Assembly (NCBI RefSeq): GCF_964212655.1
Contig: NZ_OZ156465.1
Location: 3,534,001-3,598,000, forward strand
Source of the DNA: Candidatus Thiodiazotropha sp. LNASS1
Lineage (GTDB): Bacteria > Pseudomonadota > Gammaproteobacteria > Chromatiales > Chromatiaceae
Reading direction: 5' to 3'
DNA: 64,000 nucleotides
In this document: positions 1-64,000 of the stretch, piece after piece
Layout: each line of letters opens with the position of its first letter
Numbering within the stretch: position 1 is the first letter of the stretch
Notes under the pieces: model-generated
The model's input: only the letters and a program-made list of their open reading frames with translations
Database searches by the model: none
What the model was told of the DNA's origin: nothing
Translations under genes and position numbers: made by a program

Positions 1-186
1 TCCGTTGTTCAGTTGGATATTTCCAGACTATACCACGCCATCACTGGCGTTTTATCAGGCACGACAGAGCCGGATGAATCAGTGCTAACAGTATCTGGGA
101 AAGAGTACAGGAGCCCCTGAGCAAGGCGCCCCTGTGTCACTACTGCTCGTGTTGTTGGGTAACGCCAGACTGCGAAAGTCTGTCGA

Positions 187-576
187 CTACAGGCAGCTGC
201 GCCCGACAGGCCTTGTCAGGCCAGCAAAACGGCATGCCATCTTTGCGCCACCGGGAAAAAGGGTCTCAATATAGCGTTTGGTCCAGCGGCAATCGTTTTG
301 GTCCTTGCATAGATTGCGGGCCAGGATCGGTATCTCCGGTGCGATCTCATACTCTTTGTAAAAACGATGCAGAAAATCGATCAACAACCAATGTTCTTCG
401 GTCAGTTTTACACCAGCGGCTTCTGCCAGGGCTTCAGTTACTGCAGGACTCCAGTCATCGAAGTCGAGTAGATACCCTTCATCATCAATAGCGATCATCC
501 GACCTTCTACTTCGATGGTCCTGTTAGCCTTTACCGCCTCAGGCGGATCGGCTATATCGGGGTGTTCAAGCCTCAT
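187..576 (-). CDS. DsrC/TusE-family sulfur-carrier protein with altered C-terminal arm
   Basis: This small cytoplasmic protein (129 aa) belongs to the DsrC/TusE family, which carries sulfur as a persulfide or trisulfide on C-terminal cysteines. The family core is visible (LTEEHWLLIDFLHRFYKEY, then RYIETLFPGGAKMACRFAG). The penultimate residue is Cys, as in true DsrC, and a second Cys lies upstream in MACRFAG. The two are separated by 12 residues instead of the usual 10, because the tail reads RPVGRSCL where DsrC has a KPTGCV-type end. The start was placed at the second ATG because AAGGAG lies six bases before it; the upstream ATG has no comparable site. It stands alone here, with no dsr or tus genes beside it, so it may be a DsrC paralogue (regulatory or non-dissimilatory) and not the dsr-operon protein. 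Family assignment is strong; the exact role is open. Confidence 0.85.
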   Translation of the reverse strand: MRLEHPDIADPPEAVKANRTIEVEGRMIAIDDEGYLLDFDDWSPAVTEALAEAAGVKLTEEHWLLIDFLHRFYKEYEIAPEIPILARNLCKDQNDCRWTKRYIETLFPGGAKMACRFAGLTRPVGRSCL

Positions 577-597
577 GTTGGTCTCCTTGGTGTGCAT

Positions 598-967
598 TTT
601 GCCGTGTTTTTATTGTTGTTGTCTTTTAAAAATAGCAGGATAAACCGGTGATTTTCCAACCTGATGTTGATATAAATCAACTCTTTTATACTTAAGAGAT
701 ATTGAATATAGTCGGTTTCTATAACCAACTGTTCATAAAAAGATTTTTTGGATCAGTGGGCTATTAATCCGCACCATTATTTCCCCACGGAAATTGTGCC
801 GACCCGGCATCAGGCATTGGCCGGAAGTTAATAGGAGTGCGTCATAGATCAATTCGATGATCCTGAGCCTGGCCATTTACGGAGACGACATATTTCCGCT
901 CCAACTCTTCATTGGGAGGGCTGGTGAGTCGATGAGGATTGTGAAATCGAAACCTTGAACAAGGGTC
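598..967. other. Intergenic region, no gene recognised
   Basis: This AT-rich stretch lies upstream of the DsrC-like gene and downstream of the HAD phosphatase gene, both on the minus strand. It should contain the promoter of the DsrC-like gene. I see no convincing coding frame, repeat or structured RNA. Confidence 0.5.
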
Positions 968-1741
968 TCATGCCTGTTGTAACAGATTGTGAATCGCCTG
1001 ATTCCAACCAGCAGGGCCGGGCAGATCAGTGATCGTGGCATCGGGTCGTTGTTCAAGTGTGATATGAGTGCCGTCAGGTTTGCGTACTATGATCGGAATA
1101 TCGACTGCCAGCAGCATCTCCCGATCAATGTTGCTGTCACCCAGGCCCACGGTTTTGGTGACTGCATATCCGTTCCGCTTCAGATGTCTGGTCACATATC
1201 CGATTGCCTTGCCTTTGTCCGTATCACCCAACAGGTGGTGGAATCGGTCGCCTTGTAAAAGTCGCAAACCAGCATGGGTGACATCCAGCCGGAACTGGCT
1301 TAGTCCGGCTTCGCTGCCTTGCCAGAAAAACGCCTCTGAACCGAGTCTGTGCATGGCGAGCTGCGCCATCTCCTTTTCCAGTCCGGTATATGCCATGACC
1401 TCATCCACGGTCATGTCTCCGAATCCCAGGGTGTCGTAGCTGGGATTTGTCCGGCTATCGACGAGAAAATCACGGATCTGCAGATAGCCCGGAGGAGCGA
1501 TCTGTGGGGCCTCACCGGGATAGATGATAACGGCGCCATTCTCACCGATCATGGGTCCTTCGAGTCCGAGTCTTTGCATTAAAACAGCAAGTTCAGCATG
1601 GGTCTTGCTTGACACGGGAATGACCGGAATATGCCGTTCTCTGAGTCTCTGCAGCGCGGGAAGCGCCTCATGATGATCGCGACTATTGTGATCCAATAGT
1701 GTGCCGTCAAGGTCTGTGAATACAAGCCATCCCATTGTCAT
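968..1741 (-). CDS. Mannosyl-3-phosphoglycerate phosphatase-like HAD hydrolase
   Basis: This 257-residue HAD-superfamily phosphatase (Cof-like, C2-cap type) resembles mannosyl-3-phosphoglycerate phosphatase/YedP. The nucleophile motif DLDGTLLD sits at residues 10-17, with Asp10 as expected nucleophile and Asp12 as acid/base. Motif II is VIPVSSKT, and the metal-binding motif GLGDSNIDREML lies near residue 200. The known reaction removes phosphate from mannosyl- or glucosyl-3-phosphoglycerate to give the compatible solute mannosylglycerate or glucosylglycerate. No glycosyl-3-phosphoglycerate synthase gene is next to it, so the substrate is uncertain. M1 and M3 are both possible starts, and neither has a strong ribosome-binding site. 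Confidence 0.8.
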   Translation of the reverse strand: MTMGWLVFTDLDGTLLDHNSRDHHEALPALQRLRERHIPVIPVSSKTHAELAVLMQRLGLEGPMIGENGAVIIYPGEAPQIAPPGYLQIRDFLVDSRTNPSYDTLGFGDMTVDEVMAYTGLEKEMAQLAMHRLGSEAFFWQGSEAGLSQFRLDVTHAGLRLLQGDRFHHLLGDTDKGKAIGYVTRHLKRNGYAVTKTVGLGDSNIDREMLLAVDIPIIVRKPDGTHITLEQRPDATITDLPGPAGWNQAIHNLLQQA

Positions 1742-2335
1742 TGCTCGGAATTCTATGCCTTCTGAGGGATTAAATCAGGTGTGCTGTATAAAGCCCACAG
1801 TCAAACAGTGCGCATTAGCATACCTTGAGATTGGTATATCTGAATGATCTGGCGCAATTGACTGACTATTCGTCACACCGCAGGATAGGGTGAATATTAA
1901 CCTGGCACCTGAATTGTGATAATCATGCACTGTAAAAAACAGAGAGTGGATGAATTCCATGCTCGGCCTTTGGGATGAGATCTGATACCAATGCAGCTGT
2001 CACAACACACCATATGCCCTGATATTGCTAAATCACATGTTTAAGCTACTCCATCGACAGCTATCATTATATCCTTGTCAACAGGCCCTAAAAGCGTTTG
2101 CAGTATTCTGACCCGCATTGTGTCGCCATGGAACTCGACCGGCAGCTATGCTTTCAAAATGCTATTAAACCCATTATCAATAAAACCTCTCCCGCTGAGG
2201 GATATAGTGAATAGACTTTCAATAGCCACTGCACTGTTAAATTTCAAAGGAGTGCTGACTGAGACAATCAGTTGGGATTCTGCCGCCAATTTCTTTCCGG
2301 CAAGAAACAATGTGGACGTGACGCTTGTGACTCCC
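1742..2335. other. Intergenic region between divergent genes, no gene recognised
   Basis: This region separates the minus-strand phosphatase from the plus-strand RND operon and presumably carries both promoters. The frame of the RND adaptor stays open back to 2075, but that extension has no signal peptide or family similarity and is treated as noncoding. Nothing else was recognised. Confidence 0.45.
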
Positions 2336-3439
2336 ATGGCTGGAAAATATTCCGCCAATGGCTTGTTGGTCTGGCCATACCTGTTGTTTTTGATACTGAT
2401 CTCCACGTCCGGCTGGGGTGCGGATAAGCCGGCCCCCCTGGTAATCGTTGCGGAAGTCCTCGAGGATGATTTCATCGAGCGGATCGAGGCATTGGGTACA
2501 CTCAGAGCGAATGAATCGGTCGAATTGACAGTGAATGTGACGGAGACGGTCAGCGCGATTCATTTCGATGACGGTGAGCGGGTTGAGACCGGACAGGTGT
2601 TGGTGGAGATGACAAACCGTGAGGAGCATGCCCTTTTGCAGGAGGCCAGGGCCACTCTCAATGAGGCCAAGCGCCAATATAACCGGGTCAGTCGGCTCGA
2701 ATCTCAGGGAATCGAGGCGCAGTCACTGCTCGATCAGAGACGACGCGAAGTGGATACCGCTCGCGCCCGCCTGGCGGCCATCCAATCCCGTCTTGCGGAT
2801 CGGCTGATCACAGCGCCCTTTTCGGGTGTCATCGGTCTGCGCAACATCAGTGTCGGTGCTTTGGTTGAAACCGGCGATACCATCACCACCCTGGACGATG
2901 ACACCACCATGAAGCTGGAATTCGCTGTGTCATCCGTCTATCTCGCGGATCTGCAACCCGGCTTGATGATTCGTGCCCGCAGTCGTGCCTTCCTGGATCG
3001 TATCTTCGAGGGTGAAGTGAAGGTCGTGGATAGTCGGGTCGATCCGGTCAATCGCTCGGTCCTGGTGCGAGCCATGATTGCCAATCCGGAGCGATGGTTG
3101 AAGCCGGGCATGCTGATGACAGTCGAACTGTTGCACAATCCCCGTCGTACCCTGCTGATACCCGAGTCTGCGCTCATGCCAAAGGGTAGCGATCAGTTTG
3201 TTTTCGTTGTTGAGGGTGAAGAGAATCGGGTGAAGAAAAGGAAAATCTCCATCGGCTCACGCCGCCCTGGCGAGGTGGAGGTGGTCAGCGGATTGATGAT
3301 AGGGGAGCGTGTCATCACCCATGGCACGGATAAGGCCAAGGCCGATGGGAAGGTACGTATCAAGGGCGTGCAGAAAGGCGAGGTTGCCATCGACGCCTTA
3401 CTCAAGCCATTGGTCAAGGCCACCAAGGGCAAGCCATGA
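2336..3439 (+). CDS. RND efflux periplasmic adaptor (membrane fusion protein)
   Basis: This is the periplasmic adaptor of a tripartite RND efflux pump, linking the inner-membrane pump to an outer-membrane channel. It has 367 residues from the chosen start. The N-terminus MAGKYSANGLLVWPYLLF followed by a hydrophobic run ending near GWGADK looks like a signal peptide or anchor, which is why this ATG was preferred over the longer frame beginning at 2075. A barrel-sandwich/lipoyl half (VSAIHFDDGERVETGQVLVEM), a coiled-coil hairpin (EARATLNEAKRQYNRVSRLE) and the returning lipoyl half (LITAPFSGVIGLRNISVGAL) follow in family order, then beta-barrel and membrane-proximal domains. Its last four bases overlap the start of the pump gene (ATGA), showing translational coupling. 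No outer-membrane channel gene lies nearby, so a shared TolC is likely. Confidence 0.9.
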   Translation: MAGKYSANGLLVWPYLLFLILISTSGWGADKPAPLVIVAEVLEDDFIERIEALGTLRANESVELTVNVTETVSAIHFDDGERVETGQVLVEMTNREEHALLQEARATLNEAKRQYNRVSRLESQGIEAQSLLDQRRREVDTARARLAAIQSRLADRLITAPFSGVIGLRNISVGALVETGDTITTLDDDTTMKLEFAVSSVYLADLQPGLMIRARSRAFLDRIFEGEVKVVDSRVDPVNRSVLVRAMIANPERWLKPGMLMTVELLHNPRRTLLIPESALMPKGSDQFVFVVEGEENRVKKRKISIGSRRPGEVEVVSGLMIGERVITHGTDKAKADGKVRIKGVQKGEVAIDALLKPLVKATKGKP

Positions 3440-6400
3440 TCCTTTCTGACATCTCAGTCAAAAGACCGGTCTTCGCTTCTGTCCTCTCGCTGTTATTGAT
3501 TGCCTTCGGTTTGGTTGCCTTCGATCAGCTGCCGTTGCGCGAGTACCCCAATATCGATTCACCGATCGTTTCAGTGGAGACGATCTATCCCGGAGCGGCC
3601 GCCAATGTGGTGGAGACCCGTATCACCCAATTGATCGAGGATAGAATCTCCGGTGTCGAAGGGATCCGTTTTATCTCATCGGTGAGCGAGGATGGACGCT
3701 CCGTGGTCACCATCGAGTTTGACGTGCAGCGGGACATAGACGGTGCTGCCAATGACGTGCGTGACCGGGTATCGGCCATTCTGGACAACTTGCCGTTGGA
3801 AGCCGAGCCGCCGGAGATCCAGAAGGTCGACAGTAATGAAGATGTCATTATGTGGCTCAACCTGGTCAGTGACCGGATGACCGTACCCGAGCTGTCCGAT
3901 TATGCGCGGCGCTACCTGGTCGATCGCTTCTCGGTGCTCGATGGCGTGGCCCGGGTGCGGGTGGGCGGCGGCCAGACTTTTGCCATGCGCATCTGGATCG
4001 ACCGACAGGCCCTTGCGGCACGCGGCTTGACGGTAACCGATGTGGAGCAGGCCTTGCGCGCCGGGAATCTGGAGTTACCCGCTGGGAGCATCGATTCGGT
4101 CGACAGGGCGTTCACGGTACGGGTGGACCGGACATTTCACTCCGCTGACGATTTCGCCAGGCTGGTGCTCGCCCGGGGTGATGACGGTTATCTGGTGCGG
4201 CTGGGTGAAGTGGCCCGGGTTGAAAAAGGTGCCGCAGAGACACGTACCTTCTTCCGCGGCAATGGTGTGCCGATGGTCGGTATCGGTATCATCAAGCAGT
4301 CCACCGCCAACACCCTGGCTGTGGCCGAGGCGGCCAAGGCAGAGACGGAGCGGGTCAATACCACCCTGCCCGAGGGTATGGAGATCAAGCAGAGCTTCGA
4401 TAGTTCTGTATTCATTGAAAGAGCTATCAGCGAGGTTTACAAGACCCTGTTTATCGCCATTCTTTTGGTGGTTACCGTGATCTTTCTCTTCCTCGGCAGC
4501 GTGCGTGCAATGATAGTACCGGCGGTGGCGGTGCCGGTTTCACTGATCGCCACGTTTCTGGTGCTGCTGATACTCGGTTTCACCATCAATATACTGACCC
4601 TGCTCGCCCTTGTGTTGGCGATCGGCCTGGTGGTGGATGATGCCATCGTGATGTTGGAGAATATCCATCGTCGTATGGAGGAGTATGGTGAGTCAAGGCT
4701 TGTGGCGGCCTTTCGCGGCGCCAAGCAGGTTGCCTTTGCGGTGATCTCAACCACCGTAGTGTTGGTGTCCGTGTTCACCCCCATCGCTTTCCTCGGGGGT
4801 GATCTCGGACGGCTCTTTTCAGAGTTTGCCCTGACCATGGCCGCAGCGGTCGGCTTCTCCAGTCTGGTCGCCCTGACGCTGTCACCCATGCTGGCATCCC
4901 AGATCCTGCCTGCCGGCAATGTCGGCAGGGTAAGCCTCAGCCGATGGGTGGATGGACTGTTTGGGCGTATCCGGGATATCTATATCAAGACACTTCATGT
5001 GGCAATGCGCCATGTATGGCTGATGCTGTTGTTGTTCGCCGGTATGGTGGCGATGGCTTACTGGCTGTTGCAGCAGATACCGGATGAGTATGCCCCCAAG
5101 GAGGACAGGGGTGCCTTCTATCTGATCGTCAACGGTCCGGAGGGTGCCTCCTATGAATATATGAAGGAATATATGGATGAGATCGAACGGCGCATGATGT
5201 CCTATGTGGAGTCCGGCGAAATAACGCGCTTGCTGGTAAGGGCGCCCAGGCGATTCAGTAACTTCGCGATCTTCAACGGCGGTATCGTCATCAATGTGTT
5301 GAATGAGTGGAACTCGCGCCGTAGTGCCTGGACGATCATGAATGAACTGCGTAAAAATCTGTCCGATCTTCCCGGTGTGAAGGTCTTCCCGGTGATGCGC
5401 CAGGGCTTTGGCCGACGCATACAGAAACCGATCCAGTTTGTGATTGGAGGGGGTACCTATGACGAGTTGGCGGAATGGCGGGATAGGCTGCTGCAACAGA
5501 TCGAGCAAGACAATCCGGGTTTAGTGGGTCTCAACTGGGACTATAAGGAGACCAAACCGCAGTTGAAGGTGGATATCGACTACGATCGGGCGGCGGAACT
5601 GGGTGTAACCGTCGAGACCATCGGCCGTACACTGGAAACCATGTTCGGTTCGCGCAGGGTAACGACCTATATCGAGCAAGGGGAGGAGTACGATGTCATT
5701 CTTGAAGGTGAGCGCAGCGATCAGCGTACTCCCACAGATCTGAATCATCTCTATGTCCGCTCCACAGCAAGCGGTCAGCTGGTGCAGCTCTCCAATCTGG
5801 TGACGCTGCGGGAGGTTGCCGACTCGATCAGCCTGAATCGCTATAATCGTGTGCGTGCCCTGACTATCGAGGCCAATCTGAAACAGGGGTTGGCCTTGGG
5901 TGCGGCGTTGGGATACCTTGAGGGATTGGTGAGGGAGCATCTGCCCGCCCATGCCATCATCGACTATAAGGGGCAGTCCAGGGACTACAAGACCGCAGGC
6001 AGCTCCGTCGTATTCGTGCTGATACTCGGCGTGGTGGTGGTCTATCTGGTACTTGCCGCACAGTTCGAGAGTTGGTTGCACCCATTGGTTATCATGTTGA
6101 CCGTGCCCTTAGCCATGGCGGGGGCGCTGCTGGGTCTCTATCTGACAGACCAGACGCTGAATATCTACAGCCAGATAGGTTTGATCATGCTGGTGGGACT
6201 GGCGGCAAAAAACGGTATCCTTATCGTTGAATTCGCCAATCAGCTCAGAGACGCGGGCAAGGCATTTTCAGATGCCCTGATAGAGGCGGCCCATGTGCGA
6301 TTTCGCCCGATCGTGATGACCGGTATAACCACGGCTGCCGGCTCCCTGCCTTTGCTATTATCAGCCGGTGCGGGTTCCGAGACACGCACTGTGATAGGTA

Positions 6401-6555
6401 CTGTCATCCTCTCGGGTGTCATTGCCGCGACCCTGTTTACCCTCTATATCGTACCTGTCGCGTACCATCTCCTGGCCAGGCACAGCGGATCACCTAAGCA
6501 GCTCAGCCAGCAACTGGAGAAGGAACTGACGGAACAGCAGAACCAGCTGGAATAG
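3436..6555 (+). CDS. RND multidrug efflux permease (HAE1/AcrB-type)
   Basis: This 1039-residue inner-membrane proton-driven exporter has the usual AcrB/MexF length. It begins MILSDISVKRPVFASVLSLLL, the standard TM1 region of the family. The TM4 motif GLVVDDAIVMLENI contains the paired aspartates needed for proton relay, and GLAAKNGILIVEFAN is the TM10 segment with the conserved lysine. Two large periplasmic loops (about residues 35-330 and 560-860) form the porter and docking domains. It is coupled to the preceding adaptor by a 4-bp overlap. The GYPNID-like start REYPNIDSP is typical of RND pumps near the MexF/AcrB group. Substrate cannot be inferred. No regulator gene is adjacent. Confidence 0.95.
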   Translation: MILSDISVKRPVFASVLSLLLIAFGLVAFDQLPLREYPNIDSPIVSVETIYPGAAANVVETRITQLIEDRISGVEGIRFISSVSEDGRSVVTIEFDVQRDIDGAANDVRDRVSAILDNLPLEAEPPEIQKVDSNEDVIMWLNLVSDRMTVPELSDYARRYLVDRFSVLDGVARVRVGGGQTFAMRIWIDRQALAARGLTVTDVEQALRAGNLELPAGSIDSVDRAFTVRVDRTFHSADDFARLVLARGDDGYLVRLGEVARVEKGAAETRTFFRGNGVPMVGIGIIKQSTANTLAVAEAAKAETERVNTTLPEGMEIKQSFDSSVFIERAISEVYKTLFIAILLVVTVIFLFLGSVRAMIVPAVAVPVSLIATFLVLLILGFTINILTLLALVLAIGLVVDDAIVMLENIHRRMEEYGESRLVAAFRGAKQVAFAVISTTVVLVSVFTPIAFLGGDLGRLFSEFALTMAAAVGFSSLVALTLSPMLASQILPAGNVGRVSLSRWVDGLFGRIRDIYIKTLHVAMRHVWLMLLLFAGMVAMAYWLLQQIPDEYAPKEDRGAFYLIVNGPEGASYEYMKEYMDEIERRMMSYVESGEITRLLVRAPRRFSNFAIFNGGIVINVLNEWNSRRSAWTIMNELRKNLSDLPGVKVFPVMRQGFGRRIQKPIQFVIGGGTYDELAEWRDRLLQQIEQDNPGLVGLNWDYKETKPQLKVDIDYDRAAELGVTVETIGRTLETMFGSRRVTTYIEQGEEYDVILEGERSDQRTPTDLNHLYVRSTASGQLVQLSNLVTLREVADSISLNRYNRVRALTIEANLKQGLALGAALGYLEGLVREHLPAHAIIDYKGQSRDYKTAGSSVVFVLILGVVVVYLVLAAQFESWLHPLVIMLTVPLAMAGALLGLYLTDQTLNIYSQIGLIMLVGLAAKNGILIVEFANQLRDAGKAFSDALIEAAHVRFRPIVMTGITTAAGSLPLLLSAGAGSETRTVIGTVILSGVIAATLFTLYIVPVAYHLLARHSGSPKQLSQQLEKELTEQQNQLE

Positions 6556-6765
6556 CGTGAATAATCATAGAACCAACCATGAAAGCAGCATTATTTCACC
6601 GCTAATATACGCAAATCACCACAAACCAACGCTAGTGGAATATTAATGGCTTCAGCGGTAGCCATGCACATCGTCATACCTTTAACGCTTGTTATGCAGT
6701 GATTGGCGTTCATTTGCGGCTTATTCCTTGTCTGGATAGTGGCTTCTTGATTAAGGGTAGAATCC

Positions 6766-7488
6766 TTAATACATATGTTGACCCCCATTCACAGAAAGTG
6801 TCGATCCGGTGATGAAGCTTGCATCGTCAGCAACCAGGAACAACACGGAACGGGCAATATCTTCCGGTTCTCCGAGACGCCCAACCGGTATTGTCTTGAT
6901 GATTTTCACCAAAATATCCTCCGGTACGGCACGCACCATGTCGGTTGCCACATAGCCCGGCGCCACAGCGTTGACGGTAATGCCTTTGGTGGCGCCCTCC
7001 AAGGCCAAGGCTTTTGTGAAACCATGGATACCTGATTTCGCCGCCGCATAATTGACCTGTCCATACTGTCCGGCCTGGCCGTTCACAGAACCGATATTGA
7101 CAATGCGGCCGAAACCCCGCTCACGCATACCACTGATGACAGCGTGACAGGCATTGAAGCATGAGGCCAGATTGGTCTGGATGACCTTGTCCCATTTTTC
7201 AAAGTTCATTTTATGCATGGTACCGTCTCGGGTAATTCCGGCATTGTTGACCAGGACCTCAATTGGCCCGATCTCTTCTTCAATCTTTGCGATTCCAGCC
7301 TGGACCGCATCAAAATCACCGACATCGAACTTATAGGCGGGGATGCCGGTACGTTCAGTAAATGCCTTGGCCGCCTCTTCATTGCCGCCGAAGTTTGCGG
7401 CAACCGTGTAACCCGCATCTTTCAATGCTACAGAGATTGCCTCACCAATTCCGCGTGTTCCTCCAGTCACTAATGCTACACGTCCCAT
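6766..7488 (-). CDS. phaB: Acetoacetyl-CoA reductase (NADPH-dependent)
   Basis: This cytoplasmic short-chain dehydrogenase (240 aa) reduces acetoacetyl-CoA to (R)-3-hydroxybutyryl-CoA, the second step of polyhydroxybutyrate synthesis. The cofactor motif TGGTRGIG is at residues 8-15, NNAG at 81-84, and the catalytic Ser134, Tyr147 and Lys151 are present (NIGSVNGQAGQYGQVNYAAAK). The C-terminus GSTLSVNGGQHMY is characteristic of PhaB. A GAGGAG ribosome-binding site precedes the ATG. It follows phaA by 39 bases on the same strand, so the two form an operon. A short inverted repeat (ATTAAGG/CCTTAAT, 6750-6770) overlaps the stop codon. FabG is the main alternative, but the phaA neighbour favours PhaB. 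Confidence 0.93.
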   Translation of the reverse strand: MGRVALVTGGTRGIGEAISVALKDAGYTVAANFGGNEEAAKAFTERTGIPAYKFDVGDFDAVQAGIAKIEEEIGPIEVLVNNAGITRDGTMHKMNFEKWDKVIQTNLASCFNACHAVISGMRERGFGRIVNIGSVNGQAGQYGQVNYAAAKSGIHGFTKALALEGATKGITVNAVAPGYVATDMVRAVPEDILVKIIKTIPVGRLGEPEDIARSVLFLVADDASFITGSTLSVNGGQHMY

Positions 7489-7527
7489 AGATCATCTCCT
7501 CTGCTTGATTGTTGATTTATTGTTTAT

Positions 7528-8715
7528 TCAGATACGCTCGAAGGCTGCTGCGATACCCTGACCGCCACCGATGCACATGGTGACCAGCGCATTGCGTCCA
7601 CCGGTACGCTGTAGTTCATGGATTGCCTTGGTTGTGACGATTGAACCTGTCGCTCCGATGGGGTGGCCCAGGGAGATACCGCTGCCGTTGGGATTGGTTT
7701 TATCCATTGGAAGATCGAGGTCTCTAATCACAGCCAGGGCCTGGGCCGCAAAGGCCTCATTGACCTCCAATACATCAAAGTCGGTGATTGACATACCCGT
7801 ATCCTCCAGAAGCCGCTTGACCGCGGGTACGGGACCTATGCCCATGTATTTGGGATCACAACCGGCAAAAGCGTAGCCTATCAGCCGTGCCATCGGTTTG
7901 AGCCCCATGGCTTGCGCCGTCTCCGCCGCCGCCAACACAACGGCTGATGCGGCATCGTTGATGCCTGAGGCGTTTGCAGCCGTGACTGTGCCGTCTTTCT
8001 TGAAAATGGGGCGTAGCTTGGCCATGCCGCCCATATCGGCATCGGTACGAAAATGTTCGTCTTTTTCGAACAGTATGGTGCCTTTACGGGACTTAATCTC
8101 GATTGGCACAATCTGATCTTTAAAACGACCTTCTTGCCAGGCGGTTGAAGCGCGTTTATGGCTTTCGACGGCCAGTTGGTCCTGTTCCTCACGGGTTATT
8201 CCCCACTTCTCGGCAATATTCTCCGCTGTGATCCCCATATGGACATTATCGAAGGGGTCCGTGAGTGCGCCTACCATCATGTCGACAATTTTGCTGTCCC
8301 CCATGCGCGCCCCCCAGCGCTGGTTGACTGAAGTGTACCCGGCGCGGCTCATACACTCGGCGCCACCACCAATTGCGACATCGCAATGGCCGGTTTCAAT
8401 TTGCTGGGTGGCTGAGACAATCGCCTGCAGACCGCTACCGCACAGGCGGTTCAAGGTAAATGCAGGGGTATCGACCGGCAGGCCTGCGTTTACCGACGCA
8501 ACGCGGGACAGATACATATCTCTCGGTTCTGTGTGGATAACGTTTCCCAATACGGTATGTCCAACAGTATCGGGATCAACCCCGGCACGTGCGACCGCCT
8601 CTTTTATGACGGTTGCCGCCAATTCGCACGGAGCAATATCTTTAAGGGTGCCGCCATATCCGCCGACGGCTGTACGTACTGCGCTCAATACGACTATGTC
8701 GCGGGTTGTTCCCAT
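7528..8715 (-). CDS. phaA: Acetyl-CoA acetyltransferase (beta-ketothiolase)
   Basis: This 395-residue biosynthetic thiolase condenses two acetyl-CoA into acetoacetyl-CoA and feeds phaB directly downstream. Catalytic residues are all present: Cys92 in LNRLCGSGLQ, His351 in GHPIGATGS, and Cys381 in VTMCIGGGQG. Length and motif spacing match PhaA/AtoB. A purine-rich GGAGGGGGAG lies directly before the ATG. The PHB synthase (phaC or phaCE) is not in this window and must be encoded elsewhere if the pathway is complete. Confidence 0.95.
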   Translation of the reverse strand: MGTTRDIVVLSAVRTAVGGYGGTLKDIAPCELAATVIKEAVARAGVDPDTVGHTVLGNVIHTEPRDMYLSRVASVNAGLPVDTPAFTLNRLCGSGLQAIVSATQQIETGHCDVAIGGGAECMSRAGYTSVNQRWGARMGDSKIVDMMVGALTDPFDNVHMGITAENIAEKWGITREEQDQLAVESHKRASTAWQEGRFKDQIVPIEIKSRKGTILFEKDEHFRTDADMGGMAKLRPIFKKDGTVTAANASGINDAASAVVLAAAETAQAMGLKPMARLIGYAFAGCDPKYMGIGPVPAVKRLLEDTGMSITDFDVLEVNEAFAAQALAVIRDLDLPMDKTNPNGSGISLGHPIGATGSIVTTKAIHELQRTGGRNALVTMCIGGGQGIAAAFERI

Positions 8716-9141
8716 CTCCCCCTCCGTATCATTAGTGAATTCTATCTCAGCATAAATATATTAGCATGGAAAAATCATCCGTTTGTAAATTGCTCGTCCC
8801 TACAGTGGCACAAAGTGAGAAATGGCTGTAACTGCAAGGGTCATCACTCCCGGTTTTATTTGTCATTATGGGGCATGCGGATTCGGGCAGTGGCATGTCT
8901 GATCCGTAAAGGCAGCCGATCTCAAAAAACTCACGAATCTAAAAAATTTCCGTCCGCGTATTTAGATACAGTCTCCTGTTCTCCACGAATATAGCCCTTG
9001 GAGGAAAATAACAACACCAATAACACAGCATCGATAATAACCGCCCTGTGATCCTGGCTGATAACTCAACACGCATATTTCCGTAACGCTTATCCACTGA
9101 AAAAAGAGGAGAGTAACGAGATATCTAATATATGTGTAAAA
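8716..9141. other. Intergenic region upstream of phaA
   Basis: This region should carry the phaAB promoter on the minus strand. I saw no convincing open frame or structured element. It leads on the plus strand into the porin relic. Confidence 0.4.
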
Positions 9142-9410
9142 ATGCCTGGAATCGGCGTGCTAACCATGCTTTTTATAATGCTATTGAACGCATCGGCCTA
9201 CGATTTGAGCGATGTCTTCGGAGGTGACGTAAATTCAGTATCGGCGGCTATGCCAAACTGAGTGCAATGTGGACGGATACCGACAGCGGCAGCCTCGCAG
9301 GCGAGGCGGGCGGTACCGGGCGCACATTCTATCTGCCATCATCCATACCCACTGGTGGATCTGATGGTGATGCGGTATTCGATATGACCGCGTGTGAATC
9401 TTACTCCTAA
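9142..9410 (+). pseudogene. Frameshifted and truncated remnant of a DcaP-like outer-membrane porin
   Basis: Two short frames join into the start of a porin. The first (9142-9261) encodes a signal-peptide-like segment (MPGIGVLTMLFIMLLNASA) followed by YDLSDVFGGDVNS. The second, shifted in frame (9234-9410), encodes FSIGGYAKLSAMWTDTDSGS followed by GRTFYLPSSIPTGG. The GGY-K-L-A-M and GR-FY-PS-IP pattern resembles the beginning of the barrel in DcaP-type trimeric porins, from memory of the family. The rest of the roughly 350-residue barrel is missing. An unrecognised 27-residue tail (KHEDKHMESKAYSEACAKVV and more) is open in another frame to a stop at 9493-9495, and may be the end of a different deleted gene. 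The frameshift and truncation make function unlikely. Confidence 0.6.
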
Positions 9411-9533
9411 GCATGAAGACAAGCACATGGAGAGCAAGGCATACTCAGAAGCATGCGCCAAGGTTGTCAAGGCTATTGATAAAATACTTGCCTGATCATA
9501 TTACGTTTATTAAATGATTCAACATCGCTGGTT

Positions 9534-9558
9534 CCCCAACACTTTGAGGGTGTTGGGG
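9534..9558. terminator. Strong stem-loop downstream of the aldolase gene
   Basis: A perfect inverted repeat with 9-base arms (CCCCAACAC / GTGTTGGGG) and a 7-base loop lies 25 bases beyond the stop codon of the minus-strand aldolase gene. There is no clear T tract on either strand, so it may be a processing or stability element and not a classical intrinsic terminator. Confidence 0.45.
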
Positions 9559-9583
9559 AGTTGTATCGCTCTATGACTTTCAT

Positions 9584-10555
9584 TCAAGAAATAATGCCTT
9601 CGTCCAGACGGCTTGATTCAATCAGGAAATCGTAGCAGCGATCGCGATTCCTCTTGTCCGCGCGCAGCTTCATGGCGGCACGCGGGTGTTGATTGAGGTG
9701 TCCGCTGATGCCATAGATGTCATTGAATCCCCATTCGATCTCTTTGCGTAGAGGGACGAACTCATCCTGGATCGCTTTGTATATGGGTTCGACGTCAAAC
9801 TTGGGGTTTTTCAAGAAATTGAGCAGCAGTTCAAGGTTGCAGTTACCAGCACCGCGACCGATGCCATTGATGGTTGCGTCGAGAAGGTTTACCCCGTCGA
9901 TTATCGCCTGCTGGGTATTGGAGAAGGCGAGCTGTTGATTGTTGTGTGCATGGAATCCCAGTTCCTTGCTTGGCGCGTATTTCTTGTAGAGATTCAGGTA
10001 ATCGGTCACCTGTTCGGAATAGAATGCGCCGTAGCTGTCGACGAGATAAAGGTAATCAAGTTCGGCAGTCTCCTCAACCTGGTTGAGGGCCTCGATCAAC
10101 TCGGTACGAATGGCGGCAGAGCAGGCCATGATATTGATGGTTGTTTCGTACCCCATGTCCTTTGAGCGTTTGACCAGGTCCAATCCTTTGTCGATGTCGG
10201 GGACATAACAGGCCACGCGCGCCATGTCGAACGGACTTTGATCTCTGGGTTTCAGGCTATTGATATCCACCCGGCCGATATCGAACATCACCGCGATCAA
10301 AGGTGGGTTTTCACATTCATGGGAGTCGATAATCATCTTCAGATCATCATCGTCACAGAAGTTCCATTTGCCGAATTTATCCCGACTGTATTCCTCACTG
10401 ACGGCAAGCTTCTTGCCCAGTTCGATAATATCCACGGCGGAATCACAGGCAGCGCGATAGACCGCCTTTACGAAATCATCGGTAAAATGGTAGTTGTTGA
10501 TCAGACCGCCGTCGCGAATGGTACAGTCAAGTACTTTGAGCTCTTTGCGAAACAC
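9584..10555 (-). CDS. HMGL-like DRE-TIM aldolase-domain protein
   Basis: This 323-residue TIM-barrel protein belongs to the DRE-TIM metallolyase group (HMG-CoA lyase, isopropylmalate synthase, 4-hydroxy-2-oxovalerate aldolase). The N-terminal DCTIRDGG motif supplies the metal-binding Asp and the catalytic Arg, and GFHAHNNQQLAFSN carries the two metal-binding His residues. GIGRGAGNCNLELLL is the typical following loop. The start is a GTG with GAGGA nine bases upstream. It lacks the C-terminal extension of isopropylmalate or homocitrate synthases, so it is probably an aldolase or lyase. No pathway neighbour clarifies the substrate. Similar stand-alone proteins occur in surface-polysaccharide loci, but there is no such locus here. 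Confidence 0.75.
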   Translation of the reverse strand: MFRKELKVLDCTIRDGGLINNYHFTDDFVKAVYRAACDSAVDIIELGKKLAVSEEYSRDKFGKWNFCDDDDLKMIIDSHECENPPLIAVMFDIGRVDINSLKPRDQSPFDMARVACYVPDIDKGLDLVKRSKDMGYETTINIMACSAAIRTELIEALNQVEETAELDYLYLVDSYGAFYSEQVTDYLNLYKKYAPSKELGFHAHNNQQLAFSNTQQAIIDGVNLLDATINGIGRGAGNCNLELLLNFLKNPKFDVEPIYKAIQDEFVPLRKEIEWGFNDIYGISGHLNQHPRAAMKLRADKRNRDRCYDFLIESSRLDEGIIS

Positions 10556-10736
10556 GTTGGGATTCCTCGTGACATCAGGTGGGATTGAATCTGCTGATTC
10601 TAGCCGATCGCATGCGCACGTACTATAGGTGAGTTTCTGAACGGATCGATATCATCATGAAATGAATTACAGGTTTATTCGATAATCTGTGCGTTGACAG
10701 TCAGAGCTATGCCATTGGGGTCAGTGATGAATGGCC

Positions 10737-11594
10737 CTAGGAGGCTTTACTGAGTGGTGCGAGTGTTTCCAATAGCTTATCAACCTCAGATTCGACGGTT
10801 TCCGATATTTCGAGGCAGATATCAGATGAGACATTGGCGCTGTCCAATGCCGATGGATGAGGTTGCAGCGTCCCCTGGTCAAAGGGCTGGTCTTCATTCC
10901 AGGATCTGGATAGAAGCACGGCGATGTGTACGATAGAGGTTTCCAAAAAGAATTTTCTGGAGCGCAGGGGTTCCGGGTGAAATTCGGTTGTTTCGATCAG
11001 GGAGTCCGGCAGTTGCCATTGTCGCATCAGGACAGCGCCAACCCGGGCATAATCCAGACCCAGCAATTCGCGTTCGACCTCCACTGGTGGCAGTTGTTGC
11101 TCTCGAGCGAGGTTATCGGCCCTTATGATCTCCTGGGGAACGCTTTGATAAAGGATCAGGTGGCCGATGTCACTCAGTAGGCCGGCGACAAACAGTCGCT
11201 CACTATCCAGCACGCCCCGCCGCTTGGCGAGCTGTTGGGCGGCAAGTCCGCTGAACACGCTGCTTCTCCAAAAACTGCGCATATCCAGGTGGGCGGGATC
11301 GATACCGCTGAAGGCGTGGGCGACGCAGGTTGTCAGCGCCAGATCGTGGATTTGCTGGGCGCCGAGCATACTGACGGCTCTTATCACGGTCTTTATTCGG
11401 CCGGCAAGGCCGAAATAGGGGCTGTTAACCAGTTTGAGCACTCGGGTCGTCAATGCCGGATCTGTACTGACGGCATCGGCAATTTCGGTAATCTCGTAGT
11501 CGGGTCGCTCGACCACCGATTTCAGTCTTAAGTAGGCTTCAGGCAGGCTTATGAGTTTGGCTTCGCTGGTCACCTTTTCCCAGAGGGTTGGCAT
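10737..11594 (-). CDS. HDOD-domain signalling protein
   Basis: This 285-residue cytoplasmic protein is almost entirely an HDOD domain, a catalytically inactive relative of HD phosphohydrolases found in bacterial signalling. The family start is clear (residues 15-60: LISLPEAYLRLKSVVERPD, then a helix with ISTDPALTTRVLKLVNSPYF-like sequence), followed by SMLGAQQIHDLALTT and the region FVAGLLSDIGHLIL, where HD enzymes have HD. GAGG lies upstream of the ATG. It is encoded upstream of the large GGDEF/EAL gene on the same strand as that gene's downstream neighbour, and may act in the same second-messenger network. The precise partner is unknown. Confidence 0.85.
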   Translation of the reverse strand: MPTLWEKVTSEAKLISLPEAYLRLKSVVERPDYEITEIADAVSTDPALTTRVLKLVNSPYFGLAGRIKTVIRAVSMLGAQQIHDLALTTCVAHAFSGIDPAHLDMRSFWRSSVFSGLAAQQLAKRRGVLDSERLFVAGLLSDIGHLILYQSVPQEIIRADNLAREQQLPPVEVERELLGLDYARVGAVLMRQWQLPDSLIETTEFHPEPLRSRKFFLETSIVHIAVLLSRSWNEDQPFDQGTLQPHPSALDSANVSSDICLEISETVESEVDKLLETLAPLSKAS

Positions 11595-11907
11595 TTTATT
11601 ACCTCAAATCGCTGCGTACCCGATCACTTGGCGCCACGGTACTATTGCTAGCCTCCGGTTTCAATGCGCAGCATGAATAAATATTGGTCGGTGGCGTATA
11701 GGGGAATTATATCAGCCCTGCGCTATAATCGAAGTGCGGATTATAAGGCGGGAGTGTATGGCCGTGGTGTTTGACTCACCAAAGGAAGGTGTGATTCCGT
11801 CGCATTGAATTGGCAGTGGCCCGGGATGGGTGCCTGTGAGTTGCCTGTTTGGCGTCCGGCTTACTGCTTTTATAGTGCCACCAGGCGTCCAACCAACCGA
11901 ATGACTG
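11595..11907. other. Intergenic region, no gene recognised
   Basis: This gap lies between the stop of the GGDEF/EAL gene and the start of the HDOD gene, both minus strand. It presumably contains the HDOD promoter. No coding frame with convincing composition was seen. Confidence 0.4.
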
Positions 11908-14901
11908 TCAACTGTTATAGATTCGAAGTAGATCAGTGGCTTGTTCCATAGTGACGGGATCGCTGTAAAAGGATCCCTGTATCTCATCGCATTCAAGCTG
12001 CGAAAGCATATGCTTTTGAGTCTCGGTTTCCACACCGATGGCTGCGACCTTTAAGCCGAGGCTTTTAGCCATCGAGATGATTGCTTTAACAATAATCAGG
12101 TTTTGGCTGTCGGGGAGGGTGCTGTCGATGAATTCCCGGTCGATCTTGATATTCCTGATCGGCAGATTAGGCAGGTAGCTGAGGGATGAAAATCCCTTCC
12201 CAAAATCATCCAGGGTGAACTGAATTCCGGCTTTACTCATGGCATGCATTGCTGCTTGAGTCTGATCGAAGTTTTCAATAAGTGTACTCTCAGTGATTTC
12301 AAGTTCGACTTTGTTGGGCGGTATCTTGCGCTTGTTGCATATTCGAAGGAACCTTTCACTGAGTGTGGACTCATCCCTTAATTGGACAGGTGAAAGATTG
12401 ACTGCGATACGTAGATCACGGAAGCCCATTTTATGCCAGCGACGCAGATCCAAACAGGCTTTTTTAAAGACCCAGTTTCCCAGCTTGTTAATCAGACCGG
12501 TATGTTCGGCAACAGGAATAAAGTCGTCTGGCGGTATGGGTCCGACCTTGGGATGTGTCCAGCGGGTGAGTGCTTCCATGGATGTAATAAGGCCGGTTTT
12601 GGCATCGATCTTCGGTTGGTATACGACCTCAAACTGTTGCTGAATTATGGCTTTATAAAATTGCATCTCCAGCCAAATGTCGTGGAATGCATTTCTGTTG
12701 AGGTCTCTCGAAAAGAATTTGATGTTATTGCTTCCAGGATTGCTTTTGGCAGCGTGTCTGGCGCTATAGGCCATTTGCAGAAGGTCGAAAGTGGTGTCGC
12801 CGTCGTGCGGATAGAATGCGGCGCCAACACTGAAAGAGACAAACAGTTCCTGGTTATCGACCTCCATGGTTTTCTTTAATCTGCCAAGAATACGGCGTAT
12901 CACCCATGTTACGGACTGAATATCTTTGATATCGCTGAGAACCAGGGCGAATTCGTCGTTGTTCAAGCGGGTTATGGCAGGGATTTCATCGTTCTCCTCT
13001 TTATCCAGCACTGCAACGGTGTCGGATCTGCGGAGTGAATCGATCAGTCGTTCAGCTACGATTTTCAGGATCTGATCGCCTATTCCTTGCCCAAAAGCCT
13101 TGTTGATGCGTGAAAAGTTATCGATGTCCAAGGAGACCACGGCAACCGCGTGTTTGTTACGCTCTGCCCTGATAATGTCTCTCGATACGCGGTCATCGAA
13201 CAAAAGTTTGACGGGTAAACCGGTTAATTCATCGCTTTTACCCCGTTTGCTTATCTCATCCCGGGTGTACTCAAGCTCGGATTCAAGCCGCTTGACGATC
13301 GTTTGAAGATTATCTACTTCGGCCTGCAACAGACCTGCTGTGGCCGTGTCGATCGCATTTTCAGGTACCGGAATGATCTCTTCTGCTTTGTCGTTATCCC
13401 GTTTTACATTTTTCTTTAATCCGGGTTTCCAAACGATGACCTGATTTTTGCCTTGCTGCTTGGCCGCATAAAGCGCATCGTCCGCATTGTTGACCAGTAA
13501 TATCGAATCTTCCATCTGCTGTTGTAAGGCAGCAAGGCCAAAGCACAGCGTAACCTGCTGGCGATTGGTGAACAATGTGCGGCATTTATTCTGTATGTCC
13601 AGGCGTAGTCGATCTGCGATGGTCGTCGCCTGTTTGATATCTGCATTCGGTAATGCCAGTGTAAACTCGTCACCACCATATCTGCCGACTACATCCTCGG
13701 GTCTTGAATTGCTGTTCAGGATCTCCGCTACAAGCTTAATGATTTTATCGCCGTTTGCATGGCCATACAGGTCATTTATCCACTTGAAATTGTCGATATC
13801 GACCATCATGAAAACCAGGTCGTGTCCTTTCGATTTGGACTGCTCGAATAACATATCAAGCTTATTGAAAAAGGCGCGGCGATTGAGGCATCCGGTGAGT
13901 GGATCTCTTGTCGCGAGATACTCCAACTCAACGGTTTTGTCCCGCAGTGCCTTTTCGGAAATCCTCAGTTTGCTGAGTGTAGAGCTGAGTTTTCTATGCT
14001 GCTTTTCCAGATCGGTAAGATCATCGAATGTGGCGAGTACGCCACGGATGGTTCCTAGCGAATCAAAAATGGGTGCTGTATTGACTGAGAAGGTTTTTGT
14101 CTTATTGCTATATTCCAGACGTACCGGTACCCCGGTTTTGCGTTCACAATTGTACAAGCTGAAATGCCAGGGCAGGATATCACCATCCATGCCGCCCTCT
14201 CTCTGCTTCCACTGCATATGGCCGATTTTTTTACCAATAACCTCTTCTCTATTTTTTTGTCCAGTTTTCGCAATAAACGAGTCATTGGCCAAGACAATCC
14301 TCTCTTTCTCATTGACAATGACGAGTCCTTCGGAAAGCGCATTAAACGCGTTTCTGACTTTTTCGGGGATAATTGAAATCGTATCGAAATGGTGAGTGAA
14401 TTTCTTGTTGAAAAATAGATAAGTGATCAGGATGAGTAATATGGTGATGAGTACGAATACAGCCAGTTCGATCAGCGAATATCTCATCACATCCGATTGG
14501 TGGCCAAAGGCCAATTCAAGCGTTCCCACCACCCGGTCATTTTTCTCTATGGGGACCTTTATCTCCTTGTAGATCGGGCGGTCCGGGACAAGCTCCCCGG
14601 GATGCGAATGGTGTCCTCCGACTTCCAAGTGTATTCCGTCATTGAGATAGACGGCCGCGGATATAATTGCAGCATGCTCTTCTACGACTTCATTCAGTAG
14701 GGACTCAACGGATGGATGGTGGTCAAGCGATACCAGCGATGACAGGCGTGAAGCTGTGTCTGTGGCCGTCTTCATCTGGTTTGATACTTGTCGCCGGTCC
14801 CCCTCTGGGACACTGTTCGACAGCTGGAGCAGGGTGAGTACTCCAAGTGTGATGATGATAGCGACGATGCCTAGTTTGTACGAGAGGATGAGTGGACGCA
14901 T
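11908..14901 (-). CDS. Membrane PAS-GGDEF-GGDEF-EAL protein with degenerate second GGDEF and altered EAL site
   Basis: This 997-residue c-di-GMP protein starts with a membrane helix (about residues 10-28), a periplasmic sensor segment, a second helix (about 143-165) and a PAS-like domain (about 185-300). The first GGDEF domain (about 345-505) has the intact signature GRYGGDEF. A second GGDEF-like domain (about 580-725) reads RLNNDEF and is likely inactive. The EAL domain (about 745-995) keeps MEALTRW, NLSPVQL, EITEST, LDDFGKGFSSL and KIDREF. The usual AEGVET loop instead reads AIGVET, with Ile955 replacing the Glu that in RocR (E352) is described as catalytic; the downstream Gln975 is retained. 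From this I infer a diguanylate cyclase whose EAL domain binds c-di-GMP or is poorly active. Confidence 0.9.
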   Translation of the reverse strand: MRPLILSYKLGIVAIIITLGVLTLLQLSNSVPEGDRRQVSNQMKTATDTASRLSSLVSLDHHPSVESLLNEVVEEHAAIISAAVYLNDGIHLEVGGHHSHPGELVPDRPIYKEIKVPIEKNDRVVGTLELAFGHQSDVMRYSLIELAVFVLITILLILITYLFFNKKFTHHFDTISIIPEKVRNAFNALSEGLVIVNEKERIVLANDSFIAKTGQKNREEVIGKKIGHMQWKQREGGMDGDILPWHFSLYNCERKTGVPVRLEYSNKTKTFSVNTAPIFDSLGTIRGVLATFDDLTDLEKQHRKLSSTLSKLRISEKALRDKTVELEYLATRDPLTGCLNRRAFFNKLDMLFEQSKSKGHDLVFMMVDIDNFKWINDLYGHANGDKIIKLVAEILNSNSRPEDVVGRYGGDEFTLALPNADIKQATTIADRLRLDIQNKCRTLFTNRQQVTLCFGLAALQQQMEDSILLVNNADDALYAAKQQGKNQVIVWKPGLKKNVKRDNDKAEEIIPVPENAIDTATAGLLQAEVDNLQTIVKRLESELEYTRDEISKRGKSDELTGLPVKLLFDDRVSRDIIRAERNKHAVAVVSLDIDNFSRINKAFGQGIGDQILKIVAERLIDSLRRSDTVAVLDKEENDEIPAITRLNNDEFALVLSDIKDIQSVTWVIRRILGRLKKTMEVDNQELFVSFSVGAAFYPHDGDTTFDLLQMAYSARHAAKSNPGSNNIKFFSRDLNRNAFHDIWLEMQFYKAIIQQQFEVVYQPKIDAKTGLITSMEALTRWTHPKVGPIPPDDFIPVAEHTGLINKLGNWVFKKACLDLRRWHKMGFRDLRIAVNLSPVQLRDESTLSERFLRICNKRKIPPNKVELEITESTLIENFDQTQAAMHAMSKAGIQFTLDDFGKGFSSLSYLPNLPIRNIKIDREFIDSTLPDSQNLIIVKAIISMAKSLGLKVAAIGVETETQKHMLSQLECDEIQGSFYSDPVTMEQATDLLRIYNS

Positions 14902-15377
14902 CTGAATGGTAGAGGTTCGGCCGGTTCGACAGTTGTTTGGTTGGTTGTCACGGTATCTAATTCAGCATTTTGTTAAATATATGTCACAGTTTCTGTATCG
15001 ACGGATTCCTCGTTTTATTTAGTACGCATATCAATACGAGCATCATTGAGTTGAGAGATGCGCAGGTGGCGTGAATGGACATGGAAGTGTCTGCCTGAGT
15101 AATGTAACCAATTGAATAAAAAACAATAATATGTGTCATGTACTTTTTTCTCTGTGCCCGGACCGAAACGACGGCATGCCCCGTTTGTGGTGTGCAGACT
15201 AACCAAACGGATCATACTTTACAGGTGTAGGGGCCACGTCTGATCAAGTGTGCAATAACAACAGGTGATTTATTGCGGATCTCAATGGGGACTTTTTATA
15301 ATTTACACAAGTCGGCAGATCAACCGTGAATGGGTAATGCCATGACAGACAGCCGTGTTGAGTTGAATACCCGCGCC
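14902..15377. other. Intergenic region, no gene recognised
   Basis: This AT-rich gap probably holds the promoter of the GGDEF/EAL gene. The short open frames on either strand have composition unlike the neighbouring genes and no recognisable ribosome-binding site, so none is called. Confidence 0.4.
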
Positions 15378-15671
15378 TTAATTGCCATATATCGATTCCA
15401 TCTTGTTGGCGATACGGCTTTGATTCTTTACTTCATTCAATGGGTATTTCACGATGACGCCATATCGTTTCAGTTCACCGATCCTGATTTCCGCATAGGG
15501 AACTTCGTTGCCCAATTCTGCCGTGACTTTCACGTTATGTCGTTCAAGACAGTCGCTCTTATTGGTCAGGCCGCAGTAGTTTGCCGGCTGACTGATAATA
15601 TCGATCAATTGTTCAAGGTAGTTGCTGATGTTCTCCAGTCCACGTGAGGATTTAGCGGGTTTCTGTTCCAT
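15378..15671 (-). CDS. Small hypothetical cytoplasmic protein
   Basis: This 97-residue hydrophilic protein has no signal peptide or membrane segment. Its central sequence (NVKVTAELGNEVPYAEIRIG, then LKRYGVIVKYPLNEVKNQ) looks like a compact alpha/beta domain. A GGAAAAA purine run lies upstream of the ATG. An overlapping plus-strand frame of similar length has a less protein-like composition. I do not recognise a family. It is encoded divergently from the HBM-HAMP receptor gene and may share its promoter region. Confidence 0.5.
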   Translation of the reverse strand: MEQKPAKSSRGLENISNYLEQLIDIISQPANYCGLTNKSDCLERHNVKVTAELGNEVPYAEIRIGELKRYGVIVKYPLNEVKNQSRIANKMESIYGN

Positions 15672-15825
15672 ATCGGCTTTTTTCCGTTATGACGGTTTAT
15701 GGTCACGGGTCATCAGCTTCTTGACTACACTTGGTTAACTGTAACAGAACTGTCATAAAGGATTGCTATGGTCATTGGAAACACGGGTGGAGAGCGTGAA
15801 TATTTAAGGCGCCAAGGGGCAAGAT

Positions 15826-17532
15826 ATGGGTAAATTTGCAAGCAAGTTACGCATTGGGGAGAAGATAGGATTCGGCTTTGGTCTGGTGGGTCTGCTGTTT
15901 CTTGGTGTAATTTGGCAGTATCACTCGACACTGCAGCAATCGCTGGGTGACTACCAGCGACTCCAGGATGTCTATGGTGCAAAAAAGAGCTATGCGCTGG
16001 AGATCGAAAACAGCATGCTCGAGGCACGCCGGGTAGAAAAGCTGTTTCTTATCGATCGCAGCGAAGCGCGTGTGGAGGAGGTAGGCGGGCATGTGCAGGA
16101 TGTACTCCGGTATGCAGAAGAACTGGGAAATATCGATCAGTCCGCCGCCAAAACATCGAGTCGAATCTCTGAGCTCAGCCATGCCTACAATCAGCAATTC
16201 CTGATGATTGCAGACGCCTGGCGAACAAAAGGACTGGATCATAATTCAGGTCTGCAGGGGGCATTTCGTAATACCGTGCATGAGCTGGAAGCAATGGCCG
16301 GCCGTTTTAAAGTGGGAAACCTCTATTTGCAACTACTGCAAATACGTCGAGGAGAGAAGGATCTCGGACTAAGACGAGAAGCGCAATACCGCGACAGGGT
16401 TTTTCAGCTTATCGAGGAGTATAAACAGAAGTTAGCCGACTCAGAGCTGGAGCAGCCGGTACAGGAAAAGTTTTTGCAGGAGATCAATACCTACCGTGAT
16501 ACTTTTACGGTCTATGCGCGTGATGTGCTTGCGAATCAAAACGTTGCAGGCGGTAAGGGGCCGTTTCGGCAAGCAGCCCACCGGCTCGAAGCGCTCATCA
16601 ACGGTCATTATATACCCGACCTGGAACAACATATTCTGCAACTTAGGCGACGGGAAAAGGACTACCTGCTCAGGGGTGACAAGGTCTATGTGGACATGGC
16701 GCTCCACGAACTCGAGCTTATCAATGCCCAGGTCGAGGGGTCTGGTATCTCCATCAAGGATAAAGCCATGTTTGGTGGTTTATTGGCAAAATATAAAAAT
16801 GACTTCCTGGCACTGGTAGAGCAAAACGGGAGAATTGAACAGGTCACTGAGGAGATGAAAAAGGCGGTATCCGAAATTGCCGGCCTTGTGGAAGCCAATG
16901 TGGTCAGCGCCAACCAAACGATGAATCAGATGGCATCGGATATCAATTTCACGTCCAGAGAGAACGAGAAACTGATGTTGTGGATTGTAGCCGGTGCTGT
17001 CTTATTGGGAATATTCTTTGCCATTACCATCACACTGCGTATCGTCCACCCGCTGCGGAAAATGGCGGGTATACTGGATCAACTGGCGTATGAAGAACCG
17101 GCGGAACGAATGCCGTTTGTTCCTGAAGGACGGGATGAGGTTAATTCCATGGCCGAGTCGGTCAACACGATGGCCGACCATAAGGCGCGTTTTATAGCCT
17201 GGTGGAAGATGTCGATGGAAGAGGCCGATGTCTGTGAGCAGCTTAAGAAGGTCATCACGGCGGGTGACGGGCAAAAGACTCAATCGCTTGGAGAGGCTGA
17301 AAAGGAGCTGTTGAACGCAATCGCGGCAAGGAGAGAGTTACTCACGGAACAGTACCGTGAGATATCGCGACTCAACAGGGGCATATCCGAGCGGGCGGAA
17401 AGGTTGCTGAAGGAGCACCACAAGGGTGAATCGGGTACATCGATCAATACGATTTACCATTTGACGCAATCGATACGCAATATTCTTGAGATGACGGCGA
17501 CACCGCACAATTCCAAAGCGATGACAGGCTAG
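15826..17532 (+). CDS. HBM-type sensor with HAMP but no signalling domain
   Basis: This 568-residue inner-membrane protein has TM1 at about 14-30, a large all-helical periplasmic region (about 31-380) and TM2 near 385-405. The periplasmic region contains two copies of a basic/acidic helix motif (QIRRGEKDLGLRREAQYRDR and QLRRREKDYLLRGDKVYVDM), a pattern typical of HBM (helical bimodular) chemoreceptor domains that bind small organic acids. A HAMP domain follows (RIVHPLRKMAGILDQLAYEE onward). Only about 110 residues remain afterwards, without the MCP hairpin tip, kinase or GGDEF motifs. The HAMP-proximal tail is predicted helical. It could be a truncated receptor or a partner whose output lies in another protein. 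A GGGGCAAG site precedes the ATG. Confidence 0.75.
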   Translation: MGKFASKLRIGEKIGFGFGLVGLLFLGVIWQYHSTLQQSLGDYQRLQDVYGAKKSYALEIENSMLEARRVEKLFLIDRSEARVEEVGGHVQDVLRYAEELGNIDQSAAKTSSRISELSHAYNQQFLMIADAWRTKGLDHNSGLQGAFRNTVHELEAMAGRFKVGNLYLQLLQIRRGEKDLGLRREAQYRDRVFQLIEEYKQKLADSELEQPVQEKFLQEINTYRDTFTVYARDVLANQNVAGGKGPFRQAAHRLEALINGHYIPDLEQHILQLRRREKDYLLRGDKVYVDMALHELELINAQVEGSGISIKDKAMFGGLLAKYKNDFLALVEQNGRIEQVTEEMKKAVSEIAGLVEANVVSANQTMNQMASDINFTSRENEKLMLWIVAGAVLLGIFFAITITLRIVHPLRKMAGILDQLAYEEPAERMPFVPEGRDEVNSMAESVNTMADHKARFIAWWKMSMEEADVCEQLKKVITAGDGQKTQSLGEAEKELLNAIAARRELLTEQYREISRLNRGISERAERLLKEHHKGESGTSINTIYHLTQSIRNILEMTATPHNSKAMTG

Positions 17533-17628
17533 TGTTGGATTCGGGGGAGTGAACGGCGTAGCTGACGAAAGGCCTCATATTCGTCTATCAGCCGGGCGTA
17601 TCGCTTATCGGTTACTTAGGCATGCGGG

Positions 17629-18159
17629 TCATACCGGAATGGGTATTACCATGACCGGCACCTTGGAGTGACGGATGACGCGACGTGCGGTGTCTCCCAT
17701 CAGGCCACCTCGCAGAATGCCTTGGCCACGCTTACCGATAACCACCAGGTCGTAGCCGCCGGAGTGGGCCTTTTCCACGATTCTGTCACCCGGTTCGCCA
17801 ATGTCGACGGCCACGTCGTAGGTTACATAGGGTGAATCGTCGCTGCTGTCCATGCATTCTTCGCAGAACTGTTCGATACCCTCTTTAATCGAGGCGTCGC
17901 TGCGTTTCCGATTCACCAGGATCTCCCTGGCGTCTTCCACGTTGCGGTTTCTGATCTCGTTCCAAAGCTCCTCATTGAAGTAGCCTTCGAGAAACTTCTC
18001 GAACTCACGGGATTCCACCACGTGGAAGACGGTCAGTGCGGCATCGTAGGTATGTGCCAGACTGGCGGCATGAGGAAAGGCCAGGCGGCCCTCTTCAGAG
18101 AGATCGGTGACATAGAGGATCTTTTTATAGCCGATACGGGGTAGTTTTCTATTAGGCAT
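17629..18159 (-). CDS. Universal stress protein (UspA family) linked to a TRAP transporter
   Basis: This 176-residue cytoplasmic Usp begins with the family's first strand (KKILYVTDLSEEGRLAFPHA). It ends with VVIGKRGQGILRGGLMGDTARR, close to the ATP-binding G-2x-G-9x-G(S/T) pattern except that Asp follows the last Gly. It lies 15 bases downstream of the TRAP permease gene on the same strand, so it is almost certainly cotranscribed. An analogous arrangement is known in the Halomonas ectoine system, where TeaD modulates TeaABC, so a regulatory role in transport is a reasonable inference. Confidence 0.88.
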   Translation of the reverse strand: MPNRKLPRIGYKKILYVTDLSEEGRLAFPHAASLAHTYDAALTVFHVVESREFEKFLEGYFNEELWNEIRNRNVEDAREILVNRKRSDASIKEGIEQFCEECMDSSDDSPYVTYDVAVDIGEPGDRIVEKAHSGGYDLVVIGKRGQGILRGGLMGDTARRVIRHSKVPVMVIPIPV

Positions 18160-18174
18160 ATCCGATCTCGCTTA

Positions 18175-19902
18175 TCAGGTCTTTACCGGTGATTTCTTGA
18201 ACCAATCCAGCCAGATGCCGCTGAGCAGCCAAGCGTAACCGTAGGTGCCGATGAGGATCAGTATGAAGGTGACGGCGATATCCTTCGCTGTGCCATCCAG
18301 TGAAAAGCCGGGTACATAACCAAACAGGAAGGGACCGAGGTAGAGGAACTTGGCGAATTTGAATGATGTGAAAGCGGTCTTCCACATATTCGCCTTGGCG
18401 ATGGTGGCGCCGGCGAAAGCGGCGATACAGACCGGCGGCGTGATGTTGGAGTCCTGCGACAGCCAATAGACAATCATATGTGCGGCAATCGGGTTGACGC
18501 CCAGTTCGGTGAGTGCGGGTACCGCAACTACCGCTGTAATCAGATAGGCTGCAGTGACCGGAACACCCATACCGAGAATCAGCGAAGCCAGGGCGATTAA
18601 CAGGATGGTCAGCCAGAGTGCGCCATCCGCAAGCTCGATGACGATATCGGCAAAGGTAAGCACCAGGCCACTGTAGGTGAGTACGCCGATGATAATACCG
18701 ATGACGCCTACAGTGGCACCGATCTTCAAGCTTGATTCGGCGCCGGCGCGGGACGCTTCCAGGAAACCTTTCAGATCGATGCGTGTATCCTTGCGGAACC
18801 AGCTGACGACAATACAGGCCACGATGCCGAGGATGGCTGAGTAGCCGGGCGAGTAACCGAGCAACATGAAGATGGTGATAATGACCAGCGGCAGGACGTA
18901 GAACCACTCCTTTTTGAGTATCTCCTTGGCGCTCTCTTTCGATCTCTCACCCACGATGTTGAACCGCTTGGCCTCATAGTGGACCATGACGAATACACTG
19001 AAGAAGTACATCAGGGCCGGAAAGATGGCCACCAGCATGATCGTGGAGTAGGGCACGCCGGTCAATTCGGCCATGATAAAGCCACCGGCTCCCATGATAG
19101 GCGGCATGAACATACCGCCGATGGAGGCGGCCGGTTCGATGCCGCCAGCCACGTGCGGCCTGAATCCGGCCTTCTTCATCATCGGAATGGTAAAGGCGCC
19201 GGTGGATACGGTGTTGGCGATGGCGCTGCCGGAGATGGAACCGAACAGTCCTGATGCGATGACAGATACCTTGGCTGGACCGCCGATCTTGTGACCGACA
19301 GCGGCAAGGGGGAAATCGATGAAAAAGCGTTGAGCGCCGCTCCTCTCCAGGAAAGCGCCAAAAATCACGAACAGGATGATATAGGTCGCCAATACATTGG
19401 CCATGATGCCGAACACACCATCGCTCTTGTAAAAGATGCTGGTGCACAGGTCAGGGAAGGTGTCTCCCGCATGCGATATTATCTCCGGGGCGTACTCGCC
19501 ATACACGCCATAGAGCAGCATGATCGCACCGATAATGACAAACACGCTGCCGACTACCCGCCTGGCAAGTTCGACGCCTATCAGCACACCGACCATGGCA
19601 ATCCACTTATCGAGTTCGGTCTCTGCACCGGCACGATAGTTGATGGCCTCGAAATTGACAATCCAGTAGCCGATCGACCCGATGGATGCCGCGATCAGTA
19701 TATAGTCCCACACCCGACCCCAGACAGTGGGTGTGCGGTAGAGCATGAAGACGAGCATATAGGTGATGATGATATAGATGCCACGATGGTACTGGGTGGC
19801 GGCGGGTTCCAAAACTGCGGAGTAGGAGTAGAAGAGCACCAGTCCCAGTGCCAAGGCGTCGAACATGATCTGTTCGATTTTATGGAGTTTTTCATAAAGC
19901 AT
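18175..19902 (-). CDS. TRAP transporter fused permease (4TM/12TM, DctQM type)
   Basis: This 575-residue inner-membrane protein fuses the small and large TRAP permease subunits. The N-terminal part (about 1-150) has four membrane helices. The C-terminal part carries the DctM-type repeats, including GLFGSISGSAIANTVSTGAF and GGFIMAELTGVPYSTIMLVA, and the mirrored GMGVPVTAAYLITAVVAVP. Such fused permeases normally work with a TAXI-type periplasmic binding protein and sodium to take up organic acids or amino acids. No binding-protein gene is found on either side here. A universal stress protein gene follows. The substrate cannot be predicted. Confidence 0.9.
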   Translation of the reverse strand: MLYEKLHKIEQIMFDALALGLVLFYSYSAVLEPAATQYHRGIYIIITYMLVFMLYRTPTVWGRVWDYILIAASIGSIGYWIVNFEAINYRAGAETELDKWIAMVGVLIGVELARRVVGSVFVIIGAIMLLYGVYGEYAPEIISHAGDTFPDLCTSIFYKSDGVFGIMANVLATYIILFVIFGAFLERSGAQRFFIDFPLAAVGHKIGGPAKVSVIASGLFGSISGSAIANTVSTGAFTIPMMKKAGFRPHVAGGIEPAASIGGMFMPPIMGAGGFIMAELTGVPYSTIMLVAIFPALMYFFSVFVMVHYEAKRFNIVGERSKESAKEILKKEWFYVLPLVIITIFMLLGYSPGYSAILGIVACIVVSWFRKDTRIDLKGFLEASRAGAESSLKIGATVGVIGIIIGVLTYSGLVLTFADIVIELADGALWLTILLIALASLILGMGVPVTAAYLITAVVAVPALTELGVNPIAAHMIVYWLSQDSNITPPVCIAAFAGATIAKANMWKTAFTSFKFAKFLYLGPFLFGYVPGFSLDGTAKDIAVTFILILIGTYGYAWLLSGIWLDWFKKSPVKT

Positions 19903-20316
19903 CGTATGATCCGCTAGCTGGGGCCTGTTAACAGGCCCTTAGACTTTTCAACGCCGAAAGAGATCGCCTTATGAGAGGTTATCCTTCCGGCTATGTTGAA
20001 CATTTTACTCTTATCCTTTCTCTACCCAGTATTGCTTTGCGTCTGGATGTGACGGTGTGACGATCCCGTTGACACCGGTGCGAAATGAACATCCGGATTA
20101 TGAAGCCGATTGTTAAAACGCTATATGCTGTAGTGATAATGCGCCATTCTCGTTGTTATCTTGGCATTTAAACATGATGCGGTCGAACTGAGTTCTTACG
20201 CCTTTTGATCCATACAACATAGACGAAAAAGATGATCTATGCCAGCAGATGACCAAACAATCAGCCAATTCATGACCCATGAAGCGGATCATGATATTGG
20301 CTTCATGTTGAATGGC
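19903..20316. other. Intergenic region upstream of the TRAP permease
   Basis: This region lies between the stop of metE and the start of the TRAP gene, both minus strand. It should contain the TRAP promoter. No binding-protein gene or remnant was recognisable. Confidence 0.45.
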
Positions 20317-22593
20317 TTAAGCGGATGACTCACGCAGTAGACCTGCGGCCCGCTGCATGGCTTCAAGCGCCGGTACGACTTCCTGCCAGCGTCTGGTCTT
20401 GAGACCGCAGTCGGGATTGATCCACAGTCGATCTGCCGGGATCCGCTGCATTGCCCGCCGCATTAGCGTCATGATCTTATCGAGGGATGGGATGTTTGGG
20501 TTGTGGATGTCATAGACACCCGGTCCGATTGCGTTAGGGTAGTCGAATGCCTCAAACACCTCCAGCAGCTCCATGTCCGAACGGGATGTTTCGATGGTGA
20601 TCACATCCGCGTCCATGGCGGCAATTGCCCCGATTATGTCGTTGAACTCCGAATAGCACATATGTGTATGAATCTGGGTCGAATCCTTCACGCCGTTGGC
20701 ACACACGCCGAATGCATGAGTGGCCCATTCCAGGTAACCCTGCCATTCACTGCGTCTCAGGGGTAGTCCTTCCCGCAATGCCGCCTCGTCAATCTGGATG
20801 ATTGCAATCCCGGCCTGTTCCAGGTCAAGCACCTCGTCTCTCAAGGCGAGCGCCAGCTGAAGACAGGTGGCCGCACGGGGCTGATCATCGCGCACGAATG
20901 ACCAATTGAGCATGGTGACCGGGCCGGTGAGCATCCCTTTCAAAGGTTTTGTCGTAAGGGACTGGGCATAGTCTGTCCATTCACCGGTCATGCAGTGATG
21001 ACGCTCGATATCACCGTAAATAATCGGCGGCTTTACGCAGCGTGAACCATAGGATTGCACCCAAGCGTGCTCCATAAAGGCAAAGCCATCCAGCTGTTCG
21101 CCGAAATATTCCACCATGTCGTTGCGTTCCGGTTCACCATGTACCAGCACATCCAAGCCGATCTTCTCCTGTTGCCGGATGCAGTAGGCGATCTCCTGTT
21201 TCATGGCCTTTTTATAACGGTTCCAGGTCAGCTTGCCGTTACGATAATCCCTGCGGCATTGACGTATTGAACCGGTTTGGGGGAAGGAGCCGATAGTGGT
21301 GGTGGGGAGGGGTGGCAGATTTAATCTCTGTGCCTGTACCTGGCTGCGGACCTCATAGGGACTTCGACGTTGTGCCATCGATGGAGTGATTTCCGCTATA
21401 CGCTGATGAACAGACGGCTTGATCACCCGGTGAGATCGCTTGCGTGTGAGCAGAGCGTTGGCGTTGTTCTCCAGTTCGGTTGTCACGCTGTCTCGCCCCT
21501 GATTGAGCGCAGTGGCGACGAGTTCAAGCTCAATCAGTTTCTGTTTGCCAAAGCTGCACCACGCTTTAATCTCCGGATCGAGTCTTTGTTCACGTTCCAG
21601 GTCGAGTGGAACGTGCAGTAGTGAACATGAGGGGGCGAGCCATAGCCGTTGCCGGAGGCGGCTATGGATCGGCTCCAGCCACGCCAAAATAGCCTTGAGG
21701 TCACTCTTCCAGATATTTCGGCCATCGATAATACCCAGGGACAGGATCTTATGCATGGGCAGCCAATCGATGATCCGGTCGACCTCCTCCTGTTGTCGGC
21801 TCACATCGATATGCAGCCCGGCAACGGGCAGTTCACATGCCAGTTGCAGGTTTTCCCGCAACTGACCGAAATAGGTGGTCAGCAGCAGTTTGACCGGACT
21901 GCTTTGCAGTTGGTAATAACTATTGCGCAGGGCATGTTGCCAGGTTGCGCTGAGTTCGGTCGCCAGTATCGGTTCGTCGACCTGCACCCACTCTACGCCA
22001 GCCGCTGCAAGTTGAGTCAAAAGATCGGCATAGATGGGCAGCAAGCGCTGCAGTAGATCGAGTTTGTCGCTACCGTCCTTGCTTTTACCCAACCAAAGAT
22101 AGGTGACCGGGCCAATGATGACCGGTTTAATCCGCTGGGTGTCAGTGCCGGTTTCGGTGATTTGTGTGAGCAGTGTATCGATCGCCAACCGAAATTCCGT
22201 GGCGTGCTGAAATTCCGGTACGATATAGTGGTAGTTGGTGTCGAACCATTTGGTCATTTCAGCAGCCGCCTCCGGTGGCGTATCCTGATTGGAAGCGCCC
22301 CGGGCAACCTGAAAATAGTTGTCAAGGGTGGTGATCCCAGCTTCCTGCCGGAAACGGGGTGGGATATTGCCGAATAGAAAACTGCTATCCAATACCTGGT
22401 CGTAGAGCGAAAAATCTCCCACTGTCAGCATGTCCAGTCGAGACTGCAACAGCAGATTGTCCCGGCGAATTTGACGGGCCGTCCGTTCCAGCTCCCGCTG
22501 GTCAAGCTCCCCCCGCCAATAGGCCTCGAGGGCAAATTTCAATTGTCGCTTGGTACCGATGCGGGGTAGTCCGAGGTGATGTGTTGTGGCCAT
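20317..22593 (-). CDS. metE: Cobalamin-independent methionine synthase
   Basis: This 758-residue cytoplasmic enzyme transfers the methyl group of 5-methyltetrahydropteroyltri-L-glutamate to homocysteine, the last step of methionine synthesis. It has the family's two-barrel length. The N-terminal start [20 protein letters not shown] is typical. The C-terminal zinc site is intact, with [13 protein letters not shown] supplying His and Cys and NPDCGLKTR supplying the distal Cys. The core motif [20 protein letters not shown] marks the start of the second half. AAGGA precedes the ATG. It is transcribed divergently from metR, the classical arrangement for MetR and homocysteine control. Confidence 0.97.
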
Positions 22594-22698
22594 AGTCCTT
22601 GCTCTGAGATGTCGTTATTACCAGGGCGCTATTGTAAGGAGGCAAATTATGAAAATATAATGATCATATTGCTATAAAATATGAAGAAAACTCATACT
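22594..22698. promoter_or_regulatory. metE-metR divergent control region
   Basis: The region between metE and metR is very AT-rich and contains the 8-bp palindrome ATGATCAT at 22660-22667, flanked by TGAAAATAT on one side. MetR sites are described as TGAA-N5-TTCA; no perfect copy is visible, so this palindrome is only a candidate operator. Both promoters must lie here. Confidence 0.45.
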
Positions 22699-23586
22699 AT
22701 GATAGAGCTGACCCACCTCAAGATCATCGCTGCCCTGAAGCGTCATGGAACGCTCACTGCCGCAGCCGATGCGCTCTTTCTCAGCCAGTCTGCGCTTTCA
22801 CACCAAATACGATATTTAGAGGGAAAGCTGGGTGTTGAACTCTGGGAGAGGCAGGGGCGCCGGTTGAGGTTGACCCGTGCCGGCATACAGTTATTGAAGA
22901 CGGCGCATGAAATTCTGCCCATCCTGGAGCAGACTGAGCAGACCTTAAAAGCCTTGGCTGAAGGGAAGCAGGGGACATTGCGTATCGGAGTAGAGTGCTA
23001 TCCCTGTTATGAATGGTTGAAGGACGTTATTGCTGACTACTTGAGCCGTGAACCGGATGTGGAGGTGGATATTTTTCACCGTTTTCAATTTGCCGGGCTG
23101 GAAGGGCTGTTGAATCGTCATATCGATCTACTGATCACTCCGGATAGGGTGGATCAGCCTGGGCTTGGTTTCGATACGCTTTTCCATTATGAGTTGATGC
23201 TTTTGGTATCCGATTCCCACCCGTTGGCTGATGCATCATGGATTAAGCCGGAGCAGTTGGCGCAGGAGAACCTTGTCACTTTTCCGGTGGCGCCGGAGCG
23301 TCTGGATATCCTCACCCTGTTCCTATGGCCGGCGGCGGTGAGAACAATAAAACAGAAGCAGATTGAATCATTCGAGATTATGCTGCAGATGGTGGCCTAT
23401 AATCGTGGCATCTGTACTTTACCGGACTGGTTGGCCGTCAAAGTAAGTGCGGAGCTGCCTTTGAAAGCGCTACATTTAGGGAGTCAAGGCATCAATAGGA
23501 AGTTGTATGCGGCCTATCGTCATGAAGATGGAGGGATCGGCTATTTGCAGCGATTTCTGATTAGGGCAAAACGATTTAAACCCTAA
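22699..23586 (+). CDS. metR: LysR-family regulator of methionine genes
   Basis: This LysR-type transcription factor (295 aa from the chosen start) has an N-terminal winged helix (HLKIIAALKRHGTLTAAADA, then LFLSQSALSHQIRYLE) and a C-terminal effector domain beginning near GTLRIGVECY. The typical MetR N-terminus is MIEL.HL, so the second ATG was preferred over the upstream ATG at 22681, which would add six residues (MKKTHT). Its position back-to-back with metE and the family's homocysteine coactivation support the assignment. Confidence 0.9.
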   Translation: MIELTHLKIIAALKRHGTLTAAADALFLSQSALSHQIRYLEGKLGVELWERQGRRLRLTRAGIQLLKTAHEILPILEQTEQTLKALAEGKQGTLRIGVECYPCYEWLKDVIADYLSREPDVEVDIFHRFQFAGLEGLLNRHIDLLITPDRVDQPGLGFDTLFHYELMLLVSDSHPLADASWIKPEQLAQENLVTFPVAPERLDILTLFLWPAAVRTIKQKQIESFEIMLQMVAYNRGICTLPDWLAVKVSAELPLKALHLGSQGINRKLYAAYRHEDGGIGYLQRFLIRAKRFKP

Positions 23587-23760
23587 GATAGGCATTTTCA
23601 GGATAAAATAAGATCCTCGCACCATGGAAACAAAACAGCTGAGCAGACGTATGTTTCCTCAATCTCATCATGGATATACCGACCTATGAAGATCAGGTAC
23701 AAGGTTGCAAGTGGAATCTTTGGCTAGTACGGGGCAGTGCAATAGATCGGTGGCGGACCA

Positions 23761-24174
23761 ATGAAGAGATTTCTTACTTGGCGGGATGACTGGTATCTGG
23801 GGATCGATGAAATCGATCAGCAACATCTCCATCTGGTGGATCTGGTCAATCAGGTGGCAGACTCGGTTATGACGCAAAATTCAGAATCGAATGATGACGG
23901 AGCTGCGATGCGGCTGGTGCTGCAACTTCAAGAGGAGACCAGGCAGCATTTCAGGGATGAGGAGGCCTTTATGCGTAATCATGAATATCCTCAGGTCAGC
24001 AGTCATCATCGGGAACATGCACTGCTTCAGGCTGAGATGAGTGATTTGATAAGAGAGATAGAAGAGGGGAAACGCAGGCTCGATATAGAAACCCTGACTT
24101 CACTCAAGTATTGGCTTATCGATCATGTCATAGACAGCGATATGGATATAGCCCGTTACATGAACAGTCGATAA
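23761..24174 (+). CDS. Bacteriohemerythrin
   Basis: This single-domain hemerythrin (137 aa) binds O2 at a non-haem di-iron centre. The four-helix ligand pattern is visible: WYLGIDEIDQQHLHLVDLVN supplies the first His, RQHFRDEEAFMRNHEYP supplies His and Glu, HHREHALL supplies two His, and WLIDHVIDSDMDIARY supplies the final His and Asp. Length is normal for a stand-alone bacteriohemerythrin. It may store or deliver oxygen, or buffer it in a microaerophilic cell. No operon partner is evident. Confidence 0.93.
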   Translation: MKRFLTWRDDWYLGIDEIDQQHLHLVDLVNQVADSVMTQNSESNDDGAAMRLVLQLQEETRQHFRDEEAFMRNHEYPQVSSHHREHALLQAEMSDLIREIEEGKRRLDIETLTSLKYWLIDHVIDSDMDIARYMNSR

Positions 24175-24387
24175 AGACCATGCAGGGACAGAGGCTGTTG
24201 GCCTGTACCTTACATCTTCAAAAGCCTACCATGACAATACAGCAGTATATGCGGCGATACCGTCCGCAGCTCAGGCTGGCTGTGTACGCGGTCAATGACA
24301 GAGCCTAACAATCAGCATGGACTGAATGATGCTTAAAGCGGTCGGTGATAAAGAACAATGCATTGAATCAGTCGGGAGTTGGCTGGC

Positions 24388-25764
24388 ATGGCGGTGAGTG
24401 TTTTCGATCTCTTCAAAATCGGCATAGGCCCTTCCAGTTCCCACACCGTCGGGCCGATGCTGGCGGCCAAGCGATTTGTGGAAACACTGTCGGATGAGCG
24501 CCTGCTAAAGGTTGCACACAGAATTCAGATAGAGCTGTTCGGGTCATTGGGAGCTACCGGCAAGGGGCATGGGACGGATAAGGCACTATTGCTCGGACTC
24601 ATGGGAGAGTCGCCCTCAACGGTGGATGTCCAGGCCATACCGCAGCGGATCGATGCTATCCGTGAGCAGAAATCAGTGGTGCTGGGCAGTGGACTGCGGC
24701 TCTGCTTCGATATGGAGGGTGATCTTCAGTTTCATCGGAAAAAACAGCTCAAACTGCATGCCAACGGTATGCGGTTCACGGCCTTCGACGATAAGGGGAA
24801 GGAGATTTCACAAAACCATTTTTATTCCGTTGGAGGTGGTTTTGTAATTGAGGAAAATGCGCAAGGCGAGGTTGTTATCAGTGAGGATAAAACCCTACTC
24901 AAGTATCCTTTTCATAGTGGCGAAGAGTTGTTGCGGGTCTGTGACGAGCAGGGGCTCTCCATCAGCCGGCTGATGTTGGAGAATGAAAAGTCATGGCGTA
25001 GTGAACAGACGATTCGCGACAGTTTGCTGCAGATATGGCATGTCATGCAGCAATGCGTGGAACAGGGTTGCACGACTGAAGGGGTGCTGCCGGGTGGATT
25101 AAAGGTTAAACGACGCGCTCCACGTCTCTACAGGCAGCTCAGTAACGATGCGGAACTCAATCAGGTGCCGCTTGGCACCATGGACTGGGTCAATCTGTTT
25201 GCTCTGGCGGTCAACGAGGAGAATGCCGCCGGAGGCCGGGTGGTGACCGCTCCCACTAATGGGGCTGCCGGAATTGTTCCCGCGGTACTCCACTACTATT
25301 GGCGTTTTTCACCGGGAGCAACGGAGGATGGTGTGATCAGATTCCTACTCTGTGCCGGTGCGATCGGTATCCTGTACAAAGAGAATGCCTCGATTTCCGG
25401 TGCCGAGGTGGGTTGTCAGGGTGAGGTCGGTGCTGCCTGTTCCATGGCTGCGGGTGCATTGGCCGAGGTATTGGGCGGCACGCCGCGCCAGGTTGAAAAT
25501 GCCGCGGAGATAGGAATGGAGCACAATCTGGGCTTGACCTGCGATCCGGTAGGCGGCCTGGTGCAGGTGCCGTGTATCGAGCGTAATGCCATGGGTGCGG
25601 TAAAAGCCATAAATGCCGCGCGCATGGCCTTACGGGGAGACGGGTCGCACTTTGTTTCACTGGATAAAGTCATAAAAACCATGCGAGAGACCGGCGCGGA
25701 TATGAAGACAAAATATAAAGAGACATCGAGGGGAGGGCTGGCAGTCAATCTTGTCGAGTGTTGA
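24388..25764 (+). CDS. sdaA: L-serine dehydratase (single-chain, Fe-S)
   Basis: This cytoplasmic iron-sulfur enzyme deaminates L-serine to pyruvate and ammonia (458 aa). The beta-domain motif [13 protein letters not shown] is close to the N-terminus, followed by [15 protein letters not shown]. The alpha domain has [13 protein letters not shown] and the cluster cysteines in [16 protein letters not shown] and [19 protein letters not shown]. The start was moved to the ATG at 24388: GGGAG lies nine bases upstream, and family members begin [19 protein letters not shown]. It stands without an obvious serine transporter or glycine-cleavage neighbour. Confidence 0.95.
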
Positions 25765-25812
25765 AATTGATCTAAAAAAGGGGAAGGATTAGCTGAATCT
25801 GACCGATAAAGG

Positions 25813-26505
25813 ATGATAGAAACCAATATGAATGAACAAGGCGTCTTTTACAGCTGGGAACAGGCCTGTGACTACGTCGGTGACAGTCGTTTTCTGCATG
25901 AACTTGAAGAGTTCTATTTCCACTTCAACGGGTTCGCTTCTGTCGAGGTGGAGAGCGGAACCTTTGACAGGGTCTATGTGGACGGTTATCTCAAGCTCTA
26001 CGCCACTGATGTCAACGAGCTGAAAAAGAATCTGCCGGTCACCTACAGCAGTGCCATTATCGATCACAACATCACAATTAATGGTGTTGTTCGTGATGAC
26101 CTGTTTCAGAAGTTTCTGGTATTCGACGAAGAGCTGCTCATTGGCGACGGGAAGGGCGAAATGGATAATGAGTTCAACTATCCTGCCGACATGCACTTCA
26201 ACCACGACGATTTGAATCGTGTCTGTGATACTTACGGTATACAGCGTCCGGATTCAGAACCTCAATCCAAGCCTATTGTTGTCAAGGATGAGGTAACGCT
26301 GCAGGTGATCGGAGCACTTGCCTGTATGCTGGCCATGAACAACGATCTCGAGGCCTCGCTGCACAACCAACAGCACATATCGGAAATCATTATCGACGAT
26401 CTTTTTATTATGCTCAGCGGTATGGGGATCGAGGTCGACGGTAAACAGAAATTCCTCTATGAAAAACTCATTTCAGAAGGTGTGAGAAGCGTCATCGAAG
26501 CTTGA
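25813..26505 (+). CDS. Conserved-looking hypothetical protein
   Basis: This 230-residue soluble protein is acidic and lacks signal or membrane segments. The C-terminal third (TLQVIGALACMLAMNNDLEA, then ISEIIIDDLFIMLSGMGIE) looks like a helical module found at the end of other uncharacterised proteins; I cannot name the family. The N-terminal half is rich in aromatic residues (FLHELEEFYFHFNGFASVEV). AAAGG lies just before the first ATG, and a second ATG at 25828 is possible. It lies 48 bases after sdaA and could be cotranscribed with it. Confidence 0.65.
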   Translation: MIETNMNEQGVFYSWEQACDYVGDSRFLHELEEFYFHFNGFASVEVESGTFDRVYVDGYLKLYATDVNELKKNLPVTYSSAIIDHNITINGVVRDDLFQKFLVFDEELLIGDGKGEMDNEFNYPADMHFNHDDLNRVCDTYGIQRPDSEPQSKPIVVKDEVTLQVIGALACMLAMNNDLEASLHNQQHISEIIIDDLFIMLSGMGIEVDGKQKFLYEKLISEGVRSVIEA

Positions 26506-26553
26506 TCTGTGTAGCGGGAAACCCTTGTGCCACTGGGGTATGGTGTCCCTGCA

Positions 26554-26580
26554 AATAAGTAATGAATGCTGTTACTTATT
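26554..26580. other. Inverted repeat upstream of the suf operon
   Basis: A perfect 9-base inverted repeat (AATAAGTAA / TTACTTATT) with a 9-base spacer follows the hypothetical gene. It could terminate that transcript, although there is no T tract, or be an additional operator for suf. Confidence 0.4.
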
Positions 26581-26666
26581 GTATTTGATAGTTATTTTCA
26601 GCCCATCCGATTTCACGCCAGTGATTACCTTAGTATTTCTCTAGGGTATAGCCCTTGCAAATTATA

Positions 26667-26691
26667 ATACCTGACTATATTACTGTGTTAT
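26667..26691 (+). promoter_or_regulatory. IscR type-1-like operator overlapping the suf promoter
   Basis: The 25-bp sequence starting ATACCTGACTATATTACTG agrees with the E. coli type-1 IscR consensus (ATASYYGACTRWWWYAGTCRRSTAT) at 21 of 25 positions by my alignment; mismatches are confined to the right half-site. A TTGCAA hexamer (26655-26660) with a TATTAC hexamer 17 bases later would make a promoter that this site overlaps. That geometry is typical of repression by [2Fe-2S]-IscR. No iscR gene lies in the window. Confidence 0.6.
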
Positions 26692-26814
26692 TAAGTTTCA
26701 GCAGTCGGCCGGCATTGGCCAGGGGCAGTAAAAAATGAATCTATTCCCGCAATCTGTTTACCCCATTTCTTTTGCTGTAACAGCCGCAATTGCATACCGC
26801 AGGGGAGATGAGAC

Positions 26815-28260
26815 ATGGGTATGACCGATAGTAGTGTGGAGAATCTCATAAGCACCGGATATGCAGAGGGATTCGTCACTCGGATTGAATCGGATACGCT
26901 GCCGCCAGGTTTGGACGAGTCGGTAATCCGTGCCATATCGTCACGCAAAGACGAGCCGGAATGGATGCTTGAAAAGCGCCTCCAGGCGTATCGCCATTGG
27001 CTGAATATGCAGCAACCGGACTGGGCAGCCATCCGTTATCCCGCTATCGATTTCCAGGCAATCTCCTACTACTCCTCACCGAAGAAAAAACCGCAACTTG
27101 CCAGCCTTGACGATGTGGACCCGGAGTTGCTGGCCACCTACGAAAAGTTGGGGATTCCCCTTGACGAGCAGAAGGCACTGGCCGGCGTGGCGGTGGATGC
27201 AGTCTTTGACAGTGTTTCGGTGGCGACAACATTCCGGGAGACACTGGCTGAAGCGGGTGTGATCTTCTGCTCCATGTCGGAGGCGATACGCGAATATCCG
27301 GAACTGGTGCAGCGCTACATGGGATCGGTGGTCCCCTATAAGGATAACTATTTCGCCGCTTTGAACAGCGCGGTGTTCAGTGACGGAACCTTTGTCTATA
27401 TACCCAGGGGTGTGATGTGTCCGATGGAGTTGTCCACCTATTTTCGTATCAATGAGGCACAGACAGGGCAGTTTGAACGCACCCTGATCGTCGCCGAAGA
27501 GGCTAGTCAGGTAAGCTACCTTGAAGGCTGTACCGCTCCGATGCGGGATGAGAATCAACTCCATGCGGCAGTCGTGGAGTTGGTGGCCATGACTGATGCA
27601 AAGATTAAATATTCAACGGTGCAAAACTGGTATCCGGGCGACAGTGAGGGCCGTGGCGGTATATACAACTTCGTGACCAAACGGGGGGATTGCCGGGGTG
27701 ACCGTTCACACATCTCGTGGACCCAGGTTGAGACAGGGTCCGCGGTTACCTGGAAGTATCCCAGTTGTATCCTGCGTGGGGATGACAGTGTGGGTGAGTT
27801 CTATTCCGTGGCTGTGACCAAGGGCAGGCAACAGGCGGATACCGGCACCAAGATGATCCATATGGGCAAGAACAGCCGCAGCACCATAGTATCCAAGGGT
27901 ATATCGGCGATGCAGGGCAGCAATGCCTATCGGGGTCTGGTACGCATTGCGGCGAAGGCGGAAAACGCGAGAAACCACACCCAGTGCGATTCCCTCTTGA
28001 TCGGTGATCGTTGTGGCGCCCATACCTTTCCCTATATCGAAGTGAAGAATCCCACCGCCCAGGTGGAGCATGAAGCCACAACCTCGAAGGTGAGTGAGGA
28101 TCAACTGTTCTACTGTCGTCAGCGTGGCCTCTCGGATGAGGATGCGGTGTCGATGATCATTAACGGCTTCTGCAAAGAGGTCTTCAACGAGCTGCCGATG
28201 GAGTTTGCCGTTGAGGCTCAGAAGCTGCTTGCTGTGAGTCTGGAAGGGGCGGTTGGTTGA
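26815..28260 (+). CDS. sufB: Fe-S cluster assembly scaffold SufB
   Basis: This 481-residue cytoplasmic protein is the scaffold subunit of the SufBCD complex that builds Fe-S clusters. It has the family's length and conserved segments: [59 protein letters not shown], and [18 protein letters not shown], which contains the conserved persulfide-acceptor/cluster Cys (C405 in E. coli). A GGGGAG site precedes the ATG. It is the first gene of the suf operon, downstream of an IscR-like operator. Confidence 0.97.
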
Positions 28261-28279
28261 GATGGAAGAGAGGTTTCCG

Positions 28280-29032
28280 ATGTTGACGATAAAGAATTTA
28301 CGGGCCAGCGTGGAAGACAAAACGATCCTGAATGGGGTCGATCTGCAGATCAATGCAGGCGAAGTGCATGCCATCATGGGACCTAACGGGTCGGGAAAGA
28401 GCACTTTGGCGCATGTCCTTTCAGGAAGGGATGGTTATCATGTGACTGACGGTAATGTGAGTTATATGGGTGAGAATCTGCTCGACCTGGAGGTTGAAGA
28501 ACGGGCGCACAGAGGGCTTTTTCTCGCATTGCAATATCCGGTTGAGCTACCCGGAGTGAACAACATGACCTTCTTGCGGGAATCGATGAATGCGATACGC
28601 AAGGCTAACGGTGAAGAGGAGATTGATGCGGTCAGTTTCATGAAGCTTGTACGCGCCAAAGCAAAACAGGTGAAGCTGGATGAAAAGCTGCTCAAGCGTT
28701 CGGTGAATACGGGTTTCTCGGGGGGTGAAAAAAAGCGCAACGAGATTTTTCAGATGGCTATGCTGGAACCGCGGCTGGCTATTTTGGATGAGACGGATTC
28801 CGGTCTCGACATAGATGCCCTGCGAACAGTCGCGGATGGTGTGAATATGCTGCGTTCAGAAGAGAGAGCCTTGCTGGTGGTAACCCATTATCAGCGTTTG
28901 CTTGACTATATTCAGCCGGATTTCGTCCATGTGCTGGTGGCGGGCCGCATTATTCGTTCCGGAGGCAAGGAGTTGGCGTTGGAGTTGGAGGAGAAGGGGT
29001 ATGGCTGGCTGATTGATGAGGATGCGGCATGA
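28280..29032 (+). CDS. sufC: Fe-S assembly ATPase SufC
   Basis: This 250-residue ABC-type ATPase energises the SufBCD complex. It shows Walker A GPNGSGKST, the SufC-specific signature GFSGGEKKRNEIFQM, and Walker B with the unusual ILDETDSGLDIDAL, the canonical SufC version. The start was placed at the ATG giving MLTIKNL, with GAGAGG six bases upstream; upstream in-frame TTG and ATG codons overlap sufB. It overlaps sufD by four bases (ATGA). Confidence 0.97.
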   Translation: MLTIKNLRASVEDKTILNGVDLQINAGEVHAIMGPNGSGKSTLAHVLSGRDGYHVTDGNVSYMGENLLDLEVEERAHRGLFLALQYPVELPGVNNMTFLRESMNAIRKANGEEEIDAVSFMKLVRAKAKQVKLDEKLLKRSVNTGFSGGEKKRNEIFQMAMLEPRLAILDETDSGLDIDALRTVADGVNMLRSEERALLVVTHYQRLLDYIQPDFVHVLVAGRIIRSGGKELALELEEKGYGWLIDEDAA

Positions 29033-30330
29033 ATATGCACGGCTACCGAGAGACGGCGCAACGTACCATTGACAGCCTGGCCCATGACAATGGAGATTGG
29101 CTCATTGAACAGCGACGTGCTGCGATGGAGCGCATGACTGAACTCGGCTTTCCCCATGCCCGCCAGGAGGCCTGGCGTTATACGGGTGTGGAGGGTTTGT
29201 TGCAAAAGGGGTTTATATCGACCCCTTCAGTATTGGATTCATCCCGGGATATCGCCATCGATCGTATGCTCGAGGGTCCTGTTGCTGGGCGTCTGGTGTT
29301 CGTGGACGGTAGCTACCACCCCGGGCTGTCGATGGACATTGAGCAGACAGGGTTCAGGATAGGAAATCTGCGCGCAGCCATGGCCACAGGTGATCAGTCG
29401 GTGCTCAGCTCGGTGGGTAATCTGTCCGGGGTGGGAGATCATGCCTTCGCCGCCATGAATATGGCGACCCAACAGGATGGCGCCGTAATTCAGCTGTCGA
29501 AAGGTGTTGTGATCGAGCAGCCCATAGAGTTGTTGCATATAACAACCCGTAAGAGAGGCGGGCATGCACAACAGATACGCCACCTGGTCGAGTTGGATGC
29601 GGATGCTTCGGTTAGCCTCATAGAGCGTTATCTGTCGGCGGGTGATGACCACGACTACTTCAACAATGTCGTTTGCGAGATCGATCTGGCGGAGGGAGCA
29701 ACCCTGAGACACCAACGTGTGCAGCAGGAGAGCAATCATGCCTATCATCTGTGCGGCCTCTATGTCAGTTTGGGCCGGGATGCCCGCTATCTGGGTGTGA
29801 ATGCGGCACTGGGCGGTGCATGGTCACGTACTGAGTTCCATCATCGGTTCTCCGGGGAAGGTGCGGAATGTGAAATCGACGGCCTCTATGTGGCGGGTGA
29901 TGGTCAATTGACGGATTTCCATCTCGATGTGGATCACAGCGTGCCCCGTTGCCGAAGCCGGGAGAATTTCAAAGGTATTCTGCATGGGGTGGGAAGAGCG
30001 GTATTTGACGGTTTGATCCGGGTCGGGATCGATTCGCAGAAGAGCCAGGCGCATCTGCACAACGCTAATCTGATGCTCTCAAACAAGGCCGAAATCGACA
30101 CTAAACCCCAGTTGGTTATCCTCGCGGATGATGTGCAGTGCAGCCATGGTACAAGTGTGGGCCGGCTGGATGAACAGGCACTCTTCTATCTTCGCTCGCG
30201 GGGAATCGATGCGCATCAGGCACGGCGTCTGTTGTGTCTCGGCTTTGCCGAAGAAATTATCGACAGGTTTGTCACAGATTCCCTGCGTGTAGAGATCAGG
30301 AGTGATCTGGAAAAGCGGATGCGGTTTTGA
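29029..30330 (+). CDS. sufD: Fe-S assembly protein SufD
   Basis: This 433-residue paralogue of SufB completes the SufBCD complex. Conserved features are FPHARQEAWRYT near the N-terminus, the beta-helix core, and the C-terminal stretch HGTSVGRLDEQALFYLRSRG with RLLCLGFAEEII. The gene start overlaps the stop of sufC, so the two are translationally coupled. Confidence 0.95.
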   Translation: MNMHGYRETAQRTIDSLAHDNGDWLIEQRRAAMERMTELGFPHARQEAWRYTGVEGLLQKGFISTPSVLDSSRDIAIDRMLEGPVAGRLVFVDGSYHPGLSMDIEQTGFRIGNLRAAMATGDQSVLSSVGNLSGVGDHAFAAMNMATQQDGAVIQLSKGVVIEQPIELLHITTRKRGGHAQQIRHLVELDADASVSLIERYLSAGDDHDYFNNVVCEIDLAEGATLRHQRVQQESNHAYHLCGLYVSLGRDARYLGVNAALGGAWSRTEFHHRFSGEGAECEIDGLYVAGDGQLTDFHLDVDHSVPRCRSRENFKGILHGVGRAVFDGLIRVGIDSQKSQAHLHNANLMLSNKAEIDTKPQLVILADDVQCSHGTSVGRLDEQALFYLRSRGIDAHQARRLLCLGFAEEIIDRFVTDSLRVEIRSDLEKRMRF

Positions 30331-30377
30331 TTTTCGTGGGTTTTTCGCACTGAAACGGCAATTGACGGTATTGGCAG

Positions 30378-30719
30378 ATGAGTGGACTGCAAATCAACGA
30401 AACCGGCAGCAGAACGCTACCCACACGGGATGCGTTGATTGAGGCCCTGTGCACTGTTTACGATCCTGAGATACCGGTCAATATCTATGATCTGGGATTG
30501 ATCTATCGCCTGGAAGTGGATGCCGAGGGCAAGGTCGAAGTCGATATGACCCTCACGGCACCCGCCTGTCCGGTGGCGGGTACGCTGCCATACGAGGTCG
30601 GCAGAGTGATCGATGCAGTGCCGGGCGTCACCGATGCCACCATAAGGTTGGTGTGGCAGCCTCCCTGGAGCCAGGAGAGGATGAGTGATGAAGCAAAATT
30701 TCAGCTGGGACTACTTTAA
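30378..30719 (+). CDS. sufT: SufT / MIP18-family Fe-S maturation protein
   Basis: This 113-residue DUF59/MIP18 protein has the motif TVYDPEIPVNIYDLGLIY, then MTLTAPACPVAGTLPYEV with the conserved Cys. SufT proteins act in Fe-S cluster transfer or maturation. It follows sufD by 47 bases and therefore belongs to the operon. The C-terminal WQPPWSQERMSDEAKFQLG is typical of the family. Confidence 0.93.
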   Translation: MSGLQINETGSRTLPTRDALIEALCTVYDPEIPVNIYDLGLIYRLEVDAEGKVEVDMTLTAPACPVAGTLPYEVGRVIDAVPGVTDATIRLVWQPPWSQERMSDEAKFQLGLL

Positions 30720-30929
30720 AAATCCTTGCTGATTATACGGCAGGGCAGTTATTGGAAAGAGATGGTTTAGATCGTAAAAGCTGCTGAAAAGTTTTGAGTT
30801 GATAGGCTGCGCTTGTTTTTACATAAATTCTAAACTCAAAATTGTGGAAAGTCGCTTGCCAAATGGCTGATTAGAGTGGGCAACCAGGGTCCGTTTCGGT
30901 ACTTTGTTTGCCTTAATTAGAGGTGTGTT

Positions 30930-31256
30930 ATGGCAATTCAACTGACTGAGAGCGCCGCCGGGCATGTCAAATCGATGCTGTCTCATAGAGATGGCGCAAT
31001 TGGATTGCGTCTGGGTACCAGAAAGAGCGGCTGTACCGGTTTCGCTTATGTGGTCGACTATGCAGTACGGGTGGGAGAGGATGATCGATTGTTCGAATCC
31101 CATGGTGTAAAAATCGTTGTCGATAGTAAGAGCTTGCCGATGCTCGACGGTATGACAGTGGATTATGTCAAGGCGAATATGCTCAATGAGGGTTTCGATT
31201 TCATCAATCCGAATAGCAAGGAACAGTGTGGTTGCGGTGAGTCTTTCAGTGTGTAA
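30930..31256 (+). CDS. sufA: A-type Fe-S carrier (SufA/IscA/ErpA)
   Basis: This 108-residue A-type carrier has the three expected cysteines, in RKSGCTGFAY and CGCGESF, which bind a cluster or iron for delivery to apoproteins. GAGG lies before the ATG. A 210-base gap separates it from sufT, so an internal promoter is possible. SufA is favoured over IscA by operon context. Confidence 0.93.
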   Translation: MAIQLTESAAGHVKSMLSHRDGAIGLRLGTRKSGCTGFAYVVDYAVRVGEDDRLFESHGVKIVVDSKSLPMLDGMTVDYVKANMLNEGFDFINPNSKEQCGCGESFSV

Positions 31257-31284
31257 ACAGCCGCCTCAAGGTCTGGAGAACGGG

Positions 31285-31737
31285 ATGAGCGAAATCGACG
31301 AGATCGTGGAAAACTTCGAGTTTTTCGACAATTGGGACGGGCGTTATCAATACCTCATTGAACTGGGAGAGGCGTTGCCCGCCATGCCGGATGTTTTGAA
31401 GGTGGAAGAGAACTGGGTCAAGCCCTGTATGAGTACCGTTCACGTCTCAGCACATCGGGATGAAGACAATCCGGCGCTGATCTTTTTCAAAGGCGATTGT
31501 GATACCGCGATCATCAAGGGTGTGCTGGCGCTTTTGATAGACCTGCTATCCCATCGTACCTTGAGTGAAATTCATGAGTTGGACGTGGATGCTCTCTTCA
31601 CGCGACTTAAGCTGCAGGAGCATCTGAGTCCGAGCAGGCATGTCGGCATCTATGCCATTGTGGAAAAAATGATCGAGAGGGCCGAGGCCCTCTCGAAAGT
31701 CGAGACATCAAAGCTCGAGCCAACCATTTTGTCGTAA
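31285..31737 (+). CDS. sufE: Cysteine desulfuration protein SufE
   Basis: This 150-residue protein accepts persulfide sulfur from the cysteine desulfurase SufS. The acceptor cysteine is in NWVKPCMSTVHV, preceded by the family start EIVENFEFFDNWDGRYQYLI. The ATG at 31285 was chosen because GGAGA lies upstream and the family aligns from MSEIDEI; the longer frame overlaps sufA. Its usual partner SufS is absent from this operon. Confidence 0.94.
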   Translation: MSEIDEIVENFEFFDNWDGRYQYLIELGEALPAMPDVLKVEENWVKPCMSTVHVSAHRDEDNPALIFFKGDCDTAIIKGVLALLIDLLSHRTLSEIHELDVDALFTRLKLQEHLSPSRHVGIYAIVEKMIERAEALSKVETSKLEPTILS

Positions 31738-31743
31738 TCTGTA

Positions 31744-31773
31744 ACGGCCTTCAAAGGCGTCTGCCATGGCCGT
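31744..31773. terminator. Branched stem-loop between convergent genes
   Basis: ACGGCC (31744-31749) pairs with GGCCGT (31768-31773), enclosing a smaller GGC/GCC hairpin, just after the sufE stop and before the stop of the convergent chemoreceptor gene. No long T tract follows, so termination activity is uncertain. Confidence 0.35.
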
Positions 31774-31778
31774 CTCTA

Positions 31779-32909
31779 TCATTGTGCATCATCCGTGCAC
31801 AGGATATGCGCATTAGACTCGCCAGACTGTGCCAATCCCTCAAGGTTCGATATGACCTGCATACTGGCCTCTTCCATCATGCCGATGTTGTTGATACTGG
31901 CCTGTTTATCCCCGCTTTCAAGATGAATAAGGGCCTGTTTGCCGTATTTGTGAACGTCCTGATGGGGTGCTTCGATTTCACGATAACCGGGAAGGTTGGA
32001 GAAGCAAGAAACCCCTTCGCCGTTATAATACCACTGGCCCAGGCGGCAACTCCTGTGATCAGAGAGCGCGTCGGCGGGGAGCTCGGCCAGACCGAGAAAG
32101 GCCTTGTAGATGCTGAACTTGAAAACCAGATGATCGAACTTCGCCAGCTCCACGAAGGTCCGCAGTGAGGTTGAGGAGATGGTCTCCTCCATCGATTTCG
32201 AAAGCTCGAATTGCTGTTTGATGGTTGCGATGGAATCTGAGACCTGATTCTGAAAATTGTGGGTTACATCCATCATCGATGACATGGTATCCATCGATTT
32301 CTTTGTCTCTTGCGTGATGGTGTCAACCAATGCGGCGATTTCCGTTGTAGCCTCCCGTGTACGCCCGGCCAGACTGCGAACTTCATCGGCGACCACGGCA
32401 AACCCCCTTCCCATCTCGCCAGCACGCGCAGCCTCGATTGCCGCATTCAATGCCAGCAGGTTGGTCTGTTCCGATATGCCCTGAATGATACTGACGAAAT
32501 TACTGATGTTATCGGCGATCGTACCCAGTTTATCAACACTTTCGGAACTCTGTTGGGAGATCTGGGTGACACTGTCGATTTCACTGTGCATGACCTCGAC
32601 GCTGGCGATTGCCTGGGTTGAAATCTCAGAACCGCGGATGGCATTCACCTTTTCATCTTTCATGTTCGTGGCTGTATGCATCAAAGAGTGCTGAAGCTCA
32701 CTGAAAGAGTCACTCAGTGTGGAAAAATTTCCCAGTAACTGTTGTTGCAGATGCAGTTCTTTTGATTCCTCTTCAATCCGTTGACGCAATTGTGCATTCT
32801 CTTCCTGGAGTGTGGAGATCTGTGCGGCCTGCAATTCGACCTGACCGCTCTTCTCTTCCAACTGCTGTTGTAACTGAGAGATCTGTTTCTTATTAGATAT
32901 GCCAAACAT
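31779..32909 (-). CDS. Soluble chemoreceptor with C-terminal CZB zinc-sensing domain
   Basis: This cytoplasmic methyl-accepting protein (376 aa) lacks membrane helices. An N-terminal coiled coil (about 5-75) leads into the MCP signalling hairpin with the conserved tip [20 protein letters not shown] and [15 protein letters not shown]. The C-terminal CZB domain supplies zinc ligands in [22 protein letters not shown] and [13 protein letters not shown] receptors of the TlpD type respond to zinc or hypochlorous acid and other oxidants. The start at MFGISNKKQ was preferred because the longer frame adds an unrelated N-terminus. It is one of two CZB receptors in the window. Confidence 0.9.
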
Positions 32910-33274
32910 AAGAATTCTCGGATGAAGAAAGTTAACGACTACGAGTTTTACTGAATTAGATATGCCTATAGCGGCCGATAATCGCAAAAATAAAGGTTAA
33001 AAAGGTTACGAAAATGTAAAATACTGTGAGAAAACATAGACATCTTTATTAAAGGTATTGCTGTCGGTGCTGTCCCGGCCATATGTTGTATAACCTGGGG
33101 TCTTGCTTGGTTATAAGGTTTTGGATTAAATCCGGAGTGATCTATAACAGCTTTCGATGGGCAGCGAAATGTATGATTTCTTGTATCCAGCCGGGAGACA
33201 TCAGCGGTCTCCTAGGGTACTTCAATCTTCATGGAGAGACGGTCCGATCGGTTATTAGCGATTCAGGGGCGTCG
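32910..33274. other. Intergenic region, no gene recognised
   Basis: This AT-rich stretch upstream of the soluble chemoreceptor gene probably contains its promoter. No coding or structured element was recognised. Confidence 0.4.
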
Positions 33275-33994
33275 TTACCGGTCTAACTGCAACTCGATGG
33301 TGCCGGTGGCCTCGATGCGCAGTGTCTGACTTCCCGCAGCGAGTGTAGGGGCAGCAGATGCTCCCTCCAGGGCCATCATGTTGGCGCGCATTCGGAAAGG
33401 CTGAACCGGCCGGTCCGATGCCTGTATTGATATTTCCACCAGGCGATATGCGTTTCGTCCAAACTGTTTCGTCACCAGGTCAGCACGTTTGCGGAAGGCG
33501 TCGATCGCCTGCAGCGTCAGCGACTCCTCCACCTTTTCCCTTTGCGCCGGCGAGATTGCATAGCTGATTGAGTCCAGAGCCAGGGTTGACTGCAGCTGAT
33601 TCAGCAGTTTACTCAGCCTGTCGCTGTGGGTGCTCTGCAGGCGGATCGATTGGCGTACACGCCAGCCAGTCAGCCTCTGCTGCTGGTAGATTGGCGAAGT
33701 CTGATAGCCGAGGGTCTGTACCTTGATGCCTTCTCTGCCTGTTGCTTCACTAACGGCCTGAGCGATCAGGCGGTTGACGCTATCAGTCAGCGATCCAGGG
33801 TCACTCCCCTCCTTCTGTGCATAGAGGACCGCGATCAGGGTGTCGTTCTCAACTTCAGCCGAAGCACTGCTGTGTAGTTTCACATGATCGTAGTGGTGGG
33901 TCTGTCCCTCAGCCTGTAGTGGGGATTGCGGCACCATCAGGCTGAGACAGACGAGGAGAGATGCGGGTAGTTTCTGTATGCTCGATCTGGACAT
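33275..33994 (-). CDS. SIMPL-domain (DUF541) secreted protein
   Basis: This 239-residue exported protein has a signal peptide (SIQKLPASLLVCLSLMVPQS, cleavage near LQAEG) followed by a SIMPL/DUF541 domain. Typical elements are the N-terminal strand VKLHSSASAEVENDTLIAVL, GWRVRQSIRLQS and AIDAFRKRADLVTKQFG. An AGGAGG lies just before the ATG at 33994, so the longer frame was rejected. SIMPL proteins are periplasmic or outer-membrane associated, with poorly defined roles linked in some species to oxidative stress. Confidence 0.88.
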   Translation of the reverse strand: MSRSSIQKLPASLLVCLSLMVPQSPLQAEGQTHHYDHVKLHSSASAEVENDTLIAVLYAQKEGSDPGSLTDSVNRLIAQAVSEATGREGIKVQTLGYQTSPIYQQQRLTGWRVRQSIRLQSTHSDRLSKLLNQLQSTLALDSISYAISPAQREKVEESLTLQAIDAFRKRADLVTKQFGRNAYRLVEISIQASDRPVQPFRMRANMMALEGASAAPTLAAGSQTLRIEATGTIELQLDR

Positions 33995-34290
33995 GCAACC
34001 TCCTGTCATCGTTTTGGTTATGCCCATCTGCAATGGGTCGGCTGGTATCAGTCGCTGCTACCCGCTCACACACTGTCCGGGTTCAGACCTGTCGGTATAA
34101 TCCTATAGTAATTGTCTGATAATTATGTACAACTGCCAATTTGTATCCATTAATGGGTAGGTGGAGCGGATCCACAGGCTTCCAGGGAAGATCGGATTCT
34201 TATCCTCCCGGCGAACTTAAAGTTATTGTCCAGTCAGGCGATATAGATTACTGCAGCTTGCAGGAAATAGTTGAAATTCCGCGGGTTGAA

Positions 34291-34575
34291 ATGGAAGGCA
34301 ATATTCCGCCCTCAGGTAATGAAGTGGTTCTGGAAAACAATAACATTATCGTATCAACATCGGGTGCTAAAGGGAGAATCAGGTAGGTAAACCGGGATTT
34401 CATGCATAGCAGCGGTCTCTGTAAAAGTGGACTGCTGGGTAAGCCGCACAATATCATCCGCCACCCGGATAACCCGCGTGGTGTTGTCAACAGGCTTTGG
34501 GAGACCATTGCTATTGGCGTAGCGTGTTTCGCGAACCACATTAGTGGGTCAAGCCATATGTGTGGAAGGGTTTAA
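34291..34575 (+). pseudogene. Aer-type PAS gene relic with an in-frame amber stop
   Basis: A single reading frame encodes most of an Aer-like PAS domain. It reads NEVVLENNNIIVSTSGAKGR, then IR, a TAG stop (34384-34386), then VNRDFMHSSGLCKSGLLGKP and HNIIRHPDNPRG, ending at TAA 34573-34575. It aligns throughout with the intact PAS gene at 36046, including the HNIIRHPD signature. The stop falls where that protein has Tyr (GRITYAN), one base from a Tyr codon. The C-terminal part of the PAS fold is missing. It ends six bases before the chemoreceptor start, suggesting it was once the sensor part of an Aer-like protein. Confidence 0.7.
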
Positions 34576-34580
34576 GAGTT

Positions 34581-36032
34581 ATGAAACGTCTGTACTTAGC
34601 CACCAGGCTGAAGGTCCTTGTAGCGGTTTTCGTTATCCTGAACCTGCTGACCATTCTATCGGTCCTGTTGTCGGGCGGTTACCAACACTGGCTCTGGATA
34701 TTTCCTTTGCTTTCCATCTCAACTGCCGTGCTGGTCGGACATCGGATGAAGATGCCGTTCTATGTCATGCAGGAGATCGAAAGGGCATTGCAGGAGATGC
34801 TTCAGGGGCAGTTCACTTCCCGCATTACCAGGGTGCCCTGGATGGGGGAAGCAGGGCATATCGCATGGAACCTGAATGAATCGCTGGATCAGTTAGAGAC
34901 ATTCTTCAGAGAGGTCAAGACCAGTTTTGAGCTGGTTTCCAACGGCCGCTATTATCGCCGCACCTTGCCTACTGGATTGCATGGTGAATTGGAAAAGACT
35001 CTGGCGCGTATCAATGAATCACTGGATGCAATGTCAGAAAATGCAAATTATATCAAACGCAATGAAATGGCGGCTGAGCTGCAGGAACTGAATACCAGTC
35101 AGATCATGAGCAATCTGTTGCTGAGCCAGAATGATCTTATACGTATCACCGATGAGATGCAGAAAGTCTCTTCCATAGCCACTGACAACATGCAAAAGGC
35201 CGAAGAGAATCAAGAGGCGGTGTCACATGTCGTCGATTCCCAGACCAGAACCCTTGGCCTGATAGAGCAGAGTCACCAGACCATGGGTAAACTCAATACC
35301 ATGAGCGATGAGATAACCGGCATCCTGGGCATGATCGGTGAGATTGCCGACAAGACCAATCTATTGGCCCTGAACGCCTCCATTGAGGCGGCACGGGCCG
35401 GTGAGCACGGCCGTGGTTTCGCGGTGGTGGCGGACGAGGTGAAAAAGCTGGCCGAGAGCACCAAGACAGCGACCGATGAAATTCGTGGTGTGGTGACCAC
35501 CTTTCAGGGTGAAACTACAGTGATGCAGTCCCACTCCGATGAAATGCTGGAAATGGCGAACAGTGTGCAGAAGGCTGTGGAGGAGATGAACACCAGTTTC
35601 AATCACTTCGCAGACAGGGCGCAAAAGACCTATGTCTCCGTCAATTTTGCACATGACATCTGCTATGCCTCACTGATCAAAGTGGATCATATGATCTACA
35701 AGCAGAAGGCCTACAAGTCGTTTTATGCGGGAACCGATAATCCCGATGCTCAGGCCGTGCTGGTGGATCACCATAATTGCCGGCTTGGCAAGTGGTATTA
35801 TGAAGGTATTGGCAAGGAGAGCTTCGGTCACCTGCCAACCTTCAAGCAACTCGAGACGCCGCACACGGCAGTACACAGCCACGGCCATGCAGCACTCAAC
35901 TATCTGTCGGAGGATTGGCAAAAGGATCAGCAACTGCAGAAAAAGATTATAAGCACTTACACGGAGATGGAACACGCAAGTGACCAGGTGATGGATCGTA
36001 TCGATGCCATGATTTCTGAGAAACACAACTAG
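34581..36032 (+). CDS. Membrane chemoreceptor of Aer-like topology with CZB domain
   Basis: This methyl-accepting chemotaxis protein (483 aa) has two closely spaced membrane helices (about 9-30 and 35-52) with almost no periplasmic loop, followed by a HAMP-like linker and the MCP hairpin ([20 protein letters not shown] and [18 protein letters not shown]). The C-terminus is a CZB domain with [31 protein letters not shown] and [10 protein letters not shown]. The topology is that of Aer without its N-terminal PAS. An intact PAS protein is encoded 13 bases downstream and a broken one just upstream, so sensing probably occurs in trans. The ATG at 34581 was chosen; an in-frame GTG at 34560 is possible. 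Confidence 0.88.
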
Positions 36033-36045
36033 CAGGGGTGGGGCC

Positions 36046-36570
36046 ATGAAGCGAGCTATCACGCCGACCGATCGGGAAATCCTTATGGATGAGAACGATT
36101 TCATCGTCTCCAAGACGGATTTGAAGGGACGCATAACCTACGCCAACCGTATCTTCATGAAGATTGCCGGTTACAATGAAGGGGAACTGCTTGGTGTACA
36201 GCACAATATTATTCGTCATCCCGACATGCCGAGAGGGGTCTTTCGTCTGTTGTGGAATGTGATCGAGTCAGGGAATGAGTGCTTTGCCTATGTCAAGAAT
36301 ATGGCGAAGAGCGGTGACTTCTATTGGGTTTATGCGAATGTCACGGTCGATTACGACGATAACAACAATCCCATCGGCTATTTTTCGGTTCGCCGCAAAC
36401 CCAGCAGGGAAGGAATCGAAGCCATGATTCCAGTCTACAAGGAGATGTTGAGGATCGAGCAGCAGGCCGGTGCGCGCGATGCCCCCAATGCATCGTTGCA
36501 ATGGCTGGTGGATGTGCTGAAGAGCAAGAATACGACCTATGAAGAGTTCATTCATACCTTGGGTCATTGA
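36046..36570 (+). CDS. Free-standing Aer-type PAS sensor protein
   Basis: This 174-residue soluble protein is a single PAS domain of the Aer class (residues about 10-125), with FIVSKTDLKGRITYANRIFM, HNIIRHPDMPRGVFRLLW and YWVYANVTVDYDDNNNPIG. In Aer this domain binds FAD and reports redox state or oxygen. The remaining 45 residues are helical. GGGGTGGGG lies before the ATG. It sits 13 bases after the Aer-like chemoreceptor gene, so the two probably form a split energy-taxis sensor. Confidence 0.88.
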   Translation: MKRAITPTDREILMDENDFIVSKTDLKGRITYANRIFMKIAGYNEGELLGVQHNIIRHPDMPRGVFRLLWNVIESGNECFAYVKNMAKSGDFYWVYANVTVDYDDNNNPIGYFSVRRKPSREGIEAMIPVYKEMLRIEQQAGARDAPNASLQWLVDVLKSKNTTYEEFIHTLGH

Positions 36571-36910
36571 TATTCAGTCAAGCTATTGAAACTGATTCGC
36601 CATGCTATTGACAGTCATTGTTGTTCACATTCCTGAATCCGGGTGATTTCTTTGTTCGATTCGGAATGCGGCATTCCGGAGTAACCTGTCGATTCTCCCT
36701 GATTAATTTTGAGTCCTGATTCATAGGTATTTGTAACCCACTCGTTATTGTTGGATGGGCTGTTATTTATGAATTGATCGAAGGGTTGCAAATCAATGAT
36801 GGCTCGAAATTAAGAGAGGGCCAAATTTATCAGTCACGGGATTGTTCCCATAGGGTGTGTTGTAACGGAAAAGGTACATCCTTTCCAAACAGCGCTACAC
36901 TAAACACTCT
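36571..36910. other. Intergenic region with a near-perfect palindrome
   Basis: The region upstream of the histidine kinase contains CGGAATGC-G-GCATTCCG (36662-36678), a perfect 8-base-arm inverted repeat. It could be a terminator for the PAS gene or an operator. No gene was recognised. Confidence 0.4.
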
Positions 36911-39529
36911 ATGAGTCAGGGAAAACGAATATCTGATCCGTTTCGTCTACTGTTCGGTCGTGAGAACAGTGCCATCTGGCTGGTTGCCGTCGTAGGTTTG
37001 AGTCTCTCGTTTGCCGCCATGTTGCTGATGCGGCAGCAACTGGAGGCACACAGCATGCTGGACTTTGAATGGGTTGCGCACAATCGTATCCGTGCCCTGA
37101 CGCATGGTATAGATAACAGCATGCTCGCAGTGACTACTCTTCGCGACCATGTCATAGCATCCGGCGAGGTCAAGGGTGAGGAGTTCCAACTGTTCGCCAG
37201 CTCCCTGCTGGATCGCTACCAGGGTGTTCAAGCGCTGATCTGGACGCCGCGGGTCAAAGGTACGGATCGGGATCGATTCGAAGCCTCAGTTACATCGGGC
37301 AGTAAAACCTTTCAAATTTCGGAAGGCGACGGACATTTCGAGCTGCTGCCAGCCGCTGAACGGACAGAATATTTTCCAGTGAGCCATGTCGCCCCTGAGA
37401 ACAATGGCACCATACCGTCCGGGTTTGACCTGGGGTCGATACCCAAATTTGCTGACGCCTTGTCACGCGCCAGAGATCTGGGACGGATGGAAGCGAGCGG
37501 AAGAATCGCATACCCGGTGTCACAGGATGGCGTTGAGTACGGTTTCATGGTCGCCAGTCCGGTGTACGCTGAAGGTGAAGCAACTGATACGGTAAGCCAA
37601 CGCCGTGCAAACCTGAGTGGATTCTTAGTTGGTTTTTTTCGCCTTGCCAGTCTGACCAATGCCGCCATATCGTTACTGGAACCACGGGGCGTTGAGATCT
37701 TGATTCTGGATGAATCGGCTCCGGCAGCTGAACAATTTTTGCATTTTTACACCAGCCGACTCTCCCCCAGGCGAATCGGGGTTGACGAGTATGAGGGTTG
37801 GATGAATGATCCGGATGAGGCGAAGGTCATGGAACGCGTGCGGATCGCCGATCGTGTGTTGGCGATCGTCTGCGGCCGAACCAATATGTTCCGCAGTGCC
37901 GAGGCATTTCAGGAAGGCCCCTGGATGGTGTTGATAGCGGGATTGCTGTTTACCATGTTGTTGGCATTCTATCTGGCCAGAATACGCGAGAATATCCGAC
38001 AGCGCTCGGCCATGGAACTGCAATTGGTCGAGCGGGAGGAGTTGTTCCGGCAAATGACAGAGACAGTGGACGAGGCGTTCTGGTCCACGGCGGTGAATGA
38101 AGGCAGATTGCTCTATCTCAGTCCCACCTACGGCAGGATGCTGGGTATCGCCAGTGATATCAAACGCCAATCCTTACTCGATGCGGCCTATCCCGAAGAT
38201 CGGATGAAATTAAGTGAGGCGCTGCTACGTATCAGCCGCGAGGGTGGCGATGTTGAGGTCACACACCGGATTCAACGTGCAGATGGTACCCTGCGATGGG
38301 TGCGAACGCGGGGATTTGCTGTGCGCGACATGGATGATCGGATTTACCGCCTGGTAGGCTTCATCGAGGATATTACCGAGCGAAAGCTGGCTGACGAGGC
38401 GCTGCGCGAATCCGAAGCCAAGTTGAGAGATCTGTTTCAGCAGACACCTGATATCATTATGACCGTCGATCGCAAGGGTAAGATCCTATTGATGAACCGG
38501 TCGATTCCGGCACTGCCGGCAGAGAGGGCGGTTGGGCGAAACTCCCTGGCACTGATGCCGAGAGATTTTCGTAAATGGTTCCGCAAAGCGTTGAAAAAGG
38601 TGTTCCGCAAGGGAAGTACCCGGCAATTTCAATATTCGGCAGACGATGGCACCTATTGGGAGGGGCGTATTGTACCCATATCCAGTAGCGAGGGTGCAGT
38701 GACGGCCGCGATGGTTATCGCCGGTGATGTCACGGAAAAGCGCAATCTGGAGGCTCAGGCTTTGCGTAACGCCCGTCTCGCCTCCATCGGTGTGCTGGCT
38801 GCCGGTGTGGCGCATGAGATTAACAACCCCAACAACGCGATACAGTTCAACGCGTCATTGATTTCACGGGGTTGGCAGGATATCACACCCATATTGAACG
38901 AATATTATGAGACGCATGGCAATTTTGCGTTGGGCGGTATGCCTTTCTCAGAGGCCAGGGAGAGTTTTCAACAACTCCTTGCGGGAATAACCGGTAACTC
39001 AGACCGCATTCGTCGCATCGTGCAAAACTTAAAGCACATGTCCCGGCAAGATGCTGGTGAGCTCACCGAAAAGGTGGATATCCAGCAGGTCCTGGAGGAG
39101 ACAGTTATGATTCTCCACAATCAGATCCAGAAGTTCACCGATAACTGTTCCACGGATATACCGGACGACCTGCCTCCGGTGCAGGGTAATTCACAGCAAC
39201 TCGAACAAGTATTCATCAATGTTTTATTGAATGCGTTGCAGGCTCTGCCCGATCGAAGCAAACGAGTGAATATCGAGACCGGCTACGATAGTGACGAGAG
39301 TGAATTATGGGTGGCTGTCCATGATCAGGGTCGGGGCATATCGGAAAGGGACCTGAGTAAATTGACTGAACCCTTTTTCACCACTCGGACAGACGCCGGC
39401 GGTACCGGTCTGGGCCTGTCCATTTCACGCTCAATTGTGGAGCGGCATGGTGGCAGTATGGGTTTCGAATCGGTATTGGGTGAAGGGACCTGTGTGACAA
39501 TCCGCTTCCCGGTCATTCAGAAGGCATGA
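36911..39529 (+). CDS. Hybrid-free sensor histidine kinase (CHASE-PAS-PAS-HisKA-HATPase)
   Basis: This 872-residue membrane kinase has TM1 (about 22-40), a periplasmic CHASE domain (about 70-300, with VQALIWTPRV and GYAYP-like ASGRIAYPVSQDG) and TM2 (about 338-358). Two PAS domains follow (about 375-500, including the ITERKLADEALRESE linker, and about 505-625). The phospho-acceptor motif GVAHEINNPNNAIQFN lies near residue 635, and the ATPase has N-box VFINVLLNALQALP, GRGIS and GTGLGLSISRSIVERHGG. It has no receiver domain. The partner regulator gene follows 12 bases downstream. CHASE domains bind small extracellular ligands, but this one is unknown. Confidence 0.92.
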   Translation: MSQGKRISDPFRLLFGRENSAIWLVAVVGLSLSFAAMLLMRQQLEAHSMLDFEWVAHNRIRALTHGIDNSMLAVTTLRDHVIASGEVKGEEFQLFASSLLDRYQGVQALIWTPRVKGTDRDRFEASVTSGSKTFQISEGDGHFELLPAAERTEYFPVSHVAPENNGTIPSGFDLGSIPKFADALSRARDLGRMEASGRIAYPVSQDGVEYGFMVASPVYAEGEATDTVSQRRANLSGFLVGFFRLASLTNAAISLLEPRGVEILILDESAPAAEQFLHFYTSRLSPRRIGVDEYEGWMNDPDEAKVMERVRIADRVLAIVCGRTNMFRSAEAFQEGPWMVLIAGLLFTMLLAFYLARIRENIRQRSAMELQLVEREELFRQMTETVDEAFWSTAVNEGRLLYLSPTYGRMLGIASDIKRQSLLDAAYPEDRMKLSEALLRISREGGDVEVTHRIQRADGTLRWVRTRGFAVRDMDDRIYRLVGFIEDITERKLADEALRESEAKLRDLFQQTPDIIMTVDRKGKILLMNRSIPALPAERAVGRNSLALMPRDFRKWFRKALKKVFRKGSTRQFQYSADDGTYWEGRIVPISSSEGAVTAAMVIAGDVTEKRNLEAQALRNARLASIGVLAAGVAHEINNPNNAIQFNASLISRGWQDITPILNEYYETHGNFALGGMPFSEARESFQQLLAGITGNSDRIRRIVQNLKHMSRQDAGELTEKVDIQQVLEETVMILHNQIQKFTDNCSTDIPDDLPPVQGNSQQLEQVFINVLLNALQALPDRSKRVNIETGYDSDESELWVAVHDQGRGISERDLSKLTEPFFTTRTDAGGTGLGLSISRSIVERHGGSMGFESVLGEGTCVTIRFPVIQKA

Positions 39530-39541
39530 GGGTACAACAAG

Positions 39542-40945
39542 ATGGAGCATGAATCGAAGATGGCTTTCCCGGTTGTACTGGTGGACGATGAATCCAGTGT
39601 ACTGTTCAGTTCCAAGATGATTCTGCAAAGTGCGGGTATCAAGGAGGTACTTACGCTCGGGGATAGCCGGGAATTGATGCCATTGCTGGCTGAGCAGGAT
39701 GTGGCGGTGGTGGTATTGGATTTGTTCATGCCTTATCTGTCCGGTACACAGTTGCTGCCGGAGGTCGTCAGAGAGCATCCAGAGCTTCCGGTAATCGTCA
39801 TGACCGCAACCCAGGAAGTGGAGACTGCGGTTGCCTGTATGAAAGGGGGAGGTTTTGACTACCTTGTAAAACCGGTGGAGGAGAATCGCTTCGTCTCGAG
39901 TGTGAAGCATGCCATGGAAGTCAGGGCTTTACGCCAACAGGTGAGTGCCCTCAGACGCAGTCTGATGACGGATCAGCTGGAGCATGGGGAGGTATTTTCC
40001 AATATTGTTACAGTCAGTCGGAAAATGCGCTCTCTATTCCAGTATTTGGAGGCTATCGCAGTCTCTACGGAGCCTGTGCTTATTTCGGGTGAGACAGGCA
40101 CCGGCAAGGAACTGCTGGCAAAGGCCATTCACCGGTTGAGTCATTGCAAAGGCGCCTTTGTTCCGGTCAATGCGGCTGGACTGGATGACACTCTGTTTTC
40201 GGATACCTTGTTCGGTCATCGCAAAGGCGCGTTCTCCGGAGCGGACACAACTCGAGAAGGCATGGTTGCCAAAGCAGAGGGCGGCACCCTTTTTCTTGAC
40301 GAAATAGGTGATCTGACAAACGCCTCCCAGGTTAAGCTGCTGCGGCTTCTGCAGGAGCGACGCTACTATCCTCTGGGTTCGGATATGGCTAAGGTTTGTA
40401 ACACCAGGATCCTATGTGCGACCAACCGCAATCTGAATGAACGCATGTCTGCCGAGTCATTTCGCTCCGACCTCTACTACCGTCTTAGCGTGCATCAAGT
40501 GGAGATACCGCCATTACGTGAGCGCGAAGAGGATATTCCTGCACTGGTGGCCTACTTTATCTCAGAGGCCGCTGATTCCCTGGGAAAAGGCGCGCCTGAA
40601 GCGAGCCCTGAATTGTTGACTCTACTTGCGAACTATCATTTTCCGGGCAATATCCGAGAGTTAAGGGCGATGGTCTTCGATGCGGTGGCGCGCCATAAAT
40701 CGGGTCATGTGCTTGGGATAGAGAGTTTCCGCAACACGGTCAAGTTACAGCAGGTGGCTACTGAAGAGAGACAGGATGAGATTGCCGCCGTGGAAGGGCG
40801 ATTTCCAACCCTGAAAGAGGCAGAGCAGTTGCACATTGAGAAAGCGCTGGATCGGGCGGGGGGAAATCAGGGTACCGCCGCCGCCCTGTTGGGTATTTCA
40901 CGACCCGCTCTAAACAGACGCTTGGCTCGCATGCGGGCACGCTGA
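39542..40945 (+). CDS. NtrC-family sigma-54-dependent response regulator
   Basis: This 467-residue regulator pairs with the preceding kinase. The receiver domain (about 10-125) has VVLVDDESS and the phospho-acceptor in [13 protein letters not shown]. The AAA+ domain (about 160-385) has Walker A GETGTGKE, Walker [12 protein letters not shown] and the sigma-54 contact loop GAFSGA, a Thr-to-Ser variant of GAFTGA. A Fis-type helix-turn-helix ends the protein ([20 protein letters not shown]). GAGGGT precedes the ATG. It should activate sigma-54 promoters, but its targets are not apparent here. Confidence 0.94.
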
Positions 40946-40951
40946 TTTGAG

Positions 40952-40987
40952 GGCTGTCAATATGAAATGTTGTTACCGGTAACAGCC
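40952..40987. terminator. Inverted repeats between convergent transcription units
   Basis: GGCTGT (40952-40957) can pair with ACAGCC (40982-40987). Within the right part lies the perfect 14-bp palindrome TGTTACCGGTAACA (40971-40984). The position, seven bases after the regulator stop and next to the stop of the convergent small gene, suits a shared terminator, though no T run follows. Confidence 0.4.
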
Positions 40988-40988
40988 A

Positions 40989-41102
40989 CTAGATCAGGCT
41001 CAGTATCGCAACGATGGAAAAAATGCCGATGATAAACAGCATTGGCATCAAAAAGAAACTGAATGAAGGTTTGACCATTCCGGCATTGTTTCTAGACTGC
41101 AT
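40989..41102 (-). CDS. 37-residue single-span membrane microprotein
   Basis: This short frame encodes MQSRNNAGMVKPSFSFFLMP followed by MLFIIGIFSIVAILSLI. It comprises a polar N-terminus with two basic residues and a C-terminal hydrophobic helix of about 20 residues. A strong AAAGGAG lies six bases before the ATG, which is why I call it. No family is known to me. It probably inserts in the inner membrane with the N-terminus in the cytoplasm. Confidence 0.55.
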   Translation of the reverse strand: MQSRNNAGMVKPSFSFFLMPMLFIIGIFSIVAILSLI

Positions 41103-41170
41103 ATTTCGCTCCTTTAAAATAGTGTCATTGTATATGGCATGCTATGGCTGACGGGGTGAGTGTAAGTACG

Positions 41171-41395
41171 CTATGCGTTGAGCATGCTGTAGACTTTATT
41201 TGCCGCATCCAGCTCCTTCTTCAGCTTTTTACGATTCGTCGTTGAACTCTCCCTGGTCAGTTTCTTTCGCAGTTTTTGTTTCTCCGCCTTGACTTGGCTG
41301 AGATAGCACTTCAGTTTTTTCCGTTGTTTTTCCCGCTTTTTCTCAACGGTGTCTAGAAGGAAGTTTATTTCTTTAACCAACTCTTGATGTTTCAT
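41171..41395 (-). CDS. Small lysine-rich coiled-coil protein
   Basis: This 74-residue protein is highly basic and predicted to be one long helix or coiled coil (KKREKQRKKLKCYLSQVKAE, then KQKLRKKL and NRKKLKKELDAANK). AGGA lies upstream of the ATG at 41395, giving MKHQELVKEIN; the longer frame lacks a ribosome-binding site. The charge suggests nucleic-acid binding or interaction with acidic partners. I do not recognise a family. It is encoded upstream of the membrane microprotein on the same strand. Confidence 0.6.
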   Translation of the reverse strand: MKHQELVKEINFLLDTVEKKREKQRKKLKCYLSQVKAEKQKLRKKLTRESSTTNRKKLKKELDAANKVYSMLNA

Positions 41396-41680
41396 TGATT
41401 TCCTTTGCCTCCACATAGGGATTTGAATGCTATCTACATTACTCACACGCATGAATAGTGCCAACCAGATGGATTTGTGATTAGCGGTTGAAAATCAGAT
41501 AGATAGGGTGATTTATAGAAACAGGGGAGGCAAATGATAGGTGTAACAAGATGAACGCACTTCCCTGCTGTCGTCAGGTCTATATTGCTATAGGTCTTGT
41601 AGATCAGAAGGTTATAATGCCTTATTCGTCATACTGTACGGCATGTAACAGGTTAAAATGTTACACCCCCCTTGATGACA
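41396..41680. other. Intergenic region, no gene recognised
   Basis: This gap separates the basic coiled-coil gene from the stop of the ThiF-like gene, both minus strand. It presumably holds the promoter for the two small genes. Confidence 0.4.
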
Positions 41681-42538
41681 TCATCCCAGTAATCGCCTTT
41701 CACCCAACCAGATGGCAAGGCGTTGCAGAGGGTGGCGATTCCCGCCGGGTCGCCAGGTACGGCGTAATCGGTTTTGGTAAGCATCGAACTGGAGACCCCA
41801 TGGTGCGGCCAGGACCTTCCCTCTACCGAGTAGGATTTTCAATACCTGGGTTGCGGCAAGGCCCGCGCACAATTCGCATCCCATTGGTGTGGAAGGCCCC
41901 TTTTTGGCCACCAGGTCAATCCGTTCGGGTAATACCAGAGAGGTGGCGTGAAGTGCGGCTGGCGCCAGGCCGACGAGAAAGTGCAGATATTGCTGATACT
42001 CGCCTTTTCCTTCCAGCTGAAAGTACGCTTCAAAGTTCATTCCATCAGGCAAAAAATTGAGCAATGCCGATCCCATCCCCAGAGGTGCAGCGGTGACTGC
42101 AGGGATCTTCATCCGATCACAGGCGGAAAAAAGAGCCCGTCTCGCTTCGAGGGCAAAGAAATCAAGTCCATCCAGATAGAGATCACAATCACTGAGAAAG
42201 TACTCTGCCCGGGCAGGTTCCACTCCCCGCTGGAACTGATTGATATCGAGTTCGGGATTGATCGACAGGGCCATTTCCAGCAGTACATCGAGCTTGGGTC
42301 GGCCAATCGTTGTCAGGTTGGCGCCCGCCTGGCGATTGAAATTCTCGATTGCAAAGGTATCGAAGTCAGCCAGATTGAAGCCCCCCACGCCAAGCCGGGT
42401 CAGGGTCAAAAGATGGCTGCCCCCCACCCCTCCCAATCCGGCAATGGCGACTCGGGAGTTGCGCAGTCGCTGCAGCTCCGACTCCGTTACCCAGCCGGTG
42501 GTACGTGAAAATGCCTTATGGAAATCAAACTGGATCAT
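41681..42538 (-). CDS. ThiF/HesA/MoeB-family (E1-like) adenylyltransferase
   Basis: This 285-residue protein has the E1-like Rossmann nucleotide-binding loop (VAIAGLGGVGGSHLLTLTRL, Gly-rich motif at residues 34-40) and the following acidic/Arg segment DFDTFAIENFNRQAGA. DLYLDGLDFFALEARRALF is the conserved Asp region. A cysteine pair is seen in TPMGCELCAGLAATQ. The family adenylates C-terminal carboxylates of ubiquitin-like carriers or, in divergent members, other carboxylates. It overlaps the end of the N-acyltransferase gene by 14 bases, so the two act together. No ubiquitin-like carrier or thiamin/molybdopterin gene lies nearby, which argues against a housekeeping role. An upstream GTG at 42595 is an alternative start. 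Confidence 0.82.
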   Translation of the reverse strand: MIQFDFHKAFSRTTGWVTESELQRLRNSRVAIAGLGGVGGSHLLTLTRLGVGGFNLADFDTFAIENFNRQAGANLTTIGRPKLDVLLEMALSINPELDINQFQRGVEPARAEYFLSDCDLYLDGLDFFALEARRALFSACDRMKIPAVTAAPLGMGSALLNFLPDGMNFEAYFQLEGKGEYQQYLHFLVGLAPAALHATSLVLPERIDLVAKKGPSTPMGCELCAGLAATQVLKILLGRGKVLAAPWGLQFDAYQNRLRRTWRPGGNRHPLQRLAIWLGERRLLG

Positions 42539-43295
42539 TGTACTGCCGATCGTCCATTTGCGATTTTCCCTGCCATGACTGGCTATCCAATTCACTACGA
42601 ATTAAATCGTATAGCGTTAAGATTTGGGGGTTCATGTGACATGTCAGATCACTGCGTGGCAACTCATACAGCGCTCGCTCGCCTTTCAGCTCAAAGGTGG
42701 AGCTGATCTGCCTGAACAGTAATCCATAACGTTTCAGATGGCGTTGCAATCTCGGTTCCATCACCACCAGGGCGAAATCGAGCTTGCAGATATCCACCAT
42801 GGCGATGGCCGAAAGATAGAGACCGATGGAGATGTTGGGGAAATTGCGCCGTTCATCCTTGGTAAAAAGTGTAGGATTATGACTGCCGAGGATAAAAGGT
42901 TTACCGGCCTCATTGGCCCGCCGGCGAAAACAGCTCGGTACCGCCAGGCGGGATATCTCCCCAACTTTGCTCTGGGTAAGGCGACTCAGATTATCACTCC
43001 CGGTGATATCGATGTCGTGGAGCTGACAGGGCAGGCGGGCCTGCCTGTTGCCGGCCGGTGGTACTACCAGACGTACGCAACCGGCGATATCCCCCGTCCG
43101 TTTGTGCTCCAATAGGCAGTGATGTGCGTAGTTGTCACATTCATCACGCTCGAGACGACTCTCATTCAACGGTTCCCAGCCCAGTTCCTCGGCATAGACC
43201 TGATAACGAATGCTATAGCTGAATCGCCTTTGGTGGTGTGTTGCTGCGTAACGGGGATAAAAGTAGATCGAAAAATTCCTTGCCAGGTTATCCAT
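42525..43295 (-). CDS. PEP-CTERM/exosortase-associated (FeeM-like) N-acyltransferase
   Basis: This 256-residue GNAT-fold protein resembles the acyltransferases annotated next to exosortase systems and the long-chain N-acyl amino acid synthase FeeM. Characteristic segments are FSYSIRYQVYAEELGWEPLN, DNYAHHCLLEHKRTGDIAGC followed by VRLVVPP, and VGEISRLAVPSCFRRRANE. The fold is shared with acyl-homoserine-lactone synthases and uses an acyl-ACP donor. No exosortase or PEP-CTERM substrate gene lies in the window. Its gene overlaps the ThiF-like gene, which suggests a two-enzyme pathway making an acylated small molecule. Confidence 0.85.
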   Translation of the reverse strand: MDNLARNFSIYFYPRYAATHHQRRFSYSIRYQVYAEELGWEPLNESRLERDECDNYAHHCLLEHKRTGDIAGCVRLVVPPAGNRQARLPCQLHDIDITGSDNLSRLTQSKVGEISRLAVPSCFRRRANEAGKPFILGSHNPTLFTKDERRNFPNISIGLYLSAIAMVDICKLDFALVVMEPRLQRHLKRYGLLFRQISSTFELKGERALYELPRSDLTCHMNPQILTLYDLIRSELDSQSWQGKSQMDDRQYNDPV

Positions 43296-43689
43296 TCCTA
43301 TCTCCCTGATATAGTACTAATGCCGGATATAAGGTTATGGCATGATTTCCTGATGGCGCTCAGTCTCAACAGACTATCGAAATAGTGTGATTGATCCGCT
43401 GCAGTTGCCATGTGAGACAGGCAGTAGTCCTATAAACATAGTCAGTCTCCGGAGAAGAGACAAATGTTTCAGATCGCTTGGAAACCCGAACTGCAGCAAA
43501 GAATTGCTTTGTCCCGGATCCATACCCTTTCCTCAGGCTGTGGACAGGTTTGAGAATGGTGCTGTGTGCGGTAATTGACCTGGATCACGGTTTGCTCTTT
43601 TGATTGTTAATTAAATGTTACATTGAGCGCTATATTTACGTCCACATTGGTGTCGGAAGATATAGGGATGTGGTAGGGATGCAGTAGAC
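43296..43689. other. Intergenic region between divergent genes
   Basis: This region separates the acyltransferase (minus) from the diguanylate cyclase (plus) and should hold both promoters. A plus-strand 63-residue frame here has no ribosome-binding site or protein-like composition and was not called. Confidence 0.4.
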
Positions 43690-44883
43690 ATGAAGTACTT
43701 AATAAAGATGTATATATCACTGATCGAGTCATTAGGAATTTACACCACGGATCAGCTCTATGAGTTGATCAGCACCAAACAGCACGGAATGCCCATCTCC
43801 CGTCATCGTGCTGCGGTCATGCAGAGTCGCATTTTTTTCTTCAGTGTGATTTTTGCGGTATTGGTGCCCGCCTGGTCGGTAATCGATATCCTCTATCTGC
43901 CCCAAGCGCTGTGGAGTGAATTATTGCTGATCCGTTTACTGGCTGCCGCCAGCTTCGCAATCATTGCCTGGCAAACCCGCAGAGAACCCAATCTCAAGCT
44001 GGCCCGCATGCTGCTTGCCGCCATGTTGGCGATAACGCCACTTTTCTACCTCCTCTCGGATCAGATCATTGCAGATCAACAACTCGGCGGAACGGCCATG
44101 ATACTGGCGGAAGTCTATGCCCTGCTACCCTTTGTCATGGTGGCTGGTCTGACACTGTTTCCATTGACTATATCTGAGTTTCTCAGCTATGCCGTGCCGA
44201 TCTTCCTGGTGGTGGTTTACTCCGTCTATCCGGAGAACCCGGCTGAGATTGCCGAAGCCGTCTCAACGCTCTGGCTGCTGATACTGTTGCTGGGTGTCGG
44301 CCTGTTTGCCTCAATGACCCAGCTTCGCTACATGCTGTCGCAGGTCAGTCATGCCAGTTACGATATCCTGACAGGCATGCTCTCCCGTCGTGCCGGCATC
44401 GAGATACTCGAATTGCAGTTTCGTCTGGCGCTGATGAGTGAAAAACCCCTGTCCATCCTCTATTTTGATCTGGATAATTTCAAGGCAATCAACGACACTT
44501 ACGGCCATGATACGGGTGATACCGTATTGAGAGTCGCCTCCCGGCAGATTCGCGATACGGTGAGAAAAGGGGATAGTGTCATTCGCTGGGGCGGTGAAGA
44601 ATTCATTGTCGTACTCCCCACTGCCGATCATAAAGAGGCAAACGATGTCATTACACGGATTATGCTGGCCGGTCTCGGTAATCGACCGGATGGCTCACCC
44701 GTCACCGCCAGCATCGGTATAGCTGAAGTTCAGCAGGACAGATTAAAAGACTGGAAATCCCAGGTCGAATTGGCGGATCATCGCATGTATACCGCCAAAT
44801 CCAACGGCAGGGCACGCTGCGTTGGGGTCGGTGGGCATTCGACGGAGTGGGTGACGGCCCTGGAGCAGTCCGCTGGTTTTTAA
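43690..44883 (+). CDS. Membrane diguanylate cyclase
   Basis: This 397-residue inner-membrane protein has about six hydrophobic helices between residues 45 and 215, then a GGDEF domain (about 225-385). The active-site signature is WGGEEF, and the inhibitory I-site RKGD lies five residues upstream (RKGDSVIRW), so both activity and product feedback are expected. FDLDNFKAINDTYGHDTGD supplies the metal-binding Asp. It converts two GTP into c-di-GMP. The sensory role of the membrane part is unknown. Confidence 0.93.
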   Translation: MKYLIKMYISLIESLGIYTTDQLYELISTKQHGMPISRHRAAVMQSRIFFFSVIFAVLVPAWSVIDILYLPQALWSELLLIRLLAAASFAIIAWQTRREPNLKLARMLLAAMLAITPLFYLLSDQIIADQQLGGTAMILAEVYALLPFVMVAGLTLFPLTISEFLSYAVPIFLVVVYSVYPENPAEIAEAVSTLWLLILLLGVGLFASMTQLRYMLSQVSHASYDILTGMLSRRAGIEILELQFRLALMSEKPLSILYFDLDNFKAINDTYGHDTGDTVLRVASRQIRDTVRKGDSVIRWGGEEFIVVLPTADHKEANDVITRIMLAGLGNRPDGSPVTASIGIAEVQQDRLKDWKSQVELADHRMYTAKSNGRARCVGVGGHSTEWVTALEQSAGF

Positions 44884-45021
44884 TTGTCTGTCCAAGGCAG
44901 ATTCGTTTGTCTTCAATTTACACCTCCCCCGTGTCTAATGACGCTGGGTAGTCTGTCTATGAATCGATCTGCTTGTGTCAGTGGTCGGGATGAACCCTGT
45001 TGCCGTTGACGCTAACGGCCT

Positions 45022-46230
45022 TTAGTTCCTGGCCTCGATTTCGATTCCCTCCGCAATCTTGTCGCCAGGGTGCACAACCACGCGTTCACCGGTTGATAGT
45101 CCTGAAAGGACTTCAGCCTCCAAGCCGGTACGTTTCCCCAGTGTGACCCGGCGTTGTCTTGCTTTGCCTTCATGCTCCACGAATACCGCCCACTCATCGC
45201 CATTTCTGAACAAGGCGGTCAAGGGCAGTTTGAGCACACCGCTGCCGCGCCACAGGACAATGCGCACATCAACCTGATAGCCGTGGGCGATGCGCGACCA
45301 CGCTTCCTTCGGAGAGGTGAAATCGATGATCACATTCACCCGCTGCTCTTCGATGCCCAGGGCCGAGACCTTGGTGAAACCGAAGGGTTCCACCCGGCGT
45401 ACTTTACCCGCCAGATCGGTTTTACCCCCCCAGTTTTCTATGGTCACCTGTTGTCCGGGTTGAACCTTGACCGCATCTGAAGAGAGCAGATCAGCGACGA
45501 TCTCCAGTTCGGTTGGATCACCTATCTCCACCAGTGGTTCACCGGCGTTAACCACCCCCTCGCTCTTGTGCAGGATCTTCAGGATTCGGCCATCCACGGG
45601 TGCCTTGATCGGTACACATTGGCAAGCCTCAGAGTTGTTCCGTGTCTCAACGGGGGAGATCAGTTGTGCCCGCGCCCTTTCCAGTTCCGCCTGGCGTGCC
45701 TGGCGGGTGGCGATGGCAGTTTCCAATGCCGCCTGGCGGGTCTGGTGGGTGCGCTCCGCCGCCTCCAGCTCCCGTTCCGAGATCACGGCTTCCTGGCGCA
45801 GGCTGCGTGCCCGTTTCAGTTCACTGAGGGCGAACGCGAGTTCAACCCTGGCTTCCTTCACTGTCGCTTCGGCAAGTATCAGGTTCGCTTCGGCCGCGCG
45901 GATATCGGCCCTGGCCTGGGCTTCGCTACGAGGATCGAGCAGGGTCGGGTCGATGGGCTCGATCTCCGCTATCAGGGTCTCTGACGCGACGACTTCATCG
46001 CCTACTTCCGCATCGATACGCATTGCCCTGCCGCTGATCGGGGCCGACAACACGAACACGTCCTCTACCCGGGTCTCACCCTCTTCATCCACGGTCACCA
46101 CCAGTTCGCCGGGGCTCAGGGTGAGCAGATCCACCGGGATCGGTTTGGGGATGAAAGCCCATACCAGTGTGCCTATCAGGATCAGGCTCAGCAGGCTCCA
46201 TAACAGTATGCGTTTCCAATATGCGTTCAT
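45022..46230 (-). CDS. HlyD/MacA-type periplasmic adaptor of an ABC exporter
   Basis: This 402-residue adaptor has an N-terminal membrane anchor (ILLWSLLSLILIGTLVWAF), a biotinyl-lipoyl region (VFVLSAPISGRAMRIDAEVG), a long coiled-coil hairpin (about 110-210) and the returning half (CVPIKAPVDGRILKILHKSE). It is the third gene of an operon with an ATPase and an FtsX-type permease. An in-frame GTG at 46239 overlaps the permease stop; the ATG at 46230 was preferred. It would connect the permease to an outer-membrane channel not encoded here. Confidence 0.9.
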   Translation of the reverse strand: MNAYWKRILLWSLLSLILIGTLVWAFIPKPIPVDLLTLSPGELVVTVDEEGETRVEDVFVLSAPISGRAMRIDAEVGDEVVASETLIAEIEPIDPTLLDPRSEAQARADIRAAEANLILAEATVKEARVELAFALSELKRARSLRQEAVISERELEAAERTHQTRQAALETAIATRQARQAELERARAQLISPVETRNNSEACQCVPIKAPVDGRILKILHKSEGVVNAGEPLVEIGDPTELEIVADLLSSDAVKVQPGQQVTIENWGGKTDLAGKVRRVEPFGFTKVSALGIEEQRVNVIIDFTSPKEAWSRIAHGYQVDVRIVLWRGSGVLKLPLTALFRNGDEWAVFVEHEGKARQRRVTLGKRTGLEAEVLSGLSTGERVVVHPGDKIAEGIEIEARN

Positions 46231-46235
46231 GTCTC

Positions 46236-48599
46236 TCACTCACGTGTCTTAAGTACTGCAATCAGATCGAGATGGTCGAGCCTGCGTCTGACCACTGCTG
46301 CCGAAAAGGCGGTGGCGCCGAGGGTGACCAGGACCGCTGTTGCGTCGGTGGCGGCCTTGATGACAAGGGGAATGCGGTAGAGTTCGGAGTCCATGGCGCT
46401 GGTCATCACCCAACCCAGGCCGTGCCCCACGAAACAGCCCAAGGGCAGTCCGACAAGAATCAGCAATGCCGCCTCACCCAAAAGGATGTAGGAGATCTCG
46501 CCGCGATGGAATCCCAGCACTCTCAGCGTGGCCAGTTCACGCCCGCGTTCGGACAGGGCGATGCGGGTACTGTTGTAGACCACACCGAAACCCAGCGCAC
46601 AGGCAAAGGCGGCGAAGAAGGTGATATAGATCATGATGGTTTCGGCCATGGTGTCGTTGAACTCTTTCACTGCCGCGTCCTTCAGCACCACTGCCGAGAC
46701 CTTGGGGAGCGATTTCAGGCGTTGGTAGAGGGAAGAGAGCTGATGCTTGTCCACCAGCAGATTGACCGCTTCCAGGCTGGGCCGTTGATCCATCAAGCGG
46801 TTCAGGGCTTGAATATGCATATAGGCGGGAGTACCCATGTAGGTTTCAAACAGGTCCACTACTGGGATTTCCCGCTTGGGGCGACGATCCTGCAGAACCT
46901 CGACCCGGACAGTGTCGCCAATCCCCACGCCCAGTTTCGACGCCAGTCTGGTTGAAAAGATCAGGCCGTCCGGCGGCACTTGGAGTACCTCCCCGCCGGC
47001 ATCGTAAACACGCTGCAGATGGGGGTTCGGCAATACACCCTCTATGGCGCCCCGATGGCTGCGATTGCCAACCAGGAAGTCGGCGCTTACGGCACGCATC
47101 GGCTCGGCAGCCAACACCCCGGGCATGCGTCGGAACTCGTCCAGGACGGTGTCCGATTGGGTCTCCACCAGACCTACTGTCATGCTCTGTCGCTGGGCAT
47201 CGTGAAAGTAGACCTGGACGATCTTATCGATGGAATCGATCCACTGCAGCGCCATTATCATCACCGCCACCGACAGGGCGATACCCAAGCTGGTGAGCAA
47301 GGCCCGGATCGGTGATCGGAAAATCTGTCTCAGAATGATCCGGGTCGGCTGGTCCAACATGTGTCCGGCACGACTTTTGGAAAGTGCGGTCTTGCGGAAC
47401 ATCGGGGGTGCGGGCGGCAGCATCGCCTCGGCCGGAGGCAGGGTCGCGGCATAGCGCACCGAACCCAGACTGCCTGCCAGGGCAGCGATCAGGCTGACGA
47501 TGGCACCAATGGCGAAAACACCTGCATCCGGGCGGAATATGAGCAACGGAAAGCGGAAAAACTCCGCGTAGAGCTCAGTGTTGACCCGCCCCAGCCAGGC
47601 GCCGAGGAGCCAACCCAGCAGGATCCCGACACTAGCCATCGCCATCGCCAGCTTGGTGTAGTGCCAGCCCACCTGCCAGTTGCTGTAACCAAAGGCCTTC
47701 ATCAAACCGATCTCGCTGCGGTCGGTGGCGATGAGCCGGCTCAATACCATATTGCTGAGAAAGGCGGCCACGGTGAGGAAGATGATCGGCAGGATCGTCG
47801 ACATGTTTTTCAACTGTTTGATTTCGTTCATCAGAAACCAGTTCGAGATCTGATCCTTGCGTGCAATCGCACCTTGGCTGCCGTAGCGCTCGAGCAGACG
47901 GTCGAGTCGTTCGATTACCTGCCCAGGATTGGTGTCGTGAAGCAGACCGAGACTCAAGTCGTTGAAGGCGCCGTCGAGGTCGTAGGCGGCAGCCATCGCC
48001 TCCTGGCCGAGCCAGATAATGCCGTAGCGCTTATCGTCGGGGGTCAGGGCCCCTGGCCCGATGGCGTAGATGAATTCCGGGGAAAGGGCGATACCGACCA
48101 CCGTGAGGGTGCGTTGATTGCCGTTCATCAACGCCTGCAGTCGGTCCCCCGGTTGCAGGTCATGCGCCTCGGCGAAGGGTTCGCTAAGCACAGCTTCGTC
48201 GGGGTGACCCGCGGTGACCAGGCGCCCGCTGCGCAGTACCAGTCGATTCAGGCGGGGCTCACCCTGTTCGGGGATGGAGACCAGTTGACCGATCACCGGC
48301 TCTTCAAATCCCTCGATGGAGAGTGTGGCGAACTGCTTGATGCGTGCTTCAACCGAGCGCACACCGGGGATGGTACTGATGCGTTCGACCAGTCTGAGAG
48401 GGGCGCGTTTCACGTTGCTGAAGACTTCTGCAAAGCGTTGTCGCTCGTAATAGGCGTCTGCGGTGTCCTGCAGGGCCTGCTGGGCGGAGAGAGACATCAC
48501 CAGTACCGCCACGCCAGAGGCGATTACCACAGCAATGGCCAGTACCTGACCGCGCAGTTTCCACAGGTTACGCAGCAGTTTCAGATTCAATGCGCGCAT
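46236..48599 (-). CDS. ABC transporter permease with two FtsX domains
   Basis: This 787-residue inner-membrane protein carries two MacB/FtsX-type modules. The first TM helix (LAIAVVIASGVAVLVMSL) is followed by a periplasmic domain (about 45-265), three TM helices (about 270-385), then a second copy starting near residue 425 (LTSLGIALSVAVMIMALQWI) and ending with three TM helices. Proteins of this size and order work as mechanotransmission permeases that move substrates in the periplasm, such as lipoproteins or toxins. It lies four bases after the ATPase gene. Confidence 0.92.
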   Translation of the reverse strand: MRALNLKLLRNLWKLRGQVLAIAVVIASGVAVLVMSLSAQQALQDTADAYYERQRFAEVFSNVKRAPLRLVERISTIPGVRSVEARIKQFATLSIEGFEEPVIGQLVSIPEQGEPRLNRLVLRSGRLVTAGHPDEAVLSEPFAEAHDLQPGDRLQALMNGNQRTLTVVGIALSPEFIYAIGPGALTPDDKRYGIIWLGQEAMAAAYDLDGAFNDLSLGLLHDTNPGQVIERLDRLLERYGSQGAIARKDQISNWFLMNEIKQLKNMSTILPIIFLTVAAFLSNMVLSRLIATDRSEIGLMKAFGYSNWQVGWHYTKLAMAMASVGILLGWLLGAWLGRVNTELYAEFFRFPLLIFRPDAGVFAIGAIVSLIAALAGSLGSVRYAATLPPAEAMLPPAPPMFRKTALSKSRAGHMLDQPTRIILRQIFRSPIRALLTSLGIALSVAVMIMALQWIDSIDKIVQVYFHDAQRQSMTVGLVETQSDTVLDEFRRMPGVLAAEPMRAVSADFLVGNRSHRGAIEGVLPNPHLQRVYDAGGEVLQVPPDGLIFSTRLASKLGVGIGDTVRVEVLQDRRPKREIPVVDLFETYMGTPAYMHIQALNRLMDQRPSLEAVNLLVDKHQLSSLYQRLKSLPKVSAVVLKDAAVKEFNDTMAETIMIYITFFAAFACALGFGVVYNSTRIALSERGRELATLRVLGFHRGEISYILLGEAALLILVGLPLGCFVGHGLGWVMTSAMDSELYRIPLVIKAATDATAVLVTLGATAFSAAVVRRRLDHLDLIAVLKTRE

Positions 48600-48603
48600 G
48601 ATG

Positions 48604-49347
48604 TCACCAACTCAGCTCCCTTGCCGGCTGGCGGCTGGGATTGCTGACACTGTCGATGACCTGGCCGTCACCGAAGTGAAGCACCCGATCGGCCATGTTG
48701 CCGATAACGGTATTGTGGGTAATCACCGCCGTGGTCGTGCCCAATTCCCTGTTGACCCGCTCAATGGCCTCGAGCACAAGGATTCCGGTATAGCTGTCCA
48801 GGGCGCCGGTGGGTTCATCGCACAACAGGATATCGGGGCGCTTGGCGATGGCCCGGGCGATGGCCACCCGTTGCTGTTCGCCGCCGGAGAGCTGCGCCGG
48901 GAAGTGATCGAGCCTTTCACCCAGTCCGACCAGTGAAAGCGCCTCCGCAGGCGCCATGGGGTCGACGGCAATCTCGGTCACCAGGGCCACATTCTCGCGT
49001 GCCGTCAGGCTTGGTATGAGATTGTAGAACTGAAACACGAAGCCCACGTGATCACGCCGGTAACGGGTAAGCAGTGACTCATCCCCTGAAGTGACATCCA
49101 GATCGCGAAAGCTCACCTCTCCGCTGCTCGGGGTGTCGAGACCGCCCAGAATATTCAGCAGGGTCGATTTGCCGCTGCCGGAAGGGCCCAGCAATACCAC
49201 CAGTTCACCCTCAAACAGGGATATATCCACCCCACGCAAGGCGTGTACGTCCACCGCGCCGGTGTGGTAGGTCTTGGTAAGAGACCGGCCCCGCAGGGTG
49301 ATCGTCTGTTGCGTTGCTGGGTTCGGTGGGAACAAGTCTTTCATCAC
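48604..49347 (-). CDS. ABC transporter ATPase (LolD/MacB type)
   Basis: This 247-residue ATPase powers the downstream permease. It has Walker [10 protein letters not shown], the Q-loop region [21 protein letters not shown] signature [14 protein letters not shown] and Walker [27 protein letters not shown] is typical of the LolD/MacB/FtsE branch. It is the first gene of the minus-strand ABC operon. Confidence 0.94.
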
Positions 49348-49566
49348 TCCTTGAAGCCAGAATGATCAACTCAGAGAGTGCAGGCGCCGCAAGTAAACCA
49401 ACCAGATACAAAGCGGCTCACCTCTCCCTTCTAGAAGTATAACCGGCCATGGGGGAGATGAGTTGACTGACAACAAGCCAAGCTTCGAAAGTGTGCCGCG
49501 CAATTTATTTATCAGGTAAGCGGGCAATAGTGGTGAGTGAGTATGACAGAGCCCTTGGGGTGGTAA

Positions 49567-50100
49567 TTACTTTTTTGTCGAAGGCCCGGCGGAGGTCGGC
49601 AGCAGGTTGATCTCGCCTTTCTCGTTAAAGGGAAGGGACAGCATGCTGTCCGGTGTGCTCAGGTTGCCGCTTATCTGATAATCGAAGGTCCCGTTCTGGC
49701 GTTCCTGAAGCGCGCCAAACTGTTTGATCAGACCGAACACTGTACTGCTTAACCTAACTTCGAGTATGGATTCGCTGAAACCCTGAACGGTGGTTTCCTG
49801 ATTACTGACGCCGGAGGCGAACCGCTTGCCGTTCAGATCCAGGTCGAAACTCATGCCGTCGATATTCAACGCCTCTTTGGAGCGGTTTTGCAGGCGGATT
49901 TTGACCAGATAGCGCTGCTCCATGAGGGTCGACTCAAGTGGCTTCAAGTCGGCAATGGTTACCCTGATTCTCTCCTCCTGGGATTGCAAGGAGGTGCAAC
50001 CGGAAAGGATCTGGAGAAGAAGTAACAGGACAGTGCAGGCGGTCAGCCTGGCAAATGCATGGGCTTCTATTCCGGGATACCGGTGGCGTCTCTGAATCAT
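49567..50100 (-). CDS. LEA14/WHy-domain lipoprotein
   Basis: This 177-residue protein has a lipoprotein signal (LTACTVLLLLLQILSGC, lipobox ILSGC) and a single LEA-type-2/WHy-like beta domain (IADLKPLESTLMEQRYLVKI, then RLQNRSKEALNIDGMSFDLD). WHy domains are linked to desiccation or stress protection in some organisms. The start was placed at MIQRRHRY because AAGGAAG lies six bases upstream, although an in-frame GTG/ATG at 50124-50121 overlaps the DUF6116 gene stop. It is probably anchored in the outer membrane facing the periplasm. Confidence 0.85.
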   Translation of the reverse strand: MIQRRHRYPGIEAHAFARLTACTVLLLLLQILSGCTSLQSQEERIRVTIADLKPLESTLMEQRYLVKIRLQNRSKEALNIDGMSFDLDLNGKRFASGVSNQETTVQGFSESILEVRLSSTVFGLIKQFGALQERQNGTFDYQISGNLSTPDSMLSLPFNEKGEINLLPTSAGPSTKK

Positions 50101-50120
50101 TCTGTTTCTTCCTTCGTTCA

Positions 50121-50354
50121 TCACTGCGGACCCTGTTCCGTATGTTCAATCGGTGTTGGTTCTTGCGGCTCGGGTTTTCGCCAGGAACCGAACAGTAGTG
50201 TCAATAGCCCCAACAACAGCTCGTCCGCGAAAGGGATCAGATCGGGTATCAACAGATCGATGACAAACAGCGAAGCGGTCACCAGAAACAGCTGACGGAA
50301 CTTCAGTCGGTCGGCATATTTCAACAGGGCTGCGATAATGGGTATTTGAGTCAT
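50121..50354 (-). CDS. Small DUF6116-like membrane protein
   Basis: This 77-residue protein has two hydrophobic segments and the conserved-looking core KFRQLFLVTASLFVIDLLIP, then DLIPFADELLLGLLTLLFGS and WRK, which I recall from DUF6116 proteins of gammaproteobacteria. The start at MTQIPIIAAL was preferred over the longer frame. It is directly upstream of the lipoprotein gene and likely cotranscribed. Function is unknown. Confidence 0.7.
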   Translation of the reverse strand: MTQIPIIAALLKYADRLKFRQLFLVTASLFVIDLLIPDLIPFADELLLGLLTLLFGSWRKPEPQEPTPIEHTEQGPQ

Positions 50355-51180
50355 CTGGTTTCGGATTCTCAGCCTGTTATGTGAAAACAGCACTCAGCAA
50401 CAAGTTTGCGCTGCAAACCGCATCGATCTCCACTGTTAATGGTCTCCGAAGTGCAGGTGCCAGTCCAGTTCAGAGTGTGAAATATTATGACCTTGTCCGG
50501 TCATGCGGGTGGTCATTCCAGCCGTTCCACCGCCTTAAGGTGGGTAATTACTAATATGAGAAAGTAGGGTAACTACCCATAATAAACATGATTGCCATAG
50601 GGTAATGTTAATGCGAAGGAATTCTTAAGAATTAACATAAGTTGAAAAAAACTAAGAAATTTTAGCTCTACTGAGGCTGTTTCACGAATTTGAGTTCTCG
50701 GTAAAAACAAAAATTGGAGAATGGATGGGGTGACCGGTAGGTGTGCAGGCTCTTCTGCTAATGAATCGGGTTTTTAAGGGGTTCTTTTTGGATTTTGGTG
50801 TGCTCGCTCTTCAAGCTGGATGGGGCTTGACTCCGATATCTCAAGGGAAACCGGTTCATTGGCAGGTTTGTACGCCACGCTGGATATAACAACAACGCCA
50901 ATCGTGTAGGCATGGTGCTAAGTACGGCCGGCTTCGTAGGCAGTCTGTCGCCCGCACGCAGTCACCACCTTCCGGGTAAGTCAAATATTTCACCACCCTT
51001 CACCATGATTACTTGGATGCATTATTGCGTGAGGTCGCTTTTCACGCGGCATCCAATGAAATGGGGTCGTTGACTGGTTATGGGAAAATCGGTGGCGCTA
51101 GCCGCTGTCGCGTTCGGAATGACCGCAAAGCAGTAACAAACGACTGAGTTAAATTTAGCTTTCACATTCTGGAGAAGCGT
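50355..51180. other. Long intergenic region with palindromes upstream of the cytochrome-porin
   Basis: No gene was recognised in these roughly 825 bases. It contains three GGGTAA copies (near 50542, 50567 and 50600), one in a perfect palindrome GGGTA-AC-TACCC (50567-50578), and a separate 14-bp palindrome AATTCTTAAGAATT (50620-50633). These lie about 550 bases before the Cyc2-like gene and may be operators or a divergent promoter region. Confidence 0.5.
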
Positions 51181-52422
51181 ATGACTAATAGACTCACGAT
51201 GTTGCATGGCTATGCAATGGGGATATTGATACTGATAGGGAGCCTGGTGCTTCCGCAACCGGCGGATGCTGTGCCCGCTTTCGCACGTCAGACAAGCATG
51301 CCCTGCACGGCCTGTCATTTTCAACACTTTCCAACGCTCAATTCGTTCGGTAGATCATTCAGGGCGGGTGGCTACACACTGACCGGTGGTCAGGGCATGA
51401 TCGAGGGCGATGATATCTCCCTGCCGTTGATGTTGAACGCATCGGTGATAACCAAGCTGCGTTATGTAAAGAGCAACGGCAACACCAATGTCGGCAGCGA
51501 CTATGGTGTTATCGAGTGGCCGGACGAAGCGGCTCTCCTGGTGGGGGGCAAGCTGGCCAAGGATGCCGGCTTTCTCATGGAGCTGGGATTGACCGATGCC
51601 AACTCTTTCCTCTCAACCAAAGTCCATTTCAACGTGGGTAAGGCGGGAGGTACCCAATTCAGTGTCATACCTTTCTCCACCGATGGCCTGGGATCGGCAT
51701 ACGGATTTGAGTTATTGAATACCGGCGCCCAGCGCTCACAGCGGCCGATCGAGGATCGTACAGGATTCAGTGCCGCCCAGGCGCTGGGTTTGGGCAGTGG
51801 TGAGGCTACCGGTATCGCGCTTGTTGCCTCGAGTCATAACTTTTTCATCAACTACACCCCATGGGTGCCGGGTTGGGAAGAGAATAACGTGGAGGTCAAG
51901 CCGTCCGGGCTGGCTCACTACCTGCGCGCTGCCTACACTCCGTTTATCGGATCCTGGGATACCGGGTTTGGCTTTCAGCTCTGGTCGGGAGATGCGGAAG
52001 TCGCCGATGGCGCAGGTGGCGAGACCCTGATTGCAACCGATGGCTGGGTCGTGGATGGCCAGATGCAGGGCAGTGTGGGTAGTATGCCATTGGGCATCTA
52101 TGCCAGTTTCGGCAGTTGCTCCGCCGATGAGTCACATTTTCTGGAAGGCTGCACAAATACCGATGATGGTGAGGCGTTCGGTATTCTTGCTCAACTGGGT
52201 ATCCTGCCCAACAAAGCCAATGTCTTCGCTGCCTATCGTGCTCTCGACGACGGTTCGGAAGAGGATTCTGAGTTCAATTCCACCACAGTCGGCTTAAACT
52301 ATCTGTTCTCTCAAAATATTCGTTTTGAACTCTTCTATGTGAAAGAGAGTGGTGATGGTGTGGATGCACGCGACAATGATCGTGACAGCAAATGGTTGTT
52401 CCAGCTCTTTGCCGGCTATTAA
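51181..52422 (+). CDS. cyc2: Cyc2-like fused outer-membrane cytochrome-porin
   Basis: This 413-residue protein has a signal peptide (about 1-30), one haem site CTACH (Cys42, Cys45, His46) immediately after it, and then a long beta-rich region consistent with an outer-membrane barrel ending in LFQLFAGY with a terminal aromatic. The haem surroundings (VPAFARQTSMP before, FPTLNSFGRSFRAGGYTL after) match the Cyc2 signature closely. Cyc2 is the outer-membrane monohaem cytochrome-porin that oxidises Fe(II) outside the cell in Acidithiobacillus and Mariprofundus. Length fits. GGAGA lies before the ATG. A dihaem cytochrome gene follows 93 bases downstream. The electron donor in this organism is not shown by sequence. 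Confidence 0.82.
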   Translation: MTNRLTMLHGYAMGILILIGSLVLPQPADAVPAFARQTSMPCTACHFQHFPTLNSFGRSFRAGGYTLTGGQGMIEGDDISLPLMLNASVITKLRYVKSNGNTNVGSDYGVIEWPDEAALLVGGKLAKDAGFLMELGLTDANSFLSTKVHFNVGKAGGTQFSVIPFSTDGLGSAYGFELLNTGAQRSQRPIEDRTGFSAAQALGLGSGEATGIALVASSHNFFINYTPWVPGWEENNVEVKPSGLAHYLRAAYTPFIGSWDTGFGFQLWSGDAEVADGAGGETLIATDGWVVDGQMQGSVGSMPLGIYASFGSCSADESHFLEGCTNTDDGEAFGILAQLGILPNKANVFAAYRALDDGSEEDSEFNSTTVGLNYLFSQNIRFELFYVKESGDGVDARDNDRDSKWLFQLFAGY

Positions 52423-52515
52423 TGGACAGCATGCACACAAATCTAAAAACGAATCGACTTCTCAGTCGCCTCGGCTGCATGTGGATTGCAGTCAGAACCA
52501 AGTGAGGACTAACTC

Positions 52516-53178
52516 ATGAACAGAATTGTTACTAGAATGGCTGGATTCGCAGCGTTGGTTAGCGCATTCGGATTGATTTCACTCCCTGCTTACGCGGGTG
52601 ATACCTATCAGGGCTATACCCTTTATAATCAGTCTTGTTTTCTCTGTCATGGAACAGATGGCAAGGGCAATGGACCGTTGGCAAAAAAACTCGATGTGGC
52701 GCCTGACGACTTGACCGATGGAGATAACGGCGCGGCGGAAAAATCTGACCGAGAGCTGTTTGGTATGATACAGGGCACTATCAAGCACGGTTCTGGCGCC
52801 AGCGCCATGCCGCAGTGGGGGTTGGCCATGCCGGGTAATCAGATCAATTCCCTGGTCGCCTACATCCGTTTTCTACAGAGGTCCAAGCACCCCCTATTGG
52901 GTGATCCTGTTGTGGGGAAGAGTGTATATGACAATAATTGCGCCGCCTGTCACGGTCGCTCGGGTAAAGGGGACGGGCCGCTGGCAGCCGTGCTGAATCT
53001 GAAACCGAAGGACCATACCGACAGTGCTGAAATGAACAAGCACCCCAACTCCCACATGGTTGAGATCGTGACCAATGGAACACCGGGTAAATCGCTGATG
53101 CCCGGCTGGAAGGACATGCTCACAAAGGCGGAAATTGAAGGAGTGGTCGGTTATCTGCGTCTGTTATCAACCTACTAG
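52516..53178 (+). CDS. Periplasmic dihaem cytochrome c
   Basis: This 220-residue exported protein (signal peptide to about residue 27, SLPAYA) has two class-I cytochrome c domains with haem motifs CFLCH (41-45) and CAACH (142-146). Candidate distal Met ligands are Met98 (SAMPQWG) and Met195 (SLMPGW). The duplication and HG-DGKGNGPLA / HGRSGKGDGPLA pattern resemble cytochrome c4/c553-type diheme carriers. Located directly after the Cyc2-like gene and before a terminator, it probably takes electrons from the outer-membrane protein to the inner-membrane chain. GAGG precedes the ATG. Confidence 0.9.
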   Translation: MNRIVTRMAGFAALVSAFGLISLPAYAGDTYQGYTLYNQSCFLCHGTDGKGNGPLAKKLDVAPDDLTDGDNGAAEKSDRELFGMIQGTIKHGSGASAMPQWGLAMPGNQINSLVAYIRFLQRSKHPLLGDPVVGKSVYDNNCAACHGRSGKGDGPLAAVLNLKPKDHTDSAEMNKHPNSHMVEIVTNGTPGKSLMPGWKDMLTKAEIEGVVGYLRLLSTY

Positions 53179-53204
53179 ATAACGAATAGAATGAACTGGG
53201 TAGG

Positions 53205-53234
53205 GCCGCTGCCAAAAGGCAGCGGCTTTTTTTT
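53205..53234 (+). terminator. Rho-independent terminator after the cytochrome operon
   Basis: A 9-base GC-rich stem (GCCGCTGCC / GGCAGCGGC) with an AAAA loop is followed by eight T residues. It lies 26 bases after the dihaem cytochrome stop and closes the two-gene unit. The stop of the convergent lipoprotein gene lies a few bases further on. Confidence 0.93.
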
Positions 53235-53239
53235 ACCGC

Positions 53240-53887
53240 TTATAATGTGTCGAGAATATTTTTCCGGGCTTGTTGATACTCCTCTTCCGTAATCAAGCCC
53301 TCCCGCCTGAGATCATCAATGCGGATCAGGCGTTGTCTAACCGTATTATTCGCCGGTTGTTTGCCGGCTTCGATTTTTTCATTCTTTGGTGTATGCCGTG
53401 GAGTGGGACTCGGTTGAGTAACGGAATGAAGCTTTTGCTCCACCTCCATGTTTTTGGCTGCTGGTGGCCTGTCTTGTTGTGAAATAACTGAAGGAGCTAT
53501 TGCCTTGGCTGGTTGGGAGGCCTGTTTGCTGGCGCTTGACTGGGTTCCGCTGCAGTTGAGTTCGATCGACAACCCGCTGTTGAATTCCTGGTAACGGATG
53601 CGTCTTCTAAGATCCTGGCAACCCGACTTTCTGATCAACAGTGTACCGTACATCGGCTCTTTTTTGGCATCATAACCCGCAGGGTAGATCTGCTGTTGCG
53701 GGATTGAGATTGGTGTTTCACCGATCGCTTTTCCCATCACGTAGACGGTGGCTCCACTGGGTTCAGTATCAACATTAAGCGGCATGTCACCCGAAACTCC
53801 GCCTATACCCGTACAAGCCTGGAGCAAAGGCAGGCAGGCTGTGATGCAGATCGCATCTTTTATCCCCGGTAATAGATAATTCCCCAT
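53240..53887 (-). CDS. PEGA- and SHOCT-domain lipoprotein
   Basis: This 215-residue protein begins with a lipoprotein-type signal (ICITACLPLLQAC). A PEGA-like domain (about 38-70: LNVDTEPSGATVYVMGKAIG, then ETPISIP) follows, then a low-complexity linker, and a C-terminal SHOCT motif (RIDDLRREGLITEEEYQQAR). PEGA domains occur in surface or periplasmic proteins; SHOCT is a short oligomerisation motif. It is convergent with the cytochrome operon. Its role is unknown. Confidence 0.78.
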   Translation of the reverse strand: MGNYLLPGIKDAICITACLPLLQACTGIGGVSGDMPLNVDTEPSGATVYVMGKAIGETPISIPQQQIYPAGYDAKKEPMYGTLLIRKSGCQDLRRRIRYQEFNSGLSIELNCSGTQSSASKQASQPAKAIAPSVISQQDRPPAAKNMEVEQKLHSVTQPSPTPRHTPKNEKIEAGKQPANNTVRQRLIRIDDLRREGLITEEEYQQARKNILDTL

Positions 53888-54387
53888 TTTGTGCCCTCTT
53901 TAACAGGATTTTGTTCTGACCTGCAGGCACTATAAATCAAGCCATGACAAAAGACACGTTCATTAGGAGGGCTTGCCGATTCTTTGGGAAGTCCCGGTTC
54001 TGTCATGTCTGGCGGAGCGTTTCTGCGACACTGGAACCCTATAAAAAATACAGAGACTCCTTAACGTTTAATTAAGCGGTAACTACTGGTTCACATTTTT
54101 GTTTATCTGTTTTGGCTTTTAAGTTTTGGTTAAGAATGGGCTACTAATTTTAACACTAAAGAATACGACCGCCCTGTAAATCAGGAGAGGAACACTGCAC
54201 TAAAGAGCCGTCACTCAGGGGGGGTAAAGCCTGGCAAGAGATGTGATGGCTGTTGCAAGTTGATGGATATATGCCGGAGCTGTTGGGGTTTTGTGGTCAG
54301 GGCAGCGTTGTGGCCCTTTTTAGATTTGTTAAGACTTGAAATGTTGCAAGTCATTTTATGAGTTTGTGTAACTCTGGAGGTTTTAAG
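53888..54387. other. Intergenic region between divergent genes
   Basis: This AT-rich region separates the PEGA-SHOCT gene from the secreted hypothetical gene and should contain both promoters. No gene or repeat was recognised. Confidence 0.4.
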
Positions 54388-54867
54388 ATGAATTCAATTG
54401 TACAGTTTTTTGCTTCTTCTGTTATGGCGTTGTCGCTATTATATTTGCCTTTATCTGCATCAGCCGATGAAATGGTCAGGTCGACCAATGGGATGGCTGA
54501 GGTCTCCTCCGACAGCCTGACTGATACACTGGTTATCGTTGACAGGATCGTGGGTGTCGATGCTAAGGGCAATCATCATATCCTTTATGACGAGGAGGAT
54601 GGACGTGTATATCGCTTGGATAATATCGAGCAGGCGATCCATGACATGAATGCCAAGGGCGTCGATACCAAGGGAACCTTCTGGTCTCTGCAAGCGGTGC
54701 TGAGTGACACTGTCTATTTAATGGGTAAGAACAATAATCCCTATCCAGCGCAGCGTGTCGAGACCGCCATCCCTGAAAGCCTGCCGTTGGCGGTGGAGAA
54801 TCTGCGTATAACCAAAGACAGGGTTATCGCTATCTATACCACTAACTGCGATAACAACTCGATTTAA
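54388..54867 (+). CDS. Secreted hypothetical protein
   Basis: This 159-residue exported protein has a clear signal peptide (residues 1-26, cleavage near SASA|DEMV) and no other recognised domain. The mature part is acidic, with DTLVIVDRIVGVDAKGNHHI and YRLDNIEQAIHDMNAKGV. A strong GGAGG lies seven bases before the ATG, so the upstream in-frame codon was rejected. It sits alone. Confidence 0.7.
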   Translation: MNSIVQFFASSVMALSLLYLPLSASADEMVRSTNGMAEVSSDSLTDTLVIVDRIVGVDAKGNHHILYDEEDGRVYRLDNIEQAIHDMNAKGVDTKGTFWSLQAVLSDTVYLMGKNNNPYPAQRVETAIPESLPLAVENLRITKDRVIAIYTTNCDNNSI

Positions 54868-55232
54868 CAATCAATCAATCCTCCCTGACAGATTTGCCAA
54901 CAAGCGAATCTGTCAGCGCAGAGGATTTCTGTGTTTCTAGCAAATTGTCTGATTTTTTTAATTGTTTCTCTGAATGCAGAAGTGGATTGTTGCAAGTCTG
55001 ACAATGGCGGGTGTCGGCTGATTGGTTGCTGATTGAGAATATGGGAGTGTCCGTTCACGCCAAAATCAATTGTCACAATCGCTTATCGCGATGAGAAAAG
55101 TAGCAGACATGTAATTTTGGTCGGGGGCATTACCATTGCAACAGATAAGCAGTGGAACCGGTATTCAGGGAGAAGGCACGGCTTGGCGAGAAAGAATGAG
55201 CAAAATCGGCAATGATATCATCGTTCTGCCTA
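54868..55232. other. Intergenic region, no gene apart from a stem-loop
   Basis: This gap between convergent genes holds the stem-loop at 54885-54916. The rest shows no convincing coding frame. Confidence 0.4.
54885..54916 (+). terminator. Stem-loop after the secreted hypothetical gene
   Basis: A perfect 10-base inverted repeat (CTGACAGATT / AATCTGTCAG) with a 12-base loop starts 18 bases after the stop codon. There is no T tract, so it is either a weak terminator or a transcript-end stabiliser. Confidence 0.5.
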
Positions 55233-56426
55233 CTACTCCTTACGACGCCGAACCCCTAACCGTACCGATTTCCTGCCGAACTTATCGCTTACCGCATCCA
55301 TGGTTTGGTACAGACGCTCCTGTTTGGGGTCGTAGTCAGTCGTTATCTCATCAAACAGGTCAGCCTGCTCCGCAGCCTTGGTGGCACCGCAATCCCAGCC
55401 ACTGACACCCAGACCTACCAGTCGCACCGGTCGTCCGGCCCATTGTTCGGACTGATAGAGCTCCCATGCCTGTTGAAAGATCTCCTGGTCCGCCGATGTC
55501 GGCGTCGCCAGGGTCCGGCTTCGGGTATGGGTCTCGAATCCTTGAAAGCGTATTTTGACCGTCACAATACTCCCCCTGCGGCCCTCCTGGCGGGCGATGT
55601 AGCCCACCTCCTGTGCCGCCCAGTGCAGGGTATCGCGCACAATCTCCGGATCGGTGATGTCTTCATTGAAGGTGGTCTCTTTGGAGATTGATTTGCGCTC
55701 GCTATCGAGGTGAACTTTGTCCGAGGCGATGCCATGAGCCTGCTCATGGATTTTAGTGCCGGCCAGGCCGCCCAGGTGACGCCTCAATTCCAGCAGGGAT
55801 AGTCGACGCACATCGGCCACCGTTCGCAGGCCGATACGTTGAAGAACCGGGGCGCTTTTCGCACCCAATCCACGCAGGACGGTCAGGGGTTGGGGATCGA
55901 GGAAGGCTTGTACTTGATCCGCCAGTACGATGGTGAGGCCATCAGGTTTCTGGTAGTCGGAGGCAAGCTTGGCGATCAGGCGATTGGGTCCGATACCAAC
56001 CGATGCGGTCAATCCCACACACTCCAGAATAACCGACTTGGCGCGGCGTCCGATAACCTCGGGGGGGCCGGTCAGGCGCTGCATGCCGGAGATATCCAGG
56101 AAGGCCTCGTCCACTGAGACCTTCTCCACAGCCGGGGAGATACTCTCCAGGGCCTGCATGATCTGTCGCGAAACCTCTCCATAACGGGCCATGCTGGGAC
56201 GCAGATAGACCGTCTCCGGCGGCAATCGACGGACGGCCTCGCTAATCGGCATGGCCGAGTGTACGCCATAGCGCCGGGCCTCATAGGAACAGGTAGCGAC
56301 CACGCCGCGTTTGCCCGGTTTCGCACCCACGACCAGCGGGCGTCCCTGATACTCAGGGTGGTCTCGTTGCTCGATGGATGCAAAGAATGCATCCAGGTCG
56401 ATATGCATTATCAGTCGTTGGGCCAT
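55233..56426 (-). CDS. dinB: DNA polymerase IV (Y family)
   Basis: This 397-residue translesion polymerase has the Y-family metal motifs MHIDLDAFFASIEQ and KVSVDEAFLDISG. It has a helix-hairpin-helix region (GLGAKSAPVLQRIGLRTVAD) and a C-terminal little-finger domain. It bypasses DNA damage with low fidelity and in many bacteria belongs to the SOS response. It overlaps the upstream DUF429 gene by 16 bases, so the two are probably cotranscribed. I saw no LexA box immediately upstream. Confidence 0.95.
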   Translation of the reverse strand: MAQRLIMHIDLDAFFASIEQRDHPEYQGRPLVVGAKPGKRGVVATCSYEARRYGVHSAMPISEAVRRLPPETVYLRPSMARYGEVSRQIMQALESISPAVEKVSVDEAFLDISGMQRLTGPPEVIGRRAKSVILECVGLTASVGIGPNRLIAKLASDYQKPDGLTIVLADQVQAFLDPQPLTVLRGLGAKSAPVLQRIGLRTVADVRRLSLLELRRHLGGLAGTKIHEQAHGIASDKVHLDSERKSISKETTFNEDITDPEIVRDTLHWAAQEVGYIARQEGRRGSIVTVKIRFQGFETHTRSRTLATPTSADQEIFQQAWELYQSEQWAGRPVRLVGLGVSGWDCGATKAAEQADLFDEITTDYDPKQERLYQTMDAVSDKFGRKSVRLGVRRRKE

Positions 56427-57139
56427 ATTTTGCAGTATATAAACACGATCTCCATGATCAATCCGAGCTCGTCCTTTTCCGTCATAGTGGGTAAGGAGAC
56501 AAGTCTTTCTGCATATGATGCGCTTACCGCGCCGACCAGTGCATCCAGGATATCATCATCTGCGAGATCCTTTTTTCTCCAGCTATGGCGTGCTTCGCCT
56601 ACGATCGTTTGGATGTGGGGAAGATGGCGTTTGAGAAGTGCAAACCGCTCCGATTGACCCGGTGGCTTCTTCTTATTGTGGGCCATTGGTCGGCCGTTAT
56701 TGAGGGTACAAAAACAGACTTCCGGGTGCATCTCTCTCAATTTTCCGGGTTCGGGCAGTTCACGGATCAGCCGGTCCGCCTCAGCGATCTTTGCTACGAT
56801 CCCCCAACTCTGTCGCGATAGTCTTCTCCCGGTCACCGAATGGTTGACGGCACTCCCCTCCTGGTAGCTCATACATTCGAGTACCTGACGACAGGGGACA
56901 GGGAAGACACTCGATGCCCTTGGACCCAGTAACCTTCTTGCATCACGATCACACTTTCGTTCTTCCTCACCAAACGATTTCAGACCAATCGGTATATCGA
57001 TCAAGGTGAGATCCGAAGCAGTGATGGTGTTGCGTAGTGCCTGCAGGTGCTCGACCACGCCAAGCCTGAATCGTGCCGAGTCCAAGAGTTGAGCGAAAAA
57101 CCAGCCTCGGCGACAACCGTCGATGCCGACGACGTTCAT
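56411..57139 (-). CDS. DUF429 (predicted RNase H-like) protein
   Basis: This 242-residue protein is of the DUF429 family, predicted to adopt an RNase H-like fold. The start MNVVGIDGCRRGWFF and the segment LIDIPIGL supply acidic residues, and EMHPEVCFCTLN is characteristic. The ATG at 57139 was chosen because it opens directly on the conserved VGIDG strand. It overlaps dinB by 16 bases, which hints at a link to nucleic-acid metabolism. The biochemical activity is not established. Confidence 0.82.
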   Translation of the reverse strand: MNVVGIDGCRRGWFFAQLLDSARFRLGVVEHLQALRNTITASDLTLIDIPIGLKSFGEEERKCDRDARRLLGPRASSVFPVPCRQVLECMSYQEGSAVNHSVTGRRLSRQSWGIVAKIAEADRLIRELPEPGKLREMHPEVCFCTLNNGRPMAHNKKKPPGQSERFALLKRHLPHIQTIVGEARHSWRKKDLADDDILDALVGAVSASYAERLVSLPTMTEKDELGLIMEIVFIYCKIWPND

Positions 57140-57209
57140 CGTTCTGTCCCTGGCGGATGGGCGAAGCGGCAATGCATATGATCAGTATAACCTGCCCTGA
57201 TCCTACACT

Positions 57210-58535
57210 TTAAAATCGAATCTCTTGCGCAGCCGTTTTAACGCTATCACCGCGGCTATTGACAAAGGCCTGGTTGCGCCCGGCGTTCTTGGCCGCGTAA
57301 AGGGCCTTGTCGGCATGGCCGAGAAGGGTGTTGAGGTCGTCGCCGGGGTGATCGTCCACACAAGCAAGACCGATGCTCACTGTGACCCCGATGCCGACAG
57401 GGTTGAGCTTCTCCACTGCCATGCGAAGATCTTCGGCGCGGGCCGGTATTTCAGGACCATGGGCGATGACGACAAATTCCTCGCCGCCAAAACGGGCGGG
57501 TAAACCGTCATTGAAGCGGCGGTTCAGTAGTCTGCCCAGCGCCATCAGCACCTTGTCGCCCATCAGGTGGCCATTAGTATCGTTGATGCGCTTGAAGTGG
57601 TCCAGATCGATAATCAGTACCCAGCCGTTTTCGATACTGGAGAGAAATCGCTGGCCTTCGTCCACCAGATAGCGTCGATTGCGAGTGCCTGTGAGGGCGT
57701 CTGTGGTGGCAATCCTCTCCATGTCCACCGTTTGACGAAGCAGGGCGTCATACTGATATTTGACTAGCAACAATGAGCGTATCCGTGCCATGACAACCTC
57801 TTCCACCAGGGGTTTGATGACGAAGTCGTTGGCGCCGGCATTGAAGACCTCCACCTGGGTATGCGTCTCATCGTTGCCGGTGGTTACCAGTACCGGCAGT
57901 TCCTGCTGAGAGTAGTGCATGCGTACCCGCAGGAAATAGAGCAGATCGCCACCGGTCATTTCACCCTTCAGATGGAAGTCGGTGATTACCAGGTCAAAAC
58001 CTTTTGCACGTTGAGTCCGGGCGCTTTCAAGCAGGGATTGAGCCTCTTCCACCGAGGTGACGTGCAGGACCTCCATGCCGTGCTGTTCCATTATCTGTCG
58101 GGTGACGGTGGCGGCAGTCATGCTGTCCTCGATGTATAGGATGCGACCACAGAGATCGGGGTTCCGTTCCATGAATGATTTGATGAACTGTCCGAAGGCC
58201 TTGAAGCCGAGAGCCTTGTCAAAATAATCGGTGACGCCTGCATTAAAACCTTCGTGCAGCAGACGCTGATCGGCATCAGAGGAGACCACGATGACGGGAG
58301 TATAGCGATTACGCTTACTGGAGCGGATGCTGCGGCAGAAATCCAAACCGTCCATGTCAGGAAGCAGTAAGGCGGTGGTTATCAATGAATAGCGGTCTTG
58401 TTCAATGAGTTCCAGTGCCTTGGTGGCGCTGGCACAGCTGGTGATAATGATCTCAGGCATGGCTATCTGCAGCCGCCGGGTAAGTACTTCGCGAGCGGCA
58501 CTGGAGCTATCCACCAGCATGATACTGTTGCCCAT
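57210..58535 (-). CDS. Double-receiver diguanylate cyclase (REC-REC-GGDEF)
   Basis: This 441-residue cytoplasmic regulator resembles the PleD architecture. The first receiver (about 5-120) has Ala55 where the phospho-accepting Asp is expected (LITTALLLPDMDG), so it is probably a non-phosphorylated adaptor. The second receiver (about 130-255) keeps Asp in FDLVITDFHL. The GGDEF domain (about 270-425) has an intact FGGEEF. Phosphorylation of the second receiver would be expected to drive dimerisation and c-di-GMP synthesis. No kinase gene is adjacent. Confidence 0.92.
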   Translation of the reverse strand: MGNSIMLVDSSSAAREVLTRRLQIAMPEIIITSCASATKALELIEQDRYSLITTALLLPDMDGLDFCRSIRSSKRNRYTPVIVVSSDADQRLLHEGFNAGVTDYFDKALGFKAFGQFIKSFMERNPDLCGRILYIEDSMTAATVTRQIMEQHGMEVLHVTSVEEAQSLLESARTQRAKGFDLVITDFHLKGEMTGGDLLYFLRVRMHYSQQELPVLVTTGNDETHTQVEVFNAGANDFVIKPLVEEVVMARIRSLLLVKYQYDALLRQTVDMERIATTDALTGTRNRRYLVDEGQRFLSSIENGWVLIIDLDHFKRINDTNGHLMGDKVLMALGRLLNRRFNDGLPARFGGEEFVVIAHGPEIPARAEDLRMAVEKLNPVGIGVTVSIGLACVDDHPGDDLNTLLGHADKALYAAKNAGRNQAFVNSRGDSVKTAAQEIRF

Positions 58536-59006
58536 ACTTTTCTCACAATCCTATGATCGGATAGTTACATCATTTTCCTATACCAACCACGGGCGCTTGC
58601 AATAATTGTGCAGAATGCGCGGTTGGTAGCCGTCAGGGGAGCAGCGCATGCCTGCTCTGTCCTTGAGTAGAAGCCGTACTTAAATATTTCATTCAGTTTG
58701 GGTTAACCCGGCACCCCAGACTTGGAGGAGTGGTGAAGGACGCGGGAATTATAAAGCCGCAGCCCGCCAGCTCCAATCAGGATCCATCTCTTCATCCTAT
58801 CCTTTGAAGAGTATGGGCAGATCCTGACCTCAGAAAGGATAAATGCCCTGTTTACCCAAGTCCAGTGATAGATCTCCGAATGTTCACTAATCCTCTAATG
58901 TACACTGTTCTCCTGCTGGAGCGGGTGCAAATTCACAATGAAATAAAAGTTAACTTCAAACATTATTTCTGCGACTACCCGGGATCGAGATATGCTTGGC
59001 GGCAGT
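58536..59006. other. Intergenic region, no gene recognised
   Basis: This region lies upstream of the double-receiver cyclase and downstream of tonB, both minus strand. It presumably contains the cyclase promoter. No other element was seen. Confidence 0.4.
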
Positions 59007-59735
59007 TCAGCGAAGTCCATAGTTGATGGGAATGGTGAACTCCCATTGATCACGTTTAAACTCCTCGGGAAAGGGCAATCTGCCGCTGATCTTCTCAACC
59101 GCTCGACGAGCGGCCGTATCTAGCAATTTGCTGCCTGAACTCTCGACGATTCGCAAGGCCCCGATGACACCGTCCCGGCGGACGGTAAAACCCACCAACA
59201 CCTCACCCTCCTGGCGCAGGCGCACGGCCCGACGGGGATAACCTTTGTTGTTTTCGATCGCCTTGCGCAGTGCGGCCTTGTACTCCTCCTCGAGGCGCCG
59301 GATCAGGCCCATATCGATGGCAGGTGCGACCGGTAGCGGTGTCTGCTTTAGCGGTTTAATGGGTTGTTCCACTGGCGGTGGTTTGGGCCTGGGCTTCGGT
59401 TCAGGCCTGGGCTTGGGTTTCGGTACTGGCTTGGGCGCCGGTATTGGCTTGGGCTTGGGCGGTGGCGGCTCGACCACTTCCGGCTCCGGTTCTGGCTCCA
59501 CAACAGGCTCTGGTTCCTGGATAGGCTCCGGTTCAGGTTCAGGTTCCGGTTCAGGTTCCGGTTCAGGTTCCGGTTCGGGTGGAGGAGGGGGTGGCTGAAA
59601 CATCTCAAGGCGCACTGCCAGCCGGGTTTCCGCGGCGCTATCGCTGGGTAGCTGGGCGACGCCGGTCAATACCAGTGCCAGCAGCCCCAAATGGATCATG
59701 GCGGAGATGAGGAATGCCGGTGTATGGGTGCTCAT
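59007..59735 (-). CDS. tonB: TonB energy-transducing protein
   Basis: This 242-residue periplasm-spanning protein has one N-terminal membrane helix (about 8-28), a long Pro-Glu then Pro-Lys linker (about 50-125), and a C-terminal domain (about 155-242) with [20 protein letters not shown] and [14 protein letters not shown]. It transmits proton-motive force from ExbB-ExbD to TonB-dependent receptors. The linker is encoded by tandem 12-bp DNA repeats, so its length may vary. Its start overlaps the exbD stop by four bases. Confidence 0.93.
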
Positions 59736-60109
59736 CGACTGCCGCGCGCAACGATAGAGAGCGTCTCCAGGTTATTCGCTTTGAGAAGATCAACGACTGT
59801 CACGAAACGTTCGAAGCGTACCGACTTGTCCACGTAGAGAACTACCGGAGTTTGTTCATAGAGTGTGCTCAGCTGTTCCCCAAGCGCATCCTTGTCTAGC
59901 GCAATCTGATTGAAGAAGATCTGCTCATTGGCGTCGATGGTAATCTCAACGCCCTCTATATCGCTGAGCGTTTCAGCGTGTTCAGCCTCGGGCAGATCGA
60001 GGGTGATCTTACCTTGATAGATGAAGGTCGCGGTGGTCAACACAATCGCCAGCAACACCAGCATGATGTCGATGAAAGGGATGACGTTGACAGTGTCGAT
60101 GCGTTTCAT
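59732..60109 (-). CDS. exbD: ExbD proton-channel subunit
   Basis: This 125-residue protein has a single N-terminal membrane helix ([20 protein letters not shown]) with the key Asp in FIDIML, and a periplasmic domain. It forms the proton channel with ExbB that energises TonB. The ATG at 60109 overlaps the exbB stop (ATGA), and the start of tonB overlaps its own stop. Confidence 0.95.
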
Positions 60110-60531
60110 GATCGTTGTAACCGCTTCCAACGTTCAGTGATGACGTCGACCTTACGCAGCAGGGCATTGTAGAAAAGGATCGCCGGAATCGCCACCACCA
60201 GTCCCATGGCGGTCGCCTTCAATGCCAGGGCCAGTCCGAGCATGATCGTCGCCGGTTCGATATCACCGCCCTGACCCAGGTCGTAGAAGGTGATCAATAT
60301 CCCCAGTACCGTGCCGAGCAGGCCGATGTAAGGTGCATTGGCGCCGATGGAGGCAATGGTCGTCAGGTGCGCGGTAAGCGCTATATTGAGGGTGTCTGGG
60401 TGGTCATAGTCAGCGAGACTGATTCGGGCGAAGAAGAGGTAGCGTTCGATGACGAACCAGACCATGACGAAGCTCATCAGGCCGAGCAGCCCAAAGATAA
60501 AGATATCGAGATATTGTTTTACAAACTCCAC
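60106..60531 (-). CDS. exbB: ExbB proton-channel subunit
   Basis: This 141-residue protein belongs to the MotA/TolQ/ExbB family. It has three membrane segments and the conserved cytoplasmic/TM2 region ANAPYIGLLGTVLGILITFY. The GTG at 60531 was chosen because GGAGG lies four bases upstream; the longer frame starts at a TTG without such a site. It is at the head of exbB-exbD-tonB, downstream of the TonB-dependent receptor gene. Confidence 0.93.
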   Translation of the reverse strand: MEFVKQYLDIFIFGLLGLMSFVMVWFVIERYLFFARISLADYDHPDTLNIALTAHLTTIASIGANAPYIGLLGTVLGILITFYDLGQGGDIEPATIMLGLALALKATAMGLVVAIPAILFYNALLRKVDVITERWKRLQRS

Positions 60532-60821
60532 AAAGCCTCCGACTGCAATCCCGGAAAAAAACAAGGGCCGAGATCATATTTGGATGATGCCTGATTGTAG
60601 ACCCTGAGGTCCACTCACCCAAAACCGATCAGTCGGCCCATACCGAGGATATAAACCCTTTTTTCCTGAGTTACGATCCGTTCCCTTGCGAAGGTAGGGG
60701 CAGGTTATGAACTCCAAGAAACTCAATCTAACTGAAATATTCTTTATAACTCCCGGCACCTCCATAGGTGTTCGAAACAGGGCCTGTTAACACTCATCCA
60801 ATCGACCCTAACTGCTTTCAC

Positions 60822-63128
60822 TCAGTAGAACCTGTAACTGAGCCCCGCCCAGAATGCCCGTGGCGAGCCGGGTGAGAGGAAACGAGGATCTTCATAATCG
60901 TCACCCAGTACCTCGTCGGCTTCGCCATAGAGGCCGAAGGTTTCGTACTCGGTGTCGAACAGGTTATCCACCTTGGCGAACAATTTGAGATTGGCGGTAG
61001 CCACATATTCGCCGCGGATGTTGACCACACTGTAGCCGTCGATCTCCTCATCAAGATTGGCCTCGTCACCACGCAATACGATATCCGAGCTGTACTGGAG
61101 ATCGGCGCCCAGTGAGAACTTGGATGTCATGCGATAGGTCAGGCCGGCCTTGAGCAGGTTCTCCGGCAGTCCGGGTAGACGGTCACCGGGTTGCACAGCG
61201 AGTTCACCATCTATCGCAAAGGGATTGTTGGGACTGGCGATGGTCAGGTTATCCTCGAACGTGGCTTTCAGGCGGGTGTAGCTCAGGAACCAGTCGAGCC
61301 GGTTGTCGACCAGGCTGCCATTCAGGCTGAGTTCAATCCCCTGACGTCGGGTTTCGCCTACATTGTCGAAGAATCCCTCATTGGTCAAGGCACCGGCGCT
61401 GATGAAAAGGATGTCATCCTCATTGACGGTCTGAAACAACCCGACATGCCACTCCAGCCCCGCCCGGGAGCCCCGGACACCGGCCTCCCAGGTTTTTGCC
61501 ACGACTTGATCCAACGGCGGATCGGAGAGGAAAGCGTTGGGCAGGCGGCAGGGATCCTCGGGATCGGCACAGGTCAGCTCCATGGCCGTGGGGGCGCGGT
61601 TAGATTCACTGTAGCCGGCATACAGGTTGATTCCCTCTCTCAGGTCGTAGGCGAGGCCCACGGCCGGATTGAAGCGAGTGAAGCTGTGATCCCCGTTCAG
61701 GGCTGTGCCCAACTGGTCGCGCAGTTTGATCTCGGTCTTGTTCCAGCGGCCGGAGAGGGTCAGAGCGAGCTTTTCGTTATAGGACCATGTATCGGTAAAG
61801 TAAAATGAGAGATTCTTGGTTTCGGTCTCCACCTCGGTGAAACTCTCCTCGACGAAGATGCCGCTGCCGATCGCCTTACGGCTGTCGTCGAGGCTGCCGA
61901 GTTCCGTATCGGAGGAGAAGTCCACCTCGCTGCGGTCAGCCGCGATGCCCACGATCAATTGGTTTTCCCTGCCCCCCAGGGGTTGCAGAAAGGCTGTCTG
62001 CAGGCTCAAACCAAAGGTGTCCTGATCACTCTCGGAGCGGTTCACGGTACCACCCTCGACCTCATCGTCAGCTAGGATAGGATTGCCATCCTGATCGAAG
62101 ACAAGCTCCTCCTCGTCTTCCTCCTCTTCACAGACGAAGCCTGCGTTTTCGCTCTCCTCGCACTCTTCGAAATCGGAATCGTCACCGTTGAGCGTGTCGA
62201 TCTGACTGTTGCGATAGTAGACCGCACCCTCCAACACAACCTCGTCACCCAGAAAGCGTTGTCCCCCCAGGCGCAGCAGTGTCGCCTCCTGGTCGGTGAT
62301 ATCGGGACGGGTGAAGATCGTCTCCCGGTCCTCCTCCAGCAGGTCCGCCGGCAGTGCTCCGTTGCCTATCAGGTTGCTGTCGCTCAGGCTTAGGGTCAGG
62401 TCGAGGGATCCCGCTTCTCCCTGCCAGGCCAGGTTGCCGAAGAGCTGATTCGATTCCGAAGGGGAGTGGTCACGCCAGCCGTCCTCATCGAAGTAGTTGC
62501 CGGTGATGAAGTAACCCAGGTTGTCCTGTCTGCCGCCGATGCTGGCCTGGGCCGTATAACGGCCGAACGAGCCGCCGGTGATCTCAACCTCGGCGCCAGG
62601 GTGGGTGAAGCCATTCTTGGTGCGTACCGAGAGGGCGCCACCCAGGGTATTGAGCCCGAACAGGGGATTGGAGCCCGACATCAGGTTGACTCCCGCAATG
62701 GCGGACTCGGGAATCACCGACCAATTGACGGTATCGCCGAAGGGTTCATTGATGCGCACGCCATCCATATAGACCGACATGCCCTGGGGCAGTCCGATCA
62801 GGGGCGAGGCTACGAAGCCCCGATAGAGCAGATCCGATTGCAGGGGATTGTTCTGCGCCTCGTTTAAAAAGACGCTGCCGAATCGCTGGTTCAGAAACTC
62901 GGAGAGATCGAGGCTCTGCAGCTGCCGCAGATCATCGTCAGTGGCGATCTCGGTATGCATCGGCAGACGGGTGCGTTCGATCTCGACCCCGTGCAGCGGG
63001 GTGGTGCTGATTACATCGATCGACGGTAAGCGTTCGTCCGCCCACCCTGTCCCGGAGCCCGTCAGGACGAGGGAGGCGGTGAACAGCAACCTATTGTGGT
63101 TTGTCTGTCGAAGCGGAACGGCGTACAT
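60822..63128 (-). CDS. TonB-dependent outer-membrane receptor with acidic Cys-bounded loop
   Basis: This 768-residue receptor has a signal peptide (about 1-30), a plug domain (about 50-170: LLYRGFVASPLIGLPQGMSV, then YMDGVRINEPFGDTVNW) and a 22-strand-type barrel ending in FWAGLSYRFY. A strongly acidic insert (about 315-358) contains two Cys (323 and 333) and many Glu/Asp, predicted to be an extracellular loop. Energised by the downstream ExbB-ExbD-TonB, it probably imports a metal complex or another scarce nutrient. No Fur box was recognised upstream. Confidence 0.92.
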   Translation of the reverse strand: MYAVPLRQTNHNRLLFTASLVLTGSGTGWADERLPSIDVISTTPLHGVEIERTRLPMHTEIATDDDLRQLQSLDLSEFLNQRFGSVFLNEAQNNPLQSDLLYRGFVASPLIGLPQGMSVYMDGVRINEPFGDTVNWSVIPESAIAGVNLMSGSNPLFGLNTLGGALSVRTKNGFTHPGAEVEITGGSFGRYTAQASIGGRQDNLGYFITGNYFDEDGWRDHSPSESNQLFGNLAWQGEAGSLDLTLSLSDSNLIGNGALPADLLEEDRETIFTRPDITDQEATLLRLGGQRFLGDEVVLEGAVYYRNSQIDTLNGDDSDFEECEESENAGFVCEEEEDEEELVFDQDGNPILADDEVEGGTVNRSESDQDTFGLSLQTAFLQPLGGRENQLIVGIAADRSEVDFSSDTELGSLDDSRKAIGSGIFVEESFTEVETETKNLSFYFTDTWSYNEKLALTLSGRWNKTEIKLRDQLGTALNGDHSFTRFNPAVGLAYDLREGINLYAGYSESNRAPTAMELTCADPEDPCRLPNAFLSDPPLDQVVAKTWEAGVRGSRAGLEWHVGLFQTVNEDDILFISAGALTNEGFFDNVGETRRQGIELSLNGSLVDNRLDWFLSYTRLKATFEDNLTIASPNNPFAIDGELAVQPGDRLPGLPENLLKAGLTYRMTSKFSLGADLQYSSDIVLRGDEANLDEEIDGYSVVNIRGEYVATANLKLFAKVDNLFDTEYETFGLYGEADEVLGDDYEDPRFLSPGSPRAFWAGLSYRFY

Positions 63129-63328
63129 GGTCGTTTTCTCACTTTTTTGTTGACTGCTTTGAGAGAATTTATATGCCCTTCAGGCCTTGAGTTGAAGAGG
63201 AGCTTTTCTCGGGGTTTCGGGAAATTTTCCCGTACCAATTTTGAACAAATTTGAGCAGTGTCACATGTGACACCATTAAACATTGTCAACAAGTTCACGC
63301 ATTGGATCTGTATTTGGACAAATGTGGG
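63129..63328. other. Intergenic region upstream of the receptor gene
   Basis: These 200 bases should carry the receptor promoter on the minus strand. No clear operator was recognised. The REP-like repeats begin just after. Confidence 0.4.
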
Positions 63329-63344
63329 GTGCGGCTTGCCGCAC
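63329..63344. repeat. REP-like palindrome (GTGCGGC arms), copy 1
   Basis: A perfect inverted repeat with 7-base arms (GTGCGGC / GCCGCAC) around TT. Its reverse complement occurs at 63389-63404. Confidence 0.8.
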
Positions 63345-63382
63345 CAAAACGCTAGCATGGACATGGTGCGAGCGTACTTAGG

Positions 63383-63427
63383 TTTACGGTGCGGCAAGCC
63401 GCACCCTTGTATCTCTTCTGATGAATT
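63383..63427. repeat. 45-bp direct repeat containing a REP-like palindrome, copy 1
   Basis: This 45-bp unit begins TTTACGGTGCGGCAAGCC and contains the intact GTGCGGC-AA-GCCGCAC palindrome (63389-63404). It recurs at 63534-63578 with one mismatch. Confidence 0.85.
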
Positions 63428-63432
63428 AACTA

Positions 63433-63456
63433 GTTCCCACGCTCCAGCGTGGGAAC
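63433..63456. repeat. REP-like palindrome (GTTCCCACGCT arms)
   Basis: A perfect inverted repeat with 11-base arms (GTTCCCACGCT / AGCGTGGGAAC) around CC. A related palindrome with 9-base arms (TTCCCACGC / GCGTGGGAA) lies at 63493-63513. Together they form a BIME-like cluster. Confidence 0.8.
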
Positions 63457-63492
63457 TCATACCGCGTTCTATTGTGTTCCTGGATCTATGCA

Positions 63493-63513
63493 TTCCCACG
63501 CGGAGCGTGGGAA
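63493..63513. repeat. REP-like palindrome (TTCCCACGC arms)
   Basis: The 9-base arms around GGA match the core of the neighbouring 24-bp palindrome at 63433-63456, in the same sequence family. Confidence 0.8.
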
Positions 63514-63533
63514 CGAGCGTGTAACATCGTCAG

Positions 63534-63578
63534 TTTACGGTGCAGCAAGCCGCACCCTTGTATCTCTTCTGATGAATT
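63534..63578. repeat. 45-bp direct repeat, copy 2, adjoining the IS110 element
   Basis: It is identical to 63383-63427 except for one base that breaks the palindrome (GTGCAGC versus GTGCGGC). Its last bases (GATGAATTG) form a 9-base-arm inverted repeat with CAATTCATC at 63589-63597, possibly marking the junction with the insertion element. Confidence 0.75.
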
Positions 63579-63597
63579 GTTTAGCTAGCAATTCATC

Positions 63598-63743
63598 ACA
63601 CGGTGATAAGACCTGCACCGCACCCTGAGACCACGAGTCTGTTTTGTAGATACAGGCTATCACCGATTCTCTATAAACTGAATGGTATCGGAGTCCCTCC
63701 GGCATTACGGAGAGAGGCTGCATGAACAAGGTGAGTGAAGAGA
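63598..63743 (+). ncRNA. Structured leader of the IS110 element, candidate bridge RNA
   Basis: The noncoding stretch before the transposase gene can fold. CGGTGATA (63601-63608) pairs with TATCACCG (63658-63665), continued by CCTG/CAGG (63612-63615 with 63653-63656) and an inner AGAC/GTCT hairpin. A second hairpin, CTCCG/CGGAG with a 6-base loop, lies at 63697-63712. IS110 elements such as IS621 encode their bridge RNA in this noncoding end. Whether this is one is inference. The exact ends are not known. Confidence 0.5.
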
Positions 63744-64000
63744 ATGAAAGCGATAATTGGCATTGATGTGAGTAAAAATAAGCTGGATTGTCTGTGGTTA
63801 CGCAGTATCGAACCACGCAAGGTCAAGTCGAAGGTCTTTCCTAATACACCAGCCGGCCATGACCACCTACTCGATTGGTCACAAAAACAGACTGGTCAGC
63901 CACTGAGTGGGTTACGCTTTGTCATGGAGGCGACTGGCATCTACCACGAGCGTCTAGCCTACGGTCTGCATGAGCAAGGTGGTGAAGTCGCGGTGCTTAA
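63744..64000 (+). mobile_element. IS110-family transposase, 5' part (continues past the window)
   Basis: The first 85 codons of an IS110-type recombinase are present (MKAIIGIDVSKNKLDCLWLR at the start), open to the window end. The DEDD catalytic fold shows the first Asp in GIDVSKNKLD and the Glu in FVMEATGIYHERL. IS110 enzymes excise and insert through a circular intermediate guided by a bridge RNA. GTGAAGAGA lies before the ATG. Completeness of the element cannot be judged here. Confidence 0.9.

Follow-up and report, generated by a model that had tools for sequence, protein, structure and literature searches.

The window analysed here, a stretch of 64,000 nucleotides (3534001-3598000 of a complete 4.75-Mb genome), carries at positions 51181-52422 a gene whose product belongs, on strong sequence evidence, to the Cyc2 family of fused cytochrome-porins, next to the gene of a dihaem c-type cytochrome. 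By analogy with the Cyc2 of Mariprofundus ferrooxydans PV-1, this protein is proposed, with a probability of about 0.6, to be a Cyc2 of Cluster 1 type that draws electrons from Fe(II) or from reduced minerals and hands them to the dihaem carrier. If active, it would give symbionts seen as sulfur oxidisers a further electron donor outside the cell, probably of importance when they are free-living. The window cyc2 (the gene at 51181-52422) shares 99% identity with the copy of Ca. Thiodiazotropha endolucinida (L003); judged by its sequence, the source genome thus belongs to a Ca. Thiodiazotropha endolucinida-like lucinid clam symbiont that oxidises sulfur, or to a close relative.

The cyc2 locus and its protein

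The features of the locus are listed below.

51181-52422, + strand: cyc2, 413-aa fused cytochrome-porin; open reading frame with an ATG start and the diagnostic motif of PMC8406198
51181-51270, + strand: putative signal peptide, residues 1-30, ending ADA, assigned by eye on the translation
51268-51294, + strand: AVPAFARQT, residues 30-38, fitting AXPXFAR[Q/K][T/Y] when the translation is compared with the published motif
51304-51318, + strand: haem site CTACH, residues 42-46, from the translation
51331-51339, + strand: PTL, residues 51-53, the PxL motif four residues past CTACH, from the translation and the published motif
51433-52413, + strand: predicted outer-membrane barrel, residues 85-411, from a low-confidence model and porin matches
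52516-53178, + strand: dihaem c-type cytochrome, 220 aa, CcoP-like tandem, from the open reading frame, Pfam, alignment and adjacency
52636-52650, + strand: first haem site CFLCH of the dihaem protein, with Met98 downstream as likely ligand; Met98 and Pro99 are invariant in 11 rows
52939-52953, + strand: second haem site CAACH, with Met195 downstream as likely ligand; Met195 and Pro196 are invariant in 11 rows
53202-53234, + strand: intrinsic terminator, 12-pair stem and T run, from a stem-loop scan

The family has been defined by AXPXFAR[Q/K][T/Y] before CXXCH, PXL four residues past CXXCH, a single haem site, a length of 365 residues or more and a porin barrel (Keffer 2021, PMC8406198). In the window protein a hydrophobic N-terminal stretch, read by eye as a putative signal peptide, is followed by AVPAFARQT, SMP and CTACH, then by FQHF and PTL, in a chain of 413 aa with one CxxCH; the haem site is preceded by AVPAFARQTSMP, then followed by FQHFPTLNSFGRSFRAGGYTL. 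The single CxxCH soon after the signal peptide, with FARQT before it, is therefore as the original prediction had described it. The Ser that it had noted in place of the Gly of FARQTG is real and a trait of the lineage, as Ser follows FARQT in most copies from lucinid and tubeworm symbionts, two of which (L005 and L020) have Gly, whereas all 31 zeta-type rows have Gly at this position. A literature search for FARQTG found nothing.

A chance motif is excluded by the end-to-end relatives of the protein, 17 aligned rows with 48-99% identity to it, and by the low dN/dS of cyc2. This ratio was 0.031-0.096 in six of eight comparisons with relatives (two undefined; several dS values above 1 and saturated), and 0.098-0.207 in five of eight for the dihaem gene (the rest undefined; several dS values saturated); selection on both genes looks purifying. 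Regarding sequence databases, the Cyc2 protein gave no Pfam match, no meaningful NCBIfam match and no match in a PDB sequence search at E 10. Such missing matches are usual for the fast-changing Cyc2 porin.

The C-terminal region, earlier described as beta-rich, was modelled by AlphaFold2 on 19 aligned relatives, giving a low-confidence model (mean pLDDT 50.8, pTM 0.55) in which a pLDDT of 23-34 was obtained for the N-terminal 50 residues, the part with the haem domain that Cyc2 proteins have at the periplasmic mouth of the pore. DSSP divides this model into 18 strand pieces, or 16 strands if two broken pairs each count as one. In VIA-align the top three matches were OprO and OprP (Z 17.2-17.5, rmsd 4.0-4.5, 275-284 residues aligned), a ranking tied with OprB (Z 16.7), and the porin matches cover residues 48-383 of the mature protein; Foldseek also returned porins, with modest TM-scores of 0.18-0.46 among the 50 matches listed, and an earlier model (pLDDT 44.1) had matched these porins too, with lower Z. 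The structural homologues named as closest to Cyc2PV-1 are OprO and OprP (PMC8406198). A fused 16-strand outer-membrane barrel of the Cyc2 kind is predicted by this low-confidence model, as had been anticipated, and neither of the contrary outcomes named beforehand, a fold without a barrel or a best match to an unrelated cytochrome family, was seen. The protein would be placed in the outer membrane with its haem loaded.

Downstream of the dihaem gene, the strong terminator claimed earlier was recovered as a 12-pair stem-loop with a T run at 53202-53234, the longest among six terminator-like sites in 50300-53900 (shuffles: mean 3.3), and the two genes, whose reading frames overlap in L033 and L034, may be co-transcribed. 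The genome has one full-length cyc2, no second copy being found there by a profile of 17 relatives, and the 7 kb inspected on either side of the locus hold no rusticyanin or oxidase genes. A convergent gene for a SHOCT-like lipoprotein lies downstream of the locus (window 53240-53887), with counterparts at the same position in L011 and L018, among them a tubeworm symbiont.

The dihaem neighbour and other multihaem genes

The dihaem cytochrome gene that the original prediction had placed after cyc2 is present at 52516-53178, and its 220-aa product carries two CxxCH sites with a conserved Met-Pro downstream of each. Pfam assigns it to Cytochrome_CBB3, and a profile built from symbiont-family rows only finds its closest solved relatives among CcoP subunits; with this profile, CcoP was at the top of the 45 PDB sequences matched at E 1e-4 and no cytochrome c4 chain was among them. 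The c4 chains 1etp and 1h1o surface once two c4-like rows of L067 join the profile. An identity as cytochrome c4 is unsupported by the symbiont-family profile, the earlier c4 matches having come from the L067 rows.

A two-haem reading frame lies beside cyc2 in 20 of the 21 named loci (L022 being the exception) and in all 12 full-length family matches, a set overlapping these loci. Among other gammaproteobacterial cyc2 loci, mostly with flanks of 1-2 kb, it was found in one of ten (L067, with cytochromes of another type), and at the zeta-type loci in none of 31, where the flanks are mostly 1-2 kb and a gene farther away would be missed. The periplasmic carrier step varies among lineages of Zetaproteobacteria. 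The dihaem protein is a candidate for a lineage-specific partner of Cyc2, and a concrete one for the periplasmic carrier.

Two further multihaem regions are present in the same genome. The first, a minus-strand cluster (L126:5864-12466, equal to C1:1010863-1017465 of this genome), encodes in order a 681-aa protein that has no Pfam family and looks barrel-like by eye, a protein with NHL repeats, one of 597 aa with 11 CxxCH and a 385-aa dihaem protein. The latter is 39% identical to the window dihaem and is its paralogue adjoining the 11-haem/NHL cluster; it has a weak SixA/PmrG-like phosphatase match, below the cut-off, and was matched nearly full length in this fused form in 13 of 20 genome entries, two of which are the same genome. 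In the second region (L127, and C1:3683187-3696821 in this genome), a 798-aa protein has 11 CxxCH and is accompanied by several proteins with three or four haems and by one of 593 aa that belongs to no family. MtrB/PioB (TIGR03509) had no match in the genome, nor in any of 14 controls. A broader and speculative reading, which we hold only tentatively, is that lucinid and tubeworm symbionts take up electrons through exchangeable outer-membrane ports (the Cyc2 pore, and separately the 11-haem/NHL/barrel-like cluster), each feeding its own CcoP-like dihaem protein, one of them fused to a phosphatase-like part, and in this way might live in sediment on Fe(II), iron sulfide and other solid donors when free-living.

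Placement among Cyc2 clusters and distribution

At E 0.001, the Cyc2 profile matched 16 of 146 genomes of the family, 63 of 369 of the class and 89 of 398 of the phylum. Most of the listed genomes of f207, a family of another class, have one to four profile matches. We infer that f207 represents the Zetaproteobacteria, because the exact site of the 16S primer Zeta672F, whose sequence is given in PMC4877373, was found there: of 14 f207 genomes tested, 5 have it and 9 do not, and none of 12 others has it. Cluster labels were in turn inferred from the motif and from zeta occurrence, without named cluster members, and Cluster 2 has no anchor.

The tree comprises 79 rows, as 19 near-duplicate or truncated reading frames of 97 were dropped and L022 was added; it stands without the loci unpicked by the motif filter (L002, L016, L035, L036, L037, L045, L059, L060, L063, L066, L091 and L099). 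The window protein falls inside a 27-row gammaproteobacterial clade (support 98/87), which joins 31 zeta-type rows (29 from f207, one from f227 and one from the same class) in a 58-row clade with support 96/86, the zeta-type clade itself being weakly supported (88/49). Outside the 58 rows lie a second zeta type (VFARKYGM), which by its motif may be equated with Cluster 3, and an SFARQTG group. Three group profiles, built without the window protein, agree with this placement: the zeta-type Cluster 1 profile (31 sequences) gave 211.5 bits over residues 1-362 of the mature part, nearly its full length, compared to 77.5 bits for the SFARQTG-group profile, mainly in the first 110 residues, and 28.4 bits for the Cluster-3-like profile, mainly in the first 48. 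By tree and profiles, the phylogeny called for in the original prediction suggests that the window Cyc2 sides with Cluster 1, the type of neutrophilic iron oxidisers, with labels that are inferred and Cluster 2 unanchored.

Some other sequences were noted in these searches. The SFARQTG group, with CHTVFPEL-type haem domains, is widespread in Gammaproteobacteria (L050-L064 and others) and forms a Cyc2-like clade of its own; in a single genome (G471) the Cyc2 profile has four matches, and L045 is a strong profile match (E 3.7e-69) without the FAR motif beside its haem site.

Concerning the spread of the gene, cyc2 is absent from one of six same-genus genomes in the sample (G118, 3.4 Mb) and is broken in two Thiodiazotropha MAGs (L007:705-1943 and L016:8001-9238), by one in-frame stop and one frameshift that may be either real or assembly errors; the dihaem gene still adjoins both broken copies. 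Relatives in symbionts of Lamellibrachia and Escarpia have 68-70% overall identity to the window protein. A closely related, Thiodiazotropha-type cyc2 occurs without a dihaem neighbour in a genome of another family (G356, locus L039), and its place inside or beside the Thiodiazotropha rows has node support of 56/54.

Proposed electron path, alternatives and known systems

In published pathways, electrons pass from Cyc2 to a periplasmic carrier, a dihaem Cyc1 in many, and then to an oxidase, and Cyc2PV-1, whose potential is 208 mV, receives its electrons from Fe(II). By analogy, a reductant, soluble or mineral-bound and most likely Fe(II) or iron sulfide, would reduce the haem at the barrel, from which the electron would move to the dihaem protein encoded next, then into the pool of periplasmic cytochromes and to the cbb3 oxidase. 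The oxidase gene ccoN is present in the genome, over the cut-off, and cbb3 is common to all lucinid symbionts (PMC9938160). The symbiont would meet Fe(II) or iron sulfide in sediment during its free-living stage, a stage favoured here because intracellular symbionts have little mineral access. Iron oxidation in lucinid symbionts is described as not demonstrated in PMC12442345.

As for transcription in the host, Cyc2 is not named among the 36 highly transcribed in-host genes in Table 1 of PMC13137333, where hypothetical proteins are omitted. One gene of Ca. T. endolucinida highly transcribed inside clams, peg.3703 ('cytochrome c-like domain superfamily', PMC13137333), was considered as cyc2 and rejected. 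Gene numbers interpolated between dsrC and groEL, with the two genomes assumed collinear, are about 3638 for cyc2 and 3637 for the dihaem neighbour; a 107-aa cytochrome at 3526848-3527171 maps closer, at about 3695, and peg.3703 was consequently dropped as evidence of cyc2 expression. Between the two dsrC genes, 8 genes were counted here, against 11 implied by the numbering of PMC13137333.

The same protein and electron path could serve another donor, such as sulfide, polysulfide, another cell or a solid conductor. This is a possible reading, clearly less probable than iron: the organism group oxidises sulfur, as do many Cyc2 carriers (PMC12442345), and other extracellular electron transfer is considered possible in bacteria not known as iron oxidisers (PMC5566968), but the Cluster 1 protein that has been characterised is an Fe(II) oxidase and no sequence feature of the window Cyc2 suggests a different donor. 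The direction of flow may likewise be questioned, since lucinid symbionts may meet excess electron donor (PMC13137333) and the genome has other multihaem clusters, so that excess electrons might be shed to an extracellular acceptor under scarce oxygen. Such an outward conduit is unlikely, as the 208 mV of Cyc2PV-1, a value from that protein and not from the window protein, suits Fe(II) uptake at neutral pH better.

A haem-bearing porin without respiratory function, engaged in iron or redox sensing or in protection from Fe(II), would agree with the porin-like predicted barrel. It appears at least as improbable as the outward conduit, however, because the gene conserved beside cyc2 encodes an electron carrier with two haems and the zeta-type Cluster 1 profile matches the protein over nearly its full length. 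Electron uptake from Fe(II) or a reduced mineral, with transfer to the dihaem protein, is thus the reading preferred here.

The Cyc2 family and this host group are already in print, and most of what is found here is of a known kind. PMC12442345 (2025) reported Cyc2 orthologues for lucinid symbionts, Ca. Thiodiazotropha, very probably including the window gene, because the genus is the same and the genome has only one Cyc2 copy. In that work the lucinid Cyc2 is a calibration node of a molecular clock for iron oxidation, and what Cyc2 really does, how it is inherited and its occurrence in symbionts of tubeworms and in a single genome from another family all bear on the dating; the L039 gene may bear on the lucinid calibration in particular. 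The main text of PMC12442345 makes no mention of diheme, di-heme, gene cluster or operon. Cyc2-like genes were also described in symbionts of Riftia, Tevnia and Ridgeia, other host genera than those of the Lamellibrachia and Escarpia relatives found here, and extracellular electron transfer was suggested for them (PMC5566968); no description of the cyc2-dihaem pair in symbionts was found in the accessible text of either source.

The rus operon of Acidithiobacillus starts with cyc2-cyc1, like the window, where an outer-membrane Cyc2 gene precedes a dihaem gene (PMC10654088, PMC7029218). In contrast, the window has no rusticyanin or oxidase genes in 7 kb on each side, and its dihaem profile (symbiont-family rows only) matches CcoP best, with no cytochrome c4 (the Cyc1 type) at E 1e-4. 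Compared to Cluster 1 (Mariprofundus ferrooxydans PV-1 and relatives), the window protein shares the single CxxCH after AXPXFARQT, the PxL motif, the fused OprO/OprP-type barrel, here predicted, and a nearly full-length profile match. It differs in its distance, being 22-30% identical to the 31 zeta-type rows, in the Ser after FARQT and in the dihaem neighbour, which is missing from the short flanks of all 31 zeta-type loci. This conserved dihaem partner and its paralogue are the new elements here, small additions to the known Cyc2 systems.
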